64,000 nt of DNA from Pedobacter glucosidilyticus DSM 23534 (GTDB lineage Bacteria > Bacteroidota > Bacteroidia > Sphingobacteriales > Sphingobacteriaceae). This document shows positions 1 to 64,000 of this stretch, piece after piece. The first letter of the stretch is position 1. Every line of letters begins with the position of its first letter. A model generated the notes under the pieces. It searched no databases and was not told where the DNA came from. It was given only the letters and a program-made list of their open reading frames with translations. The position numbers were made by a program, and so were the translations under genes. The DNA is taken from the NCBI RefSeq assembly GCF_000425145.1, contig NZ_AULF01000006.1, positions 62,001 through 126,000 of the forward strand, read 5' to 3'.

Positions 1-1
1 T

Positions 2-268
2 GGTACTTTAGATTATCAGAATAATTTAAAGCTATTTATTGCCGATATGACTAAATTTAAACCTATTACCGCAGTTTTTGCAAATCCATATACGCTAGCT
101 GGTTTACCCGGTATCGAGCAATCTAAAGCTTTACTTGTAGGTTATCAAAATAGTAAAGAAATGCAATCATCTGCTGCAAGGGTAATTTTAGGAAAGTTAA
201 ATGCCAAAGGAAAATTGCCTGTAACCATAAATGCTTACTATAAATTTGGCGCTGGCGAGGTAAAATAA
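2..268 (+). CDS. C-terminal end of a glycoside hydrolase family 3 protein (partial)
   Basis: The frame is open from base 2, so the gene begins outside the window; about 88 residues are visible. The tail resembles the end of the GH3 C-terminal domain (the sandwich half of NagZ/BglX-like beta-glycosidases): a stretch reading ALLVGYQNS, then a helix with SAARVILGKLNAKGKLPVT, the usual closing motif in which a bundled consortium of enzymes ends in G(K/R)LPVT. In Bacteroidota such proteins are often periplasmic beta-N-acetylhexosaminidases fused to a beta-lactamase-like domain, but the catalytic part is not visible here. An internal ATG at 47 is not a credible start because homology-like sequence continues upstream. 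Family call moderately sure, substrate unknown. Confidence 0.6.
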   Translation, partial: GTLDYQNNLKLFIADMTKFKPITAVFANPYTLAGLPGIEQSKALLVGYQNSKEMQSSAARVILGKLNAKGKLPVTINAYYKFGAGEVK

Positions 269-313
269 AATCCAAAGCAAACATTTTGGCTTGGTTTTAA
301 TTCTTCTATACAA

Positions 314-2803
314 ATGAGCCCGGGAGAAAAAATCATAAGCAATTGGTACAAGCAAAAAAAATGGCAGCAATTTGTTTTCCAACAAGAAATGATGGATGCC
401 TATTTAAAAGGCTATTCGGGTTTGTTAAATGCACCAACTGGTAGTGGTAAAACTTTTGCCTTGTTTCTACCATTTCTTGCAGATTATATCAATCAATATC
501 CCAACGATTATCAAAGCAGAAAAAATAATGGTTTGTTAATGCTATGGATAACGCCATTAAGAGCCCTAACTAACGATATCCAAAAGGCCATGCAAACCGT
601 TGTTGATGATTTAGGAATCCCTTGGAAAATTGGCACCCGCACTGGCGATACCAGCAGTGCCGATAAGCAAGCCATTAAAAGGAAACCACCAGAAGTTTTA
701 TTAACTACACCAGAGAGTTTGCACCTTATGCTGGCTCAAAAAGAGTATCCCAAAGCTTTTGAAAAATTAAGAGTAGTGGTAACCGATGAATGGCATGAAC
801 TCTTAGGCACAAAACGCGGTGTACAAATGGAGCTAGGTTTAAGTAGGTTGAAGGGATTAAGGTCTGAAGACCGAAGACCGAAGACCGGGGATAATACCAG
901 TCTTCAAACTTTAAAAATTTGGGGTATAAGTGCTACCATCGGTAATCTTGAAGAAGCGGCACAAGTGCTTTTGGGTGTTAACTTCCCTAAAGAGCGGCAA
1001 AAAATGGTCAAAGCTGATATCGATAAAAATCTTGTTATCACTTCTATCATCCCACAAAATATAGAAAATTATAGTTGGAGCGGGCATATTGGTTTAAAGT
1101 TGCTACCAGAGGTAATGGATATTGTAGCACAAAGTAAAACAACGCTCATATTTACCAATACCAGAGCGCAATCAGAAATATGGTATCAAGCTATATTAGA
1201 TAAATATCCAGAATATGCTGGCATTATGGCTATGCACCACGGCTCTTTAGATAACGATTTACGCAACTGGGTAGAACAAGCTTTACATGCCGAGATTTTA
1301 AAAGTAGTAGTATGCACTTCAAGTTTAGATTTAGGGGTAGATTTTAGACCTGTAGATACCATTATACAAATAGGTAGCCCGAAAGGAGTAGCCCGTTTTA
1401 TGCAAAGGGCAGGCAGAAGTGGGCATCATCCTGGTGCAACTTCCAAGGCTTGGTTTGTACCTACACATTCTTTAGAATTACTGGAAGGTGCTGCCTTAAA
1501 ATACGCTATCAAACAAAAAACTTTCGAGAGTAGAGACCCCATCATTTTAGCTTTTGATGTACTTATTCAATACTTGGTTACCCTAGCTGTTTCTGATGGC
1601 TTTAAAGCCAATGAAATCTATAAAGAAATAAAAAGCACTTTCGCTTACGCGGATATTTTGCCTCAGGAATTTGATGATTTACTAGATTTTATCAGCAAAG
1701 GAGGTAAAACACTCTCCCAGTACGATGAGTATTTAAAAGTAGAGTATGAAAACGGTTTATATAAAGTAAACAACCGTAGGATAGCCATGCGACATCGCTT
1801 AAGTATGGGAACTATTACCAGCGAAATAAGCATGCGGGTAAAATTCCAAAGTGGCGGTAGTTTAGGCACTGTTGAAGAAGGCTTTATTGCTAAACTTAAA
1901 ATAGGTGATAATTTTTGGTTTGCAGGCAGAAACTTAGAATTGGTACGGGTAAAAGATATGACTGCTTATGTTAAAAAATCTACTAAAAAGAAGGGTGCTA
2001 TCGCTACTTGGGCTGGCGGCAGAATGCCATTATCATCACAACTATCAGCAGTTTTTAGAGAAAAGCTTGATGAAGTAGCGATAGGAGTAGAAGAAGACGA
2101 AGAAATTATCGCTTTACGTCCTTTATTTAGCCAACAAAACACTGTATCACATTTACCTCAAAAAACCGAATTCCTGATAGAAAAATTAGAAACCCGAGAT
2201 GGTCATCATTTATTCTTTTACCCTTTTGAAGGCCGACTGGTACATGAAGGAATGGCATCCTTAATAGGTTTTAGATTATCTAAATTTAAAAAAGCTAGTT
2301 TTTCTATAGCCATGAATGATTATGGTTTTGAGTTATTAACTGATGATGAAGTATTGCTAGAAAAAGCCTTAGAACAAAATCTATTTAGTGATAAAAACTT
2401 AATAGACGATATACAAAAAAGTTTAAATGCTAATGAAATGGCTCGTAGGAAATTTAGAGATATTGCACATATTTCGGGCCTAATTTTTACCGGTTTCCCG
2501 GGTAAACCCATGAAAAACAAACATTTGCAATCTTCAACATCCTTATTATTTGATGTTTTTAGCGAATATGAGAAAGATAACCTCTTAATTAGGCAGGCTT
2601 ATAACGAAGCTTTAGCTTTCCAATTAGAAGAGTTTAGACTAAGAGAAGCTCTACAGCGAATACAAAAACAGAAAATTATTATTAAAACTACAAACAAACC
2701 CAGTCCATTCGCTTTCCCTATTATGGTAGATAGGCTACGAGAAAAAATGAGTACCGAGTCTTTAGAAGAACGAGTTGCTAAAATGGTAGAAAGGTTAAAT
2801 TAA
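314..2803 (+). CDS. Ligase-associated DNA damage response DEXH-box helicase (Lhr-core type)
   Basis: Predicted ATP-dependent 3'-5' DNA translocase/helicase of superfamily 2, 829 residues, the usual length for the Lhr-core helicases that travel with an ATP-dependent ligase. Walker A is APTGSGKT (residues 40-47), the Walker B box is DEWH (158-161), and motif VI reads QRAGRSGH in the second RecA domain; a winged-helix and beta-barrel Lhr C-terminal region follows. Known clusters of this family also hold an SNM1-like exonuclease, a ligase and a metallophosphoesterase (PdeM/MPE). Here exonuclease and ligase lie 12.5 kb downstream and no PdeM is seen. Residues 185-191 (EDRRPKT) are encoded by three tandem 7-bp units, an apparent in-frame insertion. 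Its stop lies one base from the stop of the convergent gene. Confidence 0.9.
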   Translation: MSPGEKIISNWYKQKKWQQFVFQQEMMDAYLKGYSGLLNAPTGSGKTFALFLPFLADYINQYPNDYQSRKNNGLLMLWITPLRALTNDIQKAMQTVVDDLGIPWKIGTRTGDTSSADKQAIKRKPPEVLLTTPESLHLMLAQKEYPKAFEKLRVVVTDEWHELLGTKRGVQMELGLSRLKGLRSEDRRPKTGDNTSLQTLKIWGISATIGNLEEAAQVLLGVNFPKERQKMVKADIDKNLVITSIIPQNIENYSWSGHIGLKLLPEVMDIVAQSKTTLIFTNTRAQSEIWYQAILDKYPEYAGIMAMHHGSLDNDLRNWVEQALHAEILKVVVCTSSLDLGVDFRPVDTIIQIGSPKGVARFMQRAGRSGHHPGATSKAWFVPTHSLELLEGAALKYAIKQKTFESRDPIILAFDVLIQYLVTLAVSDGFKANEIYKEIKSTFAYADILPQEFDDLLDFISKGGKTLSQYDEYLKVEYENGLYKVNNRRIAMRHRLSMGTITSEISMRVKFQSGGSLGTVEEGFIAKLKIGDNFWFAGRNLELVRVKDMTAYVKKSTKKKGAIATWAGGRMPLSSQLSAVFREKLDEVAIGVEEDEEIIALRPLFSQQNTVSHLPQKTEFLIEKLETRDGHHLFFYPFEGRLVHEGMASLIGFRLSKFKKASFSIAMNDYGFELLTDDEVLLEKALEQNLFSDKNLIDDIQKSLNANEMARRKFRDIAHISGLIFTGFPGKPMKNKHLQSSTSLLFDVFSEYEKDNLLIRQAYNEALAFQLEEFRLREALQRIQKQKIIIKTTNKPSPFAFPIMVDRLREKMSTESLEERVAKMVERLN
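866..886 (+). repeat. Three tandem GAAGACC heptamers inside the helicase gene
   Basis: Three perfect copies of the 7-bp unit GAAGACC, preceded by GGTCT, which can pair with AGACC. Three heptamers make exactly 21 bp, so the helicase frame is kept and seven residues (EDRRPKT) are added between conserved helicase motifs. Confidence 0.85.
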
Positions 2804-2804
2804 C

Positions 2805-3338
2805 TTAATAAACCGTTATAATATCCAGTTTATAATGTTCACCAACTCTTTTCTTAGGCTTACTCGGGTGAAACACATTTGCAGTAAGAATACTGGCAGG
2901 AAAAATTGCTGCCACCGCACTAAAAGCAGTAATAGCCGGATTAACATCTAAACTTTCTGTTAAGAAAATAGCAGAACCTCCTAAAACAGTATAACTTAAT
3001 AAAAATACACCTAAAGTGCTTCCAAAATTGCTTTTCTGTATAGCTATAATATCTTTAACATTTAAGGCTAAATTATCTTTGGCGTCTTTTTTTATTTTCA
3101 AGAAAACAGTTTCCTTACTGATAGAATCTATTAAACCTCTCAAACCAGCTTCCTCACCTTTAAACTTACTACCCAAATTTAGCTTATTTGCCGGGTAGCT
3201 TAACCTCACCATTTCGCCAGCTTTAATCACGGTAGTTTTATTGTTCTGGTGTGTAATCAGGATTTCATGTCTTTGCGAAAAAACTGTAGCAGAGCATATT
3301 AAGGCAAAAAGCGTTAAAAGAAGGCATTTTAAATTCAT
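2805..3338 (-). CDS. Hypothetical exported membrane protein
   Basis: No family recognised. The 177-residue product begins with a signal peptide or anchor (hydrophobic residues 4-20, ending SATVFSQ, a typical signal peptidase I site). The mature part starts with a small beta-rich region (HEILITHQNNKTTVIKAGEMVRL) and a segment ending in DIIAIQ, a pattern seen in Bacteroidota periplasmic proteins that follow membrane-associated regulators. Two hydrophobic stretches follow at about residues 108-126 and 134-155, giving a likely two-segment inner membrane anchor. It is convergent with the helicase, leaving one base between stops, and divergent from rpsP. Function cannot be inferred. Confidence 0.65.
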   Translation of the reverse strand: MNLKCLLLTLFALICSATVFSQRHEILITHQNNKTTVIKAGEMVRLSYPANKLNLGSKFKGEEAGLRGLIDSISKETVFLKIKKDAKDNLALNVKDIIAIQKSNFGSTLGVFLLSYTVLGGSAIFLTESLDVNPAITAFSAVAAIFPASILTANVFHPSKPKKRVGEHYKLDIITVY

Positions 3339-3417
3339 ACAATAAAGGTAAATAGAATTTTAAACGTAACACAGGAAAATAAAAAATTGATTACTAGCAA
3401 AATACAATTTTAAATCT

Positions 3418-3425
3418 TACATTTG
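3418..3425 (+). promoter_or_regulatory. Bacteroidota -7 box of the rpsP promoter
   Basis: TACATTTG matches TAnnTTTG exactly, 48 bases before the rpsP ATG. No convincing -33 TTTG at the usual spacing. It places transcription initiation near 3431 and argues against the in-frame TTG at 3423 as a start codon. Confidence 0.6.
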
Positions 3426-3428
3426 CGT

Positions 3429-3446
3429 CCCTTTACGCGTAAAGGG
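3429..3446 (+). promoter_or_regulatory. Perfect 18-bp palindrome at the 5' end of the rpsP leader
   Basis: CCCTTTACGCGTAAAGGG is its own reverse complement. Because it begins a few bases after the -7 box, the rpsP mRNA would start with a 7-bp hairpin capped by CGCG, 27 bases before the start codon. It may be an mRNA-stabilising hairpin, a ribosomal-protein autoregulatory element or an operator; the sequence cannot decide. Confidence 0.5.
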
Positions 3447-3473
3447 GTATTGCAAAAATTTAATGTATTAAAA

Positions 3474-4031
3474 ATGGCAACTAAAATTAGATTACAAAGA
3501 CACGGTAAAAAAGGAAAACCGTTCTACTACATCGTAGTAGCAGATTCAAGAGCACCAAGAGATGGTAGATTTATTGAAAGATTAGGTTCTTACAATCCAA
3601 ACACCAATCCTGCTACAATTGACTTGAATTTTGATCAAGCTGTTAAATGGGTTACTAGCGGTGCTACACCTACAGATACAGCTAAGGCTATCCTTTCTTA
3701 CAAAGGTGTACTTTACAAAAAACACTTAAACGGTGGTGTAACTAAAGGTGCGCTTACACAAGAGCAAGCTGATGCAAAATTTGCAGAGTGGTTACAAAGT
3801 AAAGAAGGTAAAATCGAAGCTAAAAAAGAAGGTTTAGTATCTAAAAAAGAAGAAACTAAGAAAGCTGCTTTAGTAGAAGAAGCTAAGAAAAGAGAAGCTA
3901 TCGAGGCTGCAATCGCAGCTAAAAATGCCCCTGTTGAAGAAGCAGCTCCAGAAGTAGAAGAGGAAGCAGCATCAGAAGATGCAGCTGTTGAAGCTTCAGC
4001 AGAGGAAACTGAAGCTCCTTCAGCAGAATAA
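3474..4031 (+). CDS. rpsP: 30S ribosomal protein S16 with long acidic tail
   Basis: Small-subunit ribosomal protein S16, needed for assembly of the 16S rRNA 5' and central domains. The core begins [19 protein letters not shown] and contains the [14 protein letters not shown] signature; it ends near residue 100. The rest of the 185-residue protein is a low-complexity Lys/Glu/Ala tail ending EAPSAE, absent from the roughly 80-90 residue enterobacterial protein but common in Bacteroidota. The ATG at 3474 is chosen because the protein core starts there and an upstream in-frame TTG lies inside the promoter. The gene appears monocistronic: a terminator follows directly, so rimM and trmD, its partners in many bacteria, are not adjacent. 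Confidence 0.97.
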
Positions 4032-4051
4032 TATTATTTTCTTTTAACAAA

Positions 4052-4083
4052 AAAGGCTGATTTGAATGTTCAAATCAGCCTTT
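4052..4083. terminator. Bidirectional terminator between rpsP and mlaD
   Basis: Perfect 14-bp stem (AAAGGCTGATTTGA with its complement) and a 4-base loop ATGT, with A and T runs at its two ends. It serves convergent rpsP and the mla operon. Confidence 0.9.
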
Positions 4084-4130
4084 CTTGTATGAGTACTTAA
4101 GTAGTTAATCTATAAACTTCCGCCTCTATT

Positions 4131-5105
4131 CTACTTAGCCTCCTCTTTAGCTTTCTTCTTAAAGTAGCCTCTTAATAAGAAGTTATGTTGTAAAGCTTCC
4201 AAATCTTCATCAAGCTTTTGGCTGCTGGTTTCTAAATTTCGCATGATTACTTTTAGCTGTTCTGCAGTTTGTTTATCATTTAACATCAAGCCTAAAGCGT
4301 TATCATTAGCATTTAACTTTGCTGATGCTGCTTTCAAATTCTCTGTAAGTTTAGCAGCCGCTGTTGCCGTTTGTTGAAACTCATTTACAGATGATTCCAA
4401 TTTTGCAAATACTGCTGTATCGGTAAAAAGCTTATCGGCCAAACCGCCCTTAGTATTCATCTTAGCGGTAAAGCTATTTAATTCTTTTGCCATTTTATTG
4501 GTAGAAGCAGCTGTAGTTTCCAAGTTAGCAACCATCGCTTTAAAGTCTTCAGCAATTTGTTCATCGGCTAATAAAGCCCCTGCAGCCCCCTTTCCTTCTA
4601 CTAAATTTCTAGCTAAAATCTTAAAATCGGTAGTAATATCTACCAAATTTTTATTGTTGGTTTGTAGGGTTTTCATCATATCATCGGTAGATAATGTTTT
4701 GTTAACCTGCAACCTATCACCATCTTCAACAAAAGGGAATTTAGGCGAGCCACCATCAATCACAATAATCTTATTACCTATCAATCCATCAGAGTTGATA
4801 CTAGCTTTAGCATCTTTATGGATGTATTGGTGGGCAGCTTCTTCTATACTTAAAAAAACTTGAACTTGGGAAGTTCCATAAAACTGAATTTTTTTGATAG
4901 TACCTACCTTAACGCCAGAGAACCACACGTTGTTCCCTACTTTTAATCCTTGTATATCATCAAAAACAACATTTACAGTAAAAGATTTTACGAAAGTCTT
5001 CTTTTGTCCTCCTAAAGTTAATATCCCGATAAGGAAAATGGCAAGGCCAATAAAAATAAATATTCCAACGGTTACACCGCGTTTTCTGTCTGCTATTTCA
5101 GTCAT
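4131..5105 (-). CDS. mlaD: MlaD-family MCE protein (lipid-binding subunit)
   Basis: Membrane-anchored substrate-binding subunit of a retrograde phospholipid ABC transport system. One N-terminal transmembrane segment (about residues 10-32, VTVGIFIFIGLAIFLIGILT) is followed by a single MCE domain from about residue 40 to 120, with the usual GLKVGNNVWFSGVKVGTI core, and then a long helical, Ala/Lys/Glu-rich tail to residue 324, consistent with a periplasmic coiled coil. E. coli MlaD is about 180 residues, so this is a long-tailed version as in other Bacteroidota and Actinobacteria. It is the last gene of an mlaE-mlaF-mlaD operon, two bases after mlaF. MlaB and MlaC homologues are not adjacent. 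Confidence 0.88.
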   Translation of the reverse strand: MTEIADRKRGVTVGIFIFIGLAIFLIGILTLGGQKKTFVKSFTVNVVFDDIQGLKVGNNVWFSGVKVGTIKKIQFYGTSQVQVFLSIEEAAHQYIHKDAKASINSDGLIGNKIIVIDGGSPKFPFVEDGDRLQVNKTLSTDDMMKTLQTNNKNLVDITTDFKILARNLVEGKGAAGALLADEQIAEDFKAMVANLETTAASTNKMAKELNSFTAKMNTKGGLADKLFTDTAVFAKLESSVNEFQQTATAAAKLTENLKAASAKLNANDNALGLMLNDKQTAEQLKVIMRNLETSSQKLDEDLEALQHNFLLRGYFKKKAKEEAK

Positions 5106-5107
5106 TT

Positions 5108-5887
5108 TTACTCTATAAAATTATATTCATAGAAAGATTTAACTCTTTCATCCTCTGTATTAAAAACTTCTTCAAAAGTGCCCACTTTGTTAAATTGACC
5201 ATCAAGAAGCATGGTGATACGGTCGCCCGTTTGTTTAGCACAAGTAAGATCATGGGTAATGATAATAGAACTGGTATGATACCTTTCTTGTACCTCGTTT
5301 ATTAATCCATTAATTTCTAAACATGTTATGGGGTCTAAACCTGCGGTAGGCTCATCATACAACATAATTTTTGGTTGTAATATTAATGTACGAGCAATAC
5401 CTATACGTTTTCTTTGTCCTCCGGATAATTCGGATGGCATTTGGTTAATGGTTTGTCCTAAGCTTACGGCATCTAAAACCGACTCAACTGCATAGTCCTT
5501 TTCTTTTTTTGTTAATTTTTTACGATTTCTTACCAGAGGAAATTCTAAGTTCTCTCTTACCGTCATACTATCGTAAAGTGCACTGTTCTGGAAAGAAAAA
5601 CCTATATGTATTCTAAGTTCTTGCAAATCTCTCTCGTTCAACAAACTTATTTCTTTACCTAAAACTTCTACTGTGCCGCTATCCTGCTTCAATAAACCCG
5701 ATATAATTTTAATCAAGACAGATTTTCCTGTACCTGATTTACCTAATACAACCAGATTTTCTCTGTCATACAAATCCAAATTAACACCTTTAAGCACATG
5801 ATAATCTCCAAAAGACTTATTCAAATCTCTGATAGTGATTACCCTTTCTCTCTCTTCCGGATGTTCTATTCTGTTATTCTTTTGCAT
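5108..5887 (-). CDS. mlaF: Mla-type ABC transporter ATPase
   Basis: Cytoplasmic ATPase that would drive lipid movement through MlaE. Walker A is GKSGTGKS (residues 49-56), the signature motif is LSGGQRKR, Walker B reads IMLYDEPTAGLDP, and a switch histidine occurs in IITHD. At 259 residues it has normal MlaF length. Its start overlaps the mlaE stop by one base (TAATG), indicating translational coupling. The MlaF identity, rather than a generic ABC ATPase, is inferred mainly from the MCE protein and MlaE permease on either side. Confidence 0.92.
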   Translation of the reverse strand: MQKNNRIEHPEERERVITIRDLNKSFGDYHVLKGVNLDLYDRENLVVLGKSGTGKSVLIKIISGLLKQDSGTVEVLGKEISLLNERDLQELRIHIGFSFQNSALYDSMTVRENLEFPLVRNRKKLTKKEKDYAVESVLDAVSLGQTINQMPSELSGGQRKRIGIARTLILQPKIMLYDEPTAGLDPITCLEINGLINEVQERYHTSSIIITHDLTCAKQTGDRITMLLDGQFNKVGTFEEVFNTEDERVKSFYEYNFIE

Positions 5888-6669
5888 TATGTACGGAATA
5901 AAAACGTGATTTGCGTTGCCAATACTTCCTCAATAAACACCAAAAACATACCAATCACTACCGATGAATTTGCTGCTTTACCAACGCCCTCTGTACCTTT
6001 TGAAGAGTTAAAGCCCTGATAACATCCAACCATACCAATGGTAAACCCAAAAAGGATAGCCTTTATAGTAGAAGCAATAATATCAAGAAATGTTATAGAC
6101 TCTAATGAAGATGAAATAAAACCGCTAAAGCTAGTCTCTTCAAACATAGCCACATTTACAAAACTACCCAACAAACCTACCAAAGCGGTATAAAATGTTA
6201 AGATAGGAATAGTAATAGTAGTTGCTAAAACCCTAGAAACTACTAAAAACTTAAATGGATTTGTAGCAGAAACTTCCATAGCGTCTATCTGTTCGGTTAC
6301 TTTCATAGAACCAAGCTCGGCACCAATACTAGAACCCACCTTACCTGCAGATATTAAAGCAGTTAACAGAGGAGCTAATGTCCTCAATAAAGCTATACCA
6401 ACCAAAGATGGTAACCATGATGTTGCCCCAAACTCGGCCAGAGATGGCCTAGATTGTTTGGTAAAGACAATACCAGTTATAAATCCTGTTAAAGATATTA
6501 AGGCTAAAGAGCGGTAACCCACTTGATAACATTGACGCATAATTTCTTTACCCTCGTAAGGTGGTAAAAATACTTCTTTAAAGAATTTTATGATGAACTG
6601 ATATACTAAATACAGTTCATAAAACATGCTATGTAATTTTTGTACGAAACGTGATTTTGGTGCTTCCAA
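5887..6669 (-). CDS. mlaE: MlaE-family ABC transporter permease
   Basis: Inner-membrane permease of 260 residues with about five or six hydrophobic segments and the conserved GAELGSMKVTEQIDAMEVSATNPFKFLVVSRVLA block, which is diagnostic of the MlaE/TGD1 family (the EQIDAM sequence is its hallmark). It is the first gene of the operon with mlaF and mlaD, so the three give the core of a lipid importer/exporter that helps maintain outer membrane asymmetry. A 216-base divergent gap separates it from glnS; no exact TAnnTTTG box was found on its strand. Confidence 0.92.
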   Translation of the reverse strand: MEAPKSRFVQKLHSMFYELYLVYQFIIKFFKEVFLPPYEGKEIMRQCYQVGYRSLALISLTGFITGIVFTKQSRPSLAEFGATSWLPSLVGIALLRTLAPLLTALISAGKVGSSIGAELGSMKVTEQIDAMEVSATNPFKFLVVSRVLATTITIPILTFYTALVGLLGSFVNVAMFEETSFSGFISSSLESITFLDIIASTIKAILFGFTIGMVGCYQGFNSSKGTEGVGKAANSSVVIGMFLVFIEEVLATQITFLFRT

Positions 6670-6860
6670 TGATTCTATTTCAATTTAGCTGCGTAAAAGT
6701 ATGAATTATAACAAATATGATGCTAAATAGATGAAAACATAACAATTAAATCACAAATTATTCAATAAACAAACTTGTCTTAAACTGTTAAATTTAGCTA
6801 TATAATTTCCTTTTTTAGATGTATAAATATAGCATAGGCTAATAAATCCGGCTGTTTTTT

Positions 6861-6868
6861 TACTTTTG
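6861..6868 (+). promoter_or_regulatory. -7 box of the glnS promoter
   Basis: TACTTTTG matches TAnnTTTG, ending 17 bases before the ATG. The 5' leader would be only about a dozen bases. Confidence 0.6.
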
Positions 6869-6885
6869 TAAACAAAGCAAAAGAT

Positions 6886-8571
6886 ATGTCAGAGGAAAAA
6901 TCATTAAATTTTATAGAAGAGATTATAGAAGAAGACCTTAAAAATGGTAAGCATGGTGGCAGAGTTTTAACACGTTTCCCTCCAGAGCCTAATGGCTATT
7001 TACATATTGGTCATGCTAAATCTATCTGCTTAAATTTTGGAATAGCCAAAAAATACAATGGCGCTACCAACCTTAGATTTGATGATACCAACCCCGTTAC
7101 GGAAGATACCGAGTATGTAGAAAGCATAAAGGAAGATGTAAAATGGCTAGGTTTTGATTGGAAAGAAGAGCTTTATTCTTCTGATTATTTTGATCAATTA
7201 TATGATTTTGCGGTTGCCCTGATAAAAAAAGGATTAGCCTACGTAGATGATAGTACAGCAGAAGAAATTGCTATTGGAAAAGGCACACCTATAGAAGCAG
7301 GAACTCCAAATATTTACAGAAGTAGATCAATAGAAGAAAATTTACAGCTTTTTGAAGAAATGAAAGCTGGTAAATACCCTGATGGCGCTAAGGTTTTAAG
7401 AGCTAAAATTGATTTGGCAAACCCAAATATGCACTTGCGTGACCCATTGATGTATAGGATAAAACACGCACACCATCACCGTACTGGTGATAAATGGTGT
7501 ATTTACCCGATGTATGATTTTGCACATGGGCAGTCTGATGCAATAGAAAAAATTACTCATTCTATTTGTACGCTAGAATTTATTCCGCACCGCCCATTAT
7601 ACGAGTGGTTTATAGAGCAACTGGATATTTTCCCATCAAAACAGTATGAATTTGCTCGTTTAAACATGAGCTATACGGTTATGAGTAAGCGTAAATTGAT
7701 GCAGTTGGTAAATAACCAGATTGTTGACGGTTGGGATGACCCTCGAATGCCTACCATAAGTGGTTTAAGAAGACGTGGTTTTACACCAGCATCTATTCGC
7801 AATTTTTGCGAAAGAATAGGCATAGCTAAGAGAGATAACTTAATTGATTTTAGTTTGTTGGAGTTCTTTATAAGAGAAGATTTAAATAAAACATCATGGA
7901 GAAGAATGGCCGTTCTTGACCCTATCAAAATGGTGATTACCAATTACCCTGATGGGCAAGAAGAAATTTTACACGGAGAAAATAACCCTGAAGTTGAAGG
8001 TCATGATGGCGAAAGAGCTATCCCTTTTAGCAAAGAGCTGTGGATAGAGCGTGAAGATTTTATGGAAGAACCTCCAAAGAAATTCTTCAGACTAGGTGTG
8101 GGTTTAATGTGCCGTTTAAAAAATGCTTACATCGTACAATGTGATGATTTTGTTAAAGATGCCGATGGAAACGTCACTGAAATTCATTGCACTTATTTCC
8201 CTAACTCAAAATCTGGTGAAGATACATCAGGATTAAAAGTAAAAGGAACTATGCATTGGGTAAGTGTAAAACACGCTAAAACTGCCGAAATAAGATTATA
8301 TGATAGGTTATTTAAAGTAGAACAGCCAGATGCTGAAGACGGTGATTTTAAAGATTACATGAACCCAGAAAGTTTAGTGGTTATTAAAAACGCCTATATA
8401 GAACCAGATTTAACATTAGCAATTGAGCAATTACAAGAAAACCCCGATAGAAGATACCAATTTATTAGAAAAGGTTATTTCTGTTTAGATAAAGAGGCCA
8501 CGGCAGAACACCTCATTTTTAATAGAACTGTTGGCTTAAAAGATAGCTGGGCTAAAGAGATAAACAAATAA
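6886..8571 (+). CDS. glnS: Glutaminyl-tRNA synthetase
   Basis: Charges tRNA-Gln with glutamine in the cytoplasm. Class I signatures are plain: the HIGH motif in [15 protein letters not shown] near residue 40 and the KMSKS counterpart [10 protein letters not shown] near residue 270. The 561-residue length and the anticodon-binding beta-barrel region after about residue 340 fit bacterial GlnRS. A close relative, GluRS, can be excluded by the [13 protein letters not shown] form of the first motif and the two-barrel C-terminus. It is transcribed alone, away from the mla operon and towards panD, with a terminator after it. Confidence 0.97.
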
Positions 8572-8576
8572 GATTG

Positions 8577-8609
8577 AGTATAAAGCGTGTTGCATACATG
8601 CTTTATACT
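8577..8609 (+). terminator. Terminator-like hairpin after glnS
   Basis: A 14-bp stem (AGTATAAAGC pairs with GCTTTATACT, then one G-U and three more pairs) with loop TGCAT. The G-U pair exists only in plus-strand RNA, and would be a C-A mismatch on the other strand, suggesting it serves glnS. The T-tract is weak. Confidence 0.6.
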
Positions 8610-8619
8610 TCATTAAAAT

Positions 8620-8970
8620 TTATTTTATAAGTCGATTATTTTCATCAGGAAAAACCAGTACAGGCTGGTATTTCTTTGCTTCCTCCATTTCCATGTGTGC
8701 ATAAGAAACAATAATGATGATATCACCTACCTGTGCTAATCTGGCACATGATCCATTTAAGCAGATGGTACCACTTCCTCTTTCTCCTTTAATGATATAA
8801 GTTTCAAAGCGAGCACCATTATTATTATTTACCACCTGAACCTTTTCATTAGGTATCAAATTGGCAGCATCAATTAAATCTTCATCAATAGTAATGCTCC
8901 CAACATAATTCAATTCGGATTGAGTTACTTTAGCTCTATGAATTTTAGATTTTAAGACTTCAATAATCAT
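8620..8970 (-). CDS. panD: Aspartate 1-decarboxylase (pyruvoyl type)
   Basis: Makes beta-alanine from L-aspartate for pantothenate. The 116-residue proenzyme has the self-cleavage site Gly24-Ser25 in YVGSITID; cleavage turns Ser25 into the pyruvoyl cofactor. The conserved NGSCARL segment and the C-terminal IIIVSYA strand are present. It follows panC by 34 bases on the same strand, so the two genes supply and consume beta-alanine within one operon. Convergent with glnS. Confidence 0.96.
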
Positions 8971-9004
8971 AACACAAAGTTAGTATAGAATTTTAGAAAA
9001 AATG

Positions 9005-9841
9005 TTAGGCTAACATCATATTATCTATAAGCCGGGTTGTGCCCACCATGCAAGCAATTAAAGCTATGGCAGGTCCTTTTTGCTGTAAATCCTGTAAATT
9101 ATCAGGATTGCAAATTCTTAAATACTCTAGTTGGAGTACACCAGACCCTGTAAAAAATTTGTTAGCTTGTTGCTTCAACTCATCTAAAGACAAAAAATCA
9201 TAGTTATCCTTTATAAACATTAATGCTTTACTTAAGCTTAAAGCTGCAAGTCTTTCTTCGGCACTTAAATGGATATTTCTTGAGCTCATGGCCAAACCAT
9301 CATCATCTCTAACAATAGCGCAATTTTTTAATTGTATAGGCAAATTAAAATCACTAACCATTTTTTTGATAACCAAAAACTGTTGGTAATCTTTCTGACC
9401 AAAAAATGCTAAATCTGGGATAGCAGCTTTAAAAAGTTTATACACAATTTGGGTAACACCCTTATAATGTCCTGGCCTAAATTCGCCCTCTAAAATATGG
9501 TCAAGTTCTCCAACCTTATAATCCCATGAAGTGTCTTCTGCCGGATACATCTCCTCAACCGCTGGATGAAAGAGTACATGACAACCAGCTTGTTCTAACT
9601 TATGGATATCTTCTGCTATAGGCTTAGGATATTTTAGCAAATCCGTTTTATTGTTAAACTGTGTTGGGTTTACAAAAATAGATGCTACAGTAACATCGGT
9701 ATAAAATAAAGATTCTTGAATAAGAGAAAGATGCCCTTGGTGTAAAGCCCCCATAGTTGGCACTAAGCCTATGCGTTTACCTTCCTGTTTATATTGAAGT
9801 ATTAAAGAAGTTAAATCTTCTTGATGGGTTATTATTTTCAA
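9005..9841 (-). CDS. panC: Pantothenate synthetase
   Basis: ATP-dependent ligase joining pantoate and beta-alanine, the last step of vitamin B5 synthesis. At 278 residues it has normal length. The nucleotide-binding HIGH-like motif is MGALHQGHLSLI near residue 30, followed by SIFVNPTQF, FGQKDYQQ and the KMSKS-like SSRNIHL loop. It is the first gene of a panC-panD pair and is divergent from the GT5-like gene across 147 bases. No clear TAnnTTTG box was found on its own strand. Confidence 0.96.
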   Translation of the reverse strand: MKIITHQEDLTSLILQYKQEGKRIGLVPTMGALHQGHLSLIQESLFYTDVTVASIFVNPTQFNNKTDLLKYPKPIAEDIHKLEQAGCHVLFHPAVEEMYPAEDTSWDYKVGELDHILEGEFRPGHYKGVTQIVYKLFKAAIPDLAFFGQKDYQQFLVIKKMVSDFNLPIQLKNCAIVRDDDGLAMSSRNIHLSAEERLAALSLSKALMFIKDNYDFLSLDELKQQANKFFTGSGVLQLEYLRICNPDNLQDLQQKGPAIALIACMVGTTRLIDNMMLA

Positions 9842-9906
9842 AAATTAAAAATTTGGGGATAAAGTTGTAAAATAGTTTAGAAAAAACAAAAGCATTTACG
9901 TAAAAC

Positions 9907-9938
9907 GTTGATAATTTACTATATAATGATTATATTTG
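9907..9938 (+). promoter_or_regulatory. Promoter of the GT5-DUF4270 genes
   Basis: GTTG (TTG at 9908-9910), a 20-base spacer, then TATATTTG (9931-9938), an exact TAnnTTTG. Spacing fits the Bacteroidota housekeeping promoter. An AGGAG lies directly before the ATG at 9989, an uncommonly SD-like site for this phylum. Confidence 0.7.
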
Positions 9939-9988
9939 CAGTTCTTAAAAAAATCACTTCTTAACAAAAACTTAACAAAGATTAGGAG

Positions 9989-10813
9989 ATGGGAAAAACC
10001 AAGCTTTTGTTTATCACTCATGAAATGTCACCATTTTTAGAGTTAACAAAAATTTCTGAAATCACAAGACAATTACCGCAAGCCATGCAAGATAAAGGAT
10101 TCGAAATCAGAATTCTTATGCCGCGTTTTGGAAATATTAATGAAAGAAGAAATAGATTACATGAAGTAATTCGTTTATCAGGGATGAATATTGTTATCGG
10201 TGAAAACGACAATCCTTTGATTATAAAAGTTGCATCTATACCATCTGCAAGAATGCAGGTTTACTTTTTGGATAATGAAGACTATTTCCAACGTAAACAC
10301 GTGTTTAATGACGGTAAAGGCAAGTTTTACGCAGATAATGATGAACGTACCATATTCTTCTGCAAAGGTGCTTTAGAAACTGTTAAGAAATTAGGTTGGT
10401 CTCCGGATATTGTTCATTGCCATGGCTGGATGACTTCTTTAGTACCTGCTTATTTAAAAACTATCTATAAAGATGACCCTACTTTCAAAGATTCTAAAAT
10501 AGTATACTCTTTATATCCTCATAGTTTTAGCGAAACACTAGGTGCTGATTTTGCAAAAAAAGCTGTGATGAAAGGTATGCAAGAATCTGATACGATTAAT
10601 TACGCTGATGCTTCTAATATTGCCTTAGATAAAGCTGCTATAGATTATGCTGATGCAGTGGTATATGGTGCAGAAACTATCCATGATGAGGTGTTAAATT
10701 TTGTTAAAAATTCTGATAAACCTACTTTAGATTATAATTCTACATTAGATTTAGAGAATTATTACAATTTTTATCAAGAAGTTGCGTCTGATATTCTGAT
10801 ATCAGTAGCATAA
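9989..10813 (+). CDS. Half-length glycogen/starch synthase-like protein (GT5 N-terminal domain only)
   Basis: The 274-residue protein resembles the N-terminal Rossmann domain of glycogen/starch synthases: LLFITHEMSPFLELTKISEITRQLPQAM at the start (where GlgA has E-x-P-x-x-K-x-G-G-L-x-D-V), a VYFLDNEDYFQRK segment and SPDIVHCHGWMTSLVP, which matches the GlgA DxxHxHDW region. The second Rossmann domain, which binds the ADP-glucose nucleotide, is absent, and the KxGGL loop is degenerate (KISEI). It therefore is unlikely to be a working glycogen synthase. It is followed by a DUF4270 lipoprotein gene after 18 bases, and glmS after that. I infer a regulatory or binding role in envelope sugar metabolism, without direct evidence. 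Confidence 0.75.
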   Translation: MGKTKLLFITHEMSPFLELTKISEITRQLPQAMQDKGFEIRILMPRFGNINERRNRLHEVIRLSGMNIVIGENDNPLIIKVASIPSARMQVYFLDNEDYFQRKHVFNDGKGKFYADNDERTIFFCKGALETVKKLGWSPDIVHCHGWMTSLVPAYLKTIYKDDPTFKDSKIVYSLYPHSFSETLGADFAKKAVMKGMQESDTINYADASNIALDKAAIDYADAVVYGAETIHDEVLNFVKNSDKPTLDYNSTLDLENYYNFYQEVASDILISVA

Positions 10814-10831
10814 TTTTATTTAAAAGATTAT

Positions 10832-12220
10832 ATGAGATTTAAAAATTTAGGCTTATTAACCCTGTTGATAAGCCTTTTTATATTAGGCAGCTGCCAAGAT
10901 CCATCTACCATTGGTTTAGATGTTAATCCTGATATATTATTAAATGCTAAAGTTGTTGATACTAGCACCATTTATACCAAATTATTAAGAGAAGATGAGA
11001 TTATCACTAATTTTAATACCAGAAGCGTACTAGGTTATTTAGACGACCCTCAATTTGGTAAAACAACTGCTAACATGATTTTAGCTTTAACCCTACCTAC
11101 AGTAAATGTAACTTTTGGTACTAATCCAATTATTGATTCAGCAGTGTTAGTACTTCCTTACGGTGGTGTAAACTATGGTGATAGTACCAATTATACCGTT
11201 CAAGTAAGGCAATTAGATGAACTTTTATACTTTGAACAGCAAAAAACTTTTACAAGTAGTAAAGTTTGGCTAAAAAAACCAACTATCATAGCTTCAAAAG
11301 TATTTAAACCATCATACAGAGATAGTATAATTATACAAGACATTAGAATAGGAAGAGCTGATACCATAAAGAAAGTTATCCCTCAGCTAAGAATTCCCCT
11401 TAATAATACTTTTATTACCAACCAAATTATTAACGCCGGAAGTGCTAATTTAGCCTCTAATAAAGCTTTCGCTGATTATTTCAAAGGGTTACATGTAGCT
11501 TTAGACCAAACAACTATAGCAGCTAATAAAGGTGCATTAATGCTATTTAATACCAGTGGAAGCGGTGAAAATGGCGCAAGAGTAGATATATTTTACCGAA
11601 ATACGAACACCAATGGCGGAACAGATACAACATCAACTTCTTTCCCTATTAATGGCAATATAGGTTCTGCTGCTACTGAAATATCTTGGGATTTTTCTGG
11701 TACTCCTGTTGCTGCTGCATTAAATAGCAATGCCAAAAGTAACCCCATTCTTTATCTAAAAACTTTGGCTGGCACCAAAGTAAGTCTTAAATTCCCTTAT
11801 ATAACCAAGTTACGTAATTTAGGACGCAACATTGTTGTAAATAAAGCAGAGCTTATTTTTACTACAGAAGATGGTAGCACAACCCCGTTAACCCCCATTC
11901 CTTTATTAAAAATCTATAAATGGGATATTGCAGAACAGCCACAATTGCTACCTGATGAAAATTCTTCTTTAAACTCCTTAGGACTAGGCTTTGTGGATGG
12001 ATTTTATAATACAACAAGGAAAACTTATACTTTTAATATTACTAACCATATTCAGGATTTGGTTAATGGTGGAATTGATTATGGCACCTTTATCAATACC
12101 TTTAATTTAGGCGGACAAGGTAATAGACTAGATATTATACAAAGAAGCATTGTTGGTGGAGGAAATAATACTGGAAATATCAAAGCCAAATTAAGAGTTT
12201 ATTATACAGACCAACGTTAA
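10832..12220 (+). CDS. DUF4270 family lipoprotein
   Basis: A 462-residue predicted lipoprotein: signal sequence residues 1-20 ending FILGS-C, with Cys21 the lipidation site, followed by QDPSTIGLDVNPD, a typical start for DUF4270 proteins of Bacteroidota. The body is rich in beta strands and Asn/Thr, with a LVNGGIDYGTFINTFNLGG segment near the C-terminus typical of the family. It is likely anchored in the outer membrane; the function is not known. The 18-base gap after the GT5-like gene suggests one transcript, and glmS follows after 74 bases. Confidence 0.82.
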   Translation: MRFKNLGLLTLLISLFILGSCQDPSTIGLDVNPDILLNAKVVDTSTIYTKLLREDEIITNFNTRSVLGYLDDPQFGKTTANMILALTLPTVNVTFGTNPIIDSAVLVLPYGGVNYGDSTNYTVQVRQLDELLYFEQQKTFTSSKVWLKKPTIIASKVFKPSYRDSIIIQDIRIGRADTIKKVIPQLRIPLNNTFITNQIINAGSANLASNKAFADYFKGLHVALDQTTIAANKGALMLFNTSGSGENGARVDIFYRNTNTNGGTDTTSTSFPINGNIGSAATEISWDFSGTPVAAALNSNAKSNPILYLKTLAGTKVSLKFPYITKLRNLGRNIVVNKAELIFTTEDGSTTPLTPIPLLKIYKWDIAEQPQLLPDENSSLNSLGLGFVDGFYNTTRKTYTFNITNHIQDLVNGGIDYGTFINTFNLGGQGNRLDIIQRSIVGGGNNTGNIKAKLRVYYTDQR

Positions 12221-12294
12221 CAGAAAAAAATATCATACATTTAAAGAAAAAATATTTTGTAGTTTAGCCCCCTTAATTATAAAATATTTTTTCT

Positions 12295-14136
12295 ATGTGT
12301 GGAATAGTTGGCTACATAGGTAACAGAGAAGCCTATCCAATAGTAATCAAAGGTTTACACCGTTTAGAGTATCGTGGGTACGATAGCGCTGGAGTAGCCT
12401 TAATCAATCCGAAAAAAGAGCTTAACATTTATAAAAAAGCAGGTAAAGTTAAAGACCTTGAAAACTTTGCCGCTTCAAATGATTTAACTGGAACTGTAGG
12501 CATGGGGCATACACGTTGGGCTACTCACGGAGAGCCTAATGACAGAAACTCGCATCCACACCAATCAGGTAATGAAAAATTAGCTATCATCCATAACGGT
12601 ATTATAGAAAATTACGGCCCCATAAAAGAAGAGCTCATCTCTCGTGGTCATACTTTCAAAAGCGATACAGACACAGAAGTTCTTATACATTTAATTGAAG
12701 ATATCCAAAGAAACGGAAATCTGGATTTGCAAGAAGCCGTTAGGGTAGCTTTGCATGAAGTTATAGGTGCTTTTGCTATTGTGATTATGGATAAAGAGCA
12801 ACCAGACCAATTAATTGCTGCTCGTAAAGGTAGCCCAATGGTTATTGGTGTTGGAGATAAAGAGTATTTTATTGCTTCTGATGCCACACCTATTGTGGAG
12901 TATACTAAAAATGTTATTTATCTAAATGATAATGAGATAGCTTATTTAAGAAGAGATGAGCTTTTGATAAAAAGCATCGATAATATTGTACAAACGCCTT
13001 ATATACATGAGCTGGAGCTAAAACTGGAAATGCTAGAGAAGGGTGGCTATGACCATTTCATGTTAAAAGAGATTTATGAGCAACCTCGCTCTATCAAAGA
13101 TAGTATGAGGGGCAGAATTTATCCTAACGAAGGTAAGTTGCAACTAGGTGGTTTAAAGCAATATGAAGAGAAATTCAAGAACGCAGATCGTATCATTATT
13201 GTAGCTTGTGGAACTTCATGGCATGCAGGTTTGGTTGGCGAATATCTGATTGAAGAGTTTGCCAGAGTACCGGTAGAGGTTGAGTATGCTTCTGAATTTA
13301 GGTACAGAAACCCTATCATTTCTGAAAAAGATATTGTGATTGCAATTTCTCAATCTGGTGAAACAGCAGATACCATGGCGGCTATTGAGCTCGCCAAAGA
13401 AAAAGGAGCTACTATTTTTGGTATCTGTAACGTGGTTGGTTCATCTATACCAAGATTAACCCATGCAGGAGTTTACACACACGCTGGACCAGAAATTGGT
13501 GTTGCTTCTACCAAAGCATTTACTGCACAAGTAACAGTACTTACTTTAATTGCTTTTTATGTAGCACAAATAAAAGGGACTGTTACTACTGGAAAATTGG
13601 TAGAGTTACTCACAGAACTTGAAAGTGTGCCTACTTTAGTAGAAAAAGCACTTAAAGCAAATGATTTAATAGTGAAAATAGCTGAAAAGCTTAAAGACTC
13701 TAGAAACTGTTTATTTTTAGGAAGGGGAAGTGGTTTCCCTGTAGCTTTAGAAGGTGCTTTAAAATTAAAAGAGATTTCTTACATCCATGCAGAAGGTTAT
13801 CCTGCTGCAGAGATGAAGCATGGTCCTATTGCATTGATTGATGAAGAAATGCCTGTTATTGTAATTGCCACTAAGAACTCATCTTATGAAAAAGTAATTT
13901 CAAACATACAGGAAGTGAAAGCCAGAAAAGGTATTGTCATTGCTATTGTAACAGAAGGCGATACTGATGTTAAAAATATGGCAGATTATACGATTGAAAT
14001 TCCTCATGCAGACGAAGCTTTCTTACCTCTAATTGCTACTATTCCATTACAATTATTATCTTACCACATAGCTGTAATGAGAGGTTGTAATGTTGACCAG
14101 CCAAGAAACTTAGCAAAATCTGTTACGGTAGAATAA
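12295..14136 (+). CDS. glmS: Glutamine-fructose-6-phosphate aminotransferase (isomerizing)
   Basis: Makes glucosamine-6-phosphate, the entry point to UDP-GlcNAc for peptidoglycan and LPS. The start MCGIVGYIG exposes Cys2, the nucleophile of the N-terminal glutaminase domain; HTRWATHGEP and NGIIEN complete that site. Two SIS sugar-isomerase domains follow (ACGTSWHAGLVGEYLIEE near residue 302, SQSGETADTMAAI near 350, and the C-terminal half), ending DQPRNLAKSVTVE as in other GlmS proteins. Length 613 is standard. No glmS ribozyme is seen in the 74-base leader, as expected outside Firmicutes-like lineages. Confidence 0.97.
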   Translation: MCGIVGYIGNREAYPIVIKGLHRLEYRGYDSAGVALINPKKELNIYKKAGKVKDLENFAASNDLTGTVGMGHTRWATHGEPNDRNSHPHQSGNEKLAIIHNGIIENYGPIKEELISRGHTFKSDTDTEVLIHLIEDIQRNGNLDLQEAVRVALHEVIGAFAIVIMDKEQPDQLIAARKGSPMVIGVGDKEYFIASDATPIVEYTKNVIYLNDNEIAYLRRDELLIKSIDNIVQTPYIHELELKLEMLEKGGYDHFMLKEIYEQPRSIKDSMRGRIYPNEGKLQLGGLKQYEEKFKNADRIIIVACGTSWHAGLVGEYLIEEFARVPVEVEYASEFRYRNPIISEKDIVIAISQSGETADTMAAIELAKEKGATIFGICNVVGSSIPRLTHAGVYTHAGPEIGVASTKAFTAQVTVLTLIAFYVAQIKGTVTTGKLVELLTELESVPTLVEKALKANDLIVKIAEKLKDSRNCLFLGRGSGFPVALEGALKLKEISYIHAEGYPAAEMKHGPIALIDEEMPVIVIATKNSSYEKVISNIQEVKARKGIVIAIVTEGDTDVKNMADYTIEIPHADEAFLPLIATIPLQLLSYHIAVMRGCNVDQPRNLAKSVTVE

Positions 14137-14151
14137 AGTATTAATATAGTT

Positions 14152-14197
14152 AACAGGCTAACTTAAATGATTTTTTTAAGTTAGCCTGTTTTTTTAT
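14152..14197 (+). terminator. Intrinsic terminator after glmS
   Basis: Perfect 16-bp stem (AACAGGCTAACTTAAA with its complement), 7-base loop, then a T-tract. Confidence 0.95.
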
Positions 14198-14277
14198 CAA
14201 GTTTTGGATTAAATTAACTTCAATAGCCATTTCTGAGAAAACCTTCTCATTGCTATAGTTTTTGTCTATATTTAAGC

Positions 14278-15207
14278 ATGACAATAGTTCAATTAGAATA
14301 TATCGTTGCAGTAGATACGTATAGAAGTTTTGTAATGGCTGCAGAGAAATGCTTTGTAACCCAGCCTACTTTAAGCATGCAAGTACAAAAGCTTGAAGAA
14401 ACATTAGGTGTAAAACTTTTTGATAGAACCCGGCAACCCGTAGTGCCAACTGAAATTGGGGTAGAGGTAATTAACCAAGCAAGAAGGGTATTGCAGGAGA
14501 GCTATAAAATAAATGAAGTTATTAATGAGCGTAAAGGAGAAATAAGTGGTGAGCTAAGAATTGGGGTTATACCAACCGTAGCACCTTATCTGCTACCTAA
14601 AGTTATCGGTAGTTTTAGAGAAAAATATCCTAAAGTAAAATTATCTATATCAGAACTTACTACCGAAACCATTATCCAAAAGCTTAAAAACAACTTGTTA
14701 GACTGTGGCATATTGGCAACACCTTTAGATGAAAGTAGCTTAACCGAACGCCCTATCTATTATGAAAACTTTGTGAGCTATGTTTCTAAAACTAGCCCTG
14801 TTTATAAAAAGAAATCTTTACAGGCCGGAGATTTAGATATGGATGATTTATGGCTTTTAAACGAGGGCCATTGTATGCGTAACCAGGTTTTAAATATCTG
14901 TAAACACAAAAAAGCCAGTCTGCAAAATTTAGAATACAATACGGGTAGTATAGAAACTTTAATCAGGATGGTAGATTTAAATGATGGTATTACCATTCTG
15001 CCTGAGCTTTCTTTGCAACACTTCTCTGTTAAACAATTAGATAAAATCAGATATTTTAAAAGTCCAGAACCTAGCAGAGAAATCAGTATTGTAACCCACG
15101 CCAACTATATTAAAAAAAGAACCATTGATGCTTTAGAGGAAGAAATACTAGAAAGTGTCCCTAAAAGAATGAAATCAAAAAAGAAGAAGGAAATTATTAA
15201 TATCTAA
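14278..15207 (+). CDS. oxyR: Hydrogen peroxide-sensing LysR-type regulator OxyR
   Basis: LysR-family activator of 309 residues: an N-terminal winged HTH (SFVMAAEKCFVTQPTLSMQVQKLEE within residues 17-41) and a periplasmic-binding-protein-like sensor domain. Cys199 (EGHCMRNQ) and Cys208 (NIC) sit at exactly the positions of the disulfide pair in E. coli OxyR, so a thiol peroxide sensor is strongly supported. No catalase, ahpC or dps gene is adjacent, so its targets lie elsewhere. A small hairpin (GAGAA-AACC-TTCTC) lies about 30 bases before the start and may be part of an operator. Confidence 0.9.
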   Translation: MTIVQLEYIVAVDTYRSFVMAAEKCFVTQPTLSMQVQKLEETLGVKLFDRTRQPVVPTEIGVEVINQARRVLQESYKINEVINERKGEISGELRIGVIPTVAPYLLPKVIGSFREKYPKVKLSISELTTETIIQKLKNNLLDCGILATPLDESSLTERPIYYENFVSYVSKTSPVYKKKSLQAGDLDMDDLWLLNEGHCMRNQVLNICKHKKASLQNLEYNTGSIETLIRMVDLNDGITILPELSLQHFSVKQLDKIRYFKSPEPSREISIVTHANYIKKRTIDALEEEILESVPKRMKSKKKKEIINI

Positions 15208-15260
15208 TAATTTCATTTTCAACAGAACCAAATGGCTCAATTTTAGGTTATCTTCTTTAT

Positions 15261-16280
15261 ATGAGTAAAAAACCGCTTTTAGAGTTTAACCAATTTGGCA
15301 TTTACTGCCAGCAAGGAGATTTTTATATAGACCCTTGGAAACCGGTTAACTATGCAGTGATTACCCATGCCCATAGCGACCATGCCCGTTGGGGTAATAA
15401 ACACTATTTGGCTCATCATTTATCAAAAGAAATTTTAAAATACCGCTTAGGCGATATCTCTTTAGAAACTATTGCTTATAACCAAATCATCATCAGAAAT
15501 GGGGTAAAAATATCACTTCATCCTGCTGGTCATATCATCGGCTCGGCACAAGTAAGGGTAGAATATGAAGGTGAAGTTTGGGTAGTTTCTGGAGATTATA
15601 AACTTGAGGATGACGGCATTTCTACACCTTTTGAACCTGTAAAATGCCATTCTTTTATATCAGAGTGTACGTTTGGGATGCCTGTTTACACTTGGAAACC
15701 ACAAGAAGAGATTTTTAAGGGTATAAATGATTGGTGGCATCAAAATCATCAACAAGGAAAAACCTCCGTTTTGGTAGGCTACTCTTTAGGCAAAGCACAA
15801 CGTATTCTCCAAAATCTAAACCTAGATATTGGTAAAGTTTATACCCATGGTGTTATCCAAAATACCCATGATGCTTTAATAAAAAACGGCATCTTACTAA
15901 AAGAAACCCATAAAATAACAGCCAGCACTACTAAAGAAGAAATTAAAGGCAACTTGGTTTTATGTCCGCCCTCTGCCGTTGGCACTCCTTGGATGAAAAA
16001 ATTAAACCCTTATTCTTTTGGCTATTGCTCTGGCTGGATGGCCATAAGAGGTGCAAAAAGAAGAAGGGCGGCAGATAGAGGCTTCGTATTATCAGACCAT
16101 GCAGATTGGCATGGCCTTATTCAAGCTATAGAAGCTACATCCTGCGAAAGCGTTTACCTTACCCATGGTTATACAGCAAGTTTTAGCAGATATTTAAGAG
16201 AAATTGGTTACGATGCGCATGAAGCCAACACTTTATACGGAGACGAAAGCTTAGAAGAAGAAAAAGGAGGTGAAGCATGA
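15261..16280 (+). CDS. Ligase-associated DNA damage response exonuclease (SNM1-like metallo-beta-lactamase fold)
   Basis: Predicted metal-dependent DNA exonuclease, 339 residues. The metal-binding HxHxDH motif reads HAHSDH at residues 36-41; further metal and beta-CASP features are HPAGHIIGSAQVRVE, SGDYKLEDD and the C-terminal SDHADWHGL and YLTHGYTA segments. Its stop overlaps the start of the ligase gene in ATGA, so the two are translationally coupled. That pairing defines the ligase-associated repair family rather than an RNA-processing beta-CASP enzyme. The matching DEXH helicase lies 12.5 kb upstream. Confidence 0.92.
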   Translation: MSKKPLLEFNQFGIYCQQGDFYIDPWKPVNYAVITHAHSDHARWGNKHYLAHHLSKEILKYRLGDISLETIAYNQIIIRNGVKISLHPAGHIIGSAQVRVEYEGEVWVVSGDYKLEDDGISTPFEPVKCHSFISECTFGMPVYTWKPQEEIFKGINDWWHQNHQQGKTSVLVGYSLGKAQRILQNLNLDIGKVYTHGVIQNTHDALIKNGILLKETHKITASTTKEEIKGNLVLCPPSAVGTPWMKKLNPYSFGYCSGWMAIRGAKRRRAADRGFVLSDHADWHGLIQAIEATSCESVYLTHGYTASFSRYLREIGYDAHEANTLYGDESLEEEKGGEA

Positions 16281-17899
16281 AAAATTTCGCTAACCTCTTC
16301 CTAGCTCTAGATGAAACCAACAAAACCAACGAGCGCATAAAAATCTTAAAAGAATACCTTTTGAAGGTTTCTGATGAAGATAAAATAAACATGCTGGCCC
16401 TATTTACTGGCAGAAAGCCAAAACGCCAAATTAATAGCACCCAGTTAAAAGACTGGGCTTTAGCGCAAAGTAAAATCCCCGATTGGCTGTTTAGAGAAAG
16501 TTATGATGTAGTGGGCGATTTGGCAGAAACCATTTCGCTGTTATTGCCGCTACCCAGCAATCAGCAAGATAAAACGCTAAGCCAATGGATAGCAGAAATA
16601 AAAGAACTTAAGGATAAAAGCGAGGCAGAAAAGAAAAGCTGGCTTTTAGCCGCTTGGGATACTATGGACCAACAAGAGAAATTTGTGTTCATCAAAATTC
16701 TTACGGGTGGTTTTAGAGTTGGTGTGTCTCAAAATTTGGTGGTTAAGGCTTTGGCCGATATTGCCCAATTAGACACCGCAACCCTTACACATCGTATTAT
16801 GGGGAATTGGAATCCGGATGATTTTACTTTCCAGCAGCTCATAGCTGCCGAGGATGCCTCTACCGATAATTCTAGACCCTATCCCTTTTTTCTGGCTTAT
16901 CCCATACAAGAAACTTCAGACTTACAAAAAACAGCTTTAGAAATAGAAAATGCTTTAGGGCCAGTAGCCCATTGGCAAGCAGAATGGAAATGGGATGGTA
17001 TCAGGGCGCAAATCATCCATCGCAATGGTGAAATATTTATTTGGAGTAGAGGCGAGGATTTAGCTACCGATAAATTTCCAGAACTGCATCGTTTTATCCA
17101 AAATTTACCCAACGGAACTGTGTTAGATGGCGAGATTTTGGCCTTTAAAAACAATCAACCTTTGCCTTTTAATATTTTGCAAACCCGCATTGGGCGTAAA
17201 ACTTTATCTAAAAAATTACTACAAGAAAACCCCGTTGCTTTTATTGCTTATGATATTTTAGAGCTTGAGGGTATTGATATCAGAAATAAAAGCCAAAGCG
17301 ATAGAAGATTGCTTTTAGAAAAGCTGCAAGAGGATAGCCTTCATCCAGAAATTTTCAGAATTTCTGAGCTGGTACACGCACAAAGTTGGGATGAACTAGC
17401 TGTTATAAGAGAACAATCTAGAGCTAAACTAGCCGAAGGTTTAATGTTAAAAAGAAAAGCTGCCAGCTACCAAGTAGGCAGAAAACGTGGCGATTGGTGG
17501 AAATGGAAAATAGACCCTTTAGCTATTGATGCTGTTTTAATTTATGCCCAAAAAGGACATGGCCGTCGGGCCGATTTATATACCGATTATACTTTTGCCG
17601 TTTGGGATGGCGATAAACTGGTGCCTTTTGCCAAAGCATACTCCGGTTTAACCGATAAAGAAATTAACCAAGTAGACCACTTTATCAAAAGAAATACCTT
17701 AGAAAAATTTGGCCCTGTTAGAACCGTTAAACCAGAACTTGTTTTTGAAATAGGTTTTGAGGGTATTAATAAATCTAGCCGACATAAATCTGGTGTAGCC
17801 TTACGTTTCCCAAGAATTTTGCGTTGGCGTACGGATAAGAAAAAAGAGGAAGCAGATAGCTTAGAAAGTTTGATGCTTTTGTTGCCTAAATTTGAATAG
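16277..17899 (+). CDS. ATP-dependent DNA ligase
   Basis: Seals DNA nicks using ATP, distinct from the housekeeping NAD-dependent LigA. Residues 1-210 form the DNA-binding domain; the nucleotidyl-transfer motif I is EWKWDGIR with Lys238 the predicted AMP acceptor, motif III lies in FIAYDIL, and motif V in GDWWKWKID; the OB-fold domain ends at residue 540. The long N-terminal domain and absence of polymerase or phosphoesterase modules set it apart from LigD. It is coupled to the exonuclease gene by a 4-base overlap. It probably works with that exonuclease and the Lhr-core helicase in damage repair. Confidence 0.94.
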   Translation: MKNFANLFLALDETNKTNERIKILKEYLLKVSDEDKINMLALFTGRKPKRQINSTQLKDWALAQSKIPDWLFRESYDVVGDLAETISLLLPLPSNQQDKTLSQWIAEIKELKDKSEAEKKSWLLAAWDTMDQQEKFVFIKILTGGFRVGVSQNLVVKALADIAQLDTATLTHRIMGNWNPDDFTFQQLIAAEDASTDNSRPYPFFLAYPIQETSDLQKTALEIENALGPVAHWQAEWKWDGIRAQIIHRNGEIFIWSRGEDLATDKFPELHRFIQNLPNGTVLDGEILAFKNNQPLPFNILQTRIGRKTLSKKLLQENPVAFIAYDILELEGIDIRNKSQSDRRLLLEKLQEDSLHPEIFRISELVHAQSWDELAVIREQSRAKLAEGLMLKRKAASYQVGRKRGDWWKWKIDPLAIDAVLIYAQKGHGRRADLYTDYTFAVWDGDKLVPFAKAYSGLTDKEINQVDHFIKRNTLEKFGPVRTVKPELVFEIGFEGINKSSRHKSGVALRFPRILRWRTDKKKEEADSLESLMLLLPKFE

Positions 17900-17905
17900 A
17901 AATAA

Positions 17906-17933
17906 TTAAGAAGCCCTAATTAGGACTTCTTAA
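17906..17933. terminator. Terminator hairpin between the ligase and the beta-barrel protein
   Basis: Stem of 13 pairs with one C-A mismatch on the plus strand that becomes a G-U pair in minus-strand RNA; two-base loop. It would serve mainly the minus-strand gene. T-tracts are weak on both sides. Confidence 0.6.
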
Positions 17934-17943
17934 ACATTAATCT

Positions 17944-18591
17944 CTAAAAGGCAAAGCCTACAGAAAAAGAAAGTACTTTATTATTAGATTTTGAATCTCC
18001 ATCTCTTTGACTTTCTGGTATCATATTAGACAAACCAATACCATAACCAATATTAAATAATAAACCGCTTTTTAATCTATAACCAGCCATAAAATTTAAA
18101 CCAAAGTCTGTTGAAGAAAAATCATCTTCATCTCCACTACCAAAACTTACCTTATAGTCTTCTCCAACTACATCTTCTCCAAAAACAGAGCCTTCTTGTT
18201 TACCAAATAAACCAAAAGCTGCATAAGGACCAGCTCCTAGAAATAAACTACCTTCTCCTACAGGCAAGTTTAAAACAGCATTTACTGGAATTTCCAAATA
18301 AGATAGATTAGCCTGAGCTTCAACACTCATTCCAGAATCTTCATCTTCTAATTTAAACTTGAATCCCTTACCTTGAAACGATAAACCTGGTTGAATTGCA
18401 AATTTTTCACCTAATGCAAACTCTGTAAATCCTGTCAGATGAAAAGAAGTTAAAGCATCTGGAGATAGGTTGATTCCTTGCGATGAAATATTAACATTTG
18501 CAAGATTAACGCCCCCTTTTAACCCAAATTTTGTTTGTGCAGAGGCAGTGATTGTGGCCATTACTAGAATTGCCAATAAAAATTTTTTCAT
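17944..18591 (-). CDS. Porin-family outer membrane beta-barrel protein
   Basis: A 215-residue secreted protein with a signal peptide (residues 1-18, ending ASAQ) and alternating hydrophobic beta strands, ending in VLSFSVGFAF with a terminal Phe, the usual C-terminal signal for BAM-dependent insertion. Segments such as KFGLKGGVNLANVN at the mature N-terminus and FGLNFMAGYRLKSGLLFNIGYGIGL near the C-terminus match the small eight-strand PorT/OmpA-like barrels of Bacteroidota. Substrate unknown. Single gene, with a -7 box in the gap to the divergent uvrD-like gene. Confidence 0.8.
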   Translation of the reverse strand: MKKFLLAILVMATITASAQTKFGLKGGVNLANVNISSQGINLSPDALTSFHLTGFTEFALGEKFAIQPGLSFQGKGFKFKLEDEDSGMSVEAQANLSYLEIPVNAVLNLPVGEGSLFLGAGPYAAFGLFGKQEGSVFGEDVVGEDYKVSFGSGDEDDFSSTDFGLNFMAGYRLKSGLLFNIGYGIGLSNMIPESQRDGDSKSNNKVLSFSVGFAF

Positions 18592-18612
18592 ATAGTTTAT
18601 TTTATTAAGTCA

Positions 18613-18620
18613 CAAATATA
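18613..18620 (-). promoter_or_regulatory. -7 box for the beta-barrel protein gene
   Basis: Reverse complement reads TATATTTG, an exact TAnnTTTG, 22 bases before the gene start. No -33 box at the right spacing. Confidence 0.5.
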
Positions 18621-18695
18621 TACAATAACAATTATTTACATAAACTATTTTAATAAACAATTAAATGTTAAAGCTTCCATTTTGTACCTTTAAAC

Positions 18696-21600
18696 ATGCA
18701 TCCACAAAAAAAATTAAGCGAAGATTTTTCTAAAGCAATAGCGCAACTTAATGAAAAACAGCTACAAGCTGTAGAGCAATTAGAAGGCCCTGTTTTGGTA
18801 ATTGCAGGCCCCGGCACTGGTAAAACGCAAATTTTAGCTGCCCGTATAGGTAAAATTTTATTAGATACCGATGCACAAGCTAATGAAATTTTATGCCTAA
18901 CCTATACCGATGCTGGTGCGGTAAATATGCGTCAGCGTTTGTTTAAATTTATTGGCCCTGATGCTTACCGGGTAAACATATTTACTTTCCATGCTTTTTG
19001 TAATGAGATTATACAAGAAAACCTCGATTATTTTGGTAAGCTTAATTTAGAACCTTTATCAGACCTAGAATCGGCTTTACTTTTCAGAGAAATCATTGAT
19101 GAATTACCTGCAAACCACATCTTGAAAAGGTTTACAGGCGATATTTACTATGATGCACCCAGACTGAAAGACCTGTTTTCTACCATGAAACGCGAAAACT
19201 GGTCGGTAGAAATTGTAACCGCAGCCATAGAAAATTATCTAGAAGATATTAAAACCCGTGATGAATTTATCTATAAAAAAGCCAATGCAAAAGCAGGTAT
19301 AAAAGTTGGCGATTTAAAGCAAAAGAAATACGACGATGCCGCAGATAAAATGGATAAACTAAAAGCCGCTGTGATGCTTTACCCTGTTTATCTTCAAAAA
19401 ATGGATAAAAAAAGCCGTTATGATTATGACGACATGATTTTATGGGTGATTAAGGCTTTTCAAGAAAATCCAGATTTATTGTTGCTTTATCAAGAACGTT
19501 ACCAATATATTTTGGTTGATGAATATCAGGATACCAGCGGTTCGCAAAACCAATTATTAAAACAACTCATCAGCTATTGGGAAGTACCTAACGTTTTTGT
19601 TGTAGGCGATGATGATCAATCTATCTTTAGGTTTCAAGGTGCCAACCTCAAAAATATCTTAGATTTTGCTGGTGATTATGTAAGTAGCCTAAAAACTGTT
19701 GTTTTACTCAATAATTACCGGTCTACCCAGCACATTCTAGATATGTCTAGAAGCTTAATCGAGAATAATTTCATCCGTTTAACACGAGAACTTAACTTAA
19801 ATAAAGAGCTAAAATCATCACATCCAGATATCGCTGGTTTACAAGTTCGTCCACAGATTTTAAGTTTTGAAAACCCCGAGCAGGAAAGCGTATGGATAGC
19901 TCATCAGATAGAATCACTCATCAAAAATGGCACAAAAGCTTCAGAAATAGCCGTTATTTATCGCAACCATAGCCAAGCAGAAGCTATGGTAACCTATTTA
20001 GATAAAAAGAAAATCGGTATCAATACCAAAAGAAAAATTGATATTCTTACGCTACCTTTTACAGAGAAAATCATTACCATTCTTAGGTATTTATCTATGG
20101 AGCTAGACTCGTCTTATAGTGGCGATGAAAAGCTTTTTGAAATCTTACATTATGATTTTTTTAATATCCAACCTATTGATATCGCCAAAGCTAGTATAGC
20201 AGTTAATAAAGCCAATTTTAACGAAAAGGTTGATAAAACATCGCTACGCAGATATATTGCAGAGCTTAGAGAGCCTAAGCAGCCCGGTTTGTTTGATGCC
20301 GTTGACCGCCCAGAAATGAAACGCTTAATTGAGGATATAGAATATCTGCTTAAAGCAGCTAGCAGCCTTACATTACAGCAACTTTTTCAAGCTATCATCA
20401 CCAAAATGGGCATTTTAACCTATATCATGAAACAGCCAGATAAAGGCTGGTACATGCAAATTCTAACCAATTTCTTCAATTTCTTAAAAGACGAGAATCG
20501 TAAAAACCCAGAGTTAAAGGTTGCTGAGTTTATAGAGCTGATTGATTTAATGAAGAAAAACAACATCAGCATAGCCTTTAACCAACACATATTCTCTGCC
20601 GAAGGTGTTAATTTCATGACCGCCCACGGCTCTAAAGGTTTAGAATTTGATTATGTTTTCTTATTAGGATGCAGCAAAAAAATATGGGATAGCAAAGGCC
20701 GTAACTTTGGTTTCTCTTACCCTGATACTTTATTTAAGGAAGGTGCATCATCTAGCGATACTGAACAAGAAAATACAGAAGAATCTAGAAGGTTATTTTA
20801 CGTAGCACTAACCAGAGCTAAACATTCTTTATTTGTAACCTATCCAAAACTTAATAGCAGTGGTAAAGAGCAAGAAGCGTCGCAATTTATAAGTGAAATC
20901 ATCAGTACAGGACATTATCAAGAGTATCAACAAGCTGTTGCAGAGGAAGAAATGATAGATTTTTATGCTACCCAATTTAGCGAGGCAGAAAAACCTCAGG
21001 TAACGTTAATTGATAAAAATTACATTGATTTACTATTGCAAAATTATACCCTATCGGTAACGCATTTAAACAACTATTTGGCTTGCCCACTAAAATTCTA
21101 TTTCCAGAATTTGATAAGGGTGCCATCAGGGAAAAGTCCGGCAGCAACTTTTGGGCAAGCGGTACACCATGCATTAAACAGGGCATTTATTAAAATGCAT
21201 GAAAACAATGAAACCTTCTCAGCCACAGATGATTTCATGAATGATTTCTCTTGGTGGATGAACCGTAACAAAGACTCTTTCACCAGAGAAGATTTTAAGC
21301 TGAGGATGGAATACGGCTACAAAATATTACCAGATTATTATGAGCAAAACATCAGTAAATGGAATAAAGTTGTAGTTACAGAGCGTAAAATCAGAAATGT
21401 AGAAATTGAAGGTGTGCCTATTACCGGTAATCTGGATAAGATTGAATTTAACGGTAAAATGGTAAACGTTGTGGATTATAAAACCGGGAAGTTTAAGAAC
21501 GCAAAACCTAAATTCAATAAACCATCAGAAGAAGAACCACACGGTGGCGATTATTGGAGACAAGCAGTTTTTTATCGTATTTTAATTGATAACGATAGAA

Positions 21601-21869
21601 CAAAAGATTGGCAGGTGGTAAGTACCGAGTTTGATTTTATCGAACCTATTAGCGATGGCGAGTATCATAAAGAAAAAGTGATGATATTGCCAGAGGATGT
21701 TGAAATTGTAAAAAACCAAATTACCAATGTTTATTCAAAAATAACATCCTACCAGTTTGATACAGGCTGCGGTAAAAAAGAATGTGAATGGTGCCACTTT
21801 GTTAGAAGCAATTTTAAACAAACTGATGGCGTTTTTGAGCAGATACAGGCAGAGGATGCTGATATATAA
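18696..21869 (+). CDS. UvrD/Rep-type helicase fused to an Fe-S PD-(D/E)XK nuclease
   Basis: A 1057-residue superfamily 1A helicase-nuclease. The Q-motif and Walker A (GPGTGKT, residues 38-44) open the helicase; DEYQDTSGSQ (motif II), GDDDQSIFRFQGA (motif III), TAHGSKGLEFDYVF (motif V) and VALTRAKHSLF (motif VI) follow. From about residue 790 there is a RecB-like nuclease: GQAVHHALNRAF, then GNLDKIEF and VVDYKTGK supplying the acidic and lysine residues. Cys797 together with Cys1025, Cys1030 and Cys1033 resembles the four-cysteine 4Fe-4S clasp of AddB. Architecture suggests single-polypeptide end resection or DNA repair; it is not simply UvrD. It is not adjacent to an AddB partner. Confidence 0.9.
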   Translation: MHPQKKLSEDFSKAIAQLNEKQLQAVEQLEGPVLVIAGPGTGKTQILAARIGKILLDTDAQANEILCLTYTDAGAVNMRQRLFKFIGPDAYRVNIFTFHAFCNEIIQENLDYFGKLNLEPLSDLESALLFREIIDELPANHILKRFTGDIYYDAPRLKDLFSTMKRENWSVEIVTAAIENYLEDIKTRDEFIYKKANAKAGIKVGDLKQKKYDDAADKMDKLKAAVMLYPVYLQKMDKKSRYDYDDMILWVIKAFQENPDLLLLYQERYQYILVDEYQDTSGSQNQLLKQLISYWEVPNVFVVGDDDQSIFRFQGANLKNILDFAGDYVSSLKTVVLLNNYRSTQHILDMSRSLIENNFIRLTRELNLNKELKSSHPDIAGLQVRPQILSFENPEQESVWIAHQIESLIKNGTKASEIAVIYRNHSQAEAMVTYLDKKKIGINTKRKIDILTLPFTEKIITILRYLSMELDSSYSGDEKLFEILHYDFFNIQPIDIAKASIAVNKANFNEKVDKTSLRRYIAELREPKQPGLFDAVDRPEMKRLIEDIEYLLKAASSLTLQQLFQAIITKMGILTYIMKQPDKGWYMQILTNFFNFLKDENRKNPELKVAEFIELIDLMKKNNISIAFNQHIFSAEGVNFMTAHGSKGLEFDYVFLLGCSKKIWDSKGRNFGFSYPDTLFKEGASSSDTEQENTEESRRLFYVALTRAKHSLFVTYPKLNSSGKEQEASQFISEIISTGHYQEYQQAVAEEEMIDFYATQFSEAEKPQVTLIDKNYIDLLLQNYTLSVTHLNNYLACPLKFYFQNLIRVPSGKSPAATFGQAVHHALNRAFIKMHENNETFSATDDFMNDFSWWMNRNKDSFTREDFKLRMEYGYKILPDYYEQNISKWNKVVVTERKIRNVEIEGVPITGNLDKIEFNGKMVNVVDYKTGKFKNAKPKFNKPSEEEPHGGDYWRQAVFYRILIDNDRTKDWQVVSTEFDFIEPISDGEYHKEKVMILPEDVEIVKNQITNVYSKITSYQFDTGCGKKECEWCHFVRSNFKQTDGVFEQIQAEDADI

Positions 21870-21939
21870 TTTTACAATAACAAAACAGCCATAACATAAG
21901 AGATGTTTAATTTCACATAAATTTTAAAACACAGAAAAC

Positions 21940-22776
21940 ATGATGAAAAGAATTACCCTAGCCCTTGGGCTATTATACTTGTCTTTTTCGGCAAGCGCAC
22001 AAAGTGGTTTTTTACCTCAGCCAAGTACAACACAAACTGTTGAACAAGAATTTGGACTAGGTAAAGTTAAATTAACCTATGCCAGACCAAATGTTAAAGA
22101 GCGTAAAGTTTTTGGAGCTTTGGTTCCGTATGGTAAAGTATGGCGTACAGGCGCAAACTCTGCTACTGTACTAACTTTTTCTGAGGAGGTAAAACTAGCT
22201 GGCAAAACAGTGCCTGCAGGCAGTTATGCATTATTTACTATCCCTGGCGAAGCAGAGTGGACTATCATTTTAAGTAAAACTACTGAGCAATGGGGCTCTT
22301 ACGCCTATAAAGAAGCTGATGACTTTTTAAGAGTAAAGGTTAAACCTGCTAAAGCAGCACAAAAAGTAGAAAGCTTTACCATACAATTTGCCAATGTACA
22401 AGCTGGCAGCATGGATTTGCAATTAGCGTGGGACAACACTTTAGTTAGCGTTCCTTTTACAACAGATTTTGACACCAAAGCTATGGCTAACATAGAAGCA
22501 GCAATGAAAGGTGATAAAAAACCTTATTTCCCTGCTGCCATCTATTATTATACTTACAATAAAGATTTAAAACAAGCTTTAGCTTGGGTTAACGAGGCTG
22601 AAAAAACTATGGGCAAAGCTCCATGGGTGAAATTATGGAAAGCTAAAATTCAATTGAAGCTAGGAGATAAAAAAGCAGCACTTTTAACTGCCGAAGAAGG
22701 TGTTAAAATTGCAGAAGAGATAAAAAATGATGAATATATCTCTCTAAACAAAGCATTTATTGCTGAGAATAAGTAA
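21940..22776 (+). CDS. DUF2911 family secreted protein with C-terminal TPR-like region
   Basis: A 278-residue exported protein with a signal peptide ending ASAQS near residue 21. Residues 25-165 form a DUF2911 domain with its hallmark stretches LTYARPNVKERKVFGALVP and GKVWRTGANSATVLTFS. The last 80 residues look helical and repeat-like (AAIYYYTYNKDLKQALAWVN, then KLWKAKIQLKLGDKKAALLTAEEG), in the style of tetratricopeptide pairs. Function is unknown; such proteins are common in Bacteroidota periplasm. A second ATG three bases on is an equally good start. A strong terminator follows, so it is the end of its transcript. Confidence 0.85.
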   Translation: MMKRITLALGLLYLSFSASAQSGFLPQPSTTQTVEQEFGLGKVKLTYARPNVKERKVFGALVPYGKVWRTGANSATVLTFSEEVKLAGKTVPAGSYALFTIPGEAEWTIILSKTTEQWGSYAYKEADDFLRVKVKPAKAAQKVESFTIQFANVQAGSMDLQLAWDNTLVSVPFTTDFDTKAMANIEAAMKGDKKPYFPAAIYYYTYNKDLKQALAWVNEAEKTMGKAPWVKLWKAKIQLKLGDKKAALLTAEEGVKIAEEIKNDEYISLNKAFIAENK

Positions 22777-22795
22777 TCCAGCCTATTCCTATCCA

Positions 22796-22825
22796 AAAAC
22801 CTGCTAAAATTTAGCAGGTTTTTTT
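22796..22825 (+). terminator. Intrinsic terminator after the DUF2911 gene
   Basis: AAAACCTGCTA pairs with TAGCAGGTTTT around a short A/T loop and is followed by a T-tract. Confidence 0.93.
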
Positions 22826-22979
22826 GTTTAAAATCATTTTTACAATCTAATTATCTATAAAAATCAAAATATTTTATACTTATACTATTTTTAATAAGAT
22901 ATTTTACATATAATTACTTAATTTTTATAACATTCATAGTTATGAACTAAAAAAATTAAAGAAAATATAATTGAATTTT

Positions 22980-24428
22980 ATGGTTTCAGCATCTGTTTTT
23001 AAAAACTACCCTTATATAGAGAAGATTTGGGACGAAATGTATAACAAACATGAGGTAAGAACGCCATATAAAAAATTATATAACTTTTTACAGGATATGC
23101 CTGTTGCCGAGCTTACTCGTAAAGAAGAAATGGCAAGGCGCTTATTCATGAGCCAAGGCATTACTTTTACCGTTTATGCTAGTGGTGAAGGCGTAGAACA
23201 AATTTTCCCTTTTGATGTCATTCCGCGTATTATAGATGCTGCCGAGTGGGCCTATATAGAAAAAGGCATCAAACAAAGGCTAAAAGCTTTAAACTTGTTT
23301 TTGAATGATGTTTATTCTAATCAGTTCATTTTAAAGGATAAAATCATTCCTATGGATATGATTTATTCTTGTCCGCATTACCTCAGAGAAATGCATAATT
23401 TACAAGTCCCTCATGAGCTTTTTGTGCATATTGCAGGTATAGACATTGTAAGAGATGCCGATGGAACTTTCTATGTATTAGAAGATAATTTACGTACCCC
23501 ATCTGGTGTTTCTTACATGTTAGAAAACAGAGAAATCACCAAAAGGATATTCCCTGATATTATTCCTCAGAACCTTGTAAGGTCTGTTACGCATTACCCT
23601 CAACTACTCTATAAAAATCTGGCTGCCTTATCGCCAAGGCATAATGCCAATCCTAACATCGTGATGCTTACACCGGGCATCTACAACTCGGCCTATTTTG
23701 AGCATTCGACCCTAGCCCGATTAATGGGTATAGAGCTAGTAGAAGGAAAAGATTTAGTGGTAGATAATCACCGGGTTTTCATGAAAACAACCTCGGGTTT
23801 ACAACGGGTTGATGTTATTTACCGTAGGGTTGATGATGAGTTTCTAGACCCTCTGGTTTTTAATCCGGGAAGTTTGTTAGGTGTAGCTGGCCTTATGTCT
23901 GCCTACCGTAAAGGCCATGTTGCTATAGTAAATGCTCCAGGAAATGGTGTTGCCGATGATAAAGCAACTTACATTCATGTGCCTGATATGATTAGGTACT
24001 ATCTAAACGAAGAGCCTATTCTTAAAAACGTACCAACTTATCATTTAGCTGATGCTGATGAAAGAGAACACGTTTTCAAAAACATAGAAAATATGGTGAT
24101 TAAGAAAACTAATGAGTCTGGTGGTTATGGGATGATTATAGGTAATGCTGCCACTGCTCAGGAATTAGAAGCTTATAAAAAAGTGGTTTTACAAAACCCA
24201 AGACAGTTTATAGCGCAGCCTATTGTTAGCTTATCATCAGTACCATGTTATATCAATGAGAAATTACAACCAAGACGAGTTGATTTAAGGCCCTTCGCTT
24301 TATGTGGACCATCAGGAATAGATATAGTACCTGGCGGTTTAACAAGGGTAGCTTTAAAAGAAGGTTCTTTAGTAGTAAACTCTTCACAAGGTGGTGGTAG
24401 TAAAGACACTTGGGTGTTAAATGTTTAA
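22980..24428 (+). CDS. Circularly permuted ATP-grasp protein (COG2308 type)
   Basis: A 482-residue member of the circularly permuted ATP-grasp family (old names DUF404/DUF407). Typical segments are GVEQIFPFDVIPRII, the run FYVLEDNLRTPSGVSYMLENR, which carries metal-binding and catalytic residues, DVIYRRVDDEFLDPL and, near the end, ESGGYGMIIGNAA and RRVDLRPFAL. Such enzymes are predicted to form amide bonds between a peptide or metabolite and an amino acid. The ATG at 22980 is preferred over an in-frame TTG nine bases upstream. The alpha-E gene follows after 21 bases and the transglutaminase after that, the classical neighbours of this family. Confidence 0.92.
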   Translation: MVSASVFKNYPYIEKIWDEMYNKHEVRTPYKKLYNFLQDMPVAELTRKEEMARRLFMSQGITFTVYASGEGVEQIFPFDVIPRIIDAAEWAYIEKGIKQRLKALNLFLNDVYSNQFILKDKIIPMDMIYSCPHYLREMHNLQVPHELFVHIAGIDIVRDADGTFYVLEDNLRTPSGVSYMLENREITKRIFPDIIPQNLVRSVTHYPQLLYKNLAALSPRHNANPNIVMLTPGIYNSAYFEHSTLARLMGIELVEGKDLVVDNHRVFMKTTSGLQRVDVIYRRVDDEFLDPLVFNPGSLLGVAGLMSAYRKGHVAIVNAPGNGVADDKATYIHVPDMIRYYLNEEPILKNVPTYHLADADEREHVFKNIENMVIKKTNESGGYGMIIGNAATAQELEAYKKVVLQNPRQFIAQPIVSLSSVPCYINEKLQPRRVDLRPFALCGPSGIDIVPGGLTRVALKEGSLVVNSSQGGGSKDTWVLNV

Positions 24429-24449
24429 ATCAATAAAAGCTAAATAAAT

Positions 24450-25385
24450 ATGTTAAGTAGAGTTGCCGATTCTTTGTATTGGATGTCTAGGTACATGGAA
24501 CGTTCTGATGGTATCCTGAGAATGTTAAGAATAAATTACGCCTACTCGCAAGATGGTAGTTCTGATTTTAGCTGGAGACCTGTATTAAAAATATTTAGTA
24601 ATCTGGATGATGAAACCATAGAAACTTTAAAATATAATGGAAGAGACGTTTTAAAATATATGGTTACAGATAAAAACAACCATAATTCTGTTATTAATAT
24701 CGTAAGTAAAGCTAGAGAGAATGCCCGCTCTGTACAAGACAATGTAACTAAAGAGCTATGGCAATGCTTAAATGATTATTACCACATGATGCGTGAGGAT
24801 AAATTAGCTGCCGCCTTATGTTTGGATGACCCTATCTCTGTTCTAGATAACCTGATTAAGCAAGGTATGTACTATTACGGCAGTACAGAAATTACCATGC
24901 CACGTGGAGAAGGCTATTATTTCATGAACATGGGCAAGTTTTTAGAAAGAGCCATACAATCTGTTGATATTTTAGATGTTAAATTTAGAGAACTTGAATA
25001 TTCTTTAGACGAAGCTACTGACCCTACTTACTGGAAATATCTTTTATTATCCATATCAGGATATGAAATCTTTCTCAAAAGTTATCGCTCTTCCTTAGAA
25101 TCAAGAAATATCATTCATCAAATTGTCTGGAACGAGAACTTCCCACGTTCTATTATCTACACCACAAAAAGGCTAAAACAATCTTTTGAGACTATTAAAG
25201 GTGATAAAAATAAAGAGAGTTACAAAACCATGAGTTATATGATAGGTAAGCTGGGTTGTAGTTTAGAATATTCTGATTTAAAAGACTTGGAACAGATAGG
25301 ATTAAAAGAATATTTAAAAAAAATAAAGGGAGAGCTTTTTGCTATAGGAGATGCTTTAAGTCATTACTATTTTGCTTTCAACTAA
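24450..25385 (+). CDS. Alpha-E domain protein (DUF403, COG2307)
   Basis: A 311-residue all-helical protein starting MLSRVADSLYWMSRYMERSDGILRML, the signature opening of the alpha-E family, which nearly always accompanies the circularly permuted ATP-grasp enzyme. FYFMNMGKFLERAIQSVDILD-like sequence near residue 155 is also typical. No catalytic activity has been assigned to the family as far as I know; a role in carrying or positioning the modified peptide has been proposed from gene context. It is the middle gene of a three-gene operon. Confidence 0.92.
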   Translation: MLSRVADSLYWMSRYMERSDGILRMLRINYAYSQDGSSDFSWRPVLKIFSNLDDETIETLKYNGRDVLKYMVTDKNNHNSVINIVSKARENARSVQDNVTKELWQCLNDYYHMMREDKLAAALCLDDPISVLDNLIKQGMYYYGSTEITMPRGEGYYFMNMGKFLERAIQSVDILDVKFRELEYSLDEATDPTYWKYLLLSISGYEIFLKSYRSSLESRNIIHQIVWNENFPRSIIYTTKRLKQSFETIKGDKNKESYKTMSYMIGKLGCSLEYSDLKDLEQIGLKEYLKKIKGELFAIGDALSHYYFAFN

Positions 25386-25454
25386 TTCCTGTTGATAAAT
25401 TAATTATAGAATATTTAAAAATTGATTCATTTTTAGCTCCACATTTCTAATAGC

Positions 25455-26411
25455 ATGTCTAAATTTACGATAAAGCATATTACAACATACAAATACGATC
25501 ATCCGGTGCATGATAGTGCCAACCAGATTATGCTTTATCCTATTAAAGATGATGATCAAGAGGTTATACAACATCAAATCACTATCAGTAACGACCCTAA
25601 GGTAGAAACCTTTACAGATTATTATGAAAATACAGTTGGCACCTTTACCAATGTAGAAATGCATAATGAGCTGGTTATCGAGTCGTCTACAATTGTATTG
25701 GTAAAAAAGAAAGCTGCACCAGAGGCTAATATTTTTATTGCAGAGCAATGGCAAATGCTTCAAGAACTTAAATATCAAATCCCTTATATCAACTTCTTAA
25801 AACAAGAGCATTTTGAAGCCGAAGAAGAATTAAAAGCCATTATCAAACCCGATGAACAGTTTGCCTACGCTCCTGTAGAAGTAGCTAAGAAATATTGTAC
25901 CTATGTTTTTGAGAACTTTAAATACATCAAAGGCATTACATCTGTAGAAACAACTGTAGATGAGATATGGAAATTAAAATCAGGTGTTTGCCAAGATTTT
26001 GCTCATATTCTTTTGGTGATGTTACGTTATGTAAACATTCCAGCTCGTTATGTTAGTGGTTATATTTGCCCTAACAGAAACGGTATGCGTGGCGAGGGTG
26101 CTACCCATGCTTGGGTAGAAGCTTATATTCCTGATTATGGTTGGCTAGGTTTAGACCCTACTAATAATTGTATTGTTGAAGAAAACCATGTAAGATTAGC
26201 CACAGGAAGAAATTTTATTGATGTTAGCCCTGTAAAAGGCACTTATAAAGGTACATCTCACCATACTTTAGAAGTAAAGGTTATTGTTTCTTATGAAAAT
26301 GACCCTATTGTAAAAGAAGATGAATCTCAGGAAAATAGCATCAATAACATACAGTTTGATGGCAATTCTTACCGAAGATTTTTAGAAATGCAGCAGATGC
26401 AACAACAGTAA
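25455..26411 (+). CDS. Transglutaminase-like cysteine peptidase (COG1305 type)
   Basis: A 318-residue protein with an N-terminal beta-sandwich (bacterial transglutaminase N domain, opening TIKHITTYKYDHPVHDSANQ in short blocks) and a transglutaminase-like core. The catalytic triad is visible: Cys in KSGVCQDFAHILLVMLR, His in GEGATHAWVEAYIP and Asp in WLGLDPTNN. In this gene setting such enzymes are thought to act as peptidases or amidases on the product of the ATP-grasp enzyme. No signal peptide is seen, so it is cytoplasmic. Its stop lies three bases from the end of the convergent biotin carrier gene. Confidence 0.93.
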   Translation: MSKFTIKHITTYKYDHPVHDSANQIMLYPIKDDDQEVIQHQITISNDPKVETFTDYYENTVGTFTNVEMHNELVIESSTIVLVKKKAAPEANIFIAEQWQMLQELKYQIPYINFLKQEHFEAEEELKAIIKPDEQFAYAPVEVAKKYCTYVFENFKYIKGITSVETTVDEIWKLKSGVCQDFAHILLVMLRYVNIPARYVSGYICPNRNGMRGEGATHAWVEAYIPDYGWLGLDPTNNCIVEENHVRLATGRNFIDVSPVKGTYKGTSHHTLEVKVIVSYENDPIVKEDESQENSINNIQFDGNSYRRFLEMQQMQQQ

Positions 26412-26414
26412 AGC

Positions 26415-26912
26415 TTAAGCAAACTGAATAAGTATTTGGTTTTTCTCTACCTTATCACCTGCTTTTATGGTAATAGCTCTTACAGTAGCATCAGCCGGAG
26501 CTTTTAAGATATTCTCCATTTTCATAGCTTCTAAAACCAATAAATTATCACCTTTTTTAATTTCATCGCCAACTTTTACTATTAATTGAAGTACTAAACC
26601 AGGCATTGGTGCTTTTAATTCTTTAACAGTGTGTTGATTAAGCTTATCTAAGCCCATTTCTTTAAGTAAAATATCATATTGGTCGCTTACATCAAACCTG
26701 TAAACATGAGTATTTACTTTAATCAATACATACTTCTCTTCTTTATTAAGCTCAAGCAGCTCGGCTTCATAAGATTTATGCTTTTTAATAACATGAAAAT
26801 GCTGGTTGCCTAAATTACTCATATCTAAATCTATCAAGCCATCGTTTAGGTAAAGCTTACCTTCACGTTCTTCAATTTTATAATGCTGATTTTCCGATTT
26901 TAAAGTATACAT
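26415..26912 (-). CDS. Biotin carboxyl carrier protein-like subunit
   Basis: A 165-residue protein whose last 75 residues are a biotinyl domain: APMPGLVLQLIVKVGDEIKKGD precedes EAMKM at 128-132, with Lys131 the biotinylation site, then NILKAPADATV. This type is the carrier subunit of acyl-CoA carboxylases (propionyl- or acetyl-CoA) and is normally next to biotin carboxylase and carboxyltransferase genes. Neither is in the window, so the partners are elsewhere or this is an orphan copy. It begins two bases after the DUF4159 gene. Confidence 0.85.
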   Translation of the reverse strand: MYTLKSENQHYKIEEREGKLYLNDGLIDLDMSNLGNQHFHVIKKHKSYEAELLELNKEEKYVLIKVNTHVYRFDVSDQYDILLKEMGLDKLNQHTVKELKAPMPGLVLQLIVKVGDEIKKGDNLLVLEAMKMENILKAPADATVRAITIKAGDKVEKNQILIQFA

Positions 26913-26913
26913 A

Positions 26914-27684
<771 letters not shown>

Positions 27685-28361
27685 GCCTGTAATGCAGCGG
27701 TTTCTGTTCTAAGCCTGCTGTTTCCTAAAGTTATGGGAAGAAATCCACTTTGCAAAGCATTATTTATTTCTATTTCAGAGAAATCGCCCTCGGGACCTAT
27801 TAAGATGGTATAAGATTGATGCTGTTTAAAAGAATCTTTTATTTCTTGTTTATCATGAGGTAGGCAATGTGCTATGTATTTAAAATCAGTATCGGCTTTT
27901 GATATAAATTTTTGGATGGTAATAGGCTCATTAATTCTTGGGCTATAAGCTTTTAAAGATTGCTTCATAGCCGCTATAACAACCTTCTCCAGCCTTTCTG
28001 TTTTAACTTCTTTTCTTTCAGAGCGCTCGCAAATAATAGGTGTAATTTCATCAATACCTATTTCTGTTGCTTTTTCTAAAAACCACTCTAACCTATCCAT
28101 ATTTTTAGTTGGCGCTATGGCAATATGTAGGAGATGATTTCTTTTCTGATATTCTAATTGTGCATCTAAAACCTGAAGAACGGTTCTTTTAGGATGATCA
28201 TCTAAAATTTCGGCTAAATAAAAACCACCTTTACCATCGACCAAATGAACAAGATCTTTTTTCTGTAAGCGCAAAACTCTTGAGCAATGTTTACTCTCTT
28301 CCTCACTTAAAGTATATTGAGTGCTTTCAATATCAGGAGTATAGAAAATATGCATCCTTAA

Positions 28362-29702
28362 TTAATGATTATTAACCGCCTGATCTTCTGAAAGTAACAG
28401 CTCTAATTTAACAGCTTCTATATTTTGACCAATCTTTTTCAAGATGGTAAAATTGTAACCATTAAATTCTTTGGTTTCTCCTACTTCTGGTATTTTTTCA
28501 AAGATTTCACTTACTAATCCAACAATGGTATCGTAATCTTCATCTTCTGGTAAATCGTGAGGTAAAAACTCGTTAACATCATAAACCGTGGCAGATGCTG
28601 TTACGATAAACTCTGTTTCAGAAACTTTCTCTACAATAGGCTTTTCTTCATCGTACTCATCCTGAATTTCGCCTACCAGTTCTTCCACAATATCTTCTAA
28701 GGTTACCATACCAGCAGTGCCACCAAATTCGTCTAAAACAATAGCAATCTGAATTCTTTTCAGTTTCAGTTCTGCCATTAAATCGTTTATTTTCTTAGAT
28801 TCTGGAACAAATAAGGGCTTTCTTAGGATGTCTTGCAAGTTAAAGCTTTCTTTCCTGACTACTAAAGACAAAATATCCTTAGCGTGTACAATACCAATAA
28901 TTTTATCAATGGTATCATCATAAACAGGAACGCGAGAATAGCCTTCTGATATGATAATATTTAATACTTCTTCGGGTGTTGCGGTAATATCAATAGCAGA
29001 AATTTTGGTTCTGGGAACCATAATATTTTTAACTACACGCTCATTAAAATCAAAAACATTTTTAATCAATTCATGCTCTGCTTTATCTAAAGCACCAGAC
29101 TCCTTACCTTGATCTAACAAATATTGTAACTCTTCTGATGAGTGTATGGCTTCATGTGCATTGGCAGTGTTAATACCCAATAATCTTAAAATAACATTGG
29201 CAAAACCATTTAAAACATAAATAAATGGTTTAAACACCAAATAGAAGAACTGCAATGGCAATGCAATAGCCATGGTTGTATTTACTGGTCTTTGTATAGC
29301 TAAAGTCTTAGGAGCTAGTTCACCAAAAACAATATGTAAAATTGTGATGACTAAGAAAGCTAATATGTGCCCCAAATTAGTGGCTACAGCATCAGAAATA
29401 GGTAAAGAGAAAAATCCCAGTGTTTTGAGAACGATGTTAGACATCACTTCCTCGCCAACCCAACCTAAACCTAGTGATGCCAGCGTAATACCCAACTGTG
29501 TAGCGGCAAGGTAGCCATCTAAATGAGATGTCATGTGCTTAGCAATACCTGCTACCCTGCTGCCAGTTTTAGCTTTAATCTCTATTTGTGAACCCCTAAC
29601 TTTAACTATTGCAAATTCTGCTGCAACAAAAAATCCATTTAGTAAAACTAAAAACAGGGTCAGGAAAATCTGAAAACCGCTTATTTCAAAATCGGGGTCC
29701 AT
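28362..29702 (-). CDS. CNNM/CorC-type hemolysin family membrane protein
   Basis: A 446-residue inner-membrane protein of CNNM-CBS-CorC architecture: three or four transmembrane helices in a DUF21 domain (LFLVLLNGFFVAAEFAIVKVR at the start, LGLGWVGEE), two CBS domains in the middle (VMVPRTKISAID region and GYSRVPVYDDTIDKIIGIV) and a C-terminal CorC/HlyC domain (ETKEFNGYNFTIL). Family members are linked to magnesium or cobalt efflux; the gliding protein GldE of Bacteroidota has the same layout, so a GldE-like role is an alternative. It lies directly after ppa. Confidence 0.88.
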   Translation of the reverse strand: MDPDFEISGFQIFLTLFLVLLNGFFVAAEFAIVKVRGSQIEIKAKTGSRVAGIAKHMTSHLDGYLAATQLGITLASLGLGWVGEEVMSNIVLKTLGFFSLPISDAVATNLGHILAFLVITILHIVFGELAPKTLAIQRPVNTTMAIALPLQFFYLVFKPFIYVLNGFANVILRLLGINTANAHEAIHSSEELQYLLDQGKESGALDKAEHELIKNVFDFNERVVKNIMVPRTKISAIDITATPEEVLNIIISEGYSRVPVYDDTIDKIIGIVHAKDILSLVVRKESFNLQDILRKPLFVPESKKINDLMAELKLKRIQIAIVLDEFGGTAGMVTLEDIVEELVGEIQDEYDEEKPIVEKVSETEFIVTASATVYDVNEFLPHDLPEDEDYDTIVGLVSEIFEKIPEVGETKEFNGYNFTILKKIGQNIEAVKLELLLSEDQAVNNH

Positions 29703-29707
29703 AAAGA

Positions 29708-30247
29708 TTATTTATTAAATGTTTTTTTATAAAGTTCTATACTTTCTTCTATCACTTTATAAGCATATCTCTTCCCTAGAAGATGCTCTATGGTTACATT
29801 CTTTTCTTCTAAGGCTTTATAATCTTGGAAGAAACGAACAATTTCTTTCATGGTATGCGGAGGCAGCTCGGATAAATCGTTAATATAATTAACAGACATA
29901 TCATTTTTAGCTACCGCGATAATTTTATCATCTTGCTCACCATTATCTACCATGTGCATCACACCCACAACTTTGGCTTCTATAATAGACATCGGATATA
30001 CATCTGCAGAGCAAAGAACTAAAATATCAAGTGGATCATGGTCATCACAATAAGTTTGAGGGATAAATCCGTAGTTTGCAGGATACATTACAGATGAAAA
30101 AAGAATACGGTCTAATTTTAATAAACCAGAGTCTTTATCTATTTCGTACTTCGCTTTAGAACCTTTTGGAATCTCTATAATTGCTGTAACTGTATTAGGT
30201 GAATCCTCTCCTGGAGGGATTGAATGCCACGGATGATTATCGGCCAT
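29708..30247 (-). CDS. ppa: Inorganic pyrophosphatase (family I)
   Basis: Hydrolyses pyrophosphate to pull biosynthetic reactions forward. Residues of the family I active site are visible: [23 protein letters not shown], which holds the metal-binding aspartates, and the KYEIDK segment. At 179 residues it matches bacterial soluble PPases. Cytoplasmic; located between dedA and the CNNM gene with short gaps, so co-transcription is likely. Confidence 0.96.
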
Positions 30248-30270
30248 TTAATTTTAAAATTTATATGTAT

Positions 30271-30900
30271 TTATTTGTTAAAACTCTTTTTAAAAAATGT
30301 TGTGATTAACGGTATGGTTGTAATCACAATAAATCCTAATATGATGTATGATAAATATTGGTTTACTTCTTTCTCAAATTTCATTCCCAGAAAATAACCC
30401 AATAAGGTTAAAGAAGTTATCCAAAAAAACGCACCTAAAATATTGTAAAAAGCAAACTTTTTAAAATCTAACTTCACAATACCGGCAAAAATAGGTGCAA
30501 ATGTTCTTACAATAGGTACAAATCTTCCAATAATTAAAGTAAAAGCGCCTTGTTTCTTATAATATTCTTCGGCGGCTACCAAATATTTCTTCTTAAAGAA
30601 AAAAGAATCTTTACGTTTATACAAAACAGGTCCTGTACGGTAACCAAACCAGTAGCCTACAAAATTACCTGCTATGGCTGCTCCTATTAAGCCAACAATC
30701 ATAGTAGTAATACCTACATCTAACTTTTGGGTTGCTACAAACATACCTGCAAGAAAAAGCAAATAATCACCTGGTAAGAAAAAACCAAAGAAAAGACCCG
30801 TCTCTGCAAATACTACAAACATGATGAGGTAGAAGCCACCTTTATGTATGATTTGCTGAGCGTCTGCCAGGCTTGTTAAATATTCCCAATATTCATGCAT
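30271..30900 (-). CDS. DedA family membrane protein
   Basis: A 209-residue integral membrane protein with five or so hydrophobic segments and the DedA core: FFGFFLPGDYLLFLAGMF near the N-terminus, GNFVGYWFGYRTGP, and GRFVPIVRTFAPIFAGI, with the conserved acidic and arginine residues needed for DedA function. Members flip or recycle undecaprenyl phosphate or phosphatidyl lipids and need the proton motive force. It lies 46 bases downstream of nuoN on the same strand. Confidence 0.92.
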   Translation of the reverse strand: MHEYWEYLTSLADAQQIIHKGGFYLIMFVVFAETGLFFGFFLPGDYLLFLAGMFVATQKLDVGITTMIVGLIGAAIAGNFVGYWFGYRTGPVLYKRKDSFFFKKKYLVAAEEYYKKQGAFTLIIGRFVPIVRTFAPIFAGIVKLDFKKFAFYNILGAFFWITSLTLLGYFLGMKFEKEVNQYLSYIILGFIVITTIPLITTFFKKSFNK

Positions 30901-30946
30901 AGTCTTGCCATAAAACTACAAATATTATTGCAGTATAGCTATGGCA

Positions 30947-32326
30947 TTAAAATAAATTAGTGATGAAACTTGGATAAATACCTAAAACAAGTGTTATAAT
31001 TAGACTTACACCTAATACAAAGTTAAAATAAGCTGGTGTAGCAATTTGCTTTGTTTGGTTGTCTTTAAAATACATAGCTACGATAACTTTAAAGTAGTAA
31101 AATACCCCTATAATAGCATTCACTACAGCTATAGCCACTAACCAAGTATGATACTGAGCCAAGGCAGCATTAAAAACAAAAAACTTCCCTATAAATCCGG
31201 CTGTTAAAGGTATACCAGCAAAAGACAACATAGCTACTGTTAAAGCAAAAGCCAAGAAAGGATTTGATTTTGCTAAACCATTAAAATCTTCGAAATTCTC
31301 GCTACCTGTTTTAGCCTTCACTAACATCAATACAGCAAAAGCTGTTATAGATGATACGGCGTAGGCAGCCGCATATATAAAAATAGCATTTGTTGATGCT
31401 GCACCCAAAGCAACAATGGCAAATAGCATATAACCAGCATGAGAGATACTAGAGAAAGCTAGCATCCTTTTAAAGTTGGTTTGATAAAGTGCTGTAATAT
31501 TACCTACAAATAAGGTTAAAATGGTAATTACCAATAAGGTAGGCATCCAAAAGTCTTGTAATGGCGCAAAGCAAATGCTAAATAGCCTTAAAAATGCGGC
31601 AAAACCAGCAATTTTAACTACGGTAGACATAAAAGCTGTGATCAAAGTTGGTGCTCCTTCGTAAACATCTGGTGTCCAGAAATGGAAAGGTGCAGCACCT
31701 ACTTTAAAGCATAAGCCTACAATCATCAGAACTAAGCCTACATAGAAAATAGGATCAATCCCTGTAGGGCGGTCTATCACATACTGCGCTATAACAGCTA
31801 AATCAAAAGATTTTGAAGCACCATATATCAAAGCAATACCAAATAATAAAAATCCTGTAGAGAAAGCTCCCATCAAGAAATATTTCAAAGCTGCCTCGTT
31901 AGAAGCAAAATCTTTCCTTTTGATACCCGCTAAAATGTATAAACTTACCGACATGATTTCTAGACCCACAAAAAGCATAGATAGGTTATGGTAAGATACC
32001 ATCACAATGATACCGCTTAAAGCAAATAATATCAGCGTATAATATTCTGCTACGTTATCACTGATTTTTTCAAAATAGTTTTTTGATAATAAGAAAACCA
32101 AAATAGTAGTGATGATACAGATAGACGAGAAAGCTACAGCAAAATTATCAAAATGCATCATGCCGCTAAAAATAGGGGCTGCATTAGAATTCCACTCCAT
32201 GATAGCTAATGCCAAAGCAGCAACAAGACCTAACACACTTATCGGTAATAAAGCTTGTTTTGCTTTAAATAATCCTAAATAAAGAACTACTATGGCTAAT
32301 ATAGATATTACTATTAAAGTACTCAT
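30947..32326 (-). CDS. nuoN: NADH:quinone oxidoreductase subunit N
   Basis: Membrane-arm antiporter-like subunit of complex I, 459 residues, about 14 transmembrane helices. The half-channel residues typical of the family appear in MSVSLYILAGI, SNEAALKYFLMGAFSTGF (conserved Lys) and HFWTPDVYEGAPT. Last gene of the 14-gene nuo operon, nine bases after nuoM. Confidence 0.96.
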   Translation of the reverse strand: MSTLIVISILAIVVLYLGLFKAKQALLPISVLGLVAALALAIMEWNSNAAPIFSGMMHFDNFAVAFSSICIITTILVFLLSKNYFEKISDNVAEYYTLILFALSGIIVMVSYHNLSMLFVGLEIMSVSLYILAGIKRKDFASNEAALKYFLMGAFSTGFLLFGIALIYGASKSFDLAVIAQYVIDRPTGIDPIFYVGLVLMIVGLCFKVGAAPFHFWTPDVYEGAPTLITAFMSTVVKIAGFAAFLRLFSICFAPLQDFWMPTLLVITILTLFVGNITALYQTNFKRMLAFSSISHAGYMLFAIVALGAASTNAIFIYAAAYAVSSITAFAVLMLVKAKTGSENFEDFNGLAKSNPFLAFALTVAMLSFAGIPLTAGFIGKFFVFNAALAQYHTWLVAIAVVNAIIGVFYYFKVIVAMYFKDNQTKQIATPAYFNFVLGVSLIITLVLGIYPSFITNLF

Positions 32327-32334
32327 TCTTATGA

Positions 32335-33786
32335 TTAAAATGCTAATTTACTATTTACCTGATTGATCAGATTTTCTACTGAAGCTTCTGAAATATGAAG
32401 AAGTGCGTTTGGATATACCCCAATTACAATAATCAAAACGCAAACCACTGCTAAAACTAAAAATTCTGAACCGTTAATATCTTTAAAAGATGCTGTACTT
32501 TCATTGGTTTCTCCTTGCATTACGGCTTTATACATTCTTAACATATAAACCGCACCAAAAATAATGGTTAAACCTGCAACAGCTGCATACCAAATATTAA
32601 ATTGGTAAACACCATGAAGTAATAAGAACTCACCAATAAACCCATTCGTCAATGGTAAAGCTACAGTACCTAAAACTATGATTAAAAACGCAGTAGCAAA
32701 TTTAGGTGCTACTTTAGCAATACCGCCCATTGTAGCAATTTCCCTTGTTTTTAATCTATCGATAAGAATATCAGCAATTAAAAACATACCCACTACGTTG
32801 ATACCGTGATTAATCATTTGTATCATGGCACCTTGTAAGCCTTGTATATTCCAGACAAAAATACCTGCGGCAATCAAACCTACGTGACCAATAGATGAAT
32901 ATGCAATTAAGCGTTTTACGTCTTTTTGTGTAAAGGCGATAATAGAGGCGTAAACAATTCCTATAATAGATAATATCAACGCTAAATGCCCCCAAGTTAA
33001 GAAACCCAAAGGAGTAACTGGTATTAACCATCTGATAACGCCGTAAATACCCATCTTCAACATGATACCCGAAAGCAACATCGTTCCTGTTGTAGGTGCT
33101 TCTGTATAAGTATCTGGCTGCCAGGTATGGAAAGGAAAAATTGGCATCTTGATAGCAAAAGCTAAGAAGAAGCACCAAAATAACCAGCCTTGTGTTGTTG
33201 CATCTAAGTTTAAGTTATAAAAAGATGCTATCGAGAAAGAGTTATCTGCTGTTTGTAAATGCAGGTAAATGATACCCAAAAGCATAAACAAAGAACCAGC
33301 AATGGTGTAAACAAAAAACTTCATGTTTACTTTTATCCTATTCTCGCCACCCCATAATGCACAAATAAAATAAATTGGTATTAAGGCAACTTCCCATCCT
33401 ACATAAAATAAAAATGCATCTGTTGCTGTAAACACCAATAATAAGCCAAACTGCATAAACAGGGTTAATGCATAAAAAGATGCTTGGCTGATATTTCTTC
33501 CAAAACTTGAAAGTATAATTAAAGGAAATAGGCCCGTAGTTAAAAGCACTAAAGGCATACTGATACCATCTATAGCAACTGCAAAATTAATTCCTAATGC
33601 CGGAATCCATGGGTAGTTTACCACAAACTGACTGCTTGCATCTGGAACAAAATCGCCAAGTAAAAGCAAAGCAAAAGCTAAGGTTACCAAAGAGCTTATC
33701 AAAGCCGATTGTTTAGCAAACTTGCCATTTAGCAGGGTTACAAGCGCTCCCACTAAGGGAAAGAAAAGTAATAATAATAAGTTCAT
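32335..33786 (-). CDS. nuoM: NADH:quinone oxidoreductase subunit M
   Basis: Antiporter-like proton-translocating membrane subunit, 483 residues. WEVALIPIYFICALWGG carries the conserved glutamate, FPFHTWQPDTYTEAPTTGTMLLSGIMLKMG the loop and lysine helix, and AYSSIGHVGLIAAGI the broken helix 12. The HTWQPD and KMG segments set it apart from nuoL. Lies 20 bases after nuoL in the same operon. Confidence 0.97.
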   Translation of the reverse strand: MNLLLLLFFPLVGALVTLLNGKFAKQSALISSLVTLAFALLLLGDFVPDASSQFVVNYPWIPALGINFAVAIDGISMPLVLLTTGLFPLIILSSFGRNISQASFYALTLFMQFGLLLVFTATDAFLFYVGWEVALIPIYFICALWGGENRIKVNMKFFVYTIAGSLFMLLGIIYLHLQTADNSFSIASFYNLNLDATTQGWLFWCFFLAFAIKMPIFPFHTWQPDTYTEAPTTGTMLLSGIMLKMGIYGVIRWLIPVTPLGFLTWGHLALILSIIGIVYASIIAFTQKDVKRLIAYSSIGHVGLIAAGIFVWNIQGLQGAMIQMINHGINVVGMFLIADILIDRLKTREIATMGGIAKVAPKFATAFLIIVLGTVALPLTNGFIGEFLLLHGVYQFNIWYAAVAGLTIIFGAVYMLRMYKAVMQGETNESTASFKDINGSEFLVLAVVCVLIIVIGVYPNALLHISEASVENLINQVNSKLAF

Positions 33787-33805
33787 CTATCTGTAATCGC
33801 TAAGC

Positions 33806-35704
33806 TCAAATAATTATAAAACTGTAAACTAATACGGCAACAATACCTATTACCATTGCAAAAATGTAGAAACCAACATTTCCGGTTTGTAAAAGCCTTA
33901 ATGTTTTACTTGCCTCTATAGATACTTTACCTAAGCCGTTAACTAAACCATCTATACCAGATTTATCAACCACTTTAAAGAAAAATGCAGATAAAGCGTC
34001 TAAAGGTTTTTGTATGATAGCTGTGTAAAGCTCGTCTAAATACAATTTATTGTAAGATAATTTACTGATACCAGATTGTAGCTCTTCTTCTTTTGGTACA
34101 TATCCTTTGCTTACATACTTAACATAAGCAATGATGATAGAGATGATAACCCCACCTACAGAAATTCCCATCAACATATATTCTGTTGCGTGGTCTAAAC
34201 TTAATGCTGGTAAAATATTGTTAGTAGCCGCTAGAACTGGACTTAAGTATTCGTTTAACCAATGATGACCACCTAAAGCATGTGGTACGCCCATAAAACC
34301 ACCAACTATTGATAAAATAGCTAATACGATTAATGGGAATGTCATGGATACTGGTGACTCATGTAAATGATGCTTTTGATCTTCTGTCCCACGGAAATTA
34401 CCCCAGAAAGTTAAAAACATCATCCTGAACATATAAGCTGCTGTTAAGAAAGCACCAAATAAACCTATTATCCATAATAGTTTATTGTGCTCATATACAT
34501 GTGCTAAAATCTCATCCTTAGAAAAGAAACCGGCAAATGGTGGTAAACCAGCAATAGCAATAGTACCTATTAACATGGTTAAGAAAGTAATTGGAAGCTT
34601 TTTACGCAAACCACCCATGTTACGCATATCTTGCTCGTTACTCATAGCATGGATGACTGAACCAGCGCCTAAGAATAATAAGGCCTTGAAAAAAGCATGT
34701 GTTAATACGTGGAAAAATGCACCTGTAAAAGCACCAACACCTAAGCCTAAGAACATATAACCCAACTGTGAAACGGTTGAGTATGCCAATACTTTTTTAA
34801 TATCGGTTTGTGTTAACGCAATAAACGCTGCTACTACAGCGGTTAGTAAACCTATAACTGCAATGATATCTAGAGTTACTGGAGATAGAGCAAATAAGAT
34901 ATTAGATCTAGCAATCATGTAGATACCAGCAGTTACCATGGTTGCTGCGTGTATTAAAGCAGAAACTGGCGTTGGACCTGCCATCGCATCTGGTAACCAA
35001 GTAAACAATGGCAATTGTGCTGATTTACCGGTTGCTCCTATGAATAACAATATGGTAATCAAAATTAGGGTAGCATCGCCAGATACCATTCCTGCTGCTT
35101 TAGGGAAAATTTCAGTAAAGCTTACACTTCCAAAAGTGCTGATGATTAAGAATACACCTAGTAAGAAACCTAAATCTCCAATACGGTTCATGATAAAGGC
35201 TTTCTTAGCTGCATCAGCGTAAGCGCCATTAGAATACCAGAAACCAATTAATAGGTATGAACATAAGCCTACGCCTTCCCAGCCAATAAACATGATGACA
35301 TAGTTTGACCCCATGACTAACAATAGCATGAAGAATACAAACAAGTTTAAATAAGCGAAAAACTTACCGAAACCAGTATCATGGCTCATATAACCGGCTG
35401 AGTAAATATGTATCAAAGAACCTATTCCTGTGATAATCAGCAACATCATGATGCTTAACTGATCTATCTGAAAAGCGAAAGGAATACTTAATGAACCAAC
35501 ATTTATCCAGTCAAAAAGATGAATAACTTGTGGTTGCGCTGCATCAAAAGTTAAAAATATGCTTAAACTAATAGCAAAAGAGCCTATTACTGCTAAACTG
35601 GCAATAGTACCAATTAAAGGCTTAGGTAAAACGTTTCTACCCAATCCGTTTATTAAGAAACCTATAAAAGGCAACAAAGGAATTAACCAAACTAAATCTA
35701 TCAT
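33806..35704 (-). CDS. nuoL: NADH:quinone oxidoreductase subunit L
   Basis: Distal proton pump of complex I, 632 residues, with 14 core helices and the long lateral helix at the C-terminus that reaches along the membrane arm. GWEGVGLCSYLLIGFW, LPLFTWLPDAMAGPTPVSALIHAATMVTAG and LAYSTVSQLGYMFLGLG are the standard family motifs. 13 bases after nuoK. Confidence 0.97.
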   Translation of the reverse strand: MIDLVWLIPLLPFIGFLINGLGRNVLPKPLIGTIASLAVIGSFAISLSIFLTFDAAQPQVIHLFDWINVGSLSIPFAFQIDQLSIMMLLIITGIGSLIHIYSAGYMSHDTGFGKFFAYLNLFVFFMLLLVMGSNYVIMFIGWEGVGLCSYLLIGFWYSNGAYADAAKKAFIMNRIGDLGFLLGVFLIISTFGSVSFTEIFPKAAGMVSGDATLILITILLFIGATGKSAQLPLFTWLPDAMAGPTPVSALIHAATMVTAGIYMIARSNILFALSPVTLDIIAVIGLLTAVVAAFIALTQTDIKKVLAYSTVSQLGYMFLGLGVGAFTGAFFHVLTHAFFKALLFLGAGSVIHAMSNEQDMRNMGGLRKKLPITFLTMLIGTIAIAGLPPFAGFFSKDEILAHVYEHNKLLWIIGLFGAFLTAAYMFRMMFLTFWGNFRGTEDQKHHLHESPVSMTFPLIVLAILSIVGGFMGVPHALGGHHWLNEYLSPVLAATNNILPALSLDHATEYMLMGISVGGVIISIIIAYVKYVSKGYVPKEEELQSGISKLSYNKLYLDELYTAIIQKPLDALSAFFFKVVDKSGIDGLVNGLGKVSIEASKTLRLLQTGNVGFYIFAMVIGIVAVLVYSFIII

Positions 35705-35717
35705 CCTTATTATATAA

Positions 35718-36047
35718 TTACCACTTTAACCTATTAAGAATATTAATATCTATAGAACTGGTATTGCGATATACCATTACTATAATTGCTAAGCCTACTG
35801 CAACTTCTGCAGCGGCAAGAGCCATAATAAAGAAAACGAATACTTGCCCTGATGCATCACCGCTGTATGATGAAAATGCTGCCAATAATAAGTTTACAGC
35901 ATTTAGCATTAATTCTACCGACATGAAGATGATAATCGCATTTCTTCTAACCAATACACCTATCACACCTATAGTGAAGATAATGGCACTTAATAAAATA
36001 TAATGATTAAGTGGAACTGCTTGAATGGTTGAGGTTATATTTTCCAT
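35718..36047 (-). CDS. nuoK: NADH:quinone oxidoreductase subunit K
   Basis: Small membrane subunit of 109 residues with three helices; VRRNAIIIFMSVELMLNAVNLLL holds the conserved glutamate in helix 2. Its start overlaps the nuoJ stop by one base. Confidence 0.97.
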   Translation of the reverse strand: MENITSTIQAVPLNHYILLSAIIFTIGVIGVLVRRNAIIIFMSVELMLNAVNLLLAAFSSYSGDASGQVFVFFIMALAAAEVAVGLAIIVMVYRNTSSIDINILNRLKW

Positions 36048-36544
36048 TATGCGGTTTTGTTATCTTTTTTAGCTAATAATACTGCTCCTACCATTGCTGC
36101 TAGCAATAAGATAGAGCTTAACTCGAACGGAAGCAAGAAATCACTAAATAATACTTTACCCAGATTTTCTACTAAACCAATTCCGGTATTATCCATTGCT
36201 GTAGTACTTGCTGATGATAAAGTTTTCATTGAACCTACCAAAGTTACCAATAAACAACCTCCAGCGATAGCTCCAACTACCTTCAACAAGGTAGATTTCA
36301 TGGGCTCTGTATCTGTATTTAAATTCATCAACATCAAAACAAATAGGAATAATACCATAATTGCTCCCATGTAAACAATGAAATTCACCACTGCTAAAAA
36401 TTGGGCATTTAAAATAATGTAGTGAATGGTAAAGGTGAAGAAAGTTGCTATCAAGTACAAAACGCTATGAACCGGATTTTTTGTAAAAATCACGAGCAGA
36501 GCGAAGATTATAGACAGAAACGCAACAACGTAAAATAAACTCAT
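36047..36544 (-). CDS. nuoJ: NADH:quinone oxidoreductase subunit J
   Basis: Five-helix membrane subunit, 165 residues. VHSVLYLIATFFTFTIHYIILNAQFLAVVNFIVYMGAIMVLFLFVLML region (residues 25-71) includes the pi-bulge helix characteristic of NuoJ. A 76-base gap and an internal -7 box separate it from nuoI, so it may have an extra promoter. Confidence 0.95.
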   Translation of the reverse strand: MSLFYVVAFLSIIFALLVIFTKNPVHSVLYLIATFFTFTIHYIILNAQFLAVVNFIVYMGAIMVLFLFVLMLMNLNTDTEPMKSTLLKVVGAIAGGCLLVTLVGSMKTLSSASTTAMDNTGIGLVENLGKVLFSDFLLPFELSSILLLAAMVGAVLLAKKDNKTA

Positions 36545-36578
36545 TTGTTTATGATTGTAATTTGCCTTTAAAATGGGG

Positions 36579-36586
36579 CAAAGGTA
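36579..36586 (-). promoter_or_regulatory. Possible internal -7 box before nuoJ
   Basis: Reverse complement reads TACCTTTG, an exact TAnnTTTG, in the nuoI-nuoJ gap. No -33 box at the usual distance, so weak. Confidence 0.35.
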
Positions 36587-36620
36587 AAATTTTTGATTTA
36601 ATTATATCATTAAATAACCC

Positions 36621-37145
36621 TTATCTAGACATCGCTTTTTCAGCTTCAATCTCTTTAAGTGGTTTTTCTACTAATTTATCTTTACCGTATATAAAATCTT
36701 TACGTAAATAATCAGAAGGCACAATTGGACCATCTAAATAGATAGCCTCTTTAGGGCAAGCCTCTTCACACAAACCGCAAAAAATACAACGTAGCATGTT
36801 AATTTCATAAACTGCTGCATATTTTTCTTCTCTGTAAAGATGTTCCTCCCCTTTGGCCCTTTCGGCAGAAATCATGGTAATAGCTTCTGCTGGGCAAGAC
36901 AAAGCGCATAAGCCACATGCAGTACAACGCTCTCTGCCGTGTTCATCTCTTTTTAAAGAGTGCATACCTCTCCAGTTCTCAGAAAACTCTCTTTGTTGTT
37001 CTGGATAGTGTATGGTCTCTTTTTTCTTGAACATATGACTAAAAGTAATAGCCATACCTTTGAAAATTGCTGGAAGGTACATACGCTCCCAAAAATTCAT
37101 TGGCTTTTGTTCTAATACTTTTTTTCTACCACTTAATGATTCCAT
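36621..37145 (-). CDS. nuoI: NADH:quinone oxidoreductase subunit I (2x 4Fe-4S)
   Basis: Ferredoxin-like peripheral-arm subunit, 174 residues. Two 4Fe-4S motifs are seen: CTACGLCALSCPAEAI and CIFCGLCEEACPKEAIY, the clusters N6a and N6b that pass electrons to N2 in NuoB. Soluble subunit that docks on the membrane arm. Confidence 0.97.
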   Translation of the reverse strand: MESLSGRKKVLEQKPMNFWERMYLPAIFKGMAITFSHMFKKKETIHYPEQQREFSENWRGMHSLKRDEHGRERCTACGLCALSCPAEAITMISAERAKGEEHLYREEKYAAVYEINMLRCIFCGLCEEACPKEAIYLDGPIVPSDYLRKDFIYGKDKLVEKPLKEIEAEKAMSR

Positions 37146-37180
37146 GAATCCTCCTTTAATCCCTAAAAGGGTATTAAATT

Positions 37181-38227
37181 TTATAGTTTATTAAATAAAT
37201 CAAATCCTACAATTACAATTGCTGTAATTACAATATTAGCAATAGCAAGCGGAATTAATACTTTCCACCCTAAATCCATTAACTGATCATAACGGAAACG
37301 CGGTACTGTCCAACGTACCCACATGAAAAAGAAAATGAAAGCTATAATCTTGAAGAACATAACACCAACTCCAATCAAAGGACTCCAAGTTGGGCCTAAA
37401 GCTTGGTTTACAGCATCCATACCTGGATAGTTATAACCTCCAAAATACAACACTGCCATCACTACAGAAGACACAAACATATTGATGTATTCTGCAAACA
37501 TATAGGCTCCCATTTTGAAAGCTGAATATTCTGTTTGGTAACCTCCAATTAATTCTGTCTCACACTCTGGTAAGTCAAAAGGTACACGGTTGGTTTCTGC
37601 AAAAGCGCAAATCAGGAATATTAAAAATCCGAGAGGCTGATAAAGAACATTCCAGTGCCAGCCATGTTGTTGTGCTGCAATTTCTTTAAATGAAAGTGTG
37701 TTGGTAACCATTAAAAGTGCAATGATAGAAAGTCCCATCGCAATTTCATAGCTGATATTTTGTGATGCACCACGTATAGCACCCATTAAAGAGTACTTGT
37801 TGTTTGATGCCCATCCACCAATCATGATACCATAAACACCTAAAGAAACAACTCCAAAAATGTATAAAATACCAACATTAATATCGGTTACTTGTAAAGG
37901 AACAACTCTTCCAAATATTTCAATATTTTGTCCAAAAGGAATAACCGCTGTACCTAAAAAAGACACTAAAAGTGCTAAAGATGGTCCTGCAATAAATAGA
38001 TATTTATTTGCCCCACTAGGGATAATCTCTTCTTTAAAGAACATCTTTCCACCATCAGCCAAAGGTTGTAATAAACCAAAGGGACCGGCTCTGTTTGGCC
38101 CAACTCTATCTTGTAACCAAGCAGCAACTTTACGCTCTGCCCAAGTAGAATAAGCCGCAATAGTTAGCGTTAGTACAAACAATACTAAAACCAAAGCTGT
38201 CTTTTCTATTAAAAATTCTAGTTCCAT
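37181..38227 (-). CDS. nuoH: NADH:quinone oxidoreductase subunit H
   Basis: Eight-helix membrane subunit, 348 residues, that forms the quinone entry chamber with NuoB and NuoD. QDRVGPNRAGPFGLLQPLADG and the acidic FAETNRVPFDLPECETELIGG loop are its fingerprints. Start overlaps the nuoG stop by one base. Confidence 0.97.
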   Translation of the reverse strand: MELEFLIEKTALVLVLFVLTLTIAAYSTWAERKVAAWLQDRVGPNRAGPFGLLQPLADGGKMFFKEEIIPSGANKYLFIAGPSLALLVSFLGTAVIPFGQNIEIFGRVVPLQVTDINVGILYIFGVVSLGVYGIMIGGWASNNKYSLMGAIRGASQNISYEIAMGLSIIALLMVTNTLSFKEIAAQQHGWHWNVLYQPLGFLIFLICAFAETNRVPFDLPECETELIGGYQTEYSAFKMGAYMFAEYINMFVSSVVMAVLYFGGYNYPGMDAVNQALGPTWSPLIGVGVMFFKIIAFIFFFMWVRWTVPRFRYDQLMDLGWKVLIPLAIANIVITAIVIVGFDLFNKL

Positions 38228-39231
38228 TAAAATTTAGTTGCTCTTTCGAATTGTTCTTTATTTGCTTGCATCAACTCCGGATTTTTCTTAATTACCGGTA
38301 AAGGTTGTAGCGTATCGTAATGGTTCGCATTAATAACTGATTGTCTTGATACCTGTCTTGGTCCTTCAATTACCCAATCGTTTGTGCTTTTCTTATCAAA
38401 ACGGCAAGTATTACAAATAAACTCTTCTACCTCGCCATAAACATCTTTTCTTGCTGTTACCCTTAACACTTCTTCACCTTTGTACCACAAAGTAACTTTT
38501 CCTGAACAAGTAGGGCAATCTCTGTGTGCTTCCACAGGTTTTGTAAACCAAACCCTATTTTTAAAACGGAAAGTTTTGTCTGTTAAAGCACCTACAGGGC
38601 AAACATCAATCACGTTACCAGAGAAATCATTGTCAATAGCTTTCTCTATATAAGTAGAAATTTCTGCATGGTCTCCTCTGCCTAAAACTCCATGAACACG
38701 ATTATTGGTAATTTGATCTGCCGTAAACACACAACGGTAGCATAAAATACAACGGTTCATGTGTAGTTGAATTTTATCGCCAATATCTACACGGTCAAAA
38801 GTTCTTCTGTCAAACTCATAACGTGTGGTAGCTGCACCATGCTCATAACTTAAATCTTGTAGATGGCATTCCCCCGCTTGATCGCAAATTGGGCAATCCA
38901 AAGGGTGATTAATCAGTAGCATTTCTACCACACCTTTTCTGGCTTCAATTACTTCTGGTGAAGTAATATTTTGCACCTCCATACCATCCATTACAGTGGT
39001 TCTGCAACTTGCTACCAGCTTAGGCATAGGTCTAGGGTCTTTTTCAGAACCTTTACTCACCTTAACCAAACAAGTCCGGCATTTACCACCACTACCCTCT
39101 AGTTTAGAGTAATAACACATTGCGGGAGGCACTATATCTCCACCTATCTGCCTTGCAGCATTTAGGATAGAGGTTCCTGGCTCTACTTCAACGGGAATTC
39201 CGTCTATCGTAACTTTAATTTTATCAGACAA
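38227..39231 (-). CDS. nuoG: NADH:quinone oxidoreductase subunit G, short form
   Basis: Peripheral-arm Fe-S subunit of only 334 residues; E. coli NuoG is about 900. It keeps the N-terminal 2Fe-2S domain (PAMCYYSKLEG, CRTC and SC), the His-Cys domain (INHPLDCPICDQAGECHLQD) and a 4Fe-4S domain (CILCYRC and CPVGAL), followed by CPTC and CNTC pairs. The molybdopterin-enzyme-like C-terminal half is missing altogether. As far as I recall, short NuoG proteins are usual in Bacteroidota, so this is probably a lineage trait and not a truncation, and the protein stops cleanly just before nuoH. Confidence 0.93.
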   Translation of the reverse strand: MSDKIKVTIDGIPVEVEPGTSILNAARQIGGDIVPPAMCYYSKLEGSGGKCRTCLVKVSKGSEKDPRPMPKLVASCRTTVMDGMEVQNITSPEVIEARKGVVEMLLINHPLDCPICDQAGECHLQDLSYEHGAATTRYEFDRRTFDRVDIGDKIQLHMNRCILCYRCVFTADQITNNRVHGVLGRGDHAEISTYIEKAIDNDFSGNVIDVCPVGALTDKTFRFKNRVWFTKPVEAHRDCPTCSGKVTLWYKGEEVLRVTARKDVYGEVEEFICNTCRFDKKSTNDWVIEGPRQVSRQSVINANHYDTLQPLPVIKKNPELMQANKEQFERATKF

Positions 39232-39274
39232 TTTTAAAAATTTAAAATGTTCAATTAAATCTATTTTTCTTCTT

Positions 39275-39378
39275 GGGCGTATCCCTTAAAGGGTCGGGCT
39301 TTCCGCTGTATCTTTTTTGTCTTATCCTTCGACTCCGCTCAGGATGACAAAAAAGGATGCCGCTTCAATCCCTCACGC
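39275..39378. repeat. Nested interspersed repeat in the nuoF-nuoG gap
   Basis: Outer arms start GGGCGTATCCC...GGGTCGGGCTTTCCGCTG and end GGATGCCGCTTCAATCCCTCACGC, the form of a repeat I recall from many Bacteroidota intergenic regions. In its middle lies TTTTTTGTC (39313-39321) and its complement GACAAAAAA (39346-39354) around CCTTCGACTCCGCTCAGGAT, itself a common genome-wide repeat. No transposase is present. Confidence 0.75.
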
Positions 39379-39383
39379 AAACC

Positions 39384-39416
39384 TATCTTTTTAAAAAAAG
39401 ATACACTTAAAAAGTG
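39384..39416. repeat. Two tandem hairpins upstream of nuoG
   Basis: TATCTTTTT-AA-AAAAAGATA (39384-39403), a perfect 9-bp inverted repeat, directly followed by CACTT-AAA-AAGTG (39404-39416). They lie just after the nuoF stop, in the transcribed spacer before nuoG, beside the interspersed repeat. Confidence 0.7.
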
Positions 39417-39426
39417 TAATCGTTTC

Positions 39427-40785
39427 TTAAGCTTCTTCCGCTATTTCTATAGGATCAGCATAACGGGCTAATCCATAATTTCTTTCTAAAGCTAATTTTG
39501 GCTCTTTAACATGCCATTCAAACTCATCTCTAAAATGACGAATAGCACTAGCCACCGGCCATGCCGCTGCATCACCTAACGGGCAAATGGTATTTCCTTC
39601 AATCTTTTTTGATACATCTACTAAAAGATCAATATCACTCATTTTACCATGACCATATTCTATACGATGTAGAACTTTTTCCATCCAACCTGTACCTTCA
39701 CGGCAAGGAGAACATTGTCCGCAAGACTCATGGTGATAGAAACGACTAAAGTTCCAAGTATTTCTTACAATACATTGGTCTTCATCTAAAACTACAAAAC
39801 CACCAGAACCCAACATGGTTCCTGTAGCAAAACCTCCTTCTGATAAAGACTCGTAAGACATTAAACGTTTATCGCCATTAGCTAAATTTAAGATTAAGTT
39901 AGCAGGCAAGATAGGTACTGATGACCCACCAGCAACAACTGCTTTTAATCGCTTACCGTTAGCTATACCTCCGCAATACTCATCAGAATAAATAAAATCT
40001 TCTACAGATAAGCCTAACTCAATTTCATAAACACCTGGTTTATTAATATTACCCGACGCAGAAATTAACTTAGTACCTGTTGATCTGCCAATACCAATTT
40101 TAGCGTATTCCTCACCACCTTCATTAACAATTGGCACTGTAGCCGCAATAGATTCAACGTTATTTACTACGGTTGGGCAGCCATACAAACCTGCAATTGC
40201 CGGAAAAGGAGGTTTAATTCTAGGGTTTCCTCTTTTACCTTCTAAAGATTCTAAAAGCGCAGTTTCTTCACCACAAATGTAAGCACCACCACCTGGTTGT
40301 ACATAAATCTCTAAATCGTATCCAGAACCTAGAATGTTTTTACCTAAATAACCAGCAGCTTTTGCTTCTGCAATTGCTTTTTCTAAAATTCTTATTTGTG
40401 GCATCATTTCGCCACGTACATAGATATAACTGGTATTTGCGCCTAGAGCGTAACTACCAACTATCATCCCCTCAATTAAAGCATGAGGGATATGAGTCAT
40501 CAAATACCTATCCTTAAAAGTTCCAGGTTCTGATTCATCAGCATTACAAACTAAATAACGAGGCACACCTTCTGGCTTAGCCAAAAAGCTCCACTTCATA
40601 CCGGTAGGGAAACCTGCTCCACCACGTCCACGTAATCCCGATTTCTTTACCTCTTCAACCACATCATCAGAAGACATGGTTTTTAAGGCTTTCTCTACCG
40701 CTCTGTATCCACCTTTTTCTTTATAAACCTGAAAAGTGTTGATACCAGGTACGTTAATATGCTCAAGTAATAGTTTACGACCCAT
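39427..40785 (-). CDS. nuoF: NADH:quinone oxidoreductase subunit F (NADH- and FMN-binding)
   Basis: NADH-oxidising subunit, 452 residues, that holds FMN and cluster N3. GLRGRGGAGFPTGMKWSF and CNADESEPGTFKDR form the FMN/NADH site; ESCGQCSPCREGTGWM and a later Cys in NTICPLGDAAAWP supply the 4Fe-4S cluster. It starts after a 148-base spacer filled by an inverted heptamer element. Confidence 0.97.
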   Translation of the reverse strand: MGRKLLLEHINVPGINTFQVYKEKGGYRAVEKALKTMSSDDVVEEVKKSGLRGRGGAGFPTGMKWSFLAKPEGVPRYLVCNADESEPGTFKDRYLMTHIPHALIEGMIVGSYALGANTSYIYVRGEMMPQIRILEKAIAEAKAAGYLGKNILGSGYDLEIYVQPGGGAYICGEETALLESLEGKRGNPRIKPPFPAIAGLYGCPTVVNNVESIAATVPIVNEGGEEYAKIGIGRSTGTKLISASGNINKPGVYEIELGLSVEDFIYSDEYCGGIANGKRLKAVVAGGSSVPILPANLILNLANGDKRLMSYESLSEGGFATGTMLGSGGFVVLDEDQCIVRNTWNFSRFYHHESCGQCSPCREGTGWMEKVLHRIEYGHGKMSDIDLLVDVSKKIEGNTICPLGDAAAWPVASAIRHFRDEFEWHVKEPKLALERNYGLARYADPIEIAEEA

Positions 40786-40796
40786 CTTTTATTAGC

Positions 40797-40933
40797 TATG
40801 AGATGTGAGTATTGAGTATTGAGAAATAAAATTCTCACAACTTAATCACACATCATTTTGAACCTTATATTATTTGTGATTATGAAACTTAAACGCCCGT
40901 GAAGGTCTCAAATCTCATATCTCAACACTCAAT
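40797..40933. repeat. Inverted pair of heptamer arrays filling the nuoE-nuoF gap
   Basis: Four tandem 7-bp units at 40797-40824 (TATGAGA, TGTGAGT, ATTGAGT, ATTGAGA) and four units in the opposite sense at 40906-40933 (TCTCAAA, TCTCATA, TCTCAAC, ACTCAAT). Both read as WTTGAGW on one strand or the other, so the RNA could fold back on itself over an 81-base loop. The second array abuts the nuoE stop codon. Confidence 0.88.
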
Positions 40934-41446
40934 CTATTTATCTTTTAAATCCTCTATTAACTGATCAACAGATTCTGGAGTTAAATTCTCATAGAATGTA
41001 TACTCTGGACCTATTTGTAAAACCGGAGCGTAACCGCAAGCGGCTAAACACTCTACACCGCGATAGCTAAATAAACCATCAGCTGTAACTTCTCCTTCTT
41101 TTACGCCAAGCTTTTCGCCTATATAATCCATTATTTTTTCTGCACCAACTAAACAACATGGTCCAGTACGACAAACCTCTAACACGTATTTACCTTGAGG
41201 TTTTAGGAAAAACATGGTGTAGAAAGTAGCTACCTCATAAACTTCTATAGGTTGTATGTTTAGGTATTCTGCCACTTTATCCATGGCGGCTGAACTTAAC
41301 CAACCATAAACCGCTTGTACTTCATGTAAAATTGGTAGCAAAGCAGATTTACTTCTTCCTTCTGGATAACGGCTAACAATTTCATCAAACTTTGAAATCA
41401 ATGCTGATGAAAATTCTACCGCTTGTACTTCTTCAACTCTAAGCAT
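40934..41446 (-). CDS. nuoE: NADH:quinone oxidoreductase subunit E
   Basis: Thioredoxin-like 2Fe-2S subunit, 170 residues. The four ligand cysteines are in CRTGPC and CLAAC of the C-terminal half, with the NuoE-type YEVATFYTMFFL segment before them. It overlaps the nuoD stop by eight bases. Confidence 0.97.
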   Translation of the reverse strand: MLRVEEVQAVEFSSALISKFDEIVSRYPEGRSKSALLPILHEVQAVYGWLSSAAMDKVAEYLNIQPIEVYEVATFYTMFFLKPQGKYVLEVCRTGPCCLVGAEKIMDYIGEKLGVKEGEVTADGLFSYRGVECLAACGYAPVLQIGPEYTFYENLTPESVDQLIEDLKDK

Positions 41447-42674
41447 CTAACTCTCCCGCTATAATGTTTAAACTAGACATGTTAATAATCGCATCAGACA
41501 GTAGCATTCCACCACTCATCGGGGCATACATTTGGTAATTTATAAAACTTGGTCTACGGAAGTGTAAACGGTAAGGAGTTCTTCCTCCATCATTTACTAA
41601 ATAAAAACCTAGCTCGCCATTACCACCTTCTACAGCATGATAAACTTCTGTTTTTGGAGTTTCCACTTCACCCATCACAATTTTAAAGTGATAGATTAAA
41701 GCCTCCATATTATTATAAACCTGCTCTTTTGGTGGCAAGTAAAATTCTGGAACATCAGCATGGAAAACGCCTTTTGGCTCTTTTTCTATTTTCTCTAATG
41801 CTTGCTCTATAATTCTTAGGGATTGCCACATTTCTTCATTTCTTAGAATGAATCTGTCATAAACATCTCCTGTGGTACCTACTGGAATTTCAAAATCAAA
41901 ATCTTGGTAAGAAGCATAAGGTTCATTTACACGAACATCATAATCAACACCTGTAGCTCTTAGAATTGGGCCGCTCCAACTGTAGCTCATGGCTACTTCT
42001 GGGCTAACTGCACCAACACCCGATGTTCTTTCGATAAATATTCTGTTACGGTTAAACAACGCTTCAAATTCTTTTAGAATTGGAGGGAAGTTTTTAATAA
42101 ACTTCTTGATTTTTTGGAAGGTTATCTCATTAAAATCACGTTCAAAACCACCTATTCTACCAATGTTAGTAGTTAAACGAGCTCCGCATACTTCCTCAAA
42201 AATCTCATAAATATGCTCACGTTCTTCCATCAAGTATAAGAAACCAGAGAAAGCACCTGTATCTACACCCAAAATACCGTTACATATTAAATGGTCTGCA
42301 ATGCGGCTTAGCTCCATCACGATAACCCTCATGTAGTCTACTCTTTTAGGGGTTTTGATATCTAAAAGTTTTTCAACTGTCATGTGCCATCCCATATTAT
42401 TAATAGGAGATGAGCAATAGTTTAATCTATCGGTAAGGGTGGTGATTTGATAAAAAGGGCGATGCTCTGCTATTTTTTCAAAAGCCCTATGGATATAGCC
42501 TATAGTAGAAACACCACTTACAATACGTTCTCCATCCATCTGCAACACGTTCTGGAAAACACCGTGTGTTGCAGGATGTGTTGGCCCTAGGTTGAGCGTG
42601 GTTAACTCGCCTTGTGGGTCGTTATCTGTATATACCGGACGGTTCGGAGTTATTTCTGTAATAAAATTGCCCAT
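41439..42674 (-). CDS. nuoD: NADH:quinone oxidoreductase subunit D
   Basis: 49-kDa-type subunit, 411 residues, that shapes the quinone site. GPTHPATHGVFQNVLQMDGE contains the conserved HPATHG histidine that contacts quinone; RPFYQITTLTDRLNYCSSP and RTSGVGAVSPEVAMSYSWSGP-like blocks follow. Coupled to nuoC (nine bases) and nuoE. C and D are separate here, unlike the fused nuoCD of enterobacteria. Confidence 0.97.
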   Translation of the reverse strand: MGNFITEITPNRPVYTDNDPQGELTTLNLGPTHPATHGVFQNVLQMDGERIVSGVSTIGYIHRAFEKIAEHRPFYQITTLTDRLNYCSSPINNMGWHMTVEKLLDIKTPKRVDYMRVIVMELSRIADHLICNGILGVDTGAFSGFLYLMEEREHIYEIFEEVCGARLTTNIGRIGGFERDFNEITFQKIKKFIKNFPPILKEFEALFNRNRIFIERTSGVGAVSPEVAMSYSWSGPILRATGVDYDVRVNEPYASYQDFDFEIPVGTTGDVYDRFILRNEEMWQSLRIIEQALEKIEKEPKGVFHADVPEFYLPPKEQVYNNMEALIYHFKIVMGEVETPKTEVYHAVEGGNGELGFYLVNDGGRTPYRLHFRRPSFINYQMYAPMSGGMLLSDAIINMSSLNIIAGELDA

Positions 42675-42682
42675 GATTTAGC

Positions 42683-43186
42683 TTATCGTCCAAAAAAATA
42701 ATCTTTCTTATCTACCCTGTTAGGGTCTTCCAAAGGATACTCTCTTCTCATTGGAAATACCGTCATATCATCTACATTCAAGATTCTTCTTAAATCTGGA
42801 TGACCGGTAAACTGGATTCCAAAAAAGTCAAAAGTTTCACGTTCCATCCAATTAGCTCCATCCCATAACAAAGTTGCGGTAGGAATTGTTGGGTCTGAAA
42901 CAGGAAGAAATACTTTTATCCTAATTCTAACATTGTTGTAAAAGCTATGTAAATGATAAATCACACCTAAAGCATTTTCCTTTTCGGGATAATGAATAGC
43001 CGTAATATCAGTTAAGTAATTAAATTTCAGTTCTTCATCATTTTTTAAAAATGCTAAAAGGTCTGAAATTACTGTTCTTGTAGCTTCAAAAGTTAATAAA
43101 CCATAAGGCTCTGATATGGCAGAGATTTGCTCGCCATACTTAGCTGTTAGTTTTTCTATTAAATGCTGATTTGAAATCTTGCCCAT
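42683..43186 (-). CDS. nuoC: NADH:quinone oxidoreductase subunit C
   Basis: 30-kDa-type structural subunit, 167 residues. The signature WMERETFDFFGIQFTGHPDLRRIL near the C-terminus, followed by YPLEDPNR, is typical. Its start overlaps the nuoB stop in TAATG. Confidence 0.96.
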   Translation of the reverse strand: MGKISNQHLIEKLTAKYGEQISAISEPYGLLTFEATRTVISDLLAFLKNDEELKFNYLTDITAIHYPEKENALGVIYHLHSFYNNVRIRIKVFLPVSDPTIPTATLLWDGANWMERETFDFFGIQFTGHPDLRRILNVDDMTVFPMRREYPLEDPNRVDKKDYFFGR

Positions 43187-43728
43187 TACTGGATTCCGTA
43201 TTTAGCTAATAATTGTGCGTACTCAGGAGAATTTCTTCTTCTTAAAGATTCATTTTTAACCAACTCCTGTATTTTATTGAAACCATCAATGATAGCCTCT
43301 GGTCTTGGCGGACAGCCAGGTACATAAACGTCTACTGGTATAATTTCATCAATACCTTGTAAAACAGAATAAGTATCAAAAATACCACCGCTAGATGCGC
43401 AAGCACCAACAGATATTACCCAACGCGGCTCTGCCATTTGTATATAAACCTGCTTTAAAACAGGAGCCATTTTTTTTGCTATGGTACCCATTACCATTAA
43501 TAAATCTGCTTGACGAGGAGAAAAAGAAGGTCTTTCTGATCCAAATCTTGAAAAATCATAATGAGAGCCCATGGTTGCCATAAACTCGATTCCGCAACAA
43601 GATGTAGCAAAAGGTAGAGGCCACAACGAGTGAGAACGAGCCAGACCAATTACTTTATCCAGTGAAGTAGCAAAGAATCCTGATCCTTCTACTCCTGCAG
43701 GTGCTTCAACAATATTAATTTCACTCAT
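43186..43728 (-). CDS. nuoB: NADH:quinone oxidoreductase subunit B
   Basis: 20-kDa-type subunit, 180 residues, that holds cluster N2. The tandem cysteines in ATSCCGIEFMAT, a Cys in VGACASSGG and one in VPGCPPRPEAI are the four cluster ligands, so it is complete. The gene lies 115 bases after nuoA, and that gap holds a terminator-like hairpin. Confidence 0.97.
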   Translation of the reverse strand: MSEINIVEAPAGVEGSGFFATSLDKVIGLARSHSLWPLPFATSCCGIEFMATMGSHYDFSRFGSERPSFSPRQADLLMVMGTIAKKMAPVLKQVYIQMAEPRWVISVGACASSGGIFDTYSVLQGIDEIIPVDVYVPGCPPRPEAIIDGFNKIQELVKNESLRRRNSPEYAQLLAKYGIQ

Positions 43729-43759
43729 AACTGTATCCCTTTTCTTAGAAAACTAAAAA

Positions 43760-43783
43760 GGCTCACTGATGTTTCAGTAAGCC
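43760..43783 (-). terminator. Terminator-like hairpin between nuoA and nuoB
   Basis: On the transcribed strand GGCTTACTGA, loop AACA, TCAGTGAGCC forms ten pairs including one G-U, followed at once by TTTTT. It lies inside the operon, so it probably attenuates rather than ends the transcript. Confidence 0.65.
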
Positions 43784-43843
43784 GCAAATTTATTAAGATT
43801 TAAACTAAACGAAGCTGATTATGCTTATTTAGAATAATTCTAC

Positions 43844-44209
43844 TTAATCCCACTCTAGGGCTTTCTTTTTAATCACATAAATGAAGCCTAAAAGTAATGT
43901 TCCCATAAAAATAAACATTTCAATTAGTCCGTTAAGACCAAATTCTCTAAAGTTTACTGCCCACGGATACATGAAAATAACCTCAACATCAAAAAGTACA
44001 AATAATATAGCTACTACAAAGTATTTGATAGAAAAAGGTTGACGAGCATTACCTATTACTTCAATACCAGATTCAAATGCTGTTAATTTAACATCGGTAG
44101 TTTTACGTTTAGGACCAATCAGGTGTGTAATTCCCATGGTTAAAGCCACAAAACCTAGCGCAACTAAAAGTTGCATAATGATAGGAAGATAATCTACAGG
44201 AGCACTCAT
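43844..44209 (-). CDS. nuoA: NADH:quinone oxidoreductase subunit A
   Basis: Three-helix membrane subunit, 121 residues, at the junction with the peripheral arm. The central helix with acidic residues and VAILFVLFDVEVIFMYPWA is highly diagnostic. First gene of nuoA-N; a -7 box lies 18 bases before the start and the terminator of the TPR gene immediately upstream of that. Confidence 0.97.
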   Translation of the reverse strand: MSAPVDYLPIIMQLLVALGFVALTMGITHLIGPKRKTTDVKLTAFESGIEVIGNARQPFSIKYFVVAILFVLFDVEVIFMYPWAVNFREFGLNGLIEMFIFMGTLLLGFIYVIKKKALEWD

Positions 44210-44226
44210 AATTCTTTATTTTGGCG

Positions 44227-44234
44227 CAAATATA
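44227..44234 (-). promoter_or_regulatory. -7 box of the nuo operon promoter
   Basis: Reverse complement reads TATATTTG, an exact TAnnTTTG, 18 bases before nuoA. The leader would be about a dozen bases. No -33 TTTG at the usual spacing, since the upstream terminator occupies that space. Confidence 0.6.
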
Positions 44235-44251
44235 ATGATTAATACAAATTG

Positions 44252-44282
44252 AAAAAGGGATAGTTTTATGCTACCCCTTTTT
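44252..44282 (-). terminator. Terminator of the exbB-tonB-TPR operon
   Basis: On the minus strand AAAAAGGGGTAG pairs with CTATCCCTTTTT over a 7-base loop; twelve pairs including one G-U, then CAATTTG. The plus strand would have an A-C mismatch, so it is oriented for the minus-strand genes. Confidence 0.8.
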
Positions 44283-44293
44283 ATTTTTTATGA

Positions 44294-45982
44294 TTAAGAT
44301 TTTAAAGCTTTTAAGGCATCCTGAATTTTTGCATTTCCTGGATCTATGGCCAGCGCTTTATCAAAATATTCTTTGGCTTTGGCTTTATCTTTAGTAATAT
44401 AATAGCCACCATTGTAAGAGTAAGCTTCTACTAAATTTGTCTTATCTCTTTCTGTTAAAGCCACAGGTGGTGTTGCGGTTTGCTTGGCTAAAGTAAGTTC
44501 TATAAACTTATCATAAGCTGCCACCCCTTTTTGTGCAGCGTCTGTTGGATCTAAATAATACTCAACTCTCGCTAAATACAGGTAAGCATCAGCATTTTTA
44601 GCTTTCTCAGCTACATAAGTAAAAGCACTATCTGCAACTAATAAAGTCTTTTTAATTTGTGCAGTATCTTGAGGTTGCTTATTCGCTAGCTCTATAGCGT
44701 AGTAGAAATAGTTAGAGTATCCTAGATAAAACCAATCTGTAAAAGAAGCATTAGGCAGTTTGGAAATTTTCTCATAAAACTCTGCCGCTTTACCATATTT
44801 CTTGGCAACAAAATATGCTTTCGCAATGATACCTAGAACTTCTGTATTGGTAGTATCTAATTCATAAGCTTTTAAATAACTCTCTATAGCTAATGAATCT
44901 TGCTTTTTATTCTGATACGCTCTACCCAAGAAAACAAAATCAGTAGCAATTAATCTACTTTTATCAACAGAGTTTTGAAATTTAGAAAGCGTTTCAATAG
45001 CTAAATCGCTATTACCATTTTCTGATGCTGCGTAACCTAAAAACCTTTCAGCTAATTTATACTCAGGATTACTACCATTTTCGCTAATAAAACTTTTTGC
45101 TTCTTTTTCTAAAGTAACCCAATCTGTAGCATTAAGCAAAAATATCAAATATCTGTATCTTGAATCAGTTGAACGATCTGTTAAATCAAGATATTTAGAA
45201 TACATATCCTTTGCTTTAGGTAAAAGTTCTGGTCTTTTAGCTGGATACTGAGAAGCCCAACGGTAATAGTTTTCTGCTAAAGCCCTGTAAGCAGGACCAA
45301 AATTAGGGTCTTTCTGAATAACACCATTTAATGTAGTTTCTGCTAGCTCAAAATTATAAGCCTTCGTCCAAATACTTGCAGTGTTAACATCAACAATTAA
45401 TAAATCGCTTTTAATTCCGATGGCTCTCCTGTAAGCATCTGCAGCCTCACTGTTTTTATTTTGTGCTTTGTAAGCATTTCCCATAGCAACGTGAAGCTCA
45501 GGGTCATTATCTCCATATTCTTTAGCTTTATTAAACCACTCAAATGCTTTATCTAAATCTTGTGAGCCCTCGTAAGTATAAGCTTTACCAATATAGATAA
45601 ACTCTCTATAATCCTTTTTTCTCATATCTGCGGTAGCTTTATCAAAATTTGCTTGTGCAGCTGATACATTTTTTGCAAAAAGATCCGTAGCTCCTAAACC
45701 TATATAGTTTAAAGAGAACTTTGGATTAGCAGCAATACCTTTATTAAAGATAATTTTTGCAGAATCAGGATTATTTAATTGCAAATACAAATCTCCGAAA
45801 TAATAGTAATTCTCGGCATTTGTAGGTTGTGTAGTAATTAAATTATTAAAAATTGATTTTGCTTTTTGAAACTGCTCTGCAGTAACCGCTTTACGGGCAT
45901 CTTCTAAACTCTGAGCCATAGTTACCGTTCCCCACGTTAACAAACCTATGACTCCGATCGCAACTCTCTTATTCATATTCAT
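44294..45982 (-). CDS. Tetratricopeptide-repeat protein of the TonB operon
   Basis: A 562-residue exported protein: signal peptide residues 1-23 ending TMAQS, then about a dozen TPR-like helical pairs, for example NAENYYYFGDLYLQLNNPDSAKIIFNKG-type blocks near residue 55 and EALDPGNAKIQDALKALK-like sequence at the end. Predicted periplasmic scaffold. It is the last gene of an exbB-exbD-exbD-tonB-small protein-PstS-like operon, so a role in organising TonB-dependent transport or in a linked stress response is likely. No enzymatic domain seen. Confidence 0.85.
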   Translation of the reverse strand: MNMNKRVAIGVIGLLTWGTVTMAQSLEDARKAVTAEQFQKAKSIFNNLITTQPTNAENYYYFGDLYLQLNNPDSAKIIFNKGIAANPKFSLNYIGLGATDLFAKNVSAAQANFDKATADMRKKDYREFIYIGKAYTYEGSQDLDKAFEWFNKAKEYGDNDPELHVAMGNAYKAQNKNSEAADAYRRAIGIKSDLLIVDVNTASIWTKAYNFELAETTLNGVIQKDPNFGPAYRALAENYYRWASQYPAKRPELLPKAKDMYSKYLDLTDRSTDSRYRYLIFLLNATDWVTLEKEAKSFISENGSNPEYKLAERFLGYAASENGNSDLAIETLSKFQNSVDKSRLIATDFVFLGRAYQNKKQDSLAIESYLKAYELDTTNTEVLGIIAKAYFVAKKYGKAAEFYEKISKLPNASFTDWFYLGYSNYFYYAIELANKQPQDTAQIKKTLLVADSAFTYVAEKAKNADAYLYLARVEYYLDPTDAAQKGVAAYDKFIELTLAKQTATPPVALTERDKTNLVEAYSYNGGYYITKDKAKAKEYFDKALAIDPGNAKIQDALKALKS

Positions 45983-46015
45983 GATCTTCGTTTTTAATTA
46001 TATGGTTCCTATTTT

Positions 46016-46909
46016 CTAATTATATACATTTATTTGTCTTGATGGCAAAGAATCTGGTGCTAAACCAGCTTTTAAAATTATTCTCTGACCTATATCGCTA
46101 GCTAAAAAAGCAGCAAAACCTGTACCTAAACCAGCTTTACCCTGACAATCTATTAAATACAAATCTCTTATTAAAGGGTAAGAACCTGTTTTTAAATTGC
46201 TTTGTGTTGGTAATAGATACTCGCCCTTGCTATTTTTTACCGCCATAAATTTAATTTTTTCTATATCTGCTACCAAATCTGGTGTTGGTCTTTTTATCCA
46301 ACTTACACTTAAAACGCCTATTGCATCAGGATTATTTTTAATATACTGAATAACTTCTTTACTAGATTTTAGTGCGTACACATTATTATCTGGCAATTTA
46401 TTAATTTTTGCTAGCTCCATTAAGTATTCTACAGTGCTAGATTTAGGATTATCAAATACTAAATCAATATTTTTATTAGATTTTCCTGACAAAATCGCTT
46501 TAATTTCATCTAAAGTAATTAAGCTATCTAAATTGTCTTTACCAGTAATAATAGCAATACCATCAGTAGCAAATTTAGTTGCTCTAATTTTTATTTTTTT
46601 ATCCTCAAAATATTTGGCTTCGTTTGCTTTAAGTTCTCTCGGCAAAACCGCAATAGCTATACTATCATTAACAAATAAATCCAGAACCTCTTTTAAGGGC
46701 TTATACACCATTTTAATTTGAGCTCTTTTATACTGGTTAGAAAATATTTGGTGCTCATCATCTATAATGGTGAAAAGAGATTCGTCTGCTAATATCTGTG
46801 CTGTACCAAAGGTATAATTTTCTTCGCCTTGAGATTCAGGTGTTCTTTGTTGGCAACTTATCATAAGAACTGATAAGACAAGCGATAAAACTTTAGCTAA
46901 ATTATTCAT
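46016..46909 (-). CDS. PstS-like substrate-binding lipoprotein
   Basis: A 297-residue lipoprotein (lipobox LMISC, Cys19) with a periplasmic-binding-protein fold similar to phosphate-binding PstS: FGTAQILADESLFTIIDDEHQIF near the start, IAVLPRELKANEAKYFEDKKI and DGIAIITGKDNLDSLITLDEIKAILSGK in the middle, and FMAVKNSKGEYLLPTQSNL. No pstC, pstA or pstB is adjacent, so it is not a standard phosphate transporter component. It overlaps the preceding small gene by eight bases and lies in a TonB/ExbBD operon, which suggests a ligand-sensing or delivery role across the periplasm. Confidence 0.82.
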   Translation of the reverse strand: MNNLAKVLSLVLSVLMISCQQRTPESQGEENYTFGTAQILADESLFTIIDDEHQIFSNQYKRAQIKMVYKPLKEVLDLFVNDSIAIAVLPRELKANEAKYFEDKKIKIRATKFATDGIAIITGKDNLDSLITLDEIKAILSGKSNKNIDLVFDNPKSSTVEYLMELAKINKLPDNNVYALKSSKEVIQYIKNNPDAIGVLSVSWIKRPTPDLVADIEKIKFMAVKNSKGEYLLPTQSNLKTGSYPLIRDLYLIDCQGKAGLGTGFAAFLASDIGQRIILKAGLAPDSLPSRQINVYN

Positions 46910-47138
46910 ATTGTTGTTGCTTAATCAATCTTACGAATCTGAAAAAAGAATAAACAATTAAGAGTATGGCAAAGGCTATCTTCCAAACCTTATCAACCCC
47001 TATTAATAAGGGAAAATTTTCCCAAAAAATAATCATTAAGCCTAAAGCGAAGTAGACGCCAAACATGGTTAGGCCTAAAATGAACAGAAATCGCTTTGTG
47101 GGCGATTTCTGTCTATCTCTAAATTTTTGATATTCCAT
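46902..47138 (-). CDS. Small two-helix membrane protein in the TonB operon
   Basis: No recognised family. The 78-residue product has two hydrophobic helices (about residues 17-39 and 51-70), a basic N-terminus (EYQKFRDRQKSPTKR) and a basic C-terminus ending KQQQYE, so both ends probably face the cytoplasm. It starts in a TAATG overlap with tonB and its stop overlaps the next gene, indicating tight coupling. Reality is supported by this overlap on both sides. Confidence 0.75.
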   Translation of the reverse strand: MEYQKFRDRQKSPTKRFLFILGLTMFGVYFALGLMIIFWENFPLLIGVDKVWKIAFAILLIVYSFFRFVRLIKQQQYE

Positions 47139-47959
47139 TATTCACTTAATCTAAACATAACCGGTACTGTGTAAGAAACCCTTACAGGTCTTCCGTTTTG
47201 CACTCCTGGTTTCCATGCTTTAGACTTTTTTAATACCCTAATGGCTTCCTCGTCACAACCTCCACCGATACCTCTTAACACTTTGATATCAGTTAAAGAA
47301 CCATCTCTTTCTACAACGAAATTAACAGTTACTCTACCTTGTATGTTGTTCTCACGAGCTACAGGCGGGTAATTAATACTATTACCTAAATACTTGTAGA
47401 ACGCCTCTAAGCCTCCAGGATATTCTGGCATTTGCTCAACAGTAGTAAAGATTTCATTAGTATCCTCTGTTACTTTTTGGTTAACTGGACCATCACCAAA
47501 AGTTGGATTCTCTATTTGAATATCAGCATCAGGATTACCTTTTAAGGTTTTTTGCCCTGGATCTGCTTTTTCCAAATCTTTAATGGTTGGTGGCTCTTCC
47601 TCTACTACCTGCTCATCCGGCTTTACAACAGGAGGCGGGAACCGTACCTGATCCACTTTAGGTGGTGGTGGCTCTACCGGAGGTGGCGGAGGTGGTGCCT
47701 TTTTATCAATTGGCGGAGGAGTAGCTAATACTACTTCTGTTTGTTGGAATATTTTATCTTCTTCCTCTTCACCACCGCTTAATAACTTGATGATGATTGG
47801 AGAAGAAATAGCAAGGATAAAAAATAATCCTCCTATGATCACAGCTTTGTTGGTATTTTTAGCATTTTCTTTACGAAGCTGGTAAGCACCGTATTCTTTG
47901 TTTCTACCTTCAAAAACTATGTCTATCCAATTCTGATTTAGGATGTCCAGTTTAGACAT
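47138..47959 (-). CDS. tonB: Energy transducer TonB
   Basis: Links the inner-membrane proton motive force to outer-membrane receptors. The 273-residue protein has an N-terminal cytoplasmic stretch, one transmembrane helix (VIIGGLFFILAISSPIIIKLL, about residues 40-60), a proline-rich spacer (APPPPPPVEPPPPK and similar) and a C-terminal TonB domain (YPPVARENNIQGRVTVNFVV then VLKKSKAWKPGVQNGRPV). The opening LDILNQNWIDIVFEGRNKEYGAYQLRK form is typical of Bacteroidota TonB. Fourth gene of the exb operon, 46 bases after exbD. Confidence 0.94.
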   Translation of the reverse strand: MSKLDILNQNWIDIVFEGRNKEYGAYQLRKENAKNTNKAVIIGGLFFILAISSPIIIKLLSGGEEEEDKIFQQTEVVLATPPPIDKKAPPPPPPVEPPPPKVDQVRFPPPVVKPDEQVVEEEPPTIKDLEKADPGQKTLKGNPDADIQIENPTFGDGPVNQKVTEDTNEIFTTVEQMPEYPGGLEAFYKYLGNSINYPPVARENNIQGRVTVNFVVERDGSLTDIKVLRGIGGGCDEEAIRVLKKSKAWKPGVQNGRPVRVSYTVPVMFRLSE

Positions 47960-48005
47960 AATATTTTCCTTTTTTAATTAATAACGTGTTAATTGCGATG
48001 ATATT

Positions 48006-48560
48006 TTAGTCTTTCAAAGCGCCTTGCTCTTTCATCAAATTTAACTCCTCAGGTTCTATCTTATTTACAATACCATAAGATGGAACACCCGCGATTTTAA
48101 TTTCATCTAACAAATCAACAAAATTCTTGTAATTAGACTTATCTGTAGGTTTTAAAATCACCATTAATCCTTTTTTAGGATCTCCAGTTTGTGCCAAAAC
48201 CTTTTTATTATTATCGATAAAAGCTTGACGAATTCCACTTTTTCCAAAGTTATCCACTGTTGGTGCGGTAGAACCCATAACGCCCATGTACCAAACAATT
48301 TTATTGTCTGATCCTAAAAGAACGGTCATTGTTCTAGAAGCCTTTACAGGTAATTCATCAGTTTGATCTTTATCTTTATCCGGCATGAACATATCCATTG
48401 CCTGTGGTTTAGCAAGGGTAGTGGTTAACATGAAGAAGGTTATCAATAAGAAGGCTAAATCCACCATCGCAGTTAAATCTACTCTGGTTGACATTTTTTT
48501 ACTTCTTACTTTTTTGCCTTTCTTACCGCCACCCCCGCCGGAGGTATCTAATTCTGCCAT
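48006..48560 (-). CDS. exbD: Biopolymer transport protein ExbD (second copy)
   Basis: Inner-membrane proton-channel partner, 184 residues. After a Gly/Lys-rich start it has RVDLTAMVDLAFLLITFFML, which carries the membrane aspartate required for proton use. The periplasmic half is unlike the other ExbD copy in this operon (PDKDKDQTDELPVKASRT), so the two are probably not interchangeable. 15 bases after the first copy. Confidence 0.93.
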   Translation of the reverse strand: MAELDTSGGGGGKKGKKVRSKKMSTRVDLTAMVDLAFLLITFFMLTTTLAKPQAMDMFMPDKDKDQTDELPVKASRTMTVLLGSDNKIVWYMGVMGSTAPTVDNFGKSGIRQAFIDNNKKVLAQTGDPKKGLMVILKPTDKSNYKNFVDLLDEIKIAGVPSYGIVNKIEPEELNLMKEQGALKD

Positions 48561-48575
48561 TGCTGTAAGTTTTAA

Positions 48576-49184
48576 CTAGTTAAGTCCCTCTAACGTGGTT
48601 ACTAAACTAAATTTGTTAATATTTTGTTCTTGTAGTATGTCTACTACTTTCCTTATCGTAGGATATTCTTCATTAGAGTCTCCTTTGATGGTGAATCTCA
48701 GTTCTTGGCCATGAAGCTCTTTTGTTGCGTATCTGGCTTGTAAAATCCACTGGTGTAACTCATTATTCGTAGAATCCATAGGAATTCCTGGCTGATTTAA
48801 ATTGTTACGCTCGGCACCATTTAAAGCAATAAATTGTTTCAAATTGGCCATTGGCACACCAAAAGACTCCACAAGCGCAAAACGCTTTTTCTCTTCTTCG
48901 GTGAAAGTAACTTTATATTCTTCAGCCATTCTCTCTAAAGCTCTCATCCTTACATCTTGACCAACAACTCCAAAAAATACTTTTCCTTGTCCTACAGTCA
49001 GCATAGAAATATCGCTATCTGGCAACTTAATAGTTACGGTAGAAGAAGGGGTGTCTACCGGAAGTGGTTCCGGCTGTCTGGCTGTTGCCGTCAATATAAA
49101 GAAAGTAAGCAATAGGAACGCCACATCACACATGGCGGTCATATCTATTGCGGTACTCTTTCTTTTAATTTTTACTTTTGGCAT
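48576..49184 (-). CDS. exbD: Biopolymer transport protein ExbD (first copy)
   Basis: Inner-membrane subunit, 202 residues, with KRKSTAIDMTAMCDVAFLLLTFFILTATAR: single transmembrane helix and the conserved aspartate. The periplasmic domain is longer than in the second copy and includes MADEYKVTFTEEEKKRFALVE-like sequence. Two divergent ExbD genes in tandem are common in Bacteroidota TonB operons. Confidence 0.93.
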   Translation of the reverse strand: MPKVKIKRKSTAIDMTAMCDVAFLLLTFFILTATARQPEPLPVDTPSSTVTIKLPDSDISMLTVGQGKVFFGVVGQDVRMRALERMAEEYKVTFTEEEKKRFALVESFGVPMANLKQFIALNGAERNNLNQPGIPMDSTNNELHQWILQARYATKELHGQELRFTIKGDSNEEYPTIRKVVDILQEQNINKFSLVTTLEGLN

Positions 49185-49264
49185 CTTCTTAAATTTTAAT
49201 AATTAGTGTTTTACTTTATTAATACCATCGCTTTCAAATTTTAAAAGCGTGTATCACTAATTTA

Positions 49265-50092
49265 TTATTTATGAGTTGCAGCGTAAGTTTGTACAATTGA
49301 GAATCCTGCCTCGTCAATTGAATAAGTTAAGCTATCAATTTTAGAAGTAAAGAAGTTGTAAGAAATAATAGCTAAAGTAGAAGTACCAATACCTGTAGCT
49401 GTATTAATTAACGCCTCAGAGATACCGTTTGCTAAAGCCGCTTGATCCGGAGCACCAGAAGTTGCCAACGCACCGAAAGCTTTAATCATACCCACAACTG
49501 TTCCTAACAAACCAGCAAGTGTACCAATTGATACCAATGTTGCAATTACAGTTAAGTTTTGCTCTAACATTGGCATTTCTAATGAAGTAGCTTCTTCAAT
49601 ATCTTTTTGGATAGCTAAACATTTTTGTTCTGTATCCATAGAAGAATCCATTTCTACTTCTTTGTATTTTAAAAGACCTGATTTAATTACCGCTGCAACA
49701 GATCCTTTTTGTTTGTCGCACTCAGAAATTGCACTTTCTACATTGTTAGAAGATAAAAACTGTTGTACTTTTTTAACGAAAGCATCAACGTTACCATTTC
49801 CTGCTGCTTTGCTGATTACAAAGAAACGTTCGATAGAAAATACGATTACCATTAAAAACATACCCATTAGGAAAGGTACAATAATTCCACCTTTATAAAC
49901 CATACCGAAATAGTTTCCTGGAAGTGGGTGGTTAGCCGGGTCTCCACCTTCAAAGTTTGCTGGATTTCCCATAACAAATAAATAAAGTCCCCATGCAATA
50001 GCTATACAAATAACGATAGCTAATCCTGCGAAAATACTTGAACCGCCTGATTTCTCTTTCTTAGCTGTACTTGGTTTTGGTGCGTTTGCCAT
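49265..50092 (-). CDS. exbB: MotA/TolQ/ExbB proton channel protein
   Basis: First gene of the TonB operon, 275 residues. It carries the MotA/TolQ/ExbB domain: an N-terminal helix near residues 22-42, then FLMGMFLMVIVFSIERFF and the C-terminal pair VIATLVSIGTLAGLLGTVVGMIKAFGALATSG and GISEALINTATGIGTSTLAIISYNFF, with the conserved Thr and Glu positions. Together with the two ExbD proteins it forms the motor that energises TonB. It has its own recognisable promoter. Confidence 0.94.
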   Translation of the reverse strand: MANAPKPSTAKKEKSGGSSIFAGLAIVICIAIAWGLYLFVMGNPANFEGGDPANHPLPGNYFGMVYKGGIIVPFLMGMFLMVIVFSIERFFVISKAAGNGNVDAFVKKVQQFLSSNNVESAISECDKQKGSVAAVIKSGLLKYKEVEMDSSMDTEQKCLAIQKDIEEATSLEMPMLEQNLTVIATLVSIGTLAGLLGTVVGMIKAFGALATSGAPDQAALANGISEALINTATGIGTSTLAIISYNFFTSKIDSLTYSIDEAGFSIVQTYAATHK

Positions 50093-50165
50093 TTTTGTTT
50101 TAATTTTTAGTTTTTGAATTAATTTTTATGTGTGTTACTTGGTTTTATTTTATATAGATGAATAA

Positions 50166-50195
50166 CAAATTTATCATTTATCCTTTAATATCAAA
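50166..50195 (-). promoter_or_regulatory. Promoter of the exbB operon
   Basis: On the minus strand TTTG (50192-50195), an 18-base spacer and TAAATTTG (50166-50173), an exact TAnnTTTG. The best promoter match in the window. Leader about 70 bases. Confidence 0.75.
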
Positions 50196-50272
50196 TCTTT
50201 TGCCACATCATTTACGATTAAAATTTTGTTAACCTTCTTCAGCAGATTCTGGATTTCTATTAACGCAATTTT

Positions 50273-50300
50273 AAAAAAAAATTGTCCTCATGAGGACAAT
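50273..50300 (-). terminator. Terminator after the lipid kinase-SUI1 genes
   Basis: ATTGTCCTCATGAGGACAAT (50281-50300) is a perfect 20-bp palindrome; on the minus strand it is followed by eight or nine T residues. Stem of eight pairs with loop CATG. It lies 166 bases beyond the stop of the SUI1 gene. Confidence 0.75.
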
Positions 50301-50466
50301 ACAAATGCAATTAAAACTATTTTTATTTAAAAATGCAAATTAAGAACAAAAAATTAACATTAGCTTCATATACAAAATAGTAAATTATACAGTTTTACTA
50401 GTGTATATTATTAACAAGTTCTTAATGATTTCAATAATTCGTGTTGAAACTTGTAATTTTTTGGGG

Positions 50467-50823
50467 CTATCCGCCAATTCTTTTCACTTTATAGCCTTCT
50501 TTCAAAAGAATTTCAATTATTTTTTGCCTGAAGTCTCCTTGTACTAAAATCTCTCCATCTTTCACGGTTCCGCCTACGCCACATTTGGTTTTTAACATTT
50601 TACCTAACAAATTCAAATCATCATCATGACCTACAAAACCTGTAATTAAAGTTACCGCTTTACCACCCCTTTGTTTTTTATCCAGCTGCACTCTTAAATC
50701 CTGATGCTTATTTGCTAATGTTTCTTTTACTACCTCTTCGGGTGCTTCATAAACATGATCTGGATTGGTTGAAAAAACTATACCATCGAAGCTGTTGAAT
50801 TTTTTAGACTTTTTAGTACTCAT
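50467..50823 (-). CDS. yciH: SUI1/eIF1-like translation factor (YciH type)
   Basis: A 118-residue protein with the SUI1 fold: KAVTLITGFVGHDDDLNLLGKMLKTKCGVGGTVKDG then EILVQGDFRQKIIEILLKEGYKVK, the bacterial homologue of eukaryotic eIF1. In E. coli YciH influences start-codon discrimination; its exact role here is inference. Directly follows the lipid kinase gene (four bases). Confidence 0.93.
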   Translation of the reverse strand: MSTKKSKKFNSFDGIVFSTNPDHVYEAPEEVVKETLANKHQDLRVQLDKKQRGGKAVTLITGFVGHDDDLNLLGKMLKTKCGVGGTVKDGEILVQGDFRQKIIEILLKEGYKVKRIGG

Positions 50824-50827
50824 AATT

Positions 50828-51700
50828 TTAAACTAATAAAGTTAAAGATAAAGGCTTAACACCTATTACTATCTGCTTTGGAAAAAATAAAGGTTCTCCA
50901 TCAATATGTACCGGACCATCTGTAGCTCTAGTGATTTTTATATCTCTACCTCTATAAATGTCAACATAATTAGAGGTATGGGTCAATTTAGTAAACATCC
51001 TGTATGCCAGCAAAGGAAACTTATAAACCGGAAACGGCTTTATCACACAAACATCTAATAAACCATCATTTAAGGAGGCAAAAGGAGCTATATGTGCATT
51101 ATTACCATATTGAGAAGAATTAGCTACGCTTATCATAAAAGCTCTTTCTTGATAAACTTTTCCATCAACACTAATTTCATAAGCCTGCGCCTGGTATTGA
51201 GATATTTCTTTAAAGGTAGATTGTATGTATCCTTTAAAGCCCCTATTCTTATCTTTTGCAAATAATGCACTGATATGAGCATCAAAACCAATACCTGCCA
51301 TATTGAAGAATTTACGCTCGTTGAAAGTTCCCGAATCTATCTTAACTGTTTTACAGGCGTTGAGTCTCTGTATAGCTTTACGATTATCAAGCGGAATTTT
51401 TAATGTACGAGCCAAACCATTACCAGAACCACAGGGGATTATGGCCATAGTTTTACCAGATGATTCTAAGGCAGATGCTACCTCATTAATGGTGCCATCG
51501 CCACCAACAGAGGCTACAACATCTATATGAGCAGCAACTGCCTCTGCTGCAATTTTGGTTGCATGTCCAGCATATTCCGTGAAAATGATTTCAGCATCAT
51601 AGATGTCATGATCAAGATATTGATCTATGATTGATGGTATAAAGGTTTTAACCTGCCCTCCTGAAATAGGATTTACAATAAAAAGAATCCTGCTTCTCAA
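50828..51700 (-). CDS. Diacylglycerol/lipid kinase family protein
   Basis: A 290-residue YegS/DagK-type lipid kinase: the opening RSRILFIVNPISGG, the GGDGTINEVASALESSG ATP-binding loop near residue 65 and GSGNGLARTL near residue 95, with a beta-sandwich second domain. Such enzymes phosphorylate diacylglycerol, sphingoid bases or similar lipids at the inner membrane. Bacteroidota often have sphingolipids, which makes a sphingoid kinase an alternative. First gene of a pair with the SUI1 gene. Confidence 0.88.
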   Translation of the reverse strand: MRSRILFIVNPISGGQVKTFIPSIIDQYLDHDIYDAEIIFTEYAGHATKIAAEAVAAHIDVVASVGGDGTINEVASALESSGKTMAIIPCGSGNGLARTLKIPLDNRKAIQRLNACKTVKIDSGTFNERKFFNMAGIGFDAHISALFAKDKNRGFKGYIQSTFKEISQYQAQAYEISVDGKVYQERAFMISVANSSQYGNNAHIAPFASLNDGLLDVCVIKPFPVYKFPLLAYRMFTKLTHTSNYVDIYRGRDIKITRATDGPVHIDGEPLFFPKQIVIGVKPLSLTLLV

Positions 51701-51766
51701 AACTTTAACCTAATTAAGTACATGGCTGCAAAGTAATTCTATTTTCTAAAAAAATAAAAATTGTTA

Positions 51767-51774
51767 TATCTTTG
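51767..51774 (+). promoter_or_regulatory. -7 box of the metK promoter
   Basis: TATCTTTG matches TAnnTTTG exactly and predicts a start near 51780, at the 5' edge of the SAM-II aptamer. Confidence 0.65.
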
Positions 51775-51780
51775 CCACAT

Positions 51781-51846
51781 CAGGTGGAATGATTTGAGAC
51801 GCTTTTAAAGCCAGGATTGCAACCACGTAAAAAAGTGCTAAAGCCA
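51781..51846 (+). promoter_or_regulatory. SAM-II riboswitch aptamer upstream of metK
   Basis: The order and spacing of conserved parts match SAM-II (SAM_alpha): GTGG (51784-51787) pairing with CCAC (51823-51826) as P1, TGATTTG in the first loop (51790-51796), an insert that includes GCTTTTAAAGC, then ATTGCAA before P1', CACGTAAAAAAGT after it and GCTAAAGCC (51837-51845) as the 3' pseudoknot strand. TTGCA with TGC can form the P2 pairing. A hairpin AAAGC-CAAAATT-GCTTT (51840-51856) overlaps the 3' strand and could be the switching element. The ATG follows 65 bases later. Confidence 0.82.
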
Positions 51847-51910
51847 AAATTGCTTTTACTATCAGCAGTCTTTTATCCTTCCTATTTTTTGAATAATTAA
51901 CTTATTAAAT

Positions 51911-53167
51911 ATGCCTTATTTATTTACATCAGAATCTGTTTCTGAAGGTCATCCGGATAAAGTTGCAGACCAAATTTCAGACGCTTTAATTGATAATTTT
52001 TTAGCTTTTGATAAAGAATCAAAAGTGGCTTGTGAAACTTTAGTTACTACAGGTCAGGTAATTTTAGCTGGTGAGGTAAAATCTCAAACCTATTTAGATG
52101 TTCAAAAAATTGCTCGTGATGTGATTAGAAAAATTGGTTATACCAAATCTGAATATATGTTTGAGGCTAATTCTTGCGGTATACTTTCCGCTATTCATGA
52201 GCAATCTCAAGACATTAACCAAGGCGTAGACCGCTCTAAACCAGAAGAGCAAGGAGCAGGAGACCAAGGGATGATGTTTGGTTATGCAACTAATGAGACT
52301 GAGAACTATATGCCTTTGGCTTTAGATATTGCACACAAATTATTAATAGAACTTGCTGCTTTAAGAAGAGAAAATAAAGAAGTTACTTATTTACGCCCAG
52401 ATGCTAAATCTCAAGTAACCATTGAGTATGATGACAATCATCAACCAATCAGAATTGATAGTATTGTGATATCAACTCAACATGATGATTTTGACGAGGA
52501 CGAAGCTATGCTGGCAAAGATTAAATCGGATATGGTTCATATTCTGATTCCGAGAGTACAAAAGCAGCTAAAAGCCGAGCTTCAAGCTTTATTTAATACT
52601 CAAATTAAATACCATATCAATCCTACTGGTAAATTTGTTATTGGCGGCCCACATGGTGATACAGGTTTAACAGGAAGAAAAATTATTGTTGATACTTATG
52701 GTGGCAAAGGTGCGCATGGTGGTGGTGCTTTCTCTGGCAAAGACCCATCTAAGGTAGACCGCTCTGCGGCTTATGCTACCCGCCATATTGCTAAAAACTT
52801 AGTTGCTGCGGGTGTAGCAGATGAAGTTTTAGTACAGGTATCTTATGCTATTGGTGTAGCAGAGCCTTGTGGTATTTTCATCAATACATACGGTACTGCT
52901 AAAGTTAATTTAACGGATGGCGAGATTGCTAAAAAAGTAGAGCAAGTTTTTGATATGCGCCCTTATTTTATAGAACAACGCCTAAAATTAAGAAATCCAA
53001 TTTACGCTGAAACCGCTGCCTATGGCCACATGGGACGTAAAAACGAAGTCGTTAAGAAAACTTTTATAGGTGCTAACGGAGAAGAGAAAACGCTTGAAGT
53101 AGAACTATTTACATGGGAGAAACTAGATTTTGTTGACAAAGTAAAAGCAGCATTTGGTTTAGCTTAA
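51911..53167 (+). CDS. metK: S-adenosylmethionine synthetase
   Basis: Makes S-adenosylmethionine from methionine and ATP. The 418-residue protein has the family landmarks [37 protein letters not shown] and [20 protein letters not shown], and the length is slightly above the E. coli enzyme (384). It is preceded by a SAM-II riboswitch, so its product should repress it, and by a -7 box; a strong terminator follows. Single-gene transcript. Confidence 0.98.
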
Positions 53168-53183
53168 AGTGATTATAAATGAC

Positions 53184-53220
53184 AAAAAGCCTTTCGTAAA
53201 AAAAATACGAAAGGCTTTTT
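53184..53220. terminator. Bidirectional terminator after metK
   Basis: Perfect 15-bp stem (AAAAAGCCTTTCGTA with its complement) and a 7-base A loop; T-tract on the plus side, A-tract on the other. Confidence 0.95.
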
Positions 53221-53240
53221 TATTGTTCAACATCTACCAT

Positions 53241-53777
53241 TTATTCTGATATTTCTTCTTCTAAACCCAACTCTTCTTTAAGTTGTTGCATAACGGCCTC
53301 GTCCTGCTTATTGGTTTTAATTTGGTCTTTATTTTTGTAATAATTGATGACAGAACTTTCTAAGCCTTTTCTGATTTTATAATAATTAATAGCTTCTTTG
53401 ATACTAGCAGCACTTACATTTTCGCATTTATAGTTTTGTAAATTAAAGCTTACAGGTATAACCAAACTTGTTCCTACCTGTAGGTTTTGCCATTTACCAC
53501 TCGTTAATTTTATCAGCCTGATGGCTTCATCATCTAAATCTATACCTAAGCCTTGCTCTACCTGTGGGTTTACTACATTCCCTTGCTCATCTAACTGAAA
53601 TTTCACAAAAATTTTTCCTTCAATACAGTTTGATTTAGAAAAATCAGGATATTTCATGTTTTCATTAATGAAATTTTCTAAAGCAACTTTACCTCCTTTG
53701 AACGTAGGCACATCAGCAACAAAAAAAGAGCTGAGCAAAAGCAGTATGATATGTAAGTAATTCAAAATCATACTCAT
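53241..53777 (-). CDS. Exported protein with TonB-like C-terminal domain
   Basis: A 178-residue protein with an N-terminal hydrophobic segment (MILNYLHIILLLLSSFFVA) that is probably a signal peptide or anchor, then a TonB C-terminal-type fold: FINENMKYPDFSKSNCIEGKIFVKFQLDEQGNVVNPQVEQGLG and AIRLIKLTSGKW. The proline-rich spacer and typical TonB transmembrane arrangement are missing, so it may be a partner or regulatory variant. A charged tail (KNKDQIKTNKQDEAV) follows. It is convergent with metK. Confidence 0.75.
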   Translation of the reverse strand: MSMILNYLHIILLLLSSFFVADVPTFKGGKVALENFINENMKYPDFSKSNCIEGKIFVKFQLDEQGNVVNPQVEQGLGIDLDDEAIRLIKLTSGKWQNLQVGTSLVIPVSFNLQNYKCENVSAASIKEAINYYKIRKGLESSVINYYKNKDQIKTNKQDEAVMQQLKEELGLEEEISE

Positions 53778-53804
53778 ATAACGTTTAGAAAATGAAAATT
53801 GTTG

Positions 53805-54494
53805 TTAAAAAGAGAAAACCAAATTTGGATCGGGAATTTTAGTTAGCCACTGTTGTTTATCTGCAAAACGCACTACGCCGGGATAATCTCCATTTTTACC
53901 ATCCATGCGACACATCAATTGGAAGTGTACGTGTGGAGGCCAAAATCCGTTTTCTTCAAAAGTACCCATGTGGCCTACAACTTGGCCTTTAATAAGCTCC
54001 TGGCCTTCTGCCATTTGTTCAATATCCTTTAAAGACAAATGGCCATAAAGCCCATAAAAAGTAAATCCTTCCAATTGGTATTCGAGGATAATGGTAGCGC
54101 CATAATCTCCAAAATTATTGTTAAAGCCAAAGCTATGCACCTTAGCATCCATAAAATTATAAACAGGAGTGTTTTGAGGTGCCCAAATATCTAAACCTAA
54201 ATGTAATCTTCTGGCTTCGCTTTCATCAATACCAAAATGGGGGCTTCTGGCATAAACCGTACGATGCTCAAAGTAACCGCCTATACCATACTTAGCATTG
54301 GCTTTGGCTAATGTTTCATCTATATATTTCGAAAATAAAGCGGTATCTATTAATAAGGATGCCGTTAACTGTGTATTGGAAGCCGTAAAATCAAGCGGTA
54401 AAAAATCTGCTTTATGCTCATACTTAACTAACGGATAAAAATCCCTTTGATGAACTTTTAGTAGCTCGTTAATCTTATCAGCATTTGTAAGCAT
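53805..54494 (-). CDS. M23 (LytM) family peptidase-like protein without signal peptide
   Basis: A 229-residue protein with a zinc peptidase domain: the metal-binding HLGLD (HxxxD) in ARRLHLGLDIWAP and HxH in PPHVHFQLMC, matching the M23 lysostaphin-like fold. Family members usually cut peptidoglycan cross-links outside the cell, but no signal peptide or membrane segment is seen here, so it may be cytoplasmic or exported by another route. It lies ten bases after rbfA. Catalytic activity is inferred only from the motifs. Confidence 0.82.
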   Translation of the reverse strand: MLTNADKINELLKVHQRDFYPLVKYEHKADFLPLDFTASNTQLTASLLIDTALFSKYIDETLAKANAKYGIGGYFEHRTVYARSPHFGIDESEARRLHLGLDIWAPQNTPVYNFMDAKVHSFGFNNNFGDYGATIILEYQLEGFTFYGLYGHLSLKDIEQMAEGQELIKGQVVGHMGTFEENGFWPPHVHFQLMCRMDGKNGDYPGVVRFADKQQWLTKIPDPNLVFSF

Positions 54495-54503
54495 CCCAAA
54501 CCT

Positions 54504-54866
54504 TTATTCTGTATCTTCTTCTTTGCTTATTTTGCTGAAAATTTTATCCATTCTATCCACATATTCGTTGGTATCATCTAAAAAAAAATCTAATTGAGGG
54601 ATGCCTCTCACCTGATCTTTAATTTTCTTTCCTAACATATACCTAATTTCTGATGAATGCGTTTTGATAGTGTTAATAGCCAAATTTGGATTTGGAGCAT
54701 TAAAAAAACTTAAGAAAACACGGGCCATTCCTAAATCGGCAGTAGCTCTAACTTTTGTTACTGTTATCATAACGCCAGGCAAAAAAGCAGCTGCATCTCT
54801 TTGAAAAATCTCCCCTAAATCTTTCTGTATTACTCTTGCAAATTTTTGTTGTCTTTTCGATTCCAT
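54504..54866 (-). CDS. rbfA: 30S ribosome-binding factor A
   Basis: A 120-residue KH-fold protein that helps 16S rRNA maturation. VRATADLGMARVFLSFFNAPNP and RYMLGKKIKDQVRGIPQLDFFLDDT are typical RbfA blocks. In the order of hflX, rbfA and the M23 gene, it appears co-transcribed, with 64 bases after hflX. Confidence 0.92.
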   Translation of the reverse strand: MESKRQQKFARVIQKDLGEIFQRDAAAFLPGVMITVTKVRATADLGMARVFLSFFNAPNPNLAINTIKTHSSEIRYMLGKKIKDQVRGIPQLDFFLDDTNEYVDRMDKIFSKISKEEDTE

Positions 54867-54929
54867 GTTTTCTTAATTTTATTTGGATTTTACCCAACTC
54901 ATCACCAGCTAAAAAGCCCAATACTGTTT

Positions 54930-56132
54930 CTAATATAGGAAATTATTATAGGGATAAATTTTTTCATTAACCGCTTTAACCCGGTGGTAAATAACATCCC
55001 TTAACTCGTCTACATTTTCTTTAGCTGTTGCCGATATAAATACTGCTGGACTGCTGTTTTTAGCCATCCAACTATTTTTAAATTCTGCCAAACCCATGGT
55101 TGGTTTTTCTTCATCCTCTACCTCCCAATCTTGCTCTACTTCTATAGGATTATAAGCATCAATTTTATTAAAAACCGTAATGGTTTCTTTATCTATGGCA
55201 CCTAAATCTTTTAAAGTTTCATTTACGGTTTGCATATGATCTTCAAAATTTGGATGCGAAATATCTACCACATGCATTAAAATATCAGCCTCACGCACTT
55301 CATCTAAAGTAGATTTAAAACATTCTATTAAATGGTGCGGTAATTTTCTGATGAAACCTACCGTATCAGACATTAAGAAAGGTACGTTCTCTAATACTAC
55401 TTTTCTAACAGTAGTATCTAAAGTTGCAAATAGTTTGTTTTCTGCAAATACCTCAGATTTCGAAAGCATATTCATGATGGTAGATTTACCCACGTTAGTA
55501 TAACCTACCAATGCTACACGTACCAATTCTTTACGATTTTTACGTTGGGTTTCATTTTGCTTATCAATCTCTCTCAGGCGGTCTTTTAATAAGGATATTT
55601 TTTCTTTAATCATCCTTCTATCGCTCTCTATCTGTGTTTCACCAGGACCACGCATACCAATACCACCTTTTTGTCTTTCTAAGTGGGTCCACATCCGCGT
55701 TAAGCGAGGCAATAAATACTGTAATTGAGCTAGTTCTACCTGAGTTTTAGCTTGAAAGGTTTGGGCTCTTCGGGCAAAAATATCTAAGATTAAGTTACTT
55801 CTATCAAGCACTTTAACCTTCAACTCGTTTTCTATATTACGTAATTGCATCGGCGAAAGCTCATCATCAAAAACAACTATATCTATCTCTTCTGCCTTAA
55901 CATAAGTTTGTATCTCTTCTAGTTTACCAGTTCCTACAAAAGTTGCCCTATCTGGCTTTTGCATTTTCTGGGTAAATACTTTTTCTGTTATACCACCAGC
56001 TGTATCAACCAAAAAAGCAAGCTCCTCAAGGTATTCCTTTTGCTGTAATTCTGTGGTTCCTGGGGTAATAATACCTACTAAAACGGCTCTTTCGGGCTTT
56101 GGTGCGGTATCGTAAAATTTTTTTCTCGCCAT
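54930..56132 (-). CDS. hflX: Ribosome-associated GTPase HflX
   Basis: A 400-residue GTPase linked to stress-induced ribosome splitting. An N-terminal HflX domain (residues 1-190) with DELSPMQLRNIENEL is followed by the G domain: G1 LVGYTNVGKST, G3 DTVGFI, G4 VFNKID and a C-terminal SATAKENVDELRDVI. A -7 box lies directly in front, predicting an almost leaderless message if the ATG at 56132 is the start. Confidence 0.96.
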   Translation of the reverse strand: MARKKFYDTAPKPERAVLVGIITPGTTELQQKEYLEELAFLVDTAGGITEKVFTQKMQKPDRATFVGTGKLEEIQTYVKAEEIDIVVFDDELSPMQLRNIENELKVKVLDRSNLILDIFARRAQTFQAKTQVELAQLQYLLPRLTRMWTHLERQKGGIGMRGPGETQIESDRRMIKEKISLLKDRLREIDKQNETQRKNRKELVRVALVGYTNVGKSTIMNMLSKSEVFAENKLFATLDTTVRKVVLENVPFLMSDTVGFIRKLPHHLIECFKSTLDEVREADILMHVVDISHPNFEDHMQTVNETLKDLGAIDKETITVFNKIDAYNPIEVEQDWEVEDEEKPTMGLAEFKNSWMAKNSSPAVFISATAKENVDELRDVIYHRVKAVNEKIYPYNNFLY

Positions 56133-56140
56133 ATTTTTTA

Positions 56141-56148
56141 CAAAGATA
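56141..56148 (-). promoter_or_regulatory. -7 box in front of hflX
   Basis: Reverse complement reads TATCTTTG, an exact TAnnTTTG, only eight bases before the hflX ATG. No -33 box at the usual spacing. Confidence 0.45.
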
Positions 56149-56261
56149 CAATAAGCAAGCCATTTCGAGGTATTTTAGGAGAGCTAAGGCATGAAGAGGT
56201 ATGTGATGAGGATAAAAAACAAAGTCTCCTTTAAAAGAAGACTTCGCTAATATCTGGATGC

Positions 56262-57596
56262 TTAACTATTTCCTCTGGTAGGATGCGGAACTATAGACGA
56301 CAAATCTTTTATCTTCACGGGCATTCCAGAATCGATACTTTTTCTGGCTGCTACACCTGTTAGGCAAGACATAGCCCCATCTCTACTTCCGGCTGCTTGC
56401 TTAAATGGGTCTGCCCCAGGGTTAAACAGTTGTTTTCTTAGACGGATATCTCCACCTCCATGGCCTGCTTCGGTATTATCTATTCTAATGTATGCTGTTT
56501 CACCAAAGTTTTTGGTGATTTGTATTTCGTCATATTTCTCTTTTGGCCAAGGCTGACTTTCGTGTATCCAAGCATCAATTTTTCCTTTTGTGCCGTTAAA
56601 AGATATTCGGTAACCTTCGTAAGGTGAATATGCTGTTAAAGAATAACTCACCTGTACATTATTTGCATATTTGATTTGTACGGCCATTTTATCAAAAATA
56701 TCGATGTCTTCTCTAAAAACGCAACCATCTCTCAAGTAGCCATCGTACTTTTCATTATCGGCATAGAGTCTCATTAAGCGATCGTTTTTAGTCATATCGA
56801 AATAAAACTTACACTCATTTTTATGTGGACAAGGTCTACAATTAGTAGACCTAAACGGACCATTTTTACCATAAAACTCTAAAGAACCGTAAGCAAAAAC
56901 CTCTACCGGGTCTGAGTTTAGCCACCAGTTTAATAAATCAAAATGATGGGTAGATTTATGTACCAATAAAGACCCTCCAAATTCTCTTTTACGATGCCAT
57001 CTTCTAAAATAATCTGCCCCATGGGAAGTATCTAAATACCAATGAAAATCTACTGAGGTAACTTTACCAATTTCTCCTTTATTGATGAGCTCGTATATTT
57101 TCTGACGATGCGGCGAGTAACGATAGTTAAAAGTAACATGAACCTTTTTACCTGTTTTCTTTTCGGCATCTAAAATAAGTTGGCATTTATCTTCATCAAT
57201 TGTCATAGGTTTTTCTGTAATGATATCTGCCCCAGCCTCTAATCCTTTCACAATTTGCTCATGATGGGTGCTATCCATCGTGGTAACAATTAAAATATCG
57301 GGTTTGGTTTCTTGTAGCATTTTATCCAGATTGGTATAAGTTGGGCAGCTCAAATCCATTAATTGTTGTGCTGTTTTAACCCTACCAGGATTGATATCGC
57401 ATAAGCCAACATATTCTACAGAATCCTTAAATTCTTTGATAACGGAGGTACCCCACATACTAATACCTCTAACACCGGTACCTACCAAAGCTACCTTCTT
57501 TTTAGGTGCATTTAAAGTGCTTGCCAATAAGGTATCGGCAATTAAAGTTGCGGCCATAGCAGAGCCAGTTTGACGAATAAATTTCCTGCGATGCAT
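56262..57596 (-). CDS. Gfo/Idh/MocA-family oxidoreductase, Tat-like export signal
   Basis: A 444-residue NAD(P)-type oxidoreductase. The N-terminus MHRRKFIRQTGSAMAATLI has a twin-arginine-like signal (RRKFIRQ) and hydrophobic stretch. The Rossmann motif is ALVGTGVRGISMWG near residue 36 and the catalytic EKP at 128-130; FEMALSTHHFD-type substrate residues (KSTHHFDLLNWW) follow. Unusually, it holds CRPCPHKNEC (Cys253, 256 and 262) with a further Cys near 293, a possible metal site. Such proteins act on sugars or aromatic derivatives in the periplasm. It stands alone with a 247-base divergent gap to murF. Confidence 0.85.
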   Translation of the reverse strand: MHRRKFIRQTGSAMAATLIADTLLASTLNAPKKKVALVGTGVRGISMWGTSVIKEFKDSVEYVGLCDINPGRVKTAQQLMDLSCPTYTNLDKMLQETKPDILIVTTMDSTHHEQIVKGLEAGADIITEKPMTIDEDKCQLILDAEKKTGKKVHVTFNYRYSPHRQKIYELINKGEIGKVTSVDFHWYLDTSHGADYFRRWHRKREFGGSLLVHKSTHHFDLLNWWLNSDPVEVFAYGSLEFYGKNGPFRSTNCRPCPHKNECKFYFDMTKNDRLMRLYADNEKYDGYLRDGCVFREDIDIFDKMAVQIKYANNVQVSYSLTAYSPYEGYRISFNGTKGKIDAWIHESQPWPKEKYDEIQITKNFGETAYIRIDNTEAGHGGGDIRLRKQLFNPGADPFKQAAGSRDGAMSCLTGVAARKSIDSGMPVKIKDLSSIVPHPTRGNS

Positions 57597-57843
57597 GTTT
57601 AATCTAGTTTTTGGTTATTTGAATTTAAGGATTAAAATCTCTAAAAATTCAACAGCTGGGATGAAAATCTACGCAATCGTTACCGGATGTGATGAGGGAG
57701 CTAAGTAAAAACCATTAATTTATTAGATGTTAATGAAGGCTTCTAAAATACATTGTTTTTATATAAAGTTTGTTTCTTATCGCTGACAAACCTTAAATAT
57801 AAAAAATGAGTAATAAAACTTAATATTGTGAAAAATTAAAAGC

Positions 57844-59142
57844 ATGAGTATTTCTGAGATTTACAAGATATACCTTAAACATCCTATAGTGTGTACAGAT
57901 ACCAGAAAAATAAGTCAAGGATGTTTATTTTTTGCCTTAAAAGGGGATAAATTTGATGCTAATCAGTTTGCGCAAGAAGCTTTAAACCAAGGCGCTGCAT
58001 TTGCTGTGGTTGATGATGCTAGGGTTGTAAAAAATGAAAAATTTATTTTAGTTGATGATGTACTTAAAACTTTACAAGATTTAGCAAGCTACCACAGGAA
58101 AGCACTTAAAATCCCAGTTATTGGTTTAACAGGTTCTAATGGCAAAACCACCACTAAGGAATTGATATATGCTGTTCTCTCTCAAAAATTTAAAACTTAT
58201 GCTACCGTTGGAAATTTAAACAACCATATAGGAGTACCTTTAACCTTACTTGCCATTACACCAGCTTTTGAACTAGCAATTGTTGAAATGGGGGCAAACC
58301 ACCAGCAGGAGATTGCCTTGTTAAGTGAAATTTGCCAGCCTGATTTTGGTTTAATTACCAATGTAGGTAAAGCACATTTAGAAGGTTTTGGTGGTTTTGA
58401 AGGTGTTAAAAAAGGAAAAGGAGAACTTTATACTTTTTTAGAACAAAATGGAGGAACTGTTTTTGTAAATGAAGATAACCTGCACCTGCAAGACCTACTT
58501 AAACATAGAAAGTTTAAAGAAACCATTTACTACGGCACTTCAGGTAAAGGTTTAGTTCAGGGTAAATTAATTACAAATAATCCTTTTCTAGAGGTTGAAT
58601 GGAGCTATAAAGGAGAAACTTTTAAAGTTAAGTCGCAACTCACAGGCACTTACAACTTCGAAAATATCTTGGCAGCCATTGCTATTGGACTAAGATTAGG
58701 CTTAAATGCTGTAGAGATTAATTACGGTATAGCGAGCTATGCCCCACAAAATAACCGTTCGCAAATTATTAAAACGGCTAAAAACACTATTATAGGCGAT
58801 TTTTATAATGCCAACCCAAGTAGTATGCAAGTAGCTATTGATAATATTTTAAAATTAGAAGCTGCTTACAAAGTATTAATTTTAGGTGATATGTTTGAAC
58901 TTGGCGATGAAACTTTGGCAGAACACACTACCATTTTAAATAAAATAAAAGATAATCAATTTAACGAAGTGTATTTGGTTGGTCATAATTTTTATAAATT
59001 AAAACATCAGTACCCTTACGTATTTTTTGAAACTGCCGAAGCATGTAAGCAATACCTCTCAGAAAATCCTTTAACGGATGGTCTTCTGTTATTAAAAGGC
59101 TCTAGGGGGATGAAGCTAGAAGTGCTCTTAGATGTTTTATAA
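57844..59142 (+). CDS. murF: UDP-N-acetylmuramoyl-tripeptide--D-alanyl-D-alanine ligase
   Basis: Adds D-Ala-D-Ala to the peptidoglycan precursor in the cytoplasm. Domains in order: an N-terminal UDP-sugar-binding region (ISQGCLFFALKGDKFDANQF), the ATP-binding loop GLTGSNGKTTTKELI near residue 100, GNLNNHIGVPLTLL and VEMGANHQQEI, and the C-terminal RNRSQ-like and LKGSRGMKLE segments. The 432-residue length fits MurF. The NHIGVP and EMGA motifs set it apart from MurC, MurD and MurE. Confidence 0.95.
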   Translation: MSISEIYKIYLKHPIVCTDTRKISQGCLFFALKGDKFDANQFAQEALNQGAAFAVVDDARVVKNEKFILVDDVLKTLQDLASYHRKALKIPVIGLTGSNGKTTTKELIYAVLSQKFKTYATVGNLNNHIGVPLTLLAITPAFELAIVEMGANHQQEIALLSEICQPDFGLITNVGKAHLEGFGGFEGVKKGKGELYTFLEQNGGTVFVNEDNLHLQDLLKHRKFKETIYYGTSGKGLVQGKLITNNPFLEVEWSYKGETFKVKSQLTGTYNFENILAAIAIGLRLGLNAVEINYGIASYAPQNNRSQIIKTAKNTIIGDFYNANPSSMQVAIDNILKLEAAYKVLILGDMFELGDETLAEHTTILNKIKDNQFNEVYLVGHNFYKLKHQYPYVFFETAEACKQYLSENPLTDGLLLLKGSRGMKLEVLLDVL

Positions 59143-59452
59143 ATATATGATTAACTCTTTGCGTTAACTTGTTCTAAGTTTTGTATTGCTAAATAAGATT
59201 AATTCTATAAATATTAAACTTTACAATGGTTAAATACATCCCCTATTCTTAATCATCAAAGATGAACACAATTGCTAAAATCCTATAAATTTCTGAAAGG
59301 ATAATACAGAAATCTTCCTACGGCTTACGATAACTTTATATTTCTCATTATTGAGCCAATTACGGTTTTTATGGTTAATGACAACTAAAAAATTAACCAA
59401 AAAAATCAGATGATGATTGTACAATCATTATTTAAACCATTAAAATAGATTT
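59143..59452 (+). promoter_or_regulatory. Control region upstream of the ECF sigma gene (310 bp)
   Basis: No gene seen. Two symmetrical elements: GGTTAAT (59373-59379) with its complement ATTAACC (59392-59398) and the perfect 16-bp palindrome ATGATTGTACAATCAT (59413-59428), ending 24 bases before the sigma ATG. No exact TAnnTTTG box, which is expected if an alternative sigma factor is used. Confidence 0.5.
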
Positions 59453-59986
59453 ATGCACATGGCAAAAGGTTTTGAAGCTATTTTTAAAGCTTATTATGCT
59501 AAACTAATCTTTTTTACCAACAAATATGTAAATGATTTGCATGCTGCAGAAGAAATAGTTTCTGATGCCTTCAGTTTTTTGTGGGAGCATAAAGAGCAAT
59601 ACCAATTTGATGAAGATTTTAAGGGCTATTTGTATAAGATGGTGCAAAACCGAGCTTTGAATTATTTGAAGCACAAAAAAATAGAAAACGAGTATGTAAG
59701 CTATCTGCAAAAAAACAATTTACTTTCTGAAATTCCTGCTTTTGAAGAGAACCCTATCTACAAAAAGGAATTTGAACATTACATCAAAGAAGCTATAGAA
59801 CACCTTCCACAAAGGTGTAAAGAAGTTTTTAAACTTAGCCGTTTTGAAGAACTAAGAAATAAAGAAATAGCACAACAACTTCAAATTTCTCATAAAACGG
59901 TAGAAAGACAAATGACCATTGCTCTTGAAAAACTTCGTTTTAAGTTACAGCACCTGCTTTCTTTTATCATTTTATTTTTTTTCTAA
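59453..59986 (+). CDS. ECF-type sigma factor of a SusC/FecR system
   Basis: A 177-residue RNA polymerase sigma factor of the FecI-like class. Region 2 is FEAIFKAYYAKLIFFTNKYVNDLHAAEEIVSDAFSFLWE with the acidic A/D residues for -10 recognition; region 4 is LPQRCKEVFKLSRFEELRNKEIAQQLQISHKTVERQMTIALEKL, the helix-turn-helix. Regions 1 and 3 are missing as expected. The FecR-type gene follows 60 bases later and the SusC gene after it, the ordinary triple for outer-membrane signalling. A second in-frame ATG six bases on is an alternative start. Confidence 0.93.
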   Translation: MHMAKGFEAIFKAYYAKLIFFTNKYVNDLHAAEEIVSDAFSFLWEHKEQYQFDEDFKGYLYKMVQNRALNYLKHKKIENEYVSYLQKNNLLSEIPAFEENPIYKKEFEHYIKEAIEHLPQRCKEVFKLSRFEELRNKEIAQQLQISHKTVERQMTIALEKLRFKLQHLLSFIILFFF

Positions 59987-60046
59987 AAATAATAGCTGCC
60001 TGCTTTGGGGGTAAAGCCTTTTACAGTTGTATATCATTTTATAGGG

Positions 60047-61114
60047 ATGGAAAATCGTATCAAAGAAATACTTATTAAATATATTACAGGCCATGCTTCT
60101 GACGAAGAAAAGCGTTTGGCAAAACAATGGATTGCCGAAAACGAAACGCAAGAAAAAGCATTTATAGCCTTATATGAAAATTGGCACCAGCAATTAGCAC
60201 AAAAACATGACATCATTGATACTGACAAAGCATACAATAGGTTTATAGAAGAAAACATCCCAAAAAAAACTTCTTATAACTGGCTAAAATATGCTGCTAG
60301 TGTATTGTTGATATGTGCCATAACACTTGTTACTTATATCTATCAGCAAAAAAATATTAAAATAGTCTATCAAGAACTGGTCGTTCCACGTGGAAAAACA
60401 AAAAAAATAACCCTGCCAGATGGCACTTTAGTTATGATTAATGCTGGCACTAAACTCAGCTATAATAAAGATTTTGGTAAAACAGAACGTACTGTCTTAC
60501 TTAATGGAGAAGCTTTTTTTGACATTGCTGAAAGTAAAACCGATGTCCCCTTTATCATTTATGCCGCCGGCTTTACCATAAGAGATATTGGTACAGCTTT
60601 TAGCGTAAAGGCTTATCAGGAAGACGGCGTTTTTGAAACTGCGGTGAAAGAAGGTAAGGTTTCTGTAGAAGGAAAACTTAATCAGAAAGATGGCGAAGAT
60701 GGTAAAGTATTTATCAATGCCAACCAACTTCTAAAAATAAACATTAAGAAGAAAAGCGAGTTACATCTAGCAAAAAAAACTCATACCCCTTTAATCATTA
60801 CTGATGTTAAACCAGCTTATTTGGAGGAGTATAACGGCTGGCAAAACAATTTTTTAATGTTTCAAAATACCAGTTTCAAAGAAATCATTAATACTTTAGA
60901 AAGAAGGTTTAATGTAGAAATTGTTCTGGAAAGCCCAGAATTAGAAAACTACCATTATACAGGTACTTTTAAACCTGGCGTAGATGTTTTTACCGTTCTA
61001 CAAATCATTAAAGAAACTACCCCTATAACCTATACGCTTCAAGAGAAGCGCATTATTGTGAAAAATACTAACCAATTGTATCATCAAAAACCTAAACCCT
61101 CATTTATGAAATAG
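60047..61114 (+). CDS. FecR-type anti-sigma factor with DUF4974
   Basis: Inner-membrane regulator of the preceding sigma factor, 355 residues. A cytoplasmic N-terminal part (ILIKYITGHASDEEKRLAKQW) is followed by one transmembrane helix (about residues 79-99, WLKYAASVLLICAITLVTYIY), a periplasmic FecR domain (VVPRGKTKKITLPDGTLVMINAGTKLSY, ending VLLNGEAFFDIAE) and a C-terminal DUF4974 domain (MFQNTSFKEIINTLERRFNVEI) that contacts the receptor. The ATG at 60047, preceded by ATAGGG, is chosen over a TTG at 60005 because the protein family begins there. Confidence 0.94.
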   Translation: MENRIKEILIKYITGHASDEEKRLAKQWIAENETQEKAFIALYENWHQQLAQKHDIIDTDKAYNRFIEENIPKKTSYNWLKYAASVLLICAITLVTYIYQQKNIKIVYQELVVPRGKTKKITLPDGTLVMINAGTKLSYNKDFGKTERTVLLNGEAFFDIAESKTDVPFIIYAAGFTIRDIGTAFSVKAYQEDGVFETAVKEGKVSVEGKLNQKDGEDGKVFINANQLLKINIKKKSELHLAKKTHTPLIITDVKPAYLEEYNGWQNNFLMFQNTSFKEIINTLERRFNVEIVLESPELENYHYTGTFKPGVDVFTVLQIIKETTPITYTLQEKRIIVKNTNQLYHQKPKPSFMK

Positions 61115-61140
61115 AAAAGAAACATCGTATGCAAAAAAAA

Positions 61141-61163
61141 CCGGGAAGCTTGCAACATCCCGG
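61141..61163. other. Hairpin between the FecR and SusC genes
   Basis: CCGGGA (61141-61146) and TCCCGG (61158-61163) around an 11-base loop, preceded by eight A residues. On the minus strand the hairpin is followed by eight T residues, a terminator of antisense transcripts; on the plus strand it may be an mRNA-stability or attenuation element. Confidence 0.55.
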
Positions 61164-61231
61164 TAATCAATTGAAATAGCTAATACCCTATAAGCTTGGG
61201 GAAGCCTAGTATTAACTAATAAACCAAAATT

Positions 61232-64000
61232 ATGACTTTTTTAAATAGAAAACTTCTATTTGCCAACTCTTATTGGCTAAAAATGCTTATCGCTATGAAG
61301 CTCATGACCTTTTTAGTATTTGCGACTATCATGCAGCTACATGCCGCGGTATATTCGCAAAGTTTTAACCTCAATGAAACAGATATTACTGTTAAACAGA
61401 TGTTTCAAAAAATTGAAAAAGAAAGTAAATACAGTATTTTCTTTAGGCAAGACCAGGTTAATCTTAACAAAAAAATAAAAGTTATCGCAGAAAATGCAGA
61501 TATCAAAACCGTAATGAAGCAAGTCTTACAAAACCAAGCCTTGGTTTTTGATTTGATAGATGATATGATTGTGATTAAATCTGCATCTACTGCTGCGGTT
61601 GATTATGTAATTAACGGAACCATTGTAGATGAGCAAGGTTTACCCTTGCCAGGCGCCTCTGTTACCATAAAAGGTACAACTAACGGCACTTTAACCAATG
61701 TTGATGGTAAGTTTAGCATCAATATCCCTGGTCAACAGGCTACTACTTTAGTAGTAACTTATTTAGGCTTTAAGCAGCAAGAAATTACTGTTAATAATAG
61801 CCAAACTACTGTAAATATTGTTTTAGTTGCCGATGCTTCTGAGCTTGATGAAGTTGTAGTGATTGGTTACGGAACCGTAAGAAAAAGAGATTTAACAGGT
61901 TCTGTATCATCTGTAAAAGCAGAGGATATTGTAAGAACACCAACCCATAATGCTGTTGAAGCCTTGCAGGGTAGAGTGGCTGGGGCCGATATTGTACGAA
62001 GTTCAGGTGCGGCAGGCGGAAATTCAAACATCGTGATTAGAGGGAACAGATCTATAACCAGCAACAGAGACGATATTGGCAGTAGAAATGGGCCTCTTAT
62101 CATTGTAGATGGTTTCCAAGGAAATAGCATTGACGCCATCAATCCTAATGACATAGAATCTATTGAGGTATTAAAAGACGCATCATCTACAGCTATTTAT
62201 GGCGCTCAAGGCGCAAATGGGGTTATTATTGTAACCACTAAAAAAGGAACTGCCGGAAAAGTTAAAGTTAATTACGATGCTTACTATGGTATCAATACTT
62301 ATGATTTTCCATCGTCAAGAACTGGCGAAAGCTACATCAAATTAAGACGTGAAGCCGCAAGAACAATTGGTATTACCGATGACCAATTAGTTTTTGATGG
62401 ACCAGGAGAATTAGACGCTGTACAAGCAGGACAGTTTGTAGACTGGATGGATTTAGTGATTAGAGATGGCTCACAACAAAGTCATAATGTTTCTATCACC
62501 GGAGGTTCAGAGAAAACGGCTGTATTTGGTTCTGCCGGATACTTCAAGGAAGACGGTATGTTAAGAGGGAATGATTTTAACCGATACAACCTGAGGTTAA
62601 ATTTAGACCAAACGGTTAACAACTGGATGAAAGTGGGCTTCAATACACAAATTGTTTATTCTGCACTTAATAACCGACAAAACCCATTGGGGCAGGCTAC
62701 ACAAATTAGCCCTTTAGGTACTCCGTTTAATGAGGATGGTACCATCAGGTTATTTCCTTTACCAGACGGAACAACCATAAGCCCCCTAGCAGATGAGCGT
62801 AGTGAGTTTATTGCTAGAAACAACACCCTTAGAAACAATATTGTAGCTAATGCTTATGTGTCTATATCGCCTTTAAAAGGATTAAATTTCAGGTCTAATA
62901 TTGGCACTAATTTTAATAACTCCAGACAAGGTATTTTTAACGATAGAACATCCTTAGCGCAAAACGGACCACGTATTTCTGTGGCTTCTCAAAACACCGC
63001 CTTTAACCGTTACATTAACTGGGATAATATTTTAACTTATACAAAGAATATAAACAATCACAACTTCGTCTTAACAGGTATCACCAGTTATCAGCAGAGT
63101 GATCAGGATCGTTTATCTGCATCCGGACAAGGACAAATATTGGCATCTCAACTGTTTTACGACCTAAATTCTTCAAGCACCTCTATCACTAGAACCATTG
63201 GTTCTGCTTATGAAGGTTGGAGCAATATGGCTTATGCTGCAAGACTTAATTACAGTTTCAAAGGCAAATATTTGTTTACCGCATCAGGCAGGTATGATGG
63301 TGCTTCCAGATTATCGCCTGGAAATAAATGGGATTTCTTCCCATCAGCAGCTATCGGTTGGAATATTTTTGAAGAATCCTTTATGAAAAATATCCGCCAG
63401 ATAAACAACCTGAAACTTAGAGCTAGCTATGGCGTTAGCGGAAACTATAATATTGGTGTTTACAGCACACAAAATACGCTAAACTCGGCATCTAATATGA
63501 GCTTTGGCGATGTCCCGGTAAACTCATTTGTTTTTAGAGGTACAGTTGGAAATACAAATTTAGGTTGGGAAAAAACAGCTTCTTTAGATATTGGTTTAGA
63601 TTTTGGCTTCTTTAATAACCGCATTAGTGGTTCTGCCCAATGGTATGAAGCCAGTACATCAGATATTTTATTGAGTAGAACTTTACCACTATCTACCGGG
63701 ATGGTTGATGTTACCCAAAACATTGCCAGCACCAAAAACAGGGGTATAGAAATAGAAATTACAAGTAGAAATATACAAACTAAAAATTTCAGTTGGTCAT
63801 CTACACTTACTTATAATAGGAAAAGAGAAAAAATTACCGAGTTGATTGACGGTAGAGATATTTTCCCTAGCAGTGGTTTTGAAAGAAGCTCTTTATTGCT
63901 TGGTCGCCCTATTACTTCTTTCTATACGTATGATAAACTAGGTATTTGGCAGCTAAACGAAGCCGAAGAAGCTGCTAAATATAAAGTTGGAGGTTATACT
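61232..64000 (+). CDS. SusC/RagA-family TonB-linked outer membrane protein with STN domain (partial)
   Basis: Open from the ATG at 61232 to the end of the window (923 codons, no stop). Order: signal peptide (about residues 1-43, ending VYSQ), STN signalling domain (TDITVKQMFQKIEKESKYSIFF to about 110), a carboxypeptidase-regulatory-like beta-sandwich (GTIVDEQGLPLPGASVTIKGT), the SusC hallmark ELDEVVVIGYGTVRKRDLTGSVS, a TonB plug domain (ALQGRVAGADIV, IRGNRSITS, IEVLKDASSTAIYGAQGANGVI) and much of the beta-barrel. The STN domain with the FecR/sigma pair indicates a substrate-induced transducer. Its SusD partner and the barrel end lie beyond the window; the ligand is unknown. Confidence 0.96.
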   Translation, partial: MTFLNRKLLFANSYWLKMLIAMKLMTFLVFATIMQLHAAVYSQSFNLNETDITVKQMFQKIEKESKYSIFFRQDQVNLNKKIKVIAENADIKTVMKQVLQNQALVFDLIDDMIVIKSASTAAVDYVINGTIVDEQGLPLPGASVTIKGTTNGTLTNVDGKFSINIPGQQATTLVVTYLGFKQQEITVNNSQTTVNIVLVADASELDEVVVIGYGTVRKRDLTGSVSSVKAEDIVRTPTHNAVEALQGRVAGADIVRSSGAAGGNSNIVIRGNRSITSNRDDIGSRNGPLIIVDGFQGNSIDAINPNDIESIEVLKDASSTAIYGAQGANGVIIVTTKKGTAGKVKVNYDAYYGINTYDFPSSRTGESYIKLRREAARTIGITDDQLVFDGPGELDAVQAGQFVDWMDLVIRDGSQQSHNVSITGGSEKTAVFGSAGYFKEDGMLRGNDFNRYNLRLNLDQTVNNWMKVGFNTQIVYSALNNRQNPLGQATQISPLGTPFNEDGTIRLFPLPDGTTISPLADERSEFIARNNTLRNNIVANAYVSISPLKGLNFRSNIGTNFNNSRQGIFNDRTSLAQNGPRISVASQNTAFNRYINWDNILTYTKNINNHNFVLTGITSYQQSDQDRLSASGQGQILASQLFYDLNSSSTSITRTIGSAYEGWSNMAYAARLNYSFKGKYLFTASGRYDGASRLSPGNKWDFFPSAAIGWNIFEESFMKNIRQINNLKLRASYGVSGNYNIGVYSTQNTLNSASNMSFGDVPVNSFVFRGTVGNTNLGWEKTASLDIGLDFGFFNNRISGSAQWYEASTSDILLSRTLPLSTGMVDVTQNIASTKNRGIEIEITSRNIQTKNFSWSSTLTYNRKREKITELIDGRDIFPSSGFERSSLLLGRPITSFYTYDKLGIWQLNEAEEAAKYKVGGYT

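Follow-up and report, generated by a model that had tools for sequence, protein, structure and literature searches.

What kind of element separates nuoE from nuoF in Pedobacter glucosidilyticus, and does it act on the two genes that it lies between? In the 64,000-nt stretch of DNA analysed here (the window), both genes are on the minus strand, and the two ends of the 148-nt spacer carry short heptamer arrays facing one another (Table 1). The preliminary description of this DNA had reported inverted arrays of a WTTGAGW unit at this position. The arrays are real: read in the sense of the mRNA, the spacer contains TGAG four times and CTCA four times, each half matches itself at a lag of 7 nt in 16 of 21 positions at best, and among 20,000 dinucleotide shuffles 2 equalled the 5′ half, 7 the 3′ half and none both. 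The TGAG/CTCA core is present at every site, but the unit as then worded fits loosely, as the complete TTGAG occurs in three of the four units of one arm and CTCAA in two of the four of the other. GGG is absent from the units. Searched with the curated Rfam models at the gathering score, the window gave only Flavo-1 and SAM-II matches, neither of them inside the spacer.

Table 1. Positions in the window of the nuoE-nuoF spacer, its parts and other elements discussed in the text.
Feature	Position	Strand	Remarks
nuoE (NADH dehydrogenase subunit E), upstream gene	40934..41446	-	TAG stop directly adjoins the array; homologues compared
5′ arm, four heptamers with TGAG (mRNA sense)	40905..40933	-	lag-7 segment
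TGAG sites (mRNA sense)	40928-40931, 40921-40924, 40914-40917, 40907-40910	-	exact 7-nt spacing; series begins immediately past the nuoE stop
Inner sequence between the arms, 77 nt	40828..40904	-	similarity confined to the closest relatives, G012, G010 and G013
Fifth TGAG	40834-40837		possible pairing partner of the innermost CTCA
3′ arm, four heptamers with CTCA (mRNA sense)	40794..40827	-	lag-7 segment
CTCA sites (mRNA sense)	40820-40823, 40813-40816, 40806-40809, 40799-40802	-	exact 7-nt spacing; last site ends 13 nt ahead of the nuoF ATG
13 nt from last CTCA to nuoF start codon	40786..40798	-	
nuoF, downstream gene	39427..40785	-	
Flavo-1 RNA (RF01705)	39288-39383	-	55.5 bits; between nuoF and nuoG, the next spacer of the operon
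GAAGACC, 3.1 copies	866-887		inside a predicted gene
TACTTTA array, 12.3 copies	27558..27657	-	lag-7 segment; TACTTTA copies at 27566-27651; AAAGTAT/AAAGTAG units in mRNA sense
Predicted gene whose stop carries the TACTTTA array	27654-28355		
SAM-II riboswitch aptamer	51778-51851	+	53.2 bits

Palindromes made of tandem heptamers lie between cistrons across the genome, and this spacer is one of them. Absence of the array elsewhere in the genome had been named beforehand as what would speak against it; the word in fact recurs, with 76 matches in the source genome to GTATTGMGTATTGMG at up to two mismatches, compared with 14 for the reversed pattern. When one mismatch was allowed, at least five matches were found in 13 of 17 genus relatives, and other families of the class stayed mostly near the controls. 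For the TTGAG word, the pattern ATCTCAYATCTCAYATCT, allowing up to two mismatches, had matches in 11 of 12 genomes searched (reversed controls 0-3); two Pedobacter genomes gave 223 and 125, counting matches that overlap inside arrays, and a third gave 0.

The period is a property of more than this one word. A word-blind scan of 464 kb returned 28 arrays at a lag of 7 nt versus 1-9 at each other lag from 4 to 13, and a single genome may hold several array words, for example TACTTTA, AAAGAGT, AAGGCNN and GTTGTTN. The earlier suggestion of a shared 7-bp process gains from this specific excess and from the unrelated words, but one of its examples in the window is weak: TACTTTA is a genuine array, whereas GAAGACC has few copies and is intragenic (Table 1). 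The TACTTTA array forms a lone 5′-type arm at the stop of the predicted gene above it and overlaps the predicted start of the next ORF. Across the co-directional spacers of five genomes we counted 54 arrays at lag 7, 26 at lag 8 and 1-8 at lags 5, 6, 9, 10, 11 and 13. By spacer type, lag-7 arrays were present in 54/657 co-directional, 7/172 divergent and 6/145 convergent spacers, a co-directional excess of only about twofold per spacer in a sample partly chosen for pattern hits. Octamer arrays were observed in co-directional spacers at L218, L259, L269, L285, L286 and L115, some of them sharing the two-armed design, such as GTTATTGA facing TCAATAAC units. Because stretches were selected by hits (L111-L116 and L293 for known hits, and 40 stretches of two genomes by pattern hits), array frequencies given here are not an unbiased genome rate; gene starts were taken from a home-made ORF scorer rather than a standard gene caller.

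Placement relative to the flanking genes follows a simple rule. Drawn by eye from 14 aligned full copies out of the 40 hit-selected stretches of two Pedobacter genomes, the commonest form reads, in mRNA sense, stop codon, TAGATTTGAGAMATTAGATWTGAGATTTGAGA, short loop, (ATCTCAY)3-5, ATCTAAAAA, ATG. In 21 of 23 co-directional junctions of these hit-picked stretches the first TGAG could be placed at a median of 4 nt past the stop, and the last TCTCA lies at a median of 13 nt ahead of the ATG, within 25 nt in 22 of the 23. G-rich arms come first: among arrays of five genomes, those on the stop side had more G than C in 20 cases and more C than G in 8 (p 0.036), and those on the start side had more C than G in 23 and more G than C in 3 (p 9e-5). 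The same order holds in the 80 named loci, by 9:3 on the stop side and 14:3 on the start side. As a palindrome is identical on both strands, this order is a G-first rule and not an insertion orientation; we therefore dropped strand orientation as a reading and retained only lone arms and the G-first rule as informative.

The two arms of the TTGAG form are not copies of each other. The consensus stem of the alignment has one mismatch about every seven positions, at a variable heptamer base that is non-complementary between the arms and differs in composition (x = T28 A20 G13 in GATxTGAG; y = T45 C31 A8 in CTCAyATC; p 4e-6). The arms are thus neither mirror copies nor fully constrained by pairing, and simple mirror duplication was rejected for this form; homogenisation may proceed separately in each arm.

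Ten of 17 genus relatives have a 141-345-nt nuoE-nuoF spacer bounded by inverted heptamers, and one of the ten (G003) uses a different word, GCAAGAN facing TCTTGAT. In G008 and G002 nuoE and nuoF are 3-4 nt apart, and five of the 17 (G004, G006, G009, G015 and G016) lacked a readable junction. A member of another family, G041, has a spacer of about 60 nt in which TTGTTNG units face AACTAAC units. From 80 named Sphingobacteriaceae loci we obtained 76 readable junctions, having dropped L134, L136 and L154, where nuoF was not found, and L202, which had no nuoE motif. Spacers of Pelobium manganitolerans, Pedobacter segetis and P. psychrophilus were identical to those of G001, G011 and G017. The spacer is at most 20 nt long in 31 junctions and longer in 45; sorted by eye, the longer ones comprise 13 with TTGAG, 8 with AGTC, 6 with a CCCC..GGGG palindrome, 12 with small ORFs and 6 others. 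Inverted heptamers of two unrelated words therefore occupy 21 of the 76 junctions as judged by eye, or 16 under a strict rule of at least two exact cores in register in both arms, which keeps 9 of the 13 TTGAG and 7 of the 8 AGTC spacers. Since many relatives have a spacer of at most 5 nt and no array, nuo function does not depend on the array.

Several other occupants of this junction were recorded. The CCCC..GGGG palindrome, which is C-first, non-heptameric and 72-76 nt long, fills the spacer in six Pedobacter (L153, L158, L169, L183, L188 and L196). In Mucilaginibacter and kin, the space between nuoE and nuoF contains one small ORF or two, 41-66 codons in length, and these were confirmed at 12 of 12 loci (L150, L151, L155, L161, L162, L179, L184, L192, L198, L200, L206 and L212). 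Most of the encoded proteins end in a motif like HINYYK..KIY, and the two searched against Pfam gave no match above the cut-off; a similar small ORF lies between the heptamer arms of P. psychrophilus (L171). At L148 (3020-3340) the spacer combines a single 5′ arm with a 3′ arm region that is present three times in succession, and at L137 and L144 the array extends into the end of nuoE, providing its last codons and stop.

At this junction the word is replaced while the design is kept. In a tree of NuoE plus NuoF (made by a quick method, with SH-aLRT values as the only support and no bootstrap), 17 Pedobacter form one clade (SH-aLRT 100) in which all spacers are palindromic and 62-81 nt long, and in which the AGTC (8), CCCC (6) and TTGAG (3) classes are interleaved. 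P. soli (L178, AGTC) and P. zeae (L189, TTGAG) are sisters with a support of 95; they are 92% identical in nuoE and in nuoF, yet carry different spacer words. Mapped on the tree, spacer states require 26 changes, compared with a minimum of 6 and a shuffled mean of 46.4, so that vertical inheritance of each word is not simply the case. Recombination of junction segments between species could explain part of this patchwork; in the AGTC class the first nuoF codons differ together with the spacer.

The same turnover is seen at other junctions. For three further array junctions of G065 (the genome of L197), orthologues in four genomes had arrays in 9 of 12 cases, each with a shuffle fraction of 0.013 or less, and six of the nine use another word. 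In G070 none of the three junctions has an array; its spacers are 28-56 nt long with almost no fold. The three control junctions of this comparison, 14-41 nt long, are weak controls, as most are too short to hold a full array. Array status was also common to orthologous junctions when the source genome was compared with G003 or G013 (4 with arrays in both, 3 in one only, 18 in neither; p 0.005), a comparison to which plain inheritance adds because G013 is close, at about 92% DNA identity; with G003 alone the counts were 2, 1 and 14 (p 0.022). At a his-operon junction, whose downstream gene we take to be hisH-like, inspection by eye of four close relatives found both arms long in three and both short in the fourth, with some of the length gaps exactly 7 nt.

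Across 17 spacers, picked by us for their differing words, the spacer's own 3′ arm was the best partner of the 5′ arm in 16 by predicted energies, and the mean pairing energy of own arms was -24.8 kcal/mol as against -11.8 once arms from the same junction were exchanged between species; the sole exception was an AGTC 5′ arm, for which the G003 3′ arm is the stronger partner. Retention of the mirror design under exchange of the word suggests that the hairpin counts more than its letters.

The preliminary description had also raised the possibility of a long RNA stem within the nuo message. Such a stem is predicted, and arms are complementary also where species differ in their word. Folded in the sense of nuo, positions 40786-40940 gave -37.7 kcal/mol (z -3.95), with the stem joining the two arms; the opposite strand of the same segment had a fold z of -3.47. 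When stop and start codons were included, z was -2.6 over 40 shuffles, the arm stem opened where the stop codon lies and the ATG became part of another, small stem, placing the window spacer outside the class with flush ends. Among the nuoE-nuoF spacers of the TTGAG class, the nine short ones had z values from -1.5 to -5.2, and the seven of 12 small-ORF spacers that were folded ranged from -0.0 to -1.1. In AGTC-class folds the 24-25 nt at the 3′ end, including the ATG, were unpaired in 6 of 8. Weak folders comprised L204 and L176 (both z -1.5), L211 (z +0.5) and junction C of G064 (z -1.1).

Over the co-directional spacers of five genomes, z was below -2 in 23/39 spacers with arrays versus 82/231 others (p 0.007). 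A stem over the downstream initiation region is predicted for many members; strong stems with ends close to both codons were found in 11/39 array spacers versus 29/231 without arrays. Flush-ended hairpins as a general rule over all co-directional spacers were rejected, as the counts in the five genomes (35, 15, 10, 13 and 12) had no clear excess over shuffles (27.1, 10.2, 11.7, 9.2 and 7.4).

We tentatively propose, as the leading of several possible readings, that hairpins reaching from stop to start couple the translation of neighbouring genes. Messages of Bacteroidetes are described as functioning without Shine-Dalgarno sequences, and initiation in F. johnsoniae as tuned by structure around the start (PMC6847099, in the part of the text available). 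An RNA-unfolding model of coupling, and a coupled pair at +52 nt, appear in the accessible part of PMC12548453. Applied here, if nuoE were untranslated the stem would hide the nuoF initiation region, and a ribosome reaching the nuoE stop would melt the base of the stem and free the G-poor region before nuoF. NuoF synthesis would thereby track NuoE synthesis, as translational coupling by RNA unfolding. If only pairing mattered, the word would be replaceable provided that both arms changed, and periodic mismatches might, we speculate, keep the stem easy to open. Coupling is favoured by the placement at stop and start, the unusual folds, the sequence-free design, the pairing of own arms and the array status common to orthologues. 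It is disfavoured by the arrayless spacers of at most 5 nt, the small number of flush stems, the weak folds, the non-complementary variable base and a screen, cited in the same part of PMC12548453, in which structure just past the stop lowers coupling.

The main rival to coupling is that these are REP-like selfish or neutral palindromes, spread by an unknown route and surviving mainly at stop-to-start junctions as the least harmful place and made tolerable by their fold, with no job to do. The dispersal of the TTGAG word described above fits such elements, as do filled and empty junctions among close relatives (L143/L144 and L137/L146); by eye, the end of nuoE differs within these pairs, so that no MITE-like target duplication can be read. 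Arrays between convergent (6) and divergent (7) genes, next to 54 between co-directional ones and at about half the rate per spacer, also point that way. A copied element should nevertheless retain its sequence, and here the same junction has unrelated words with arms complementary every time, in arms that are not mirror copies of one another; on balance we regard a jobless palindrome as somewhat unlikely.

A role in mRNA processing or stability, in which the stem would block exonucleases or be cut and so set the NuoE:NuoF ratio, appears improbable to us. REP stems are thought to set expression ratios in this way in some operons, and the strong stem predicted within an operon message would suit it, but close placement at stop and start codons is unneeded for such a role. 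The reading as plain microsatellites, in which polymerase slippage favours 7 nt, template switching yields the inverted pairs and the RNA is not under selection, fits the 7-nt gaps at the his-operon junction, with arms both long or both short, and a 7-nt preference attributed to slippage in many bacteria in the parts of PMC4679880 and PMC4692102 available, but is likewise improbable because slippage alone accounts neither for unrelated words at one junction, nor for complementary arms that are not copies, nor for the G-arm-first rule.

Comparison with known systems places the present arrays among related but distinct elements. Rehm et al. (2015; PMC4692102) described G-rich heptamer repeats, GGGAATC and GGGGA(C/T)T, in Xanthomonas and Nostoc and, in the available portion of that paper, interpreted them through quadruplexes. 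Like the present arrays, these have 7-nt units, lie preferably between aligned ORFs, and place the G strand at most 50 bp past a stop (sense) or at most 50 bp before an ORF (antisense); Xanthomonas has 70 and 75 inverted pairs in two genomes, and 83% keep their gene context between the two (PMC4692102). The tandem 7-nt unit, the mainly co-directional placement and the order of G after the stop and C before the start are all found here. Unlike the present arrays, the Xanthomonas and Nostoc repeats use one G-run word that is quadruplex-capable, with few inverted pairs in Nostoc in the text available (PMC4692102), whereas ours comprise many words per genome without G-runs, replaced at the same junction. 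As the nuoE-nuoF units have no quadruplex-forming G-runs, a quadruplex reading of this site was rejected.

MacGregor (2015; PMC4679880) described TAACTGA direct repeats in Beggiatoaceae, some cyanobacteria and five Bacteroidetes. These too are 7-nt and intergenic, mostly end a few nt before a start and were suggested to act post-transcriptionally; in two Bacteroidetes other heptamers occur in the same intergenic regions, and relatives have shorter, repeat-free spacers (PMC4679880, in the part available). They differ in using one fixed word, with 169 sets of direct repeats and a single inverted one in the main genome, where, in that part of the text, related heptamers are rarely repeated, whereas the present arrays are inverted pairs of many words. 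The nuoE-nuoF units hold TGAG and CTCA and are inverted, not direct TAACTGA repeats; in the relative G041, an AACTGAC array precedes a start.

REP and BIME sequences are likewise dispersed intergenic palindromes, and Y1_Tnp genes occur in all five array-bearing genomes that were searched. Such genes were present in 5 of 6 genomes searched and absent from G070, itself without a match to either of two array patterns, although a single negative genome proves nothing. Among 25 Y1_Tnp loci of the five genomes (L346-L370), lag-7 arrays were seen in L351, L353, L356, L361 and L369, three of them A/T-rich; none lay within 200 nt of either end of the 12 Y1_Tnp genes inspected, L354 not among them, and a RAYT/REP origin was rejected on that ground. 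Several Y1_Tnp flanks carry other, non-heptameric palindromes, for example GCCCC..GGGGC (by eye). REP/RAYT palindromes each carry a GTAG or CGTC tag, according to the part of PMC3733652 available.

Earlier reports of heptamers were piecemeal, and explained them by one word (a quadruplex or a protein site) or by slippage. With unrelated words in the same mirror design at one junction of close relatives, an explanation tied to a word cannot be the whole story. Intergenic 7-nt repeats, their placement and inverted pairs were known before; word replacement at a kept design, as read from these sequences, appears to be new, and was not found in the open-licence literature searched, Bacteroidota included. 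We consider it unlikely, though worth stating, that a so far unrecognised process in Bacteroidota, common perhaps to Xanthomonas, cyanobacteria and Beggiatoaceae as well, lays down tandem heptamer and sometimes octamer palindromes of any word between stop and start and changes their two arms in concert, giving intercistronic couplers defined by period and pairing rather than sequence. Of known systems, coupling by RNA unfolding, as at rpmI-rplT, relies on a structure before the downstream start that the upstream ribosome can reach (PMC12548453, in the part available), a feature that the proposed hairpins would share. Those cases are individual structures, in contrast to the recurring, repeat-built, word-independent design described here. 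The order of stop, G-arm, loop, C-arm and start offers a testable rule for how operon neighbours might be linked without Shine-Dalgarno sequences.
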